A stretch of DNA of 31,039 nucleotides. Source: Desulfatitalea sp. (GTDB taxonomy: Bacteria > Desulfobacterota > Desulfobacteria > Desulfobacterales > Desulfosarcinaceae). This document shows positions 1 through 31,039 of this stretch, one piece after another. Within the stretch, counting starts at the first letter, position 1, and each line of letters starts with the position of its first letter. The notes under the pieces are model-generated. The model searched no databases. It was given only the letters and a program-made list of their open reading frames with translations, and was not told the DNA's origin. The DNA lies in NCBI GenBank assembly GCA_013041835.1, contig JABDRH010000594.1, positions 1-31,039 of the forward strand. The letters are read 5' to 3'. Position numbers and translations under genes: made by a program.

Positions 1-2352
1 CATGCTGTCCTTGCCTGAGAGCAGCGGAATTTCATAGGCCAGACTCAACTCGCGCAGCGCACGGCAGGCGCGGACCAGTTGGGCCGCCTTAAACCGGCCG
101 TCCGGGTTGGCATCGGGATCGTACACAATAGTGGGCCAGCAGAAATTGTCCACGCCACCGATGTGGTCGAGATCGCCGCCCACCGCAATGAGCCGCCGGA
201 CGGCCTCGTCCATGGTGCAGGTGGTCATGTGATAGGCATCGATACGCGAATAGAAAGGCAACAGGGCCTGGGAAAAAGCCAGGCCGGTTTCCGAAGCAAG
301 CACCGGCCGCAACACGGCCGCGTCCGAGGGGATGTCGCCCTCGGCGCCCACCAGGGGCTTGATTACACTGGTGCCCTGCACTTCATGATCATACTGCCGG
401 GCCACCCACGCTTTGGAACAGATGTTGGGGCGTGCCAGCATTTCCAGCAACAGGTGATTAAAATCCGAAGGCGCGCTCAACACCGGCTCATATAACCCAC
501 GATCCTCCGGATCTCGCCATATCGCCTCGAATTGCCATTGCGGAAAGCCGGCGGTCAATAGATCCAGGTCCACGTAAGCGCAGGGTTTGCCTTCGTATGA
601 AATGTGCAGTTTGCCAGAATCGGTAAATTGTCCGATAACGGTGCTCTCTACCGCATGTTGCGCAGATAATTGCATGAAACGTTGCCGATGCTCCGGTGCA
701 ACAGCCACCGTCATACGCTCCTGGGACTCGGAGATCCAGATCTCCCACTGATCGAGGCCGTCGTATTTCAGCGGCACCTTTTCCAGTTCGATGGCCACGC
801 CATTGGAAAAACGCGCACTTTCGCCCACCGAGCTGGAAAGACCGCCCCCGCCGTTGTCGGTGATGAAACGAATCAACCCCTCGTCACGGGCCGCCAGAAG
901 AAAATCGTGCATTTTCTTCTGGGTGTATGGATCCCCGATCTGAACATGGCCGGCGGGCGTATGTTCGGAAAAGGTTTCTGACGAGGCCGTCACGCCATGG
1001 ATGCCGTCCTTGCCCACCCGGCCGCCGCACATGATGACCAGGTCACCCGGAAAAATGGTCTTTTGATCCGAGGGCTGCCCGTTCACTTCGGCCGGCATGA
1101 TGCCCAGGGCCGTTACGAATACCAGGCACTTGCCCATGTATCCGTGATCGAAAAGCACCTGGCCGAAAGGGGTGGGGATGCCGCTTTTGTTGCCACCGTC
1201 GCGTACGCCTTCGATGACGCCGTCCAGCAGGCGCCGTGGGTGCAGGTGGGGCTTCAGGTCGCCGGCATAGTCCCGGTGGCCGACACAATAACCGTAGCTG
1301 CCCATGATGAGGCGCGATCCCAGGCCTGTGCCCATGGGGTCTCGGTAGATGCCGACAATGCCGGTGATGGCGCCGCCGTAAGCTTCCATATTGGAAGGCG
1401 AATTATGGGTTTCACCAGTGATGGTGTAGTAATGCGACTCGTCGAATCGCCCCACACCGGCATTGTCCCACAGCACCGACACGACCCAGGGTTTTCCCTT
1501 TTGCAGGGCGAGCGTGGGCGTTTCGATGCAGGTTTTAAAAAGGCTGTCGATCACTTCGGTCTGGTCCGTGGTCCGATCGGTGTAGTGAAATCGGCCGCGA
1601 AACGTGTTGTGGTTGCAATGATCACTTCGGGCTTGGGAAATATACTCCAACTCCACATCCGTGGGATCTGCCAGGCCGATGGCCGCGCGCTCGAATCGAA
1701 CCCGGGGATCAAGAAAGTATTCTCGGATAGTGGGAATGTCCGCCGGGTTGAGGGCCAGATTTCGCTTGTCGCTCAACCGCCGCAAGGTCTCGTCGCTGTC
1801 AATGGGTAGGACGGTCAGCGTCGGGGTGTGGTTTAACCGTACCTTGGGAATAATATAGCCGATGCCTACTTCGGATTGCCACTGCTCGGCGCTGAAAACT
1901 TTCCACTGCTGAACAATGTCGTTGGCCAGCAGTTGGGATGCGATGGTCTCCACCTGATTTCGCGTCAGTGTGGCGCCCTGTAGGCAAAAACGCCGGGAGG
2001 TGTATACGGATTCTTCCCTTGAAAATCGCACACCCAGCAGATCCTCCATGGCCTCTACGGCAGTGGCGCCGGCATTGTCACGAACACCAGGCCTGAAGCC
2101 AACCCAGATGTGCCAATCCGCCGGTACGTCGAGCGGTGTCAGCGAGGAGAGCTGGATTACGGGATTGGTGAAGATCTCCAACTGCGACCGCCGCACCTGG
2201 TTTTCCGTCAGGGAGGCGTCGATGGTGATAACATGCACGGTTCGAACAGCGTCGGTTTGGATGCCGAAATACTCGCGCGCCTTGCGGGCCAAGCCGGCTC
2301 CTTCGGCATCGTGCAGATCGGGCTTGAGGGTGATTTCGATTCGACTCGGCAT
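1..2352 (-). CDS. purL: Phosphoribosylformylglycinamidine synthase, PurS-PurL fusion type (partial, 3' end outside window)
   Basis: Catalyses the ATP-dependent amidation of FGAR to FGAM, the fourth step of de novo purine synthesis. The frame is open from an ATG at 2352 to the left edge, giving 784 visible codons; the C-terminus lies outside. The start is set by GGAGG five bases upstream. Residues 1-80 (IEITLKPDLHDAEG) resemble PurS, and a second PurS-like stretch follows (VGFRPGVRDNAG, about residues 88-165). The catalytic PurL part follows, with ARSDHCNHNTF, TGETHNSPSNMEAYGG and TDNGGGGLSSSVGES, and near the edge LLSGKDSM of the second AIR-synthase-like half. No glutaminase domain is visible, so a separate PurQ is expected or it lies beyond the edge. 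It is the last visible gene of the dxr-rseP-purL string, 35 bases after rseP. The family call is secure; the exact PurSL subtype is inferred. Confidence 0.93.
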   Translation of the reverse strand, partial: MPSRIEITLKPDLHDAEGAGLARKAREYFGIQTDAVRTVHVITIDASLTENQVRRSQLEIFTNPVIQLSSLTPLDVPADWHIWVGFRPGVRDNAGATAVEAMEDLLGVRFSREESVYTSRRFCLQGATLTRNQVETIASQLLANDIVQQWKVFSAEQWQSEVGIGYIIPKVRLNHTPTLTVLPIDSDETLRRLSDKRNLALNPADIPTIREYFLDPRVRFERAAIGLADPTDVELEYISQARSDHCNHNTFRGRFHYTDRTTDQTEVIDSLFKTCIETPTLALQKGKPWVVSVLWDNAGVGRFDESHYYTITGETHNSPSNMEAYGGAITGIVGIYRDPMGTGLGSRLIMGSYGYCVGHRDYAGDLKPHLHPRRLLDGVIEGVRDGGNKSGIPTPFGQVLFDHGYMGKCLVFVTALGIMPAEVNGQPSDQKTIFPGDLVIMCGGRVGKDGIHGVTASSETFSEHTPAGHVQIGDPYTQKKMHDFLLAARDEGLIRFITDNGGGGLSSSVGESARFSNGVAIELEKVPLKYDGLDQWEIWISESQERMTVAVAPEHRQRFMQLSAQHAVESTVIGQFTDSGKLHISYEGKPCAYVDLDLLTAGFPQWQFEAIWRDPEDRGLYEPVLSAPSDFNHLLLEMLARPNICSKAWVARQYDHEVQGTSVIKPLVGAEGDIPSDAAVLRPVLASETGLAFSQALLPFYSRIDAYHMTTCTMDEAVRRLIAVGGDLDHIGGVDNFCWPTIVYDPDANPDGRFKAAQLVRACRALRELSLAYEIPLLSGKDSM

Positions 2353-2387
2353 GCCGGCCTCCAATGATCAGACGATAAAAGCGTCTG

Positions 2388-3749
2388 CTAAAACCAGGTA
2401 TAGATGATATCGTTATAAAGCACGAAGATCATCAGTAGAAGCAGTAAAAACATGCCGATCTGCTGCGCCGTCTCACGAACCCGGATACTGACCGGCTTGC
2501 GTTGCACAGCTTCGATGGCGAAAAAAAGAAGATGTCCGCCGTCCAGCACCGGAATGGGAAACAGGTTGATGACTGCCAGGCTGACGCTGATGAAACCGAT
2601 GAAGTAGATCAGTTGCATCACGCCCTGCCGGGCCTGCTGGTTGGCCATTATTGCAATGCGGATCGGCCCGCCGATGGCTGACGTCGACACTTTACGTTCC
2701 GATAGTTTGACGAAAAAGCGGCCGGATTCATAAATTACCATCCATGTCTGATCCAGACCGAGCACAATGGCCTGTCCCAATCCCACCGGCACATTGATTT
2801 TGTCCGCTTCGGGAATGGAGAAATCCGGTCTTAGTATCCCAATGCGATACACGCTCTGTTGGGTTCCCAGCGCATTCTTCTCTTGTTTTTCTACGGGTTT
2901 GATCTCCACTTCAAAAACATCTTCACCGCGCTGGATGGTAAAGGTCATCGATTTGCCCTGGGACTGGGAAACGATATCCTGCATGGCTTCCCAGTAATCA
3001 ATGGGACTGCCGTCGATGGCGATGATCCGGTCCCCTTTTTCAATACCGGCTTTTTGAGCGGGCATGTCTGGTAGGGTTTCAGCCACCATGGCGCTGATGG
3101 GCCGGTGCCCTTGAATGCCTATATCGTAATAAGTGATGTCATCGCCATAGACATCTTTGGCGTGCTCTTGTTTGGGCCGCACCGTATAGGTCAATTCAGA
3201 ACCATTTCGTGTGATATCAATGGTCAGCGGGCCGCCTTGGCTTTCGTCCAGAACGGCGTTAATGTCTCGCCACGATGCAATGGGGTTGCCATTGATGGCC
3301 TGAATCCGATCGCCTTCCAGCATACCGGTTTCTTGGGCCGGACTCTGTTTTTCCACATGGCGCACGTAAGGCTTGATGTTGGCGATGCCGGTGATGTACG
3401 TACCGCCGGTAAAAATAAGTATGGCAAACAAAATATTGAAGATCGGCCCTGCGGCCACAATCAAGGCGCGCTGCCCCACGGGTTTGTGTGTAAAAGATAG
3501 CGGCAGATCTTCAGGCGGAATGGGGGCATCGGGTTCCTCGCCCATCATCTTCACATAGCCGCCCAAAGGTATCAAAGAGAGGCGGTAATCCGTACGCCCC
3601 ATCGTTTTGCCGAAAATACGCGGGCCGAAGCCCAGGGAAAATCTCTCCACGCCCACGCCAAAAAGCCGCGCAACCACGAAATGCCCCAGTTCATGGAAAA
3701 AAATCAGTACGCCCAAAACGATAATAAAATGAAAAATGGTGTCAATCAT
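2388..3749 (-). CDS. rseP: RIP metalloprotease RseP (site-2 protease)
   Basis: Inner-membrane intramembrane-cleaving zinc protease. In relatives it cuts anti-sigma factors after a first periplasmic cut, and it also clears signal-peptide remnants. The 453-residue protein has the HELGH zinc motif at residues 19-23 inside the first membrane helix. Two PDZ domains lie in the middle (around residues 110-195 and 205-290; GDRIQAINGNPI and GDRIIAIDGSPI are their ligand loops). The second catalytic motif, NLFPIPVLDGGH, is near the C-terminus and supplies the zinc-binding Asp. Length matches E. coli RseP (450). The ATG is preceded by AAGGATG. It sits between dxr and purL, and the uppS-cdsA-dxr-rseP order is the common bacterial arrangement. 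No anti-sigma substrate gene is visible in the window. Confidence 0.95.
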   Translation of the reverse strand: MIDTIFHFIIVLGVLIFFHELGHFVVARLFGVGVERFSLGFGPRIFGKTMGRTDYRLSLIPLGGYVKMMGEEPDAPIPPEDLPLSFTHKPVGQRALIVAAGPIFNILFAILIFTGGTYITGIANIKPYVRHVEKQSPAQETGMLEGDRIQAINGNPIASWRDINAVLDESQGGPLTIDITRNGSELTYTVRPKQEHAKDVYGDDITYYDIGIQGHRPISAMVAETLPDMPAQKAGIEKGDRIIAIDGSPIDYWEAMQDIVSQSQGKSMTFTIQRGEDVFEVEIKPVEKQEKNALGTQQSVYRIGILRPDFSIPEADKINVPVGLGQAIVLGLDQTWMVIYESGRFFVKLSERKVSTSAIGGPIRIAIMANQQARQGVMQLIYFIGFISVSLAVINLFPIPVLDGGHLLFFAIEAVQRKPVSIRVRETAQQIGMFLLLLLMIFVLYNDIIYTWF

Positions 3750-3868
3750 GGTGCTTCATCCTTGGTGTCTTCTGCCGGCCGCCATGCCGGCATTGTCGTC
3801 GGAAGCCCCGCGCCGGATGTTTTCGTTTTGATGCGGTCTTTATTCATATGCGGGCAGGCGGCATTGTA

Positions 3869-5035
3869 TTAAATTGCGGCGAACTGATCAACCTTGCGTT
3901 TCGCCTTCTGGCGCGCCCACTCATCGTCCGCCAATATGGCGGCCAAATCAGGCATATCCGTGGAACGACACGCCGCCATGGTCTCCTCAATAATCACCGG
4001 GATATGCGAAAAGCCTATCTTGCCGGACAAAAATGCCGAAACGGCAACCTCATTGGCTGCATTAAGCACGGCCGGCAAGGTGCCTCCCGTCCGGCAGGCT
4101 TCAAAGGCCAACCGCAGGCAAGGAAAACGTTTGAGATCGGGGGGTTCGAAAGTGAGACAGCCCAATGCGGAAAAATCAGGCAACGGCTGCTGAAGCCCTA
4201 GCCGATCGGGATAGGCAAGCGCATAGGCGATTGCCTGTTGCATATCGGGTATACCCATCTGAGCCATGACCGAGCCATCACAGAACGCGACCATGGAATG
4301 TACGATGCTCTGAGGATGCACCAATACTTGGATACGATCAACCGCCATGTCAAACAGCCACCTGGCTTCAATCACTTCCAAGCCCTTATTCATGAGGGTC
4401 GCCGAGTCAATCGTGATTTTTTCCCCCATCTGCCAGTTGGGATGTTTGAGCGCCTCTTCAGGAGTGACGCCGGAAAATCGGTTTGCCGGCAATTCCCTGA
4501 AAGGACCTCCCGAGGCGGTAATGATGAGTTGATCGACCCTGTCAATGCGTTCACCCTGCAAGCATTGGAAGATGGCGCTGTGCTCGCTATCCACCGGCAG
4601 AAGGCGAACGTTGTTGGTTTTTACAGCTTGGGTGACCAAATGGCCAGCCATTACCAGGGTCTCTTTGTTGGCCAGGGCAATATCCTTTCCAGCCTCGATG
4701 GCGGCCATGGTCGGCGCCAGGCCGGCGGCGCCAACCATGGCGCCAACCACCATATCCACGTCCGGCAGCGCCGCAGCAGCGGCATATCCTTCTGATCCAT
4801 AAAGAATTTCTACCGCACACCGACCTTGCAATCGCTGCTGTAACTGCACGGCTGAGGCTTCATCGTAGACCACGGCCAACCGGGGTTGAAAGGCCAGTAT
4901 CTGATCGGAAAGCCGATCCACATTGTTTTTGGCCGCCAAGGCTTTCACCGTGAAACGGTCGGGAAACTTTTTGACGATCTTCAACGTGCTGTTGCCAATG
5001 GAGCCGGTGGCCCCAAGAATGGCGAGGGATTTCAT
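3869..5035 (-). CDS. dxr: 1-deoxy-D-xylulose 5-phosphate reductoisomerase
   Basis: NADPH-dependent second step of the MEP isoprenoid pathway, converting DXP to MEP in the cytoplasm. The N-terminus carries the dinucleotide-binding motif GATGSIG (residues 8-14). The metal and substrate site is seen as PVDSEHSAIFQ, the flexible loop as TASGGPFRE, and the C-terminal part of the site as SATLMNKGLEVIEA and VHPQSIVHSMV. I chose the ATG at 5035 (388 residues) because it overlaps the cdsA stop as ATGA, which favours translational coupling. An ATG four codons upstream at 5047 is in frame but has AAGGA directly abutting it, too close for a ribosome site. It supplies precursors for UppS, encoded two genes upstream. 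Nothing unusual in catalytic residues. Confidence 0.95.
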   Translation of the reverse strand: MKSLAILGATGSIGNSTLKIVKKFPDRFTVKALAAKNNVDRLSDQILAFQPRLAVVYDEASAVQLQQRLQGRCAVEILYGSEGYAAAAALPDVDMVVGAMVGAAGLAPTMAAIEAGKDIALANKETLVMAGHLVTQAVKTNNVRLLPVDSEHSAIFQCLQGERIDRVDQLIITASGGPFRELPANRFSGVTPEEALKHPNWQMGEKITIDSATLMNKGLEVIEARWLFDMAVDRIQVLVHPQSIVHSMVAFCDGSVMAQMGIPDMQQAIAYALAYPDRLGLQQPLPDFSALGCLTFEPPDLKRFPCLRLAFEACRTGGTLPAVLNAANEVAVSAFLSGKIGFSHIPVIIEETMAACRSTDMPDLAAILADDEWARQKAKRKVDQFAAI

Positions 5036-5844
5036 ATCGGCAAACATTCCTTGAAAATGTAGGCAGTGGGGGCAGCGAAAAGGATGGCATCAATGCGGTC
5101 CAGGAAGCCGCCGTGACCTGGAAGCAAATTTCCGGAATCCTTGACATCGGCGACGCGTTTGAACTCGGATTCAAAAAGATCACCGGCCTGACCCGATACG
5201 CCCACAACCAAGGCAAATGCCAGTGCATAGGACAAGCTGATCCGGTCAAAGAGCAGCAAAGCATACCCCAGGCTCAACAGAACGCCGGCGGCCAGTCCCC
5301 CGATAGATCCTTCTACGGTCTTTTTGGGGCTTACCGCCGGACACAGTTTGTTGCGACCGAAATACGTGCCGGCATAAAAAGCGCCTGTATCCCCCCCGCT
5401 AACGACCAGCAGCAAAAGCAACACCCAATGAATGCCCGAATTACTTCTATAAAGCAACACGGCAAAGGAGAGCAGCAATGGAATATAGATTACGCCAAAG
5501 ACCTGCTTTAGTACAACCATGGGCGCATCGGTGCTCGTTTTGAATCTGAAAATGGACAGGGTTGCCGCGCCAATGGCGCTGATTGCCAGCAGTATAGCTG
5601 CGGTATCGGAATGTCCGAAACCCGCTGAAACGGGAATGCCTACACCAAAGAGATAACCCCAAAAGGGATAGTACCAGTTTACTTTAGGTATGTGGTCCGA
5701 GAAAACAATACGGTAGTATTCCCATTGGGCGACAACGGAAACGGATGCAATAAGAAATGTAAAAAGAAGCAATCCGCCCTTTAGGATCAGCGTCAGAAGA
5801 AGCGGCAGGATAATAACGGCGGTAAGCCAACGCTTGGCATGCAT
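5032..5844 (-). CDS. cdsA: Phosphatidate cytidylyltransferase (CDP-diacylglycerol synthase)
   Basis: Integral membrane enzyme making CDP-diacylglycerol from phosphatidic acid and CTP, the branch point for phospholipid synthesis. It has 270 residues with several hydrophobic helices from the N-terminus onward. The motif SGGDTGAFYAGTYFGRN and the C-terminal CdsA signature (SEFKRVADVKDSGNLLPGHG followed by GFLDRID) are both complete. An ATG ten codons upstream (5874) lacks a ribosome site, whereas the ATG at 5844 has AGGG six bases before it, so I prefer 5844. The stop overlaps the dxr start (ATGA). It lies 66 bases after uppS in the usual uppS-cdsA-dxr order. Confidence 0.94.
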   Translation of the reverse strand: MHAKRWLTAVIILPLLLTLILKGGLLLFTFLIASVSVVAQWEYYRIVFSDHIPKVNWYYPFWGYLFGVGIPVSAGFGHSDTAAILLAISAIGAATLSIFRFKTSTDAPMVVLKQVFGVIYIPLLLSFAVLLYRSNSGIHWVLLLLLVVSGGDTGAFYAGTYFGRNKLCPAVSPKKTVEGSIGGLAAGVLLSLGYALLLFDRISLSYALAFALVVGVSGQAGDLFESEFKRVADVKDSGNLLPGHGGFLDRIDAILFAAPTAYIFKECLPI

Positions 5845-5910
5845 GATGAACCCTAGCTCCCAATGTTGCAACATTGAGGTTCGTTGTAACCGCCGGTCGA
5901 TTCCGCTGCG

Positions 5911-6666
5911 TCAATCACTTGTTGATTTGCTCACCTTTCCAAAACGGCGTTCTCTGTTCTGGTACTCCTTAAGGATGGAAACAAATTCGTCGGCAGTAAA
6001 ATCCGGCCAGAGGGTCGGTGTCACAAACAGTTCGGCATAGGCCAGTTGCCACAGCAGGAAATTGCTGATACGCATTTCTCCGCTGGTACGAATCATGAGG
6101 TCCGGATCAGGGAGTTCTCTAGTATAAAGATGGTCTGCCACCGTGGCCTCATCGATGGTGTCCGGGTTCAAAGTGCCCGCGGCAGATTTAAAGGCGATGC
6201 GGCGCACCATTTCCGTAATTTCCGTTCGGCCACCATAGCTGAGCGCCAGATTCAGCAGCATCCCGTCATTTCCACGAGTCGTCTTCAGCACGCGGGCGAT
6301 GACGGCTCGCACATCTTCGGGCAGCCGATCGATCTGGCCGATGATTCCCAGGCGAATATTATTTTCTTGCATCTCGCGCTCCTCACTATTGAGCAAGCGC
6401 TTAAACAAGCCCATCAGGGCATGGATCTCCGACTCGGGACGCTGCCAATTCTCGGTTGAAAAGGCGAAGAACGTAAGCACGCCAATTCCCATTTCACGAG
6501 AAATCCGAACGATCTGTCTCACCGTTTCCGCGCCTTTTTCATGCCCTTTGACACGATTAAGGAGTCGTTTCTTGGCCCACCGGCCATTGCCGTCCATGAT
6601 GACAGCCACATGGCGCGGTAGTTCGGCAATATTCAATCGGTGCGTGTTTGAAGTATTAGAACTCAA
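5911..6666 (-). CDS. uppS: Undecaprenyl diphosphate synthase (cis-prenyltransferase)
   Basis: Condenses isopentenyl diphosphate units onto farnesyl diphosphate to give the C55 lipid carrier used for peptidoglycan and O-antigen. The 251-residue protein has the pyrophosphate-binding motif [15 protein letters not shown] with the catalytic Asp, [12 protein letters not shown] in the middle, and the C-terminal family signature [19 protein letters not shown]. The start is a TTG at 6666 that overlaps the end of frr by 11 bases, with GAAAGAG a few bases upstream. No ATG or GTG lies between this TTG and the conserved core, so the unusual start is well supported. Translational coupling to frr is likely. 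Confidence 0.94.
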
Positions 6667-7213
6667 GGATCTCTTTCTCTTTTTCCTTGTATATCTCGTC
6701 TATCTGCTTAATATATTCATCGGTGATCTTTTGGATCTGGTCCTGAGCTTTGAAGGCGTCATCTTCGGAAACGTCGCCGTCTTTTTTGAATCCCTTGATC
6801 AGTTCGTTGGCATCACGGCGAATATTGCGAACCGCCACCTTGTACTCTTCGCAAGTCTTGTGGACCATTTTAACCAGTTCTTTACGGCGCTCTTCGGAAA
6901 GTGGCGGAACGGCAATGCGTATCAGCTTGCCGTCATTGGACGGCGTCAGCCCCAAATCAGACTTGAGAATCGCCTTCTCAATGTCCTTGATGGCGGAAAC
7001 ATCCCAAGCCTGAATGGTTATCAGGCGACTTTCCGGCACCGCGATGGTGGCCATCTGGTTCAGTGGCGTCGGTGTACCGTAGTAATCCACTTTGATGCCA
7101 TCCAAAAGCGTTTGCGAAGCCCGACCGGTACGAATGCGTTTTAGTTCGGTTTTCAACGCCGTGATGCTCTTGGCCATCCGATCCCGAGTCTCTTGATACG
7201 TTTCTTCAATCAT
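6656..7213 (-). CDS. frr: Ribosome recycling factor
   Basis: Splits post-termination ribosomes together with EF-G. At 185 residues it has the normal family length. The N-terminal helix ([21 protein letters not shown]) and the [22 protein letters not shown] beta domain are typical, as is the long C-terminal helix that includes [22 protein letters not shown]. The ATG at 7213 is preceded by GAGGTG at a spacing of seven. It follows pyrH after about 200 bases and overlaps the uppS start, the classic rpsB-tsf-pyrH-frr-uppS order. Confidence 0.97.
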
Positions 7214-7417
7214 GGCATTTCACCTCGATGGGGGATTGTCTTTGATATGTTGTTTTGAAAACGGCGCATGCCATTCAGATGTAGATTTTAATGCGCGTGG
7301 TTCAGATAAAGTTCAGCATGCGGAAAGCATCGTATGATGCATGGGGCCGATGAAAAACCGAACGATCCGACCTAAATCCGGGCGCCTGAAAATACGAACT
7401 GATGTTTGCCGGTAACC
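7214..7417. other. Intergenic spacer between pyrH and frr
   Basis: About 200 bases without a gene, unusually long for this otherwise tightly packed operon. I see no clear terminator (no hairpin followed by a T run on the minus strand) and no convincing promoter for frr. It could hold an internal promoter or a processing site, but nothing in it is decisive. Confidence 0.4.
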
Positions 7418-8134
7418 CTAATTTCCAATCAGGGTACCTACCCGCACGCCGGAAGCCACCTTGAATATATTCCCGGCTTGTTTCAGATCGAAAACGACAA
7501 GCGGCAACTGGTTGTCCATGGCCAAAGAAATGGCCGTCATGTCCATGACCTTGAGTTGACGCTCCAGAACCTGCATATAGGAAATTTGCGAGATGAACTT
7601 GGCATCCGGGTGAACGACGGGGTCCGCATCGTATAGGCCATCTACCTTGGTGGCCTTGAGCAATACTTGGGCATGTATCTCCTGTGCCCGCAACACGGCG
7701 GCGGTATCGGCGGTGAAATAGGGATTGCCCGTTCCGGCGGCAAAGATCACGACACGTCCTTTTTCCAAATGGCGCAGCGCTCGGCGCAGGATATAGGGCT
7801 CGGCCACTTCGTGCATGGAGATAGCCGTTTGCACCCGGGTCTGGATGCCTGCTTTTTCCAATGCATCCTGCAAGGCCAAGCTGTTCATCACCGTGGCCAG
7901 CATGCCCATGTGATCGGCGGAGGTACGCTCCATGCCGAATGATGTGGCCTTAACGCCGCGAAAAATATTCCCGCCCCCCACCACGACTGCAATATCAATT
8001 CCGGCTTCATGGGTCGTTTTGATCTCCTCGGCCACATAGGAGAGCATCTCCGGTGCGATGCCGAAGGCCTGCTCTCCCATGAGCGCCTCACCGCTCAACT
8101 TGAGGAGAATACGCTTATAAGCAGTCTGAGCCAA
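7418..8134 (-). CDS. pyrH: UMP kinase
   Basis: Phosphorylates UMP to UDP with ATP; hexameric amino-acid-kinase-fold enzyme. Motifs seen are KLSGEALMG near the N-terminus, [28 protein letters not shown], and [21 protein letters not shown] for nucleotide binding. The frame is open upstream into tsf, but homologous sequence begins at [16 protein letters not shown] therefore take the TTG at 8134 as the start, giving 238 residues (E. coli 241). That TTG lies one base after the tsf TAG, with AGGTGGGG about ten bases upstream inside the end of tsf. Very close spacing suggests coupled translation with tsf. Confidence 0.93.
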
Positions 8135-8135
8135 T

Positions 8136-8735
8136 CTATTCAGTCCCCACCTGAAATCTGGCAAAACGCTTGATATCGATCTTTTCACCGGTTTTGGCGA
8201 TCACCTCGTTAAGATAGTCGCTGATGGTCTTGTCCGGGTCGCGGACATAAGCCTGGTTCATCAAACAACTTTCCTTATAAAACTTATTCAACTTGCCATC
8301 GACGATCTTCTCGATCATCTTCTCCGGCTTGCCGGTTTCAACGGCTTGTGCCCGAAAAATCTCGCGTTCACGTTCTAAAATGTTCGGTGGCACATCCTCG
8401 GGTGTAATGCCCACGGGGTTGGCCGCTGCAATATGCATGGCCAGGTTTTTCGCAAACTCGATAAAGTCGTCTGTTTTGGCCACAAAGTCGGTTTCGCAAT
8501 CGACTTCGACCATCACGCCGATTTTGCCTCCCATGTGTATATAGGACTGGATGGTGCCCTCACTGGTAGCCCGGCCGGCCCGCTTGGCCGCGGTTGCCAA
8601 GCCTTTTTTACGCAGAAAGTCAACCGCCTTTTCCATATCACCATCGCACTCGGTCAACGCCTCTTTACAATCCATGATGCCGGCGCCGGATTTCTCTCTG
8701 AGCGCCTTGACCATTGCTGCACTAATTTCAGCCAT
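8136..8735 (-). CDS. tsf: Translation elongation factor Ts (short form)
   Basis: Nucleotide exchange factor for EF-Tu. The N-terminal UBA-like domain ([29 protein letters not shown]) and the Tu-contacting motif [12 protein letters not shown] are intact. At 199 residues it is much shorter than the E. coli protein (283). It corresponds to the short bacterial form with a single core subdomain, known from Thermus and many deltaproteobacteria, so it is not a truncation. GGAG is upstream of the ATG. It follows rpsB by 18 bases. Confidence 0.96.
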
Positions 8736-8753
8736 CTTCCGAAACTCTCCTGT

Positions 8754-9650
8754 CTATTCGGTTTCCGTGGAAACCGTTGCGTTTTCTTCCTCAGCACCTT
8801 CGGCAGGCGCACCCTCTTCTTCGGTTTTACGGATAATCTCGACAATCGGTCCTTTGCTGCCGTCCGAGATCACCTTTCGTTCACCGGGTTTCAGATCGGC
8901 GGATGCCGTCTCGATCTCCGTGGGTTCATCCTGAGCCTTGTCGGCGTCGGCTTGTTGTCGCTCTTTGAACTGCTGCTGACCTTCAAGACAGGCATCGGCA
9001 ATTTTGGAAGAAACCAACCGAATGGCCCGGATGGCGTCATCATTGCCGGGGATAACATAGTCCACCTCGTCGGGATCGCAGTTGGTGTCGACAATCGACA
9101 CGATGGGAATCCGCAAACGCCGCGCTTCACGAACGGCGATGGCCTCATTCTTGGGATCGATGACAAACATGGCACCGGGAAGTTTCCCCATGTTGCGGAT
9201 GCCGCCCAAGGTGCTGTCAAGCTTGGTGCGCTCCTTGCCCATTTTCAGACGCTCTTTTTTGGGGAACAGGTTGATCGTGCCGTCCAACTCAATGGTATTG
9301 AGGTAGTTGAGTCGATCAATGCTCTTTTTGATGGTCTGAAAATTGGTCAACATGCCACCCAACCAGCGGTTTTGCACATAGAACATTTCGCACCGGTTGG
9401 CCTCTTCGTAAATAGATTCCCGGGCCTGCTTCTTAGTACCGACGAAAAGCACCGATTTTCCGCGGCTCACCGAATCTACGATAAAGTCATACGCCGTTTT
9501 GAACATGCGCACCGTCTTTTGCAGATCGACAATGTAAATCCCATTGCGCGCACCGAAAATATACGGCTTCATTTTGGGGTTCCAGCGCTTGGTTTGGTGA
9601 CCGAAATGGACACCGGCTTCCAACAACTCTTTCATGGTGACGTATGCCAT
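8754..9650 (-). CDS. rpsB: 30S ribosomal protein S2 with acidic C-terminal tail
   Basis: uS2, a late-assembling small-subunit protein. The core is recognisable from [20 protein letters not shown] to the region with [20 protein letters not shown] and [20 protein letters not shown]. The start is the second of two nearby ATGs (9650): AAGGAG is eight bases before it but only two before the first (9656). After the S2 core there is a tail of about 65 residues, rich in Glu, Ala and Asp, that goes beyond the E. coli length (241) to 298 residues. Such acidic tails occur in several lineages and are probably disordered. First gene of the rpsB-tsf-pyrH-frr-uppS-cdsA-dxr-rseP-purL string. Confidence 0.96.
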
Positions 9651-9697
9651 TCGCATTGCTCCTTAACCGTTGGTTTATCCTGCGCCCGTTTCAACCC

Positions 9698-9733
9698 CGG
9701 TTCCGACTTTTTGATGGAAAGCACCGGGAACCG
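9698..9733 (-). promoter_or_regulatory. Hairpin in the rpsB leader
   Basis: CGGTTCC at 9698-9704 pairs perfectly with GGAACCG at 9727-9733 across a 22-base loop, between the candidate promoter and the rpsB start. In proteobacteria the rpsB leader is a known site of S2 feedback control. Whether this hairpin belongs to that motif is inference; there is no T run to make it a terminator. Confidence 0.35.
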
Positions 9734-9771
9734 AGTCCGCGGGCGTGTGAGTTGGGTCTTAAAATCGGAAT

Positions 9772-9800
9772 TTTGTAACAAAATTCAACCAATCCTGCAA
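9772..9800 (-). promoter_or_regulatory. Candidate sigma-70 promoter of the rpsB operon
   Basis: On the minus strand TTGCAG (9800-9795) is followed after exactly 17 bases by TACAAA (9777-9772). It lies between prmC and rpsB and would give a leader of roughly 110 bases before the rpsB start. The -10 matches only four of six positions, so it is plausible rather than proven. Confidence 0.45.
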
Positions 9801-9836
9801 CATTTTTTTCAGCGCCAACGCGTGTCGCACCTGTCC

Positions 9837-10730
9837 CTACCTCTTATGGATCTGGACGACGCGATCATGGCCGCCGAGATCCTTGTGGCAGACGATATGA
9901 TCATATGCATCAACCTGGCGCACCAAGTCTGCGACGGCCGAGCACTGATCGTGGGCGATCTCTATGAACAGCACCCCTCCGGCCTTCAATCGCCGATGCG
10001 CCTGGCTTACGATCTGCCGGATCGCCCCCAAGCCATCTTGTCCGCCGTCCAACGCTACGATCGGCTCGAATTGATAAATATCCGTAGGCAGCCTTTCAAG
10101 GTCGCCGGTGCGAATATAGGGTGGATTGGTGACAATGATATCGAATAAATGCCGATCAGCCGTCAGTGCCTCCAGCCAATGGCCGACCATGAAGGTCAAC
10201 CGATCCTCCACGCGATGATGGCGCGCGTTGTTCCGAGCGGTTTGAACAGGCAGCCAGGAACGATCGGTTGCCAGACAACGCAACCGGGGCCGTTCGTGTG
10301 CCAATACCACACTGATAGCACCTGATCCAGTGCCCAACTCAAGCAGCGTGTTTGCGACAGTATCCGCGTCAGGCAGATGGCGCAATGCATGTTCCACCAG
10401 ACACTCCGTGTCAGGCCGAGGTATCAACACGTCCGGGGTAACCTGGAAACGCAGGGACCAAAACTCCTTTTCCCCTGTGATGAAAGCCACCGGTTCATGT
10501 TGGCTGCGGCGCTTGATCGACTGCTTGAAATCCCTTAATTCATCGCTGTTTAACGGTTGATCATGCCGCAAGTAAAGATCGATGCGTTGACAGCCTAAAG
10601 TGTGTGCCAGGAGCGTTTCGGCATCGACCCGAGGGCTCTCCAGCCCTTGCCGTTTAAAATAGGCAACCGTCCATTGTACCGTTTTCAGAACTGTCCAGGC
10701 AGCTTCATCACCCCGCGGTTCAGTGGGCAT
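9837..10730 (-). CDS. prmC: Release factor glutamine N5-methyltransferase
   Basis: Methylates the Gln of the GGQ motif of release factors using S-adenosylmethionine. The 297-residue protein has an N-terminal helical domain (about residues 1-90) and a Rossmann methyltransferase domain with [16 protein letters not shown] (SAM loop). The diagnostic NPPY motif, which holds the substrate glutamine, is present in [18 protein letters not shown]. The chosen ATG at 10730 overlaps the end of prfA by 11 bases; an in-frame ATG 18 codons upstream is buried deeper in prfA and precedes no conserved sequence. The prfA-prmC pairing of enzyme with substrate is the standard arrangement. Confidence 0.94.
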
Positions 10731-11784
10731 TTTGAAGTGCCTGGGCCTGATAATAGGTGACCAGCGCATCGATGACTTCGTCAAGATCTCCTTGCAATAT
10801 GGCCTCGAGTTTGTACAGCGTCAATCCGATGCGGTGGTCTGTCACGCGTCCCTGGGGAAAGTTGTATGTGCGAATACGCTCGCTGCGGTCGCCACTGCCG
10901 ACCTGGTTTTTGCGCTCCTGGGACCGTTTGGCGTCCTGCTCCTGGGTCATCTTGTCGAGCAAGCGGGCACGCAACACCTTCATGGCCTTGGCTTTGTTTT
11001 TGTGTTGGGACTTTTCGTCCTGGCAGCTGACGACCAATCCGGTGGGCAGGTGGGTGATACGCACCGCGGAATCGGTTGTATTGACCGATTGGCCGCCCGG
11101 TCCAGCGGAACGAAACACATCGATGCGCAATTCATTGGGGTCGATCGCCACCTCCACATCCTCGGCCTCGGGCAGCACGGCAACTGTCACCGCTGAAGTA
11201 TGTATTCGACCCTGGGTTTCGGTAGTGGGCACACGTTGGACGCGATGTGTGCCGCTTTCATACTTTAGTCGGCTGTATGCGCCCTTGCCTTTAACCAGAA
11301 CGATGATTTCCTTGACACCGCCCACGCCGGTGGCGTGCAGATCCATCACTTCGATTTTCCAATTGAGCGATTCGGCGTACCGGCTGTACATTTTGTACAG
11401 ATCACCGGCAAAGAGGCCAGCTTCGTCGCCGCCGGTGCCTGCCCGTATTTCCAGCAGCACGCTTTTTTCGTCCAGAGGATCTCTGGGAATCAGTAGTTTT
11501 TTCAAATCCTGTTCGAGCGCTTCCTTACGTTCCGTCAGGCCGCTGATCTCTTCCTTGGCCAATGCTTTCAGGTCCGGGTCGCTTTCGTTGAGCAGTTCCA
11601 GGCTGTCGTCCAGTTCCTGGTCCACCTTGCGGTATTCGCGGTATACGTTGACAATCTCGTTGATTTCAGCATGTTCTCTGGCGTATTTTTGATACATGTC
11701 ACGATCTTGCAGCACGTCCGGATCGCTTAACAGGCCCTCCAGTTCACCATAGCGCTTTTCAACGCCTTGCAGTTTTTCAAACAT
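10720..11784 (-). CDS. prfA: Peptide chain release factor 1
   Basis: Recognises UAA and UAG stop codons and triggers peptide release. The GGQ catalytic motif occurs in [18 protein letters not shown]. The codon-reading tripeptide sits in [16 protein letters not shown] as Pro-Thr-Thr, the PxT form of RF1 rather than the SPF of RF2. The start at 11784 ([17 protein letters not shown]) gives 354 residues, close to the E. coli 360. Two further in-frame ATGs upstream (11793, 11832) precede no conserved sequence. The ribosome site is weak (GGATGG). It is followed by prmC in an 11-base overlap. Confidence 0.94.
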
Positions 11785-11887
11785 GGTTACCATCCATTCG
11801 GTTGCCAATGCAAAGGTGGATGCAGTCCGCACAGCGCCGCGGCATCACACAGGCAACGTTAGGGTGCAGGTACTGCCCCGAAACACG

Positions 11888-11919
11888 TCAAGCTGTCTTC
11901 CTTGCGGTAGACAGCTTGA
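11888..11919. repeat. Perfect 11-bp inverted repeat between rpmE and prfA
   Basis: TCAAGCTGTCT (11888-11898) and AGACAGCTTGA (11909-11919) pair without mismatch around a 10-base loop, about 35 bases after the rpmE stop. There is no T run on either strand, so it is not a classic intrinsic terminator. It could be an RNA-processing or attenuation hairpin, or a binding site. Confidence 0.6.
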
Positions 11920-11952
11920 TGGCGTGCCGCCGGAAAGCCGGGGCCGATGACG

Positions 11953-12174
11953 CTACTTTGAAGGTTTTGCGTTTTGGAAATTGGCGTACTTTTTACGAAA
12001 CCGTTCGATGCGGCCGGCCGTATCGACGAGTTTTTGCTTTCCCGTAAAAAAAGGGTGGCACTGGGAACATATTTCAACGGAAATCTCTTTCTTGGTGGAC
12101 CCCACCTCCAGGCTGCTGCCGCAGGCACACTTGATCATGATATTGTCAAATTTCGGATGGATATCGGCTTTCAT
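11953..12174 (-). CDS. rpmE: 50S ribosomal protein L31, zinc-binding form
   Basis: bL31 of the large subunit, contributing to the inter-subunit bridge. At 73 residues it has normal length. It retains the zinc ligands of the C+ type: CAC near residues 16-18 and CSQC in [18 protein letters not shown]. The zinc-free paralogue used under zinc limitation would lack these. AGGGGG lies upstream at a spacing of about 11. It follows rho by 23 bases, the common rho-rpmE-prfA-prmC order. Confidence 0.96.
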
Positions 12175-12197
12175 AATAATTTCAACCCCCTAAAAGA

Positions 12198-13445
12198 CTA
12201 AGCATTCATAGATTGCAAAAACTCTTTATTATCCCTGGTTCCTTGCATTTTATCAAGTATAAACTCTAATGCATCTGATGGATTCAATGAGGCCAACAGC
12301 TTGCGAATGATCCATACACGGTTGAGCGTCTGCTCATCAAGCAACAGTTCCTCCTTCCGCGTTCCGGACTTTTTGATGTCAATGGCCGGAAAAATACGCT
12401 TATCGGCCAAACGACGATCCAATTGGATTTCAAGGTTGCCGGTGCCCTTGAACTCTTCAAATATCACTTCGTCCATGCGACTGCCCGTGTCGATCAAGGC
12501 TGTGGCGATCACGGTCAGGCTGCCACCATCTTCAATATTGCGCGCCGCACCGAAAAACCGCTTGGGACGCTGAAGAGCGTTGGAATCGACACCACCCGAC
12601 AATATCTTGCCCGACGGCGGCATGACTGAGTTGTAGGCGCGTGCCAAACGGGTGATGCTGTCCAGCAGGATAACGACATTTTTTTTATGTTCCACCAGGC
12701 GCTTGGCCTTTTCGATGACCATCTCGGCCACCTGTACGTGCCGTTCAGCCGGCTCGTCAAAAGTGCTGCTGATCACCTCCCCTCGAACCGACCGTTGCAT
12801 GTCGGTCACCTCCTCGGGGCGTTCATCGATCAACAAGACAAACAGCGTGATATCCTTATGGTTTCTGGTAATGCTGTTGGCGATGCATTGAAGTAACATG
12901 GTCTTGCCGGAACGGGGTGGAGAAACAATCAACCCGCGTTGGCCGAAGCCCACCGGTGTCAGAAGGTCCATAATCCGCGCCGAGTAGTTCTCCGCTTCGG
13001 TTTCCAGATTCGTTTTCACATCGGGATAAAGGGGGGTCAGGTTGTCGAACAGTATCTTTTCCCGCGCCACTTCCGGATCTTCATAGTTAATGGCCTCGAC
13101 TTTCAGCAGGGCGAAATAACGTTCCGACTCTTTGGGTTGTCGAATTTGTCCGGAAACCGTATCGCCGGTGCGAATATTGAACCGCCTGATTTGCGACGGC
13201 GATACATAGATATCATCCGGACCCGGAAGATAATTGTAGCTGGGCGCCCGGAGAAACCCGAAGCCGTCCGGCAAGATCTCAAGCGTGCCCTCTCCGTAGA
13301 TCAATCCATTTTTTTCAATTTGAGCTTGAAGAAGCGAAAAAATCAGCTCCTGCTTGCGCATCCCAGCAAAGCCATCGATCTTCAATTTTTTGGCCATCTG
13401 GGTCAATTCATTGATTTTCATGCTTTTAAGTTCAGAAACATTCAT
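12198..13445 (-). CDS. rho: Transcription termination factor Rho
   Basis: Hexameric RNA-dependent ATPase and helicase. The 415-residue protein has an N-terminal helical subdomain ([19 protein letters not shown]), a cold-shock-like RNA-binding domain with [16 protein letters not shown], and the motor domain. The Walker A motif is SPPRSGKT, Walker B is [17 protein letters not shown], and the secondary RNA-binding region lies around [17 protein letters not shown]. Length is near the E. coli 419. GGAGAG precedes the ATG at a spacing of seven. No insertion of the kind seen in actinobacterial Rho is present. It heads the rho-rpmE-prfA-prmC group. Confidence 0.98.
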
Positions 13446-13790
13446 AGATCGCTCTCCATTACATTTCTTGATCTGTATTTGAAATTACGGGATGGTACGA
13501 TTGATAACCGCTCATGCTGAACACGGCGTGTTGATGTATAAGATGAATTCTGTTTATGAGATCTTGCACTCAAAACCCGTTTCAATCGCTTTATCGCGCC
13601 TTCATTTGTTTTCTGGGATTCGCGCCCTTTCAACTATGGCGGAGCCGGCGATAGCTTTGGCGGAATATGAAGTTTTACTGTTTACGGAGAGTATTGCTTC
13701 CAAGATGTTATAGGCATGGTTATATCAAGTTATATCGGCTGTCAAGGCTTTTCGGCAAGCAACCCATTGGAAATTCAGGCACAAATAAAA
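13446..13790. other. Long rho leader / intergenic region
   Basis: About 345 bases between rho and the adk terminator contain no convincing gene. A promoter candidate (13719-13745) would produce a leader of about 265 bases. A basic 63-codon minus-strand frame (13442-13633) ends in an ATGA overlap with rho, but its TTG start has no ribosome site. In E. coli, rho is autoregulated in a leader of comparable length. Whether that applies here cannot be read from the sequence. Confidence 0.45.
13719..13745 (-). promoter_or_regulatory. Candidate promoter upstream of rho
   Basis: On the minus strand TTGACA (13745-13740) is followed after 15 bases by TATAAC (13724-13719). Both hexamers are strong matches, but the spacer is two bases shorter than ideal. 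It lies between the adk terminator and rho. Confidence 0.4.
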
Positions 13791-13819
13791 CACCCATGGC
13801 ATCTTTGATGCCATGGGTG
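13783..13819 (-). terminator. Intrinsic terminator of adk
   Basis: A perfect 13-bp stem (13791-13803 with 13807-13819) closes a three-base loop. On the minus strand it is followed directly by TTTTATTT. It begins 28 bases after the adk stop, so adk transcripts should end here before rho. Confidence 0.92.
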
Positions 13820-13846
13820 TGCTAACGCAAAAAACACGATGGCGAA

Positions 13847-14521
<675 letters not shown>

Positions 14522-14578
14522 TTATTATATAGTGAGCATTATGAATAGGCTATCAGTTCAGGTGTATAAAAACATGTG

Positions 14579-14607
14579 ACTATTACCGAAAGCGGAAAAT
14601 GTGTCAA
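14579..14607 (-). promoter_or_regulatory. Candidate adk promoter
   Basis: On the minus strand a perfect TTGACA (14607-14602) is followed after 17 bases by AATAGT (14584-14579), giving a leader of about 65 bases before adk. The -10 matches four of six positions. Confidence 0.45.
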
Positions 14608-14687
14608 CCTAATTGTGCCATTAATAGTGTTTGACGGCGATGTCGTCCGGTGCCGCGACTTGGCTCGGAAAAGCAACAAAATATCGG

Positions 14688-14716
14688 TTGCAATCCCTGT
14701 CGGCAAAGTGTATAGA
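14688..14716 (+). promoter_or_regulatory. Candidate rpsU promoter
   Basis: TTGCAA (14688-14693) and TATAGA (14711-14716) are separated by 17 bases, about 85 bases upstream of rpsU and diverging from adk. Confidence 0.45.
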
Positions 14717-14800
14717 ATCGAGTTTATTAGAATCCATTGTGCCATTAACATCCCGATAACCTTGACAAACCGAGGGATGGAACAAAGGGGGCGAGATAAT

Positions 14801-15007
14801 TTGAAGGAGATCACGGTGCGGGTTCAGGATAATGACCTTGAAAAGGCCATGCGGATCCTGAAAAAAAAGATCCAAAACGACGGGCTTTTCAAACGTCTTA
14901 AGCTTAAGAAAAGCTATGAGAAACCCAGCGAGTACCGTCGCCGCAAACAGCGTGAAGCGTTACGACGCCAACGCATTGCCGCTGCACGCAGGAAAAGGTA
15001 CCGCTAA
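14801..15007 (+). CDS. rpsU: 30S ribosomal protein S21
   Basis: bS21, a small basic protein near the anti-Shine-Dalgarno end of 16S rRNA that assists initiation. With a TTG start at 14801 it has 68 residues: KEITVRVQDNDLEKAMRIL, then KSYEKPSEYRRRKQREA and an Arg-rich tail typical of the family. AAAGGGGG lies about ten bases before the TTG. A GTG seven codons later has AAGGAG at ideal spacing and is an alternative start, but it would remove the conserved first strand. The longer in-frame extension upstream (to 14576) is not S21-like. It has its own promoter and terminator. Confidence 0.9.
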   Translation: MKEITVRVQDNDLEKAMRILKKKIQNDGLFKRLKLKKSYEKPSEYRRRKQREALRRQRIAAARRKRYR

Positions 15008-15028
15008 CATCGACATACAAATATTTCA

Positions 15029-15063
15029 AACCCGGCCGGAACGATTGTTTCGGTCGGGTTTTT
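15029..15063 (+). terminator. Intrinsic terminator of rpsU
   Basis: A 13-bp stem (15029-15041 with 15048-15060, two G-U pairs) with a six-base loop ends in a T run, 22 bases after the rpsU stop. Confidence 0.9.
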
Positions 15064-15147
15064 CTATTGAATTAGCACCGCGATTCAAGCGGATTGCCGA
15101 TACACGGCATTCGCCACGCAAACGCGGCCGAGTTGGGGAGTACGGGA

Positions 15148-16434
15148 TTGGAAACATGGGATTACGAAACATGCCTGTCCGCCATGTTCCGCTTACATCG
15201 TTTCGGTATCAAGCTCGGGTTGGAAACCATCAGCACTATGTTGGCCGCCCTGGGCAACCCCCAAAAGCGTTTGCGCTGCATCCACATTGCCGGTACCAAC
15301 GGAAAGGGATCAGTAGCGGCCATGCTGTCGACCATCCTGCAATCTGCCGGGTACCGGGTCGGACGCTACACATCGCCGCACCTTGAACGCTTCAACGAGC
15401 GCATTTGCATTAATAACACACCGATTTCCGACCAGGCAGTGGTCGAGGCGTACCGACGCGCCATGGCCGTAAACCACATGCCACGGCAACCCACTTTTTT
15501 CGAGTTCACCACGGTGATGGCCCTGGATCAGTTTCACCGCGAGCGAGTGCAGTGGGCCGTCATCGAAACCGGCATGGGCGGACGTCTGGATGCCACGAAT
15601 GTGATCCATCCCGAGTTGACCATCATCACCAACATTTCCCTGGAACATCGAGAGTACCTGGGGACAACAATCCGCGCCATTGCAGGTGAGAAGGCCGGTA
15701 TTATCAAAAGGCGCATTCCGGTTATCAGTGGTGTCGGGCAACCAGCGGCCCGTGATGTGGTCCACGCCCAAGCGGCATCCAAGCAGGCCCTTTGCCGTCA
15801 ATTCGGGCGGGATTTCCGAACCCGGCGCCACGGCAACGGCCATTTCACCTACTACGGCATCAACCATACGTGGCGCAAGTTGGCGCTGGGATTAATGGGC
15901 GACCATCAAATAGACAATGCCGCCCTGGCACTGGCCGCATGCGAACTGCTGGATCACATGGGCGCCATATCGCTTGGCGAGCAAGTCATACGACAAGGCA
16001 TACGACAGACCCAATGGCCCGGGCGTCTGGAAGTAGCAGGGACAGCACCGTATCTCATCCTGGATGGCGCCCACAATCAAATGGCTGCCCGGGTACTGGG
16101 CCGTCATCTTCAAAACAACTTTGGCAAAAGACGTATCACACTGGTGGTGGGCCTTTTGGACGACAAACCCCAACAAAGTATTATCAAGGATCTGGCCGCG
16201 CCTTGCCAGCGGGTGATCGTCACCCAGCCGGAGATCGATCGCGCAGTACCGGCCGGCGCCTTAGCAGCTTTGGTCCGGCAATTCTGCCCGGACGTGGAAA
16301 TCAAAACAAGGGTGGATGAAGCACTGCGCTTCGCCATAGCCACGAGCGGCCCCGAGGATGTAATTTGCGTTGCCGGCTCCCTTTACGTGGTCGGTGAAGC
16401 CAAGGCGGCCTTAAAAATGATACCCATCGCTTGA
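15148..16434 (+). CDS. folC: Bifunctional folylpolyglutamate synthase / dihydrofolate synthase
   Basis: Mur-ligase-family enzyme adding glutamate to dihydropteroate and to folates. The sequence GIKLGLETISTMLAALGNPQ and the P-loop HIAGTNGKGSVAAMLST are diagnostic. TSPHLERFNERI, ETGMGGRLDATN and LDGAHNQMA (C-terminal domain) also match. I place the start at the TTG at 15148: GGGGAG is seven bases upstream, and homologues begin close to this point (WDYETCLSAMFRLHRFGIK). This gives 428 residues. An in-frame ATG at 15094 would add 18 unmatched residues. It follows the rpsU terminator by about 85 bases, so it probably has its own promoter; the accD partner often found upstream is absent. Confidence 0.92.
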   Translation: METWDYETCLSAMFRLHRFGIKLGLETISTMLAALGNPQKRLRCIHIAGTNGKGSVAAMLSTILQSAGYRVGRYTSPHLERFNERICINNTPISDQAVVEAYRRAMAVNHMPRQPTFFEFTTVMALDQFHRERVQWAVIETGMGGRLDATNVIHPELTIITNISLEHREYLGTTIRAIAGEKAGIIKRRIPVISGVGQPAARDVVHAQAASKQALCRQFGRDFRTRRHGNGHFTYYGINHTWRKLALGLMGDHQIDNAALALAACELLDHMGAISLGEQVIRQGIRQTQWPGRLEVAGTAPYLILDGAHNQMAARVLGRHLQNNFGKRRITLVVGLLDDKPQQSIIKDLAAPCQRVIVTQPEIDRAVPAGALAALVRQFCPDVEIKTRVDEALRFAIATSGPEDVICVAGSLYVVGEAKAALKMIPIA

Positions 16435-16459
16435 CTAAGTGAAAGGCATCCATTAATCT
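16431..16459 (+). promoter_or_regulatory. Candidate tRNA-Arg promoter overlapping the folC stop
   Basis: TTGACT (16431-16436) contains the folC TGA, and TAATCT (16454-16459) lies 17 bases further on. The predicted start would be a few bases before the mature tRNA at 16472. Confidence 0.5.
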
Positions 16460-16471
16460 GCCCCTCGATGT

Positions 16472-16547
16472 GCGCTCGTAGCTCAGTGGATAGAGCACCA
16501 GCCTCCGGAGCTGGGTGCCGCAGGTTCGATCCCTGCCGGGCGCACCA
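16472..16547 (+). tRNA. tRNA-Arg, anticodon CCG
   Basis: A 76-base cloverleaf. The acceptor stem GCGCTCG pairs with CGGGCGC (one G-U). The D arm contains AGCTCAGTGGATAGAGC. The anticodon stem CCAGC/GCTGG encloses loop CTCCGGA, anticodon CCG at 16505-16507. The T arm contains GGTTCGATCC. The discriminator A is followed by an encoded CCA. It reads the CGG arginine codon. No integrase or duplicated 3' end is seen nearby, so there is no sign of use as an attachment site. Confidence 0.96.
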
Positions 16548-16631
16548 AATTGTAAACAAATGACTTGCAGATACCCATCCTGAGGCTCACACCTTGCATT
16601 CAGCACGGCAGGTGGTTATAGTCGGGTCATT

Positions 16632-18416
16632 ATGATAACTTTCAGTGAAAAACTTCCCGACCCCAAAGAATTGGAAAAGGAGCTGGGTGACTTTCTGGCT
16701 AAAAAGTTCGGCGGATCAGTGAAGCTGGCCGCACCGATCGCCATGCCGCTGCTCGAATCGGACGGCAAGGCCGAAAAAAGAGCTGAAGCGCCTTGGACAC
16801 CCGAGTTCAACCTCAAGCCGGATGAGCTGATTGCCTACCTGGATCAATACATCGTTAAGCAGGATAGCGCCAAAGCGATTCTCGCCACCAAAATATGCAC
16901 CCACTTTAACCGCATTCGCTTTCGCCAATCCTCACCGGACAGTGTGCGTGATATGGTCGGCAGCATCAAGAACAACATTTTGATGCTCGGTCCCACCGGT
17001 GTGGGAAAAACATACCTGGTTCGCCTGATCGCTCACAAAATCGGCGTCCCGTTCGTCAAGGGCGATGCCACCAAATTCAGTGAAACCGGCTATGTCGGCG
17101 GCGATGTGGAGGATTTGGTACGTGATTTGGTGCGCGAAGCGGATGGCGACATCGAAAAAGCCCAGTACGGAATCATCTATATCGATGAAATCGATAAAAT
17201 CGCCTCTGCTCGGAACCTGGTGGGAGCGGATGTCTCCCGTACCGGCGTCCAACGCGCCTTGCTCAAGCCCATGGAAGAAACCGAGGTCGACCTCAAGGTG
17301 CCCCATGATCCCATTTCCATGCTTCAGGAGATCGAACGCTTCAGAAAGACCGGGCAGCGTGATCAATCCACGGTGAATACGCGCAATATCCTGTTTATCA
17401 TGAGTGGCGCTTTCTCCGGCCTGGATGCCATTATCAAAAAACGCCTGACTGAAAAGGCCATTGGTTTTGGCGCCACATTCACCCGCGTGGCCGAAACCGC
17501 GGAGATCCTCAGCCGTGTCAAATCCGAGGATCTCATCGAGTATGGCTTTGAATCCGAATTTGTGGGCCGGCTGCCGGTGAGAGCAATCTTTGAACATCTG
17601 TCCGAAGTGGATCTGTTCACCATTCTCAGCAATCCCAACAACCCCATTGTTTTGGGCAAAAAGCTCGATTTCGCCGCATATGGCATCACTGTCAAATTCG
17701 GCGCAAGCGCGCTAAAGCACTTGGCCGGACGGGCTTTCAGCGAGAATACCGGTGCCAGAGGCTTGGTCAGCGCCGTGGAGCACGCGCTGCTCAATTTTGA
17801 AAAGCGCCTGCCCTCCACCAAGGTGCGCCGGTTTGCCGTTTCCGATGATGTGGTGACCCATCCGGACCAATGGCTGAAAAAATTAGAAGAAAATCCCGAT
17901 CATCCTGAAATGGCGGAAATCTTCTCACGCATCAGATCGCAGGAACATCAAGCTTTGGTCGACTATGTAACGGAAAACACCACGCATCTATGCAACAGAT
18001 TCGGTCTGTCGTTGACGGATGCACGCATTGATTTGATTGCCGATTACTTCGCGGATCACACCACCGACATCAATGGGGTGTTTGAAAAAATCACCGAGTT
18101 TTGCGAACAAATCAAATCCATTGAGATGCAGTTCTTAAAAAACTACGGTATAAATATCGTCTTCGAAGATGACGCCATCGACCATATTCTTATCCAGTGG
18201 CGCAACGGCAATGTCAACCTGGACGAATTTTACAAGCAACTCAGCGACAATCTGGAATACGGCTTGAAGCTGGTTCGTGAAAAAACCGGCCGCAACCGTT
18301 TCTTTTTAACAAGCCAGGCGCTTGAGGCGCCCGAAGTATTTATCCATCAAATGCTCAAAGAGGTCCAGGCACCGTCGGATCCCCACCTACCAGCAGGTGG
18401 TTTGGAAACACCTTAA
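16632..18416 (+). CDS. ClpX-like AAA+ unfoldase without zinc domain, with long C-terminal extension
   Basis: Probable ATP-driven protein unfoldase or remodeller of the ClpX family (594 residues). It has Walker A GPTGVGKT (120-127), the pore loop GYVG (153-156), Walker B IIYIDEID (181-188), IGFGA at 277-281 matching the ClpP-docking IGF loop of ClpX, the arginine-finger region VGRLP (311-315) and sensor 2 GARGL (374-378). It differs from true ClpX in three ways: no N-terminal Cys4 zinc domain (residues 1-60 are unrelated), no RKH loop (replaced by residues 222-250 with KVPHDPISMLQEIERFRKTG), and about 190 extra helical residues after 405. A partner ClpP gene is not in the window. The ribosome site before the ATG is weak. 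It precedes ahbC by 33 bases, so co-transcription is likely. Confidence 0.85.
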   Translation: MITFSEKLPDPKELEKELGDFLAKKFGGSVKLAAPIAMPLLESDGKAEKRAEAPWTPEFNLKPDELIAYLDQYIVKQDSAKAILATKICTHFNRIRFRQSSPDSVRDMVGSIKNNILMLGPTGVGKTYLVRLIAHKIGVPFVKGDATKFSETGYVGGDVEDLVRDLVREADGDIEKAQYGIIYIDEIDKIASARNLVGADVSRTGVQRALLKPMEETEVDLKVPHDPISMLQEIERFRKTGQRDQSTVNTRNILFIMSGAFSGLDAIIKKRLTEKAIGFGATFTRVAETAEILSRVKSEDLIEYGFESEFVGRLPVRAIFEHLSEVDLFTILSNPNNPIVLGKKLDFAAYGITVKFGASALKHLAGRAFSENTGARGLVSAVEHALLNFEKRLPSTKVRRFAVSDDVVTHPDQWLKKLEENPDHPEMAEIFSRIRSQEHQALVDYVTENTTHLCNRFGLSLTDARIDLIADYFADHTTDINGVFEKITEFCEQIKSIEMQFLKNYGINIVFEDDAIDHILIQWRNGNVNLDEFYKQLSDNLEYGLKLVREKTGRNRFFLTSQALEAPEVFIHQMLKEVQAPSDPHLPAGGLETP

Positions 18417-18449
18417 GCTGTAAGGGACAAAGAAAGGAATCTGCTCCAC

Positions 18450-19637
18450 ATGATCGGAATTTCAAAGCTCTATTGCGGTTCAGTGGAGCCGTCCGATGCG
18501 TTGCGCTATGGAAGGCAATCCTCCCGGCTGCCCAGTCACCTGCTGCAATTTTCAAAAGATAAACGGCCGGTGGTCGTATGGAATGTAACCCGCGCGTGCA
18601 ACCTCAAATGCGTGCATTGCTATGCCCATGCCACTGACGATACGTCGGCCAATGAACTGACTACCCAAGAGGGCAAGGCGCTCATCGATGATCTGTCGGA
18701 CTTCGGCGTACCCGTACTTCTCTTCTCGGGTGGCGAGCCATTGGTGCGAAAAGATCTGCCCGAACTTGCAGCCTACGCCGTGAAAAAGGGCATGCGGGCG
18801 GTCATATCCACAAACGGCACCTTGATCAACGCTGACACAGCCCGAATATTGAAGCAAATCGGCCTTTCGTACGTGGGGATCAGCTTAGACGGCCTGGAAC
18901 CGGTAAATGACCGCTTCCGGGGCGTAAAAGGCGCTTTCCAAAAAGCCATGCAGGGCATTCGCAACTGCCAGGCGTCGGGCATCAAAGTCGGTCTGCGCTT
19001 TACCATCAACAAGCGCAATGTCAAAGAGATTCCCGGCATATTCGATCTTTTGGAAGAGATGGATATTCCACGCGTATGCTTCTATCACCTGGTCTACGCC
19101 GGGCGGGGCTCTGCCTTGCAGTCGGAAGATCTGACGCACGAGGAAACTCGGGCCGCCGTTGACTTGATATTGGATCGTACGCGCCAGTTGCATGACCAAG
19201 GCAAGCCTAAAGAGGTATTGACCGTGGATAATCATGCCGACGGCCCATACCTTTATATGCGGCTGCAAAAAGAAAACCCCCAACGGGCGGAAAAGGTACT
19301 CAATCTGCTTCAAATGAACGAAGGGAACAACTCGGGCAGGGGTATCGGTTGCGTCAGTTGGGACGGACAAGTGTACGCCGATCAATTCTGGCGTCACCAC
19401 AGTTTTGGAAATATTCGCAACAGACCCTTTTCCCAAATCTGGAGTGAGCCGCTCGATCCGCTGCTCAAGCAGCTCAAGGAAAAGAAAAAGTACGTCCAGG
19501 GGCGCTGTGCAACGTGTCGCTGGCTTGATGTGTGCAGCGGCAACTTTCGCGTAAGAGCGGAAGCCACCACCGGAAATGTCTGGGCACCGGATCCGGCTTG
19601 CTATCTGAGTGACGCGGAAATCGCCCAAACCCTTTGA
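18450..19637 (+). CDS. ahbC: AhbC-type radical SAM/SPASM protein: 12,18-didecarboxysiroheme deacetylase
   Basis: Enzyme of the siroheme-dependent heme pathway; in characterised homologues it removes the acetate side chains of didecarboxysiroheme to give Fe-coproporphyrin III. The 395-residue protein has the radical SAM cluster motif CNLKCVHC (C50, C54, C57), GGEP at 94-97, and a C-terminal SPASM-like region with GRGIGCVSWDGQVY, CATCRWLDVC and a last Cys near 384 for extra iron-sulfur binding. AAAGGA precedes the ATG. It is followed after 23 bases by hemB and then a second radical SAM gene, the same trio I recall from Desulfovibrio vulgaris. The related NirJ of heme d1 synthesis is the main alternative, but no other nir genes are present. 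Confidence 0.9.
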   Translation: MIGISKLYCGSVEPSDALRYGRQSSRLPSHLLQFSKDKRPVVVWNVTRACNLKCVHCYAHATDDTSANELTTQEGKALIDDLSDFGVPVLLFSGGEPLVRKDLPELAAYAVKKGMRAVISTNGTLINADTARILKQIGLSYVGISLDGLEPVNDRFRGVKGAFQKAMQGIRNCQASGIKVGLRFTINKRNVKEIPGIFDLLEEMDIPRVCFYHLVYAGRGSALQSEDLTHEETRAAVDLILDRTRQLHDQGKPKEVLTVDNHADGPYLYMRLQKENPQRAEKVLNLLQMNEGNNSGRGIGCVSWDGQVYADQFWRHHSFGNIRNRPFSQIWSEPLDPLLKQLKEKKKYVQGRCATCRWLDVCSGNFRVRAEATTGNVWAPDPACYLSDAEIAQTL

Positions 19638-19660
19638 CCCGTTTTCACCAAGGAGTAAAA

Positions 19661-20635
19661 ATGCTGTTTCCCGATTATCGCCCCCGCCGCATGCGAAAGT
19701 CCGATGCTTTTCGCCGCATGGTGCGCGAAACCCGACTCGATGTGGCGGACCTTATAATGCCCTTGTTTGCCGTCGAAGGCAAGGATACGCGACAGGCGAT
19801 CGCCGCCATGCCGGGACACTACCAGCTTTCCATCGATCATATCGTGAAGAAAAGCAAGGAAGCTTTTTCCCTCGGCGTTCCGGCAGTGATCCTGTTTGGT
19901 GTCCCGAAACGCAAAGACGCCCTTGCCACCGAGGCATATGCCAAGGACGGCGTGGTCCAACGAGCAGTAAAAGCAGTAAAAGAAGCCGTACCGGACCTGG
20001 CGGTCATTACCGACGTCTGCCTGTGTGCCTACACGGATCACGGCCACTGCGGGATCGTGCAAGGGCAAATCATTGATAACGATGCCTCGCTGGATTTGCT
20101 GGCCAAAACGGCCCTATCCCATGCCAAGGCGGGTGCGGACATGGTCGCACCTTCGGACATGATGGACGGCCGTGTTACGGAAATACGCAATGTTTTGGAT
20201 GAAGCCGACATGTCCCATATTCCGATCATGTCCTACGCCGCCAAATATTGCTCAGCTTACTACGGGCCATTCCGCGAGGCGGCCGACTCGGCTCCCCAAT
20301 TCGGAGACCGACGTACTTATCAAATGGACCCGGCCAACGCCCAGGAGGCGATCCGTGAGGTCGCCATGGACGTAGAAGAGGGCGCCGATGTGGTGATGGT
20401 CAAGCCAGCCCTCGCCTACCTCGACATTATCCGTCGTATCAAGGACGAGGTGGATCTTCCCGTAGCAGCGTACAACGTAAGCGGAGAATACGCTATGATC
20501 AAAGCCGCCGCGGAGCGTGGCTGGCTGGATGGCGATGCCATCATGATCGAAACGCTTACCGCCATCAAGCGGGCCGGAGCAGACATGATCCTGACCTACT
20601 TTGCACTGGAAGCCGCCCATTTATTGAATGCTTGA
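19661..20635 (+). CDS. hemB: Delta-aminolevulinic acid dehydratase (porphobilinogen synthase)
   Basis: Condenses two 5-aminolevulinate molecules to porphobilinogen, an early shared step of tetrapyrrole synthesis. The start at 19661 has AAGGAG at a spacing of five; the ATG nine codons upstream overlaps the end of ahbC and has no such site. The protein has 324 residues. DVCLCAYTDHGHC contains the three zinc-binding cysteines (C120, C122, C130) of the zinc-dependent class. The two active-site lysines are expected in SYAAKYCSAYYGPFR and VMVKPALAYLDI. It sits between ahbC and ahbD, so precursor supply and late heme steps are co-expressed. Confidence 0.97.
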   Translation: MLFPDYRPRRMRKSDAFRRMVRETRLDVADLIMPLFAVEGKDTRQAIAAMPGHYQLSIDHIVKKSKEAFSLGVPAVILFGVPKRKDALATEAYAKDGVVQRAVKAVKEAVPDLAVITDVCLCAYTDHGHCGIVQGQIIDNDASLDLLAKTALSHAKAGADMVAPSDMMDGRVTEIRNVLDEADMSHIPIMSYAAKYCSAYYGPFREAADSAPQFGDRRTYQMDPANAQEAIREVAMDVEEGADVVMVKPALAYLDIIRRIKDEVDLPVAAYNVSGEYAMIKAAAERGWLDGDAIMIETLTAIKRAGADMILTYFALEAAHLLNA

Positions 20636-20669
20636 ACGCACAAAGCGCTGAAGACAAAGGCGACCCGAC

Positions 20670-21782
20670 ATGCACCATCGCCCCACAAAGCACCAGGTAA
20701 ACAATACCGAGCCGCGCCGGCCGGATAGCGATGGCGAACGGCCCCCGCTTCGTCTGGTCGCTTGGGAGACCACGCGCAATTGCAACTTGTCCTGCGTACA
20801 CTGCCGGGCATCCGCCACTTGCGGTCCATATACCGGCGAATTGGATACCGACGCCGCTCTGACCTTGCTCGATCAAATCGCCAGAATCGCACGGCCCATC
20901 GTAATCCTGACCGGTGGCGAACCCTTACTGCGTCCAGACATCTTCGACATTGCCCAATATGGTACGGACAAGGGCCTGCGCATGGTCATGGCGCCCAACG
21001 GCACGTTGGTGAGCGGAAAAATCGCGGAAAAGATGGCACAAACCGGCATTAAGCGCATCAGCATCAGTCTCGACGGCGCCACGGCTCAATGTCATGATGC
21101 CTTCCGCGGCGTTAGCGGCGCTTTCCACGGAGCGCTGCAAGGCATTGAAAATGCCAGGGCAGCCGGTATTGAGTTTCAGATCAACACCACCATTACGAAA
21201 ACCAACCTTGATCAAATTCCACTCATTCTCGATTTGGCCGAACGGTTAGGCGCCGTCGCCCACCATATCTTTCTTCTCGTACCCACCGGCCGAGGCAAAT
21301 ACATCATCGATCAGGAAATCGACGCCCAGGCGTATGAAAAAACCTTGAACTGGTTCTATGACCAACGTGAAAAAACAAGCCTGCAACTCAAGGCTACCTG
21401 CGCACCCCACTACCATCGCATTCTGCGGCAACGGGCCAAAGCGGAAGGCAAGGCCGTCACCTTCCAATCCCACGGCCTGGATGCGGTAACACGGGGTTGC
21501 CTGGCCGGCAGCGGCTTTTGCTTTATTTCCCACCGCGGCATTGTTCAACCGTGCGGCTTTCTTGACCTGAACTGTGGTGATGTGACCCAACAGGATTTTG
21601 CCGAGATCTGGTTGCACGCAACTCACTTTAAACGCTTGCGTGACAGCAACCAGCTCAAGGACAAATGCGGCTGCTGTGAGTACCGCAATGTTTGCGGCGG
21701 ATGCCGGGCGCGAGCATACGAAGCCACGGGAGACTACCTGGCAGCCGAACCTTTGTGCCAATACACCCCCAAGTCCGTCTAA
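20670..21782 (+). CDS. ahbD: AhbD-type radical SAM/SPASM heme b synthase
   Basis: In homologues it oxidatively decarboxylates the two propionates of Fe-coproporphyrin III to vinyl groups, giving heme b. The 370-residue protein has the cluster motif CNLSCVHC (C38, C42, C45), GGEP at 82-85, and a C-terminal SPASM-type cysteine cluster in CGCCEYRNVCGGCRARAYEATGD, with further cysteines in RGCLAGSGFCFI and QPCGF. Residues 1-27 form a polar lead. It resembles ahbC in the core but has a distinct C-terminus. It lies 34 bases after hemB. The start ATG has a weak ribosome site, so the exact N-terminus is moderately certain. Confidence 0.9.
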   Translation: MHHRPTKHQVNNTEPRRPDSDGERPPLRLVAWETTRNCNLSCVHCRASATCGPYTGELDTDAALTLLDQIARIARPIVILTGGEPLLRPDIFDIAQYGTDKGLRMVMAPNGTLVSGKIAEKMAQTGIKRISISLDGATAQCHDAFRGVSGAFHGALQGIENARAAGIEFQINTTITKTNLDQIPLILDLAERLGAVAHHIFLLVPTGRGKYIIDQEIDAQAYEKTLNWFYDQREKTSLQLKATCAPHYHRILRQRAKAEGKAVTFQSHGLDAVTRGCLAGSGFCFISHRGIVQPCGFLDLNCGDVTQQDFAEIWLHATHFKRLRDSNQLKDKCGCCEYRNVCGGCRARAYEATGDYLAAEPLCQYTPKSV

Positions 21783-21864
21783 AAATCTCTTGTTCATCTT
21801 TTTAGTTCAATGTTATTTCTGTTTTAGTGTGCCATCCCCACCTTAAATGAGAAAGGATAGGGAG

Positions 21865-22470
21865 ATGAAAATCAGAGCCTTAATGATTCCTAACCCCATT
21901 ACCATTGCAGTTAACCAATCGGTTCAAAAGGCCATCGAACTGATGAAGATCAACGCCATTCGGCATCTTCCCGTGGTGGATGGTAAAAAACAGCTCAAAG
22001 GCCTGTTGACGTTAGCCGACTTGAAACAAGCGCTAATCCCTTCCATGTTGGCGGATTTAACCCTTTCAGACATGATGATTTCAAACCCCATCACGGTCAA
22101 CCCTGATGATGATGTGGAAATCGCCGCCCAACTGATATATAAGCATAAAATCAGCGGACTGCCGGTAATCAACACAAAACGTCTGGTTGGGATCATCACC
22201 GAATCGGACATGTTGCGCACCTTTATCGATATGATGGGCATCCTATCCAGCAGTGCCCGCATCGACATCATCACCGATGACAAACCCGACGGCTTGAATA
22301 AAGCGATCCAAATCATCCATGATCAAGGCGGAGACATCATCAATGTCGGCATGACCGCCCAGCGGACCGCAAAACGCACCTACTATTTTCGTCTGGCGCC
22401 ATGCGACACCCAACCCATCAAAGCTGCCCTGGAAATAGGCGGATTCGCCGTCCGAGCCGAAATGGATTAG
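21865..22470 (+). CDS. CBS-domain pair protein, AcuB-like
   Basis: Predicted small-molecule sensor of 201 residues. It has two CBS domains (about residues 1-60 and 65-125; MIPNPITIAVNQSVQKAIELM and MISNPITVNPDDDVEIAAQLI) that usually bind adenosine nucleotides. A C-terminal ACT-like segment (about 135-201) gives the CBS-CBS-ACT layout seen in AcuB proteins. The ATG at 21865 is chosen because AAAGGA lies seven bases before it; the ATG at 21847 precedes this ribosome site. It follows ahbD by 82 bases, and a T-rich gap makes it unclear whether it is in the heme operon. The role is unknown; a link to heme or energy status is only inference. Confidence 0.8.
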   Translation: MKIRALMIPNPITIAVNQSVQKAIELMKINAIRHLPVVDGKKQLKGLLTLADLKQALIPSMLADLTLSDMMISNPITVNPDDDVEIAAQLIYKHKISGLPVINTKRLVGIITESDMLRTFIDMMGILSSSARIDIITDDKPDGLNKAIQIIHDQGGDIINVGMTAQRTAKRTYYFRLAPCDTQPIKAALEIGGFAVRAEMD

Positions 22471-22565
22471 TATGCGGTGCATAACCGCCCCTCGCCCGAT
22501 CGCCCCGCTGATTGCTCCATCTTACTGATATTAAATAATATATTCACAATATGCCACTATCTCGC

Positions 22566-22594
22566 TTGACAAACGTTCAAGTGTTTAGTAATTT
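22566..22594 (+). promoter_or_regulatory. Candidate promoter for the AMIN-protein gene
   Basis: A perfect TTGACA (22566-22571) is followed after 17 bases by TAATTT (22589-22594) in an AT-rich gap of 220 bases. It is about 95 bases upstream of the AMIN-domain gene. The -10 matches at the three most important positions only. Confidence 0.45.
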
Positions 22595-22690
22595 TAATAA
22601 TTCTTGTACGGTGACGATAAAAGAAAGATTCCGGCATATTGCTCAACCAACGTCGGATTGCAGACTTTGGCGAATTGGTGGTGAACTCAA

Positions 22691-23614
22691 GTGATCCGGA
22701 ATCGGCACATATTTAAGCAATGGTTCGGCACGTGCCTGTGCTTGATGCTATGTTCGGGTCTTTGCTCGGCAGCCGTCTTGAAAGACATCCGAATAGGTGA
22801 ATACGAAGAATTCACACGAATTGCATTTGAACTGGACACCCATGCCGGCGCGGGCCGTATTGAATCCACTCAGCGCGATAAGGTGCATGTCATCTTTCCG
22901 CACACTCGACCCGAGCTGATTCGCAAAATAGCGGTCGAAAACAGCCGCAACATCCTTAACATCAAAATCCTGTCTGACAATCAACAACTCGAAATGATCC
23001 TTGAGTTGGCATCGCTTCATGGGAAAGTGGCTTTTTTCACCATGCAAGATCCACATCGTATGGTGGTGGACATCTATTGGACGATGCCTAAATCCGACTC
23101 ACCGTCTACCGAAGCTGCCATGACAAAACAGATGGAAACAAAGCCGCCAGAGCCGCGGCAAGCTGAATCCATCCAGCCCGAAGGTGACGCGGCACCGCCC
23201 GCGGGCGTCAGGCCACAGATTATGCCGCCACCAGCCTCGGCAAAGGGACCCAAGGCAAGTCAACCGCCTTCGCAAACGATGCCATTGACTCCCAGCACAC
23301 CTGTTTCCGAAAACGAGATGGCGCCGGCAGACAGCTCTCTGCCGGCCGATCGTGACATTTCCCGTCCACGGACAGATTCCTCCGTTGGCTCTCACAAGGC
23401 ATTGCATCGCACCAACTGGCTTGAATACTACCTGGTGATCACGTTGGTGATCATCACTATTGTCATCCTCGGTCTATTGGTACTTATGTTGCTCACCAGG
23501 CATCATGTTCATAAAGATATGTGGTGCGGACCGTCAGACACCAAAGACGCTGTGAACGATCCGGAAGCGCAGCTTTCCCCTATCGATGCCAAGCATATTG
23601 GAGACCCCCTATAA
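22691..23614 (+). CDS. Secreted/membrane AMIN-like domain protein with Pro-rich linker and C-terminal membrane helix
   Basis: Not a named gene. The 307-residue protein begins with a signal peptide (about 1-28: positive NRHIFK, hydrophobic LCLMLCSGLCSA). It is followed by an AMIN-like fold (about 29-130; VLKDIRIGEYEEFTRIAFEL through DPHRMVVDIYW) of the kind found in amidases and pilus secretins that bind the cell wall. A Pro/Ser-rich linker (about 135-235) follows, then one strong membrane helix (about 243-269) and a polar tail of about 38 residues. The layout predicts a periplasmic domain anchored from its C-terminal side. The start is GTG with only a weak ribosome site. It is followed by a PilZ-fusion gene two bases after the stop, indicating coupled expression. 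An envelope-to-c-di-GMP role is inferred from that. Confidence 0.75.
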   Translation: MIRNRHIFKQWFGTCLCLMLCSGLCSAAVLKDIRIGEYEEFTRIAFELDTHAGAGRIESTQRDKVHVIFPHTRPELIRKIAVENSRNILNIKILSDNQQLEMILELASLHGKVAFFTMQDPHRMVVDIYWTMPKSDSPSTEAAMTKQMETKPPEPRQAESIQPEGDAAPPAGVRPQIMPPPASAKGPKASQPPSQTMPLTPSTPVSENEMAPADSSLPADRDISRPRTDSSVGSHKALHRTNWLEYYLVITLVIITIVILGLLVLMLLTRHHVHKDMWCGPSDTKDAVNDPEAQLSPIDAKHIGDPL

Positions 23615-23616
23615 TC

Positions 23617-24759
23617 ATGAAGCTGTCCATAAATGCACCTGAGGCGCACCAATTCAGTGTCTTGCAGCGCCTTTTTGACAACCGCTTGAGCATTAATTCA
23701 CCCGATGAGTTCAACGACATCCTGGCCATATACAAAGACGACCCCTTCCTTTATCGCAAGTATGCGGATCTGCTGCTTCGTCTGAGCCGCCGGGAAGAAG
23801 CCACCATATCTTATGCAACGGCCGCCAATTTGTTTATCGAAAAAGGCATGAACCTGCAGGCCATTGTCGCCAAGATGATTCAGTGGAGCGTTGATAAACC
23901 CACCCACGATGAGGGACGCGATTTTCATGCACGCCTTCACGGCGAGGGCAGCCGTCAGACGCCATTACAGCGTTTCTGGTCCAGCATGAAGTATGCGGAA
24001 ATGGTTGCCTTCATGCGACGCCTGGCACTGGTTCGTTTGCCAGCCGCACAGATCATTGCCCGTGTGGATGCACCGGTGGAGGACCTGTTCTTCATCGTCT
24101 TCGGGGCCTTGGCGGAAATGCCCTCACCTGAATGTCAAAGCGAAGCACAGCGTGCGGGAAAGGAGATCGATCCCTTGCTGTTGGGGCCCAACGATGTCTT
24201 CGGAGACATCATTCCATTGCAGCGAAGCAATACGTCGGATACGGAAATCCGAACGCTTTCAGACGTTGAACTGGTAAAAATCGCCAAACCCGTTCTCGTT
24301 GACCTATCGCAAAAATATCCAAGAATTGAATCCCTGCTCATCGACCTGTATAAACCTGAAAATAGGGAAATGTGTGAGCGTAAATGGCAGACTGTAAGGC
24401 GGGCCATGCGCTATGGCCTGCCCACTGAAGTTTCGATCGAGATCGCCGGCAATGAATCGCTGCCCCAGGAGATGTCTTTGACCGGTTGTGCCGTCGATTT
24501 ATCCCTGACGGGTATGTGCGTCGACCTGGATAGGGATGTGCCGAAGGAAAACGATTTAAAAGGGCAATGGATATCCATTAAAATGGAATTGATGCATGAC
24601 GTGGTGCTCCTGAATCTAACGGGCAGGATCGTGTGGCAGCGACAGGCGGAAAAATCAAAAACTACTATTGGTGTGCATTTTGACACACTCAATCCCATGG
24701 ATCGGGAAATACTTTCGGAATACTGTTCAGGTCATGTCGGCGAACAGTACCTGTTATAA
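23617..24759 (+). CDS. Cyclic-nucleotide-fold (degenerate) plus PilZ domain protein
   Basis: Putative c-di-GMP effector of 380 residues. Residues 1-110 are helical (TPR-like look, KYADLLLRLSRREEA). About 125-235 resemble a cyclic-nucleotide-binding beta-roll (IIARVDAPVEDLFFIVFGAL, then FGDIIPLQRSNTSDTEIRTLSD), but the phosphate-binding cassette lacks the usual Arg-Thr/Ser-Ala arrangement, so cAMP binding is doubtful. From about 258 there is a PilZ domain with RRAMR (RxxxR) and DLSLTG (D-x-S-x-x-G), both needed for c-di-GMP. The start ATG lies two bases after the upstream AMIN-protein stop. A longer in-frame extension from 23521 overlaps that gene and is not favoured. Function not recognised beyond domains. 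Confidence 0.8.
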   Translation: MKLSINAPEAHQFSVLQRLFDNRLSINSPDEFNDILAIYKDDPFLYRKYADLLLRLSRREEATISYATAANLFIEKGMNLQAIVAKMIQWSVDKPTHDEGRDFHARLHGEGSRQTPLQRFWSSMKYAEMVAFMRRLALVRLPAAQIIARVDAPVEDLFFIVFGALAEMPSPECQSEAQRAGKEIDPLLLGPNDVFGDIIPLQRSNTSDTEIRTLSDVELVKIAKPVLVDLSQKYPRIESLLIDLYKPENREMCERKWQTVRRAMRYGLPTEVSIEIAGNESLPQEMSLTGCAVDLSLTGMCVDLDRDVPKENDLKGQWISIKMELMHDVVLLNLTGRIVWQRQAEKSKTTIGVHFDTLNPMDREILSEYCSGHVGEQYLL

Positions 24760-24762
24760 GGG

Positions 24763-24837
24763 CCTCGTCAAAAAGCCCATACGTGCTAACCCAATTGAAA
24801 TCGGCGACCCTAAGGTCAATTAATCTTTTTGATGAGG
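24763..24837. repeat. Imperfect 13-bp inverted repeat at a convergent gene junction
   Basis: CCTCGTCAAAAAG (24763-24775) and CTTTTTGATGAGG (24825-24837) pair in 13 positions (one G-U) across a 49-base loop. The right arm is inside the last codons of the minus-strand PilZ gene. It may act as a transcript-end structure for both converging genes. Confidence 0.55.
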
Positions 24838-25409
24838 GTATTGAGAATGTCACGCTGGTAATCCGTTATCTGCTCATACTGAACACCGATACCATCCGGG
24901 TAAATCCTTTTGACCCGACCCTGAATCTTAAACGGCACCGAATCATTGGCCTCCGACAGTATAAAACATAGGGCGATTTCCTGGCTGACATCAAAATGTT
25001 CCGCGGTTTCAATGAAAACACCATCTGCGCTGATATCTCGGATGCAACTGCGGTAAGCCTTGCCATCGGCGGCGTAGTCGACAAGTAAAAAGCAAGACAG
25101 CCGGGGATACTCCCGAACCCAGCGATAATCCGGGCCCTTTAATACACGCAAACATTGCAGAAGGCGCTGTGCGTCCAAGGACCTGATCACCGTAAAAATC
25201 CGGCCGATAATCATTTGCCGGCGCAAGGTATCGTTTGCCTGCACAGGAAGTTTGGCCAGAAAGCTGTCTACCTGATTTTCTTTAATTTCGGAAGCTTGCG
25301 CCAATGCCTCAAGCAACATGGCGAGTTGTTGATCCTGCATTTTATAGATGGATTCGGCCAAACGCAGGACGATGGTGTGCTTTTCAATTTGATCGGCTGT
25401 ATAGGCCAT
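24816..25409 (-). CDS. PilZ-domain protein
   Basis: Likely c-di-GMP receptor of 197 residues. The N-terminal 100 residues are helical (DQIEKHTIVLRLAESIYKM and following), with no recognised family. The C-terminal PilZ domain has REYPR (RxxxR) and DISADGVFIET (D-x-S-x-x-G), both c-di-GMP contacts. The ATG at 25409 has GAGG nine bases upstream; in-frame ATGs at 25424 and 25481 have no such site. The gene is single and converges with the cyclic-nucleotide-fold/PilZ gene. The protein could be a flagellar, pilus or transcription effector; the sequence does not say. Confidence 0.85.
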   Translation of the reverse strand: MAYTADQIEKHTIVLRLAESIYKMQDQQLAMLLEALAQASEIKENQVDSFLAKLPVQANDTLRRQMIIGRIFTVIRSLDAQRLLQCLRVLKGPDYRWVREYPRLSCFLLVDYAADGKAYRSCIRDISADGVFIETAEHFDVSQEIALCFILSEANDSVPFKIQGRVKRIYPDGIGVQYEQITDYQRDILNTLIKKIN

Positions 25410-25591
25410 CGGCCGGTTCCTCATCCGCGCTATACGATGAAGCAACGGGCTGCAAGGTGCAGCAGCGTGCGCAGTTGCCACATGGTTGCGGCCATTGTAA
25501 AGTTCTTATCTATATCGCATACTTGCCCATTAAAGCAAGCTGCAAATTCACTGCGGGGGATTGTGCCAAGTGTGGGAACAGCGCTTTTTGT

Positions 25592-25620
25592 TTGACACCT
25601 ATCCGGCATTTCTCTATACT
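25592..25620 (+). promoter_or_regulatory. Strong sigma-70-like promoter for the roadblock-mglA genes
   Basis: A perfect TTGACA (25592-25597), a 17-base spacer and TATACT (25615-25620, five of six) make this the best promoter match in the window. Transcription would start near 25627, giving a leader of about 350 bases before the roadblock gene. Confidence 0.7.
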
Positions 25621-25808
25621 TGCTTGAACTAAAAGGGTATTCTGGTATTCGTCGGTTTCTTGCTCCGGCAACCGAAGGTGAGTCAGCCGCCAGGGTGAAC
25701 CGCAGGCGCCCTGTTGAATACAGAAAACCCCACGACTGATAGAGGCAAAGCCATTTCATCGGATGCGACCAATGAAATGACACGTACATTTGCCGCGGAA
25801 CTGACAAC
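25621..25808 (+). other. Long structured 5' leader upstream of roadblock gene
   Basis: No gene is seen. The leader contains GC-rich pairing potential, for example CAGGGTG with CGCCCTG (seven pairs) around 25690-25712. I compared it by eye with c-di-GMP, cobalamin and TPP riboswitch cores and found no match. It may be a regulatory leader of unknown type or a decayed element. Confidence 0.4.
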
Positions 25809-25954
25809 TAGTGTCCGTCCATATAGGGTCGCTTGCGGACCAGATCAAGGCCGCTGTGATGTTGACACCGCAGGCGTAGGACACTACGTCGAGGATGACA
25901 ATATCGTTAGAACGTAAATACGGGCCGCAAATTGACATTGGTGAATGGACACTA
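25809..25954. mobile_element. MITE-like 146-bp element with terminal inverted repeats
   Basis: TAGTGTCC (25809-25816) and GGACACTA (25947-25954) are exact inverted ends; similarity continues inward to about 11 of 13 positions. The outer TA on both sides could be a target duplication, as made by IS630/mariner-type elements. A hairpin lies in the middle (CGTAG 25875-25879 with CTACG 25884-25888). No transposase is encoded, so it would be a non-autonomous element or a solo remnant. It sits in the leader just 25 bases before the roadblock start, immediately upstream of the ribosome site. Confidence 0.6.
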
Positions 25955-25979
25955 ACGAATTCCTAAAGGAGGAAGATCA

Positions 25980-26384
25980 TTGTCCTATATACTTGATCAA
26001 GAACAGTTGGATGGTATTGAGGAGGTCTTGCAAAAGGACTTGATGGACCTTGGTCTAAAGTGTGTCATTCTCATTGATATGGCTGGTAATATCATTGCCA
26101 ATCTGGACAATGGACAGGTCGGTCACGATGTCTATTCGTTGGCGGCATTGGCTGCGGGCAACTTCGGTGCAGTGTGCGCCATGGCTGCTATCATCGGAGA
26201 AGACGATTTTGCCCTTCTTTTCCATAAAGGCAAAAATGAGAATATCCATTTCAGCAAGGTAATGGATGATTTCTTGCTTGTCACCATATTTGGGAACGAC
26301 GTTTCTTTAGGGTACCTACGCCTGAAAGTTGAAGAATCCATCGGAAAAATCAGGAAAATTTTTGAAACCACCAAAAAAGTATAG
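25980..26384 (+). CDS. Roadblock/LC7 (MglB-like) domain protein
   Basis: 134-residue protein of the roadblock/LC7 fold, which in bacteria usually forms dimers that regulate small GTPases of the MglA type. The fold is suggested by LDGIEEVLQKDLMDLGLKCVILIDMAGNIIA, then ALAAGNFGAVCAMAAIIGEDDFALLFHKG and the strand FLLVTIFGNDVSLGYLRLKV. The start is TTG at 25980, supported by a strong AAAGGAGG seven bases before it. It is first in a set with the MglA-like GTPase 64 bases downstream, matching the mglB-mglA order of Myxococcus. GAP-like activity toward that GTPase is inferred. Confidence 0.85.
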   Translation: MSYILDQEQLDGIEEVLQKDLMDLGLKCVILIDMAGNIIANLDNGQVGHDVYSLAALAAGNFGAVCAMAAIIGEDDFALLFHKGKNENIHFSKVMDDFLLVTIFGNDVSLGYLRLKVEESIGKIRKIFETTKKV

Positions 26385-26448
26385 GTGGAGCGGCAACGGA
26401 CCGTTTTTTCGATTGTGAACGTTACCAACTTCAGGCGAGGATTCCCGC

Positions 26449-27057
26449 GTGGCGGTTATCAACATTCGAACAAAGGAAGTGCAGGTCAAAATCGTGTATG
26501 TCGGACCTGGGCGTGGTGGGAAAACCACCAATTTGGAGTTTATCTTTCAACATATTAGACATCGAATTCAGTCTGATATGGTGAGTATCAAAACCCACGG
26601 CGACAGGACGCTATTTTTCGACTTCCTCCCATTTGATCTGGGGCAGATCCAAGGCTACAAAATCAAAACACAGCTTTATACGGTTCCGGGTCAAGTGAAA
26701 TACAACGCCACTCGAAAACTGGTCTTGAAGGGCGTGGATGGCATTGTATTTGTGGCTGATTCAATGGAAGTCATGCGCGAGAAAAACATAGTTGCCATGG
26801 AGAATCTTGTCGAGAATCTATCTCATTATGATATTGATATTTATGACAAATTTCCAATCATCCTGCAATACAACAAACGCGACCTTGCCGATGAAGACGT
26901 TGCCCTGCTGGACATTGAAACCATGGAATCGGATCTGAATGCGAAGCTTAAGGCACCTTTTTTTGAAGCCAGCGCAGTAAAAGGCAATAATGTCATCGCC
27001 ACGGTAAAAAAGGCGATATCCACCACCATTGTATCCATACAGGATCATCTGGCATAG
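26449..27057 (+). CDS. MglA-like small Ras-family GTPase
   Basis: 202-residue GTPase close to MglA, the polarity switch of Myxococcus gliding and pilus reversal. The P-loop is GPGRGGKTTN (19-28), DRTLFFDFLP at 52-61 contains Arg53 and Thr54, TVPGQVKY at 78-85 contains Gln82, and NKRD lies at 142-145. By alignment from memory, Arg53 and Gln82 are the intrinsic arginine finger and catalytic Gln of MglA, and both are kept. The P-loop differs: MglA has Leu-Cys where this has Arg22-Gly23. The start is GTG with GCGAGG upstream. The roadblock gene precedes it, and the next ORF starts 10 bases after its stop. Confidence 0.9.
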   Translation: MAVINIRTKEVQVKIVYVGPGRGGKTTNLEFIFQHIRHRIQSDMVSIKTHGDRTLFFDFLPFDLGQIQGYKIKTQLYTVPGQVKYNATRKLVLKGVDGIVFVADSMEVMREKNIVAMENLVENLSHYDIDIYDKFPIILQYNKRDLADEDVALLDIETMESDLNAKLKAPFFEASAVKGNNVIATVKKAISTTIVSIQDHLA

Positions 27058-27067
27058 GAGGTCTGGA

Positions 27068-27778
27068 TTGGATAAGTCAGCCAAGTCAAAACTGGTTAAC
27101 GATATTGAAAATCGATTGGACGATTTTTTCGAGGAATCTACCCCTTCTCAACCCGCCTTACCATCTTCACCACCTTCACCATCCTCGCCATCCTCACCAC
27201 CGCCCTCACCATCCTCGCCACCCTCACCATCCTCGCCCTCGAATTCACTTGAGCAGCTCAAATCCGCCGTATTATCGATCGATTGGGAAATCACCGACGA
27301 GTGCTTGGCCGATTTGATTAATGAAACCGATGCCCTGCTGCCCCACTTTGAAAAAGATCCGATTACCCATGCCCTGCTGCGCATGTTGCGGGCCTTGGGT
27401 CGCTATGTTCGAAAACGCAAAGCGCAGGCTCATCAGGATGCCATCAATCGCGTCATGTCTGTTTTCAGCAGCCTGGAGACATTGGTCAACGACCAGAATA
27501 TGGACGAGAACCAAAAGAGACGGATCGTTTCCAAAGAGATATTGGCGTTTAAGCTTTTAAAAGAGCAAATCGATACAAAACGAAAAGCAGCGCTAACCAT
27601 GCCATCGGTCAAGGATGGCCAACCGCCGACACCATCCGACGTAGCCGAACTATTGGCTCACGACAAATTCAAAGAGGCCATGCAGGCCGTTGAAATTCGT
27701 CTGAATGCCGAAGTTGCTGAACTAAAGGCACGCCTTGCAGCAATGCAAATGGATTTGGATAATATGCGCAAGTCATAA
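27068..27778 (+). CDS. Hypothetical helical protein with Ser/Pro repeat linker
   Basis: 236 residues, TTG start at 27068, with AGGAGG (overlapping the mglA-like stop) six bases before it. Residues 1-18 are a short charged helix (KLVNDIENRLDDFFEE). About residues 24-57 form a low-complexity Ser/Pro stretch. Then comes a helical domain (SLEQLKSAVLSIDWEITD through GRYVRKRKAQAHQDAINRV, about 60-165) and a C-terminal coiled coil (AEVAELKARLAAMQMDLDNM). I have an impression of similar LDWEIT-type helical proteins near chemotaxis genes in other deltaproteobacteria, but cannot confirm it. Its coupling to the GTPase suggests a partner or adaptor. Function unknown. Confidence 0.8.
   Translation: MDKSAKSKLVNDIENRLDDFFEESTPSQPALPSSPPSPSSPSSPPPSPSSPPSPSSPSNSLEQLKSAVLSIDWEITDECLADLINETDALLPHFEKDPITHALLRMLRALGRYVRKRKAQAHQDAINRVMSVFSSLETLVNDQNMDENQKRRIVSKEILAFKLLKEQIDTKRKAALTMPSVKDGQPPTPSDVAELLAHDKFKEAMQAVEIRLNAEVAELKARLAAMQMDLDNMRKS
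27163..27243 (+). repeat. Short tandem repeats encoding the Ser/Pro linker
   Basis: Degenerate 9-base units of the type CCATCCTCA / CCACCCTCA / CCATCCTCG repeat about nine times in frame, coding for Ser-Ser-Pro and Pro-Ser-Pro steps. Such tracts can change length by slippage while keeping the frame. Confidence 0.8.
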
Positions 27779-27908
27779 TGTCGGTTATCGGATCCGGAAT
27801 GAAATACTTATTCCCATGGTCGTTTTATTCTAAACAGTTCCGCTAAGCGCTTTTTTAAAACCAACCTCACTATAAAGCTCATCCATGGCTATATCTTTTG
27901 CGACTTAC

Positions 27909-27930
27909 CCCCGATGTTACAACATTGGGG
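27909..27930. terminator. Hairpin directly after parA, between convergent genes
   Basis: CCCCGATGTT and AACATTGGGG form a 10-bp stem (one G-U), directly next to the parA-like stop. Neither strand has a proper T run after it, so factor-independent termination is uncertain. Confidence 0.45.
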
Positions 27931-28863
27931 TTACATCTTAAGGGATAGAATCTCCTCAGCCAGGCGTAGATATTGGCGTCCGGCGACGCTTTGCGGGTTG
28001 TACGCCAGTACCGGCATACTCATAATCTGCGCCTCCCGAATGCGTGCATCCATTTCAATCAGTGTGTCAAAGCTCATGTTGGGATAAAGCTTATTGAGTT
28101 TCTTATAGATCATTTCGGAGGCCGCGTTCTCCTTTTCGAACATGGTTACCAATATCCGTGAATTGATATCAGGATTGGTTTTCGCTTTGATTAACTGAAT
28201 CAGCTTGAGGATCTGATCGACACCATGTGTGGACAAATAGTCGCATTGACTGGGAATCACCACCAAATGCGCTGCGGTGAGTGCATTGAGCGTGAAAAAC
28301 TCAATGGATGGCGGCGTGTCGATCAGGATATAGTCGTACTGATCCTCAATGGGCAATAGCCGATCTTTGAGGATGAACTCGAAATTTCTCGCACCGAAGT
28401 ACCGTTTATTCAACATCACCATATTCTTGTTGGAGGGAAAAAGCGAAAGGTTCTTATATTGGGTCTGCCGAACAAACAGCTCGAAGTTTTGCGAATCGCT
28501 GTTCAAAAGATCAATAAAAGAGGGTGTCGCCTTGAATCCTAGAGAAATTGTCAAATTGGCCTGAATATCAAAGTCGACCAGCAACACTCGCTTTTTGTTC
28601 AAAGCCAATGAAAGTCCGAGGTTCAAGCAAGTGGTCGTTTTGGCCACCCCGCCCTTCTGATTGCTGATTGCGACCACATTCTTCAGCGCATTTCTCTGTT
28701 TGGCCTCAACCAGGTTGAGAAATCCGATTTGTCCAACCCTAACCGGCTGGTATGCTGAGAAAACATGCAAACATTTGGTACATCGGGCGATAAAAGCAGG
28801 CTCCTGAACGAGCCGCTCCTGAAGGTCGTAATGGGTTTTGCAGTTAGGGCACACAACGATCAT
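27931..28863 (-). CDS. ParA/Soj-family ATPase with N-terminal zinc ribbon
   Basis: 310 residues. Residues 1-35 form an MJ0042-type zinc ribbon (CPNC at C5/C8 and CTKC at C28/C31, with HYDL and VFSAY around them). From about 60 there is a ParA ATPase: deviant Walker A KGGVAKTT (70-77) with signature Lys70, VLLVDFDIQANLT, Walker B ILIDTPPS, and the typical C-terminal end AGRQYLRLAEEIL. ParA-like ATPases place chromosomes, plasmids or protein arrays; those beside che genes (ParC, PpfA) position chemosensory clusters. There is no parB or parS nearby. It follows cheA and a tiny ORF, so a role in placing this CheA array is likely. The zinc ribbon fusion is unusual for that group. Confidence 0.88.
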   Translation of the reverse strand: MIVVCPNCKTHYDLQERLVQEPAFIARCTKCLHVFSAYQPVRVGQIGFLNLVEAKQRNALKNVVAISNQKGGVAKTTTCLNLGLSLALNKKRVLLVDFDIQANLTISLGFKATPSFIDLLNSDSQNFELFVRQTQYKNLSLFPSNKNMVMLNKRYFGARNFEFILKDRLLPIEDQYDYILIDTPPSIEFFTLNALTAAHLVVIPSQCDYLSTHGVDQILKLIQLIKAKTNPDINSRILVTMFEKENAASEMIYKKLNKLYPNMSFDTLIEMDARIREAQIMSMPVLAYNPQSVAGRQYLRLAEEILSLKM

Positions 28864-28887
28864 TTGCAGGTCCCTCTCTAATCTGCC

Positions 28888-29013
28888 TCACGCGCAGAGT
28901 CGCCGCATGACGTGAACCATGTCTTTGGGGTCGAACAGCTCAGCTAACAATTCCACACGTTCTTCCAATTCAATGGGTGTGGATTGACATTTCCCGTCAT
29001 AAGTGGTCAGCAT
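28888..29013 (-). CDS. Small 41-residue ORF overlapping cheA end
   Basis: Starts at an ATG at 29013, overlapping the cheA stop (ATGCTGA), and ends 24 bases before the ParA-like gene. The peptide is charged and helical (PIELEERVELLAELFDPKD, then MVHVMRRLCA) with two cysteines. There is no clear ribosome site, so translation would depend on reinitiation after cheA. Its size, phase and fit between two genes suggest a real small gene, but no homology is recognised. Confidence 0.5.
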   Translation of the reverse strand: MLTTYDGKCQSTPIELEERVELLAELFDPKDMVHVMRRLCA

Positions 29014-31039
29014 TTATTTTGAAGCATGGACATATGGAAGACTTCGGCCACATCCAGAATCAATGAAATAGAACCATCACCTAAAATGGTTGCGCCGCAA
29101 AAACCACTTTTCTCTTGCAGATAGTCTTCCAGCGGCTTGATCACGACATCCTCCTTGCCTTGTAGTTGATCTACAATCAGGCCGACTTGCCGATTGCCCG
29201 TACGGACGACAACAATGAAATGCTCTTTAGCATCCGTTTGCGTGTCGGCAATTTTGAAAATTCGGGCCAGCCGGATCAGTGGCAAGTTGGTTTCACGCAG
29301 ATCATAAACTTCCATATCCTCGAGAGTAAACACATCCGCGGTACCGATTCGGATGGTTTCATCCACGGCAGACAAGGGGATGGAAAACTGCACCCCGGAC
29401 ACTCGCACCATAAGGGCCTGGATAATGGCCAGCGTCAGCGGTATTCTGATGCGAATCATGGTCCGTATTCCAGGCGTACTTTCGATCTTGATCGTTCCGT
29501 TGAGCCTTTCGATGTTGTCCTTGACAACATCCATTCCCACACCACGTCCAGAAGTATGAGTAACCTCTTCAGAAGTAGAGAATCCGGGCCGCATGATGAT
29601 TTCCAGGATCTCTTCTGTGCTCATAGCAGAAAGTTCTTCGGGCTGGACGAATCCATCTTGGATGGCCTTGGCCTTGATCATCTCAGGATCAATGCCCCGG
29701 CCGTCATCGCTGATCTCAATGACCACAGAGTTGCCTTCGTGGTAGGCATCCAGATGTACCGTACCGGACTCCGGCTTTCCATTACGCCGGCGCTCCTCGA
29801 TTTCTTCAATGCCATGGTCTACGGCATTGCGGATGATGTGTACCAATGGATCGGAAATTTGCTCAATGACCATCCGGTCCAGTTCGGTCTTTTCCCCATG
29901 AGTTTCCAAGGTCACTTGTTTGCTTATGTTACGCACCAATTCATGAACCACGCGCGGATAACGGGAAAAAAGGTGAGTGATAGGCAACATGCGCATCTTC
30001 ATGACATTTTCCTGAAGTTCGGCAGCAACCCTGCTTAAGGAGACGGTCGCCTCATTAAGCCGATGGGTCAGCTTTTTAACGGGTTGCATCTCTTTGATGT
30101 CCAACCGCTGCCTTTGTTTGAGCATGAGTTGCAGTTCACGCATCTCCTCAAGCATCTGGCTGAAACCGGCACGCATCACCACCAATTCTCCTACTTTGTT
30201 CATGAGCATATCGATCTTGCCAGCTTCTACGCGGATGCTTTGCTTGATCAGTCTTTCCCTGGTCGTATCCGTTTGCCGCCGTCCAGGATAAATTTGACTG
30301 GGGTGCTGCTCATCACCGATAGACCTCAAGCCTTCCTGAGAAGATTTCTTGCCGGGTTTGTCCAACGGTTTGGGCAACAACATCGACTGCCATGGTGCAT
30401 CCTCTAATTTGCCATCCGAAAAAAGCCAGGATTCGATCTCACGATCCGTCGACCACGAAACCGGTTCATCGGGGATCTCTGTTCCTTCTGAAAGCATGCC
30501 CTTGAATAGCTCAATCTCCTCTTCGGAGAGCAAGGATGAATCTGCCAAACCGACCAGGTTGGCGTCAAAGGCGTTCTCGAGTCGCAGGAGCAGGCTTTGC
30601 TCCTGATCGATGTCGGCGGTTTGGGTGCCATCAAAAGATTCAGTGTCTACCTGTGTATAGGCTTCCGTGGCTTCAGTGATGGCCGCAAGACGTGATGTCA
30701 AATCTTCGATTTCGGCTTGCGCTTCGTATTGAGCAGCCGCATGATCAACCATCAATGCAGTGTCCCCGTGGCTGACGCGCTCTGAGACCGATGTCGCTTC
30801 GAAAGCTCCGAGAGCCACTTGAACCAGTGGCTCATCCTCGCCGGGAGACGCTTGCTGTTCAATGAATGCTTGTGCCGACACGAGAAGCGCCTGTACAGAC
30901 TCGATTTTTGGGAAAAAGCTGGCAACGCGGCGCATATTGTTCCATGTCACTTCATCGGCAAAAAGCATCCAGTCCACGGACTGCCCGTTGTTGTGTTGCT
31001 CAGTCGCCTGTGACACCGATTGGGACCACAGGCCATACA
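29007..31039 (-). CDS. cheA: Chemotaxis histidine kinase CheA (partial, N-terminus outside window)
   Basis: Sensor kinase core of a chemosensory array. The frame is still open at the right edge; a GTG at 31016 could start it, but the phosphotransfer (Hpt) domain is not in the visible part and probably lies beyond. Counting residues from that GTG: variable region 1-245 (with an acidic segment around 160-200), dimerisation helices from about 255 (DMLMNKVGELVVMR), kinase N box HIIRNAVDHGIE (393-404), G1 DDGRGID (437-443), F box RPGFST (476-481), G2 GRGVGMDVV (490-498), and a CheW-like domain from about 535. All ATP-binding boxes are intact. Downstream lie the 41-residue ORF and the ParA-like gene. 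No MCP, cheW or cheY is visible here. Confidence 0.93.
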   Translation of the reverse strand, partial: YGLWSQSVSQATEQHNNGQSVDWMLFADEVTWNNMRRVASFFPKIESVQALLVSAQAFIEQQASPGEDEPLVQVALGAFEATSVSERVSHGDTALMVDHAAAQYEAQAEIEDLTSRLAAITEATEAYTQVDTESFDGTQTADIDQEQSLLLRLENAFDANLVGLADSSLLSEEEIELFKGMLSEGTEIPDEPVSWSTDREIESWLFSDGKLEDAPWQSMLLPKPLDKPGKKSSQEGLRSIGDEQHPSQIYPGRRQTDTTRERLIKQSIRVEAGKIDMLMNKVGELVVMRAGFSQMLEEMRELQLMLKQRQRLDIKEMQPVKKLTHRLNEATVSLSRVAAELQENVMKMRMLPITHLFSRYPRVVHELVRNISKQVTLETHGEKTELDRMVIEQISDPLVHIIRNAVDHGIEEIEERRRNGKPESGTVHLDAYHEGNSVVIEISDDGRGIDPEMIKAKAIQDGFVQPEELSAMSTEEILEIIMRPGFSTSEEVTHTSGRGVGMDVVKDNIERLNGTIKIESTPGIRTMIRIRIPLTLAIIQALMVRVSGVQFSIPLSAVDETIRIGTADVFTLEDMEVYDLRETNLPLIRLARIFKIADTQTDAKEHFIVVVRTGNRQVGLIVDQLQGKEDVVIKPLEDYLQEKSGFCGATILGDGSISLILDVAEVFHMSMLQNKC

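Follow-up and report, generated by a model that had tools for sequence, protein, structure and literature searches.

The window (31,039 nucleotides from Desulfatitalea sp., one whole contig, C172 of assembly G000) contains two gene sets that form a conserved neighbourhood in the family of its organism. One encodes a roadblock protein, a GTPase and a helical protein, classed by motifs and matches as an MglB–MglA (Group 1)–adaptor trio. The other is part of a chemosensory (che) operon that includes a zinc-ribbon ParA (ZnParA). In other families the trio repeatedly has zinc-ribbon proteins of differing architecture beside it, which suggests that the zinc ribbon may be a tag linking its partners to a polarity switch. 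The reading tentatively preferred, at somewhat below an even chance, is that ParA and CheB, and with them the che array, dock to the MglA/MglB switch by way of the ribbon, so that trio and che half would act as a composite. Such a composite system had been proposed in an earlier note from the gene order of the window. The conserved linkage and the candidate ribbon link speak for it, but the immediate adjacency seen in the window arose by gene loss, and we infer from the linkage and the ribbon that the two halves may share a function.

The assembly is a draft of 693 contigs and is 87% complete. Because the window is an entire contig, CheA is truncated by the contig end. All genes named earlier (roadblock protein, MglA-like GTPase, helical Ser/Pro protein, CheA and zinc-ribbon ParA) are present, with profile and structure matches well above chance (Table 1). 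As had been described, the two sets lie on opposite strands and converge, with 152 nt between them, and are thus not one operon. Promoter scans gave 10 candidate sites where shuffled sequences gave 6.2 (sd 2.3), and terminator scans gave 4 where shuffled sequences gave 3.8; neither kind of site was found in the gap that separates the convergent genes. The only hit of Rfam and ARAGORN searches was one tRNA-Arg.

Table 1. Features of the window discussed in the text
Feature	Positions	Strand	Support or remark
PilZ protein, start uncertain	23521..24759	+	weak cNMP-binding match, 25.2 bits (cut-off 27.5)
PilZ protein, divergent from trio	24816..25481	-	counterpart in at least 10 linked relatives' loci
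MglB-like roadblock protein, 134 aa	25980..26384	+	Pfam Robl_LC7 1.3e-6; MglB structures 2.6e-18
MglA, Group 1, 202 aa	26449..27057	+	Ras 6.4e-10; MglA structures 6e-51
Helical Ser/Pro adaptor, 236 aa	27068..27778	+	TTG start behind AGGAGG; without Pfam family
Zinc-ribbon ParA (ZnParA), 310 aa	27931..28863	-	AAA_31 3e-51; Zn_ribbon_4 1.2e-9, over cut-off
ZnParA zinc ribbon, C5-C8-C28-C31	28753..28863	-	PF13717 over cut-off
Relic of DUF4388-receiver-CheB C-terminus, 41 aa	28888..29013	-	intact gene at same place in relatives
CheA, C-terminal 676 aa, cut by contig end	29007..31037	-	H-kinase_dim, HATPase and CheW domains

The first protein of the trio has a Roadblock/LC7 domain, is encoded beside mglA and is nearest to MglB among solved structures; it scores 55 bits where the NCBIfam cut-off for the Thermus-type MglB equivalog is 200. 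In relatives a roadblock partner 51–98% identical to it is encoded upstream of MglA, and a GAP role is predicted. What defines a Group 1 MglA is TVPGQ at G3 together with an arginine next to the conserved threonine of G2 (sections of PMC4316618 used here). The window GTPase shows both (TVPGQ; DRT, within DRTLFF), together with the P-loop GPGRGGKTT and NKRD, and its best PDB matches are MglA structures. The helical adaptor has an N-terminal RLDDFF, a Ser/Pro linker, a core with an invariant WEI (73–75) and a long C-terminal helix. It might be a phosphotransfer protein with the five-helix bundle of HPt/CheA P1. Fold searches ranked CheA P1 first or close to first (VIA-align, first; Foldseek, with no E-value below 0.001), not above the chance level for helical bundles. 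Sequence and profile searches gave no support for this role, and helix 2 of the core has no conserved histidine at the place where P1 has its own, the position being mapped roughly by helix order and not as an aligned residue.

ZnParA has the features of a ParA/MinD ATPase. Residues K70, G71, G72, V73, K75, T76, D97, D99, D177 and D182 are conserved in at least 97% of 28 aligned sequences, and correspond to the deviant Walker A (KGGxxKT) with its signature lysine, Walker A' and Walker B that characterise this group. All four ribbon cysteines are present in 28/28 sequences, and Soj structures match the window protein at 1.8e-39. A different ParA beside the che genes would have spoken against the grouping; in all loci read, the che operon carries the same ZnParA. 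In the annotated loci its gene is preceded by Rec-CheB or DUF4388-CheB and followed by HAMP/TauE or ABC genes. ZnParA also occurs in the che operon of five loci of family f65, outside this order, in genomes with another type of MglA. A pattern adjacent to the ribbon, recognised post hoc, is present in 21/22 ZnParA from trio genomes and 0/6 from genomes without the trio, a difference confounded with ancestry, and in 0/61 other ribbon proteins; it is given no weight here.

Twenty-two genomes of the family carry both halves. The halves lie within 6 kb of each other in 17 and apart in 3, while 2 are without resolved placement; linkage is thus found in 17/20 genomes with resolved placement, from three genera, the exceptions being one congener (G006) and two members of other genera (G014, G015). 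The expectation that related genomes would hold the halves together is therefore borne out, but in one family only: outside the genus group, ZnParA was found near the GTPase in none of 73 loci (L046–L118, many of them short). Three genomes have the trio and no ZnParA match (G019, G024, G435), and one (G021) has ZnParA and no trio-type GTPase. ABC-transporter genes lie between the halves in 16/16 linked relatives. Immediate adjacency of CheA, small ORF, ParA and trio is accordingly rejected as the ancestral order, and in the window reflects gene loss. Mere coincidence, the reading given by 80 GTPase loci scored with the window's proteins only, is weakened by the wider contexts and by the neighbours in other families.

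A comparison of two genera (G005 and G023; 200 kb each, with 185 and 178 ORFs) gave 19 reciprocal best hits, of which 13 are collinear and all within the island. As for the remainder, hemB adjoins the island in inverted orientation, a two-gene run has moved by 25 kb, and three are scattered. In relatives the conserved block includes both PilZ genes, which had been placed with the grouping, as well as hemB and radical-SAM genes with no evident connection to it. Many relatives have a gene for a MinD-like ATPase between the PilZ genes; in the window it is absent from this place. The island also contains ABC genes and, in some genomes, Trk genes. Given this metabolic and transport content, retained order alone is not proof of shared function. 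The halves could instead be independent modules that a common ancestry has left side by side, ZnParA placing the array alone in the manner of ParC and the trio running pilus polarity alone, with the island a relic of one ancestral arrangement. This explanation ranks next and is a serious contender, if itself short of an even chance. It accords with the occurrence of each half without the other and with a link confined to one family, but it does not readily explain why so little order survives outside the island in 200 kb of each genus, or why ribbon partners, a second ribbon-ParA among them, turn up repeatedly next to the trio elsewhere.

This recurrence was scored in the 55 loci from outside the genus group whose downstream sequence reaches at least 4.5 kb. 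In 50 of the 55 an N-terminal zinc-ribbon protein is encoded no more than 8 kb from MglA; given shared ancestry, these do not represent 50 independent events, and five long loci are without one. The architectures are ribbon-HAMP, ribbon-FHA or, in three loci (L071, L083, L094), a second ribbon-ParA, 4.4–5.4 kb upstream of the trio and 28–29% identical to the window ZnParA. With three loci left out, 50 ribbon matches lie downstream of the trio in 526 kb and 0 upstream in 505 kb, and control DNA gave 1 in 354 kb. The ribbon HMM was seeded partly from loci later scored, and Pfam served as the outside check: at E 0.001, 47 of 61 ribbon proteins match PF13717, with HAMP in 40, FHA in 14 and ParA in 3. 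One ribbon-HAMP protein, at 29.7 bits, falls under the PF13717 cut-off of 30.3. The scan covered loci other than L119–L138 and L196–L206, which are the loci of linked and unlinked genomes of the family. PF13717-type ribbons are a widespread domain.

In the preferred docking reading, the N-terminal ribbon would be the part by which ParA and CheB engage MglA/MglB, and elsewhere HAMP sensors and FHA proteins would do so through theirs. MglA-GTP would gather at one pole and there recruit or release ZnParA, the tether of the CheA array to this pole; signals from the chemosensory system would in turn alter MglA polarity, as Frz does in Myxococcus. The helical protein may be the scaffold of the trio, and type IV pili are the likely output machine of the switch. 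By our own HMM a PilB-like gene lies near the trio in 30/73 loci, one of which (L092) was confirmed with Pfam. Held slightly more tentatively than the first claim is a wider one, that the MJ0042/PF13717 ribbon may be a general docking tag of MglA/MglB modules across Desulfobacterota, fused to ParA (two types), CheB, HAMP/Cache sensors and FHA proteins near the trio. If so, positioning, chemosensory adaptation and phospho-recognition would all plug into one Ras-like switch. Such a short, easily expressed domain would let one switch serve different machines, and further MglA effectors could be predicted from sequence alone.

In the family the che operon runs from a CheB whose N-terminus is ribbon-like through CheW, a receiver-only protein, CheA, DUF4388/Rec/CheB and Rec-CheB to ZnParA, with ABC genes after it. 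In the window's genome it is pared down, with no ABC genes between the halves and no receiver-bearing genes. One edge of contig C532, which probably adjoins the window, encodes a CheA N-terminus that includes an Hpt domain, as well as CheW and a CheB whose N-terminus is ribbon-like; this CheB is without a receiver, and there is no receiver-only gene between CheW and CheA. CheB of this operon has a CxxC..CxxC N-terminus, and its ribbons score 26.1, 22.7 and 16.8 bits in three proteins, below the Pfam cut-off of 30.3. The small ORF that had been listed beside CheA exists as a frame, but is rejected as a gene of its own. In relatives CheA is followed by a DUF4388-receiver-CheB protein, and the C-terminal half of the ORF corresponds to the end of that protein (in L124, for example, residues 22–41 align to the last 20 residues). 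Local scores of 46–87 in the 9 relatives compared each exceed the maximum of their own 300 shuffles (38–47), and scores against CheB are 26–31.

Searches of the window's genome found no ortholog of Rec-CheB (best 32%; control in G005 92%), of DUF4388-Rec-CheB (best 29%) or of the substrate-binding protein (control found in G010 at 79%). A receiver fragment at the end of contig C203 (44% over 82 residues) belongs to another che cluster. These losses, with the relic, raise the possibility that the che half is a decaying remnant in this genome, CheA and ZnParA being on their way out while the trio alone still works. The terminal branches of CheA (0.39) and ZnParA (0.33) are likewise longer than in 8 congeners (at most 0.22 and 0.19), and those of MglA and Robl are not, although terminal branch length depends on the closeness of the sampled sisters. 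Root-to-tip distance stands out for CheA (1.31 against 1.13–1.20) but not for ZnParA (1.04, inside the range 0.93–1.18). The result is mixed, and constraint in this genome may differ between the trio and the che half. Against decay, CheA, CheW, CheB and ZnParA retain open frames and conserved motifs, among them the Hpt histidine and, in the window CheA, HIIRNAVDHG, DDGRG, GFST and GRGVGMD; CheW/CheA and CheA/relic overlap tightly (4 and 7 nt); and, the assembly being 87% complete, a gene that seems lost could fall in an unassembled part. Decay is considered unlikely. An assembly artefact, in which the short junctions of the window join non-adjacent sequences, is conceivable in so fragmented a draft, with a contig break inside a CheA that carries repeated Hpt units in relatives, but is very improbable: the losses are several and separate and fall on two contigs, the relic sits in place with the correct C-terminus, three of the lost genes have no ortholog elsewhere in the genome, and MinD-like and Rec-CheB genes are absent at the same place in some relatives too.

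FrzE of Myxococcus is a CheA–CheY fusion; by Pfam, no receiver was found in the CheA of L124 or in the window's part of CheA. The docking reading otherwise resembles the Frz–MglA/MglB/RomR system of Myxococcus xanthus, in which a chemosensory system acts on a Group 1 MglA with MglB and the output is type IV pili and gliding (parts of PMC4316618, PMC10329633 and PMC12288465). In contrast to Frz, the window-type operon has a ParA and further CheB proteins, and in M. xanthus mglA lies apart from the genes of its partners (PMC4316618, in part). Communication between an array and a Ras-like switch has so far been worked out mainly in Myxococcus, and a conserved locus with MglA/MglB, adaptor, CheA and a positioning ATPase offers a genetic entry point outside myxobacteria. 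By gene order the locus also resembles Vibrio ParC/ParP, where a ParA-family ATPase is encoded in the che operon (PMC5706961, in part), but the window-type ParA carries a zinc ribbon. No parP-like gene (CheW-like, AIF) was found next to ZnParA in the operons read, by annotation without an AIF profile, which a very divergent AIF could escape.

Proteins with DUF4388, which we take to be PATAN, are encoded near MglA in 41/73 loci by our own HMM. This recalls the PATAN genes sometimes found near Group 1 and 5 mglA (Wuichet 2014 citing Makarova 2006, PMC4316618), although the sections of that paper used here mention neither a full che operon nor zinc-ribbon proteins beside mglA. A literature search (titles and abstract openings, mostly outside subscription journals) found no description of an MglA–che–ParA locus or of a zinc ribbon with MglA.

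In Myxococcus, contacts with MglA/MglB involve the ribbon region of GltJ. The GltJ/AgmX ribbon (PDB 7zok) is of the same Pfam family, PF13717, with CxxC..CxxC; GltJ is a membrane protein of the gliding machine, whereas here the ribbon is fused to ParA. PF13717 scores 38.3 bits in ZnParA and 53.9 in the 7zok piece (cut-off 30.3), and compared directly, ZnParA matches 7zok only weakly (E 0.19), two unrelated ribbons scoring better. GltJ is listed as an MglA effector in the sections of PMC12288465 used here.

The genes named in the earlier note are borne out in the window: a roadblock protein, a GTPase and a helical protein (the trio) converge on a ParA, a 41-codon ORF and CheA. The window is the whole of contig C172 (31,039 bases) of a draft assembly, G000 (4.32 Mb in 693 contigs, 86.9% complete). 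The GTPase is a Group 1 MglA (MglA ranks first among solved structures, 6e-51) and has both TVPGQ and the arginine finger, by which this group is defined (PMC4316618). The relatives of G000 are Desulfatitalea-like: the GTPase is 81–84% identical to those of three loci from records named Desulfatitalea. The roadblock protein is MglB-like (MglB ranks first among solved structures, 2.6e-18), and the helical protein contains a Ser/Pro-rich linker. The ParA has an N-terminal zinc ribbon (ZnParA), and only the C-terminal 676 residues of CheA are present.

Thirty genomes of the family (f1) were examined, 22 of which hold both the orthologous GTPase (63–100% identity class) and a full-length ZnParA. 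The two halves are linked in 17 of these 22, spanning three genera (g1 8, g3 2, g4 7). Both lie on one contig, 0.9–5.8 kb apart, in 16 of the 17; G004 was counted as linked because the edge of its ZnParA contig carries the helical gene with a piece of MglA. Leaving G000 itself aside, each of the 16 linked relatives has ABC genes separating the halves. The trio's neighbour is a gene other than the ABC-che block in G006, G014 and G015, and in G011 and G018 the contigs stop at the expected junction, so these two count neither as linked nor as apart. Among the other genomes, the trio occurs without a ZnParA match in G019, G024 and G435, ZnParA without that GTPase in G021, and neither in G007, G008, G013 and G434. 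The co-occurrence proposed earlier as a check was found among relatives within this family; the neighbourhood is truly conserved at family level and extends beyond this contig.

General synteny was controlled over 200 kb around the locus by reciprocal best hits between two relatives, G005 and G023. Thirteen of 19 are collinear, from the ribbon CheB through to a radical-SAM gene; hemB, inverted, borders this run, two genes farther on have shifted together by ~25 kb, and three pairs are scattered. Since the conserved island includes ABC, PilZ and radical-SAM genes as well, gene order alone is no proof of joint function. Many relatives carry a MinD-like ATPase, a ParA/MinD member on the trio side, between the two PilZ genes; the window has none at this place (24759 to 24816). 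The window's hemB-like gene is flanked by two radical-SAM genes, a block that we take to be a possible alternative haem pathway and that stays beside the trio in many g1–g4 relatives. A tRNA-Arg (CCG) is the sole RNA gene detected in the window.

The che operon of relatives consists of Zn-Rec-CheB, CheW, a receiver-only protein, CheA, DUF4388-Rec-CheB, Rec-CheB and ZnParA, where DUF4388 is presumably PATAN. The receiver-only gene was found by BLAST in most loci reaching that far, and Rec-CheB is absent from g4 loci. Many relatives have genes for a HAMP protein and for a TauE-type exporter after ZnParA (Pfam check in loci L185 and L188 only), and an ABC permease, ATPase and NMT1-type binding protein close the run. 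Full-length CheA frames in relatives are ~1180–1670 aa; the one at L124 carries three Hpt domains, and it is near that part that the window's contig breaks off within CheA.

One end of another G000 contig, C532, encodes the N-terminal part of a CheA, including an Hpt domain, together with CheW and a CheB that begins with a CxxC..CxxC pattern; C172 and C532 are therefore probably neighbours that meet inside CheA. This CheB is ribbon-like at its N-terminus and lacks the receiver domain of the relatives' Zn-Rec-CheB; a cNMP-binding-DUF4388 protein adjoins it. No receiver-only gene was found between CheW and CheA in G000, and neither Rec-CheB nor the HAMP, TauE or ABC genes stand at their usual place. 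Searches of the G000 assembly found no ortholog of Rec-CheB (best 32%; control G005 92%), of DUF4388-Rec-CheB (at most 29%, across the CheB portion) or of the binding protein (control G010 79%). The relatives' receiver-bearing genes are therefore missing from the operon pieces on C172 and C532. The 41-codon ORF was rejected as a new gene; it is a reduced relic of DUF4388-Rec-CheB. Receivers are present further upstream on C532 (a sigma-54 response regulator and a hybrid kinase), and a receiver fragment matching DUF4388-Rec-CheB (44% over 82 residues) lies in another che cluster, at a contig end. CheA of G000 retains its Hpt histidine and kinase motifs. Branch lengths suggest a mixed picture of constraint on the che half of G000 versus the trio: its terminal branches for CheA and ZnParA are longer than in 8 congeners, those for MglA and the roadblock protein are not, and by root-to-tip distance CheA alone stands out.

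A draw of 395 genomes across the phylum (E 1e-50) returned, own genome aside, full-length ZnParA in four genomes of another family (f65) and a copy truncated at a contig end in a fifth; another three matches are confined to the ATPase part. The order of the che genes is the same at all five f65 loci, four of which also have the ABC genes. Each of these genomes gives a single MglA match (E 1e-20); it belongs to a different type, extended at the C-terminus, and lies on a different contig from ZnParA. This extension is proline-rich, ~120–170 residues long, with a similar end segment in all five (L209–L213). Among the best 80 GTPase matches, 73 loci (L046–L118) fall outside the Desulfatitalea-like set; 71 have the roadblock gene, 71 the helical gene, and none a window-type ZnParA within the sequence available around each. 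Most family genomes have a second MglA paralog (55–59% identical to the window's), adjoined in L207, L208 and L214 by a ~390-aa DUF4388-protein-like product.

Among these 73 loci another run recurs by the trio, consisting of a ~155-aa protein, a membrane protein that combines an N-terminal zinc ribbon with HAMP at its C-terminal end, DUF4388 proteins, one receiver-DUF4388 protein and a PilB-like ATPase. By an HMM seeded partly from the same loci later scored, a ribbon protein lies within 8 kb of MglA in 58/73 loci, which are related by descent and not independent events. Where at least 4.5 kb of downstream sequence is available the count is 50/55, the long loci without one being L049, L059, L089, L095 and L097. 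With L071, L083 and L094 set aside, the downstream sequence (526 kb) contains 50 ribbon genes and the upstream sequence (505 kb) 0, and control DNA of G005 and G023 has 1 in 354 kb. Every one of the 61 ribbon proteins keeps the four cysteines, and Pfam at E 0.001 gave PF13717 in 47 of them, HAMP in 40, FHA in 14 and ParA in 3. The ribbons on the CheB proteins score under Pfam's own cut-off. L071, L083 (recorded Desulfobulbaceae) and L094 (recorded Deltaproteobacteria) have a second ribbon-ParA, 28–29% identical to the window's, 4.4–5.4 kb upstream of MglA, co-directional with it and in a run with the ribbon-HAMP and receiver-DUF4388 proteins. The ribbon-HAMP protein of L064, sought in nine f1 genomes, is present in G015, with partial matches in G014 and G011. 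It gave none or weak partial matches (22–29% identity) in G000, G005, G002, G012, G023 and G022, all six of which have the trio beside the ZnParA operon.

Among relatives of the ribbon, the one verified to come from an MglA setting is PDB 7zok, titled 'Adventurous gliding motility protein X'. AgmX is equated with GltJ in PMC3169522, and PMC12288465 includes GltJ among MglA effectors. ZnParA matches 7zok weakly (E 0.19, behind two unrelated ribbons); both ribbons are above the PF13717 cut-off. The contacts of GltJ with MglA-GTP and MglB reportedly involve its ribbon region. Since GltJ is an MglA effector with such a ribbon and such contacts, the ribbon may by analogy be the part that plugs ParA/CheB into the MglA/MglB switch. 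On this reading the ribbon would bind the switch, there would be polar recruitment, CheA would feed back on MglA, and pili may be the output. FrzE is a CheA-CheY fusion. Joint function of the trio and the che half is plausible and now has a testable link, the ribbon; gene content, linkage and ribbon recurrence are observed. A variant order, Robl-MglA-Robl-helical with one MglA and two roadblock proteins, is followed by a small ribbon-FHA protein.

Positions of features in the window and in compared loci
Feature	Sequence	Position	Setting
tRNA-Arg	window	16472-16547	
hemB-like/radical-SAM block	window	18450-21782	
CheA with three Hpt domains	L124	2215-6891	
MinD-like ATPase	L124 and equivalents	18125-19051 (L124)	between PilZ genes
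Receiver-less ribbon CheB	C532 (L190)	1137-1925	
Second ribbon-ParA	L071	4669-5568	upstream of Robl-MglA(-helical)
Second ribbon-ParA	L083	2082-2975	upstream of Robl-MglA(-helical)
Second ribbon-ParA	L094	3709-4641	upstream of Robl-MglA(-helical)
Robl-MglA-Robl-helical variant	L046, L056, L060, L062, L063, L066, L073, L074, L076, L081, L085, L103, L113
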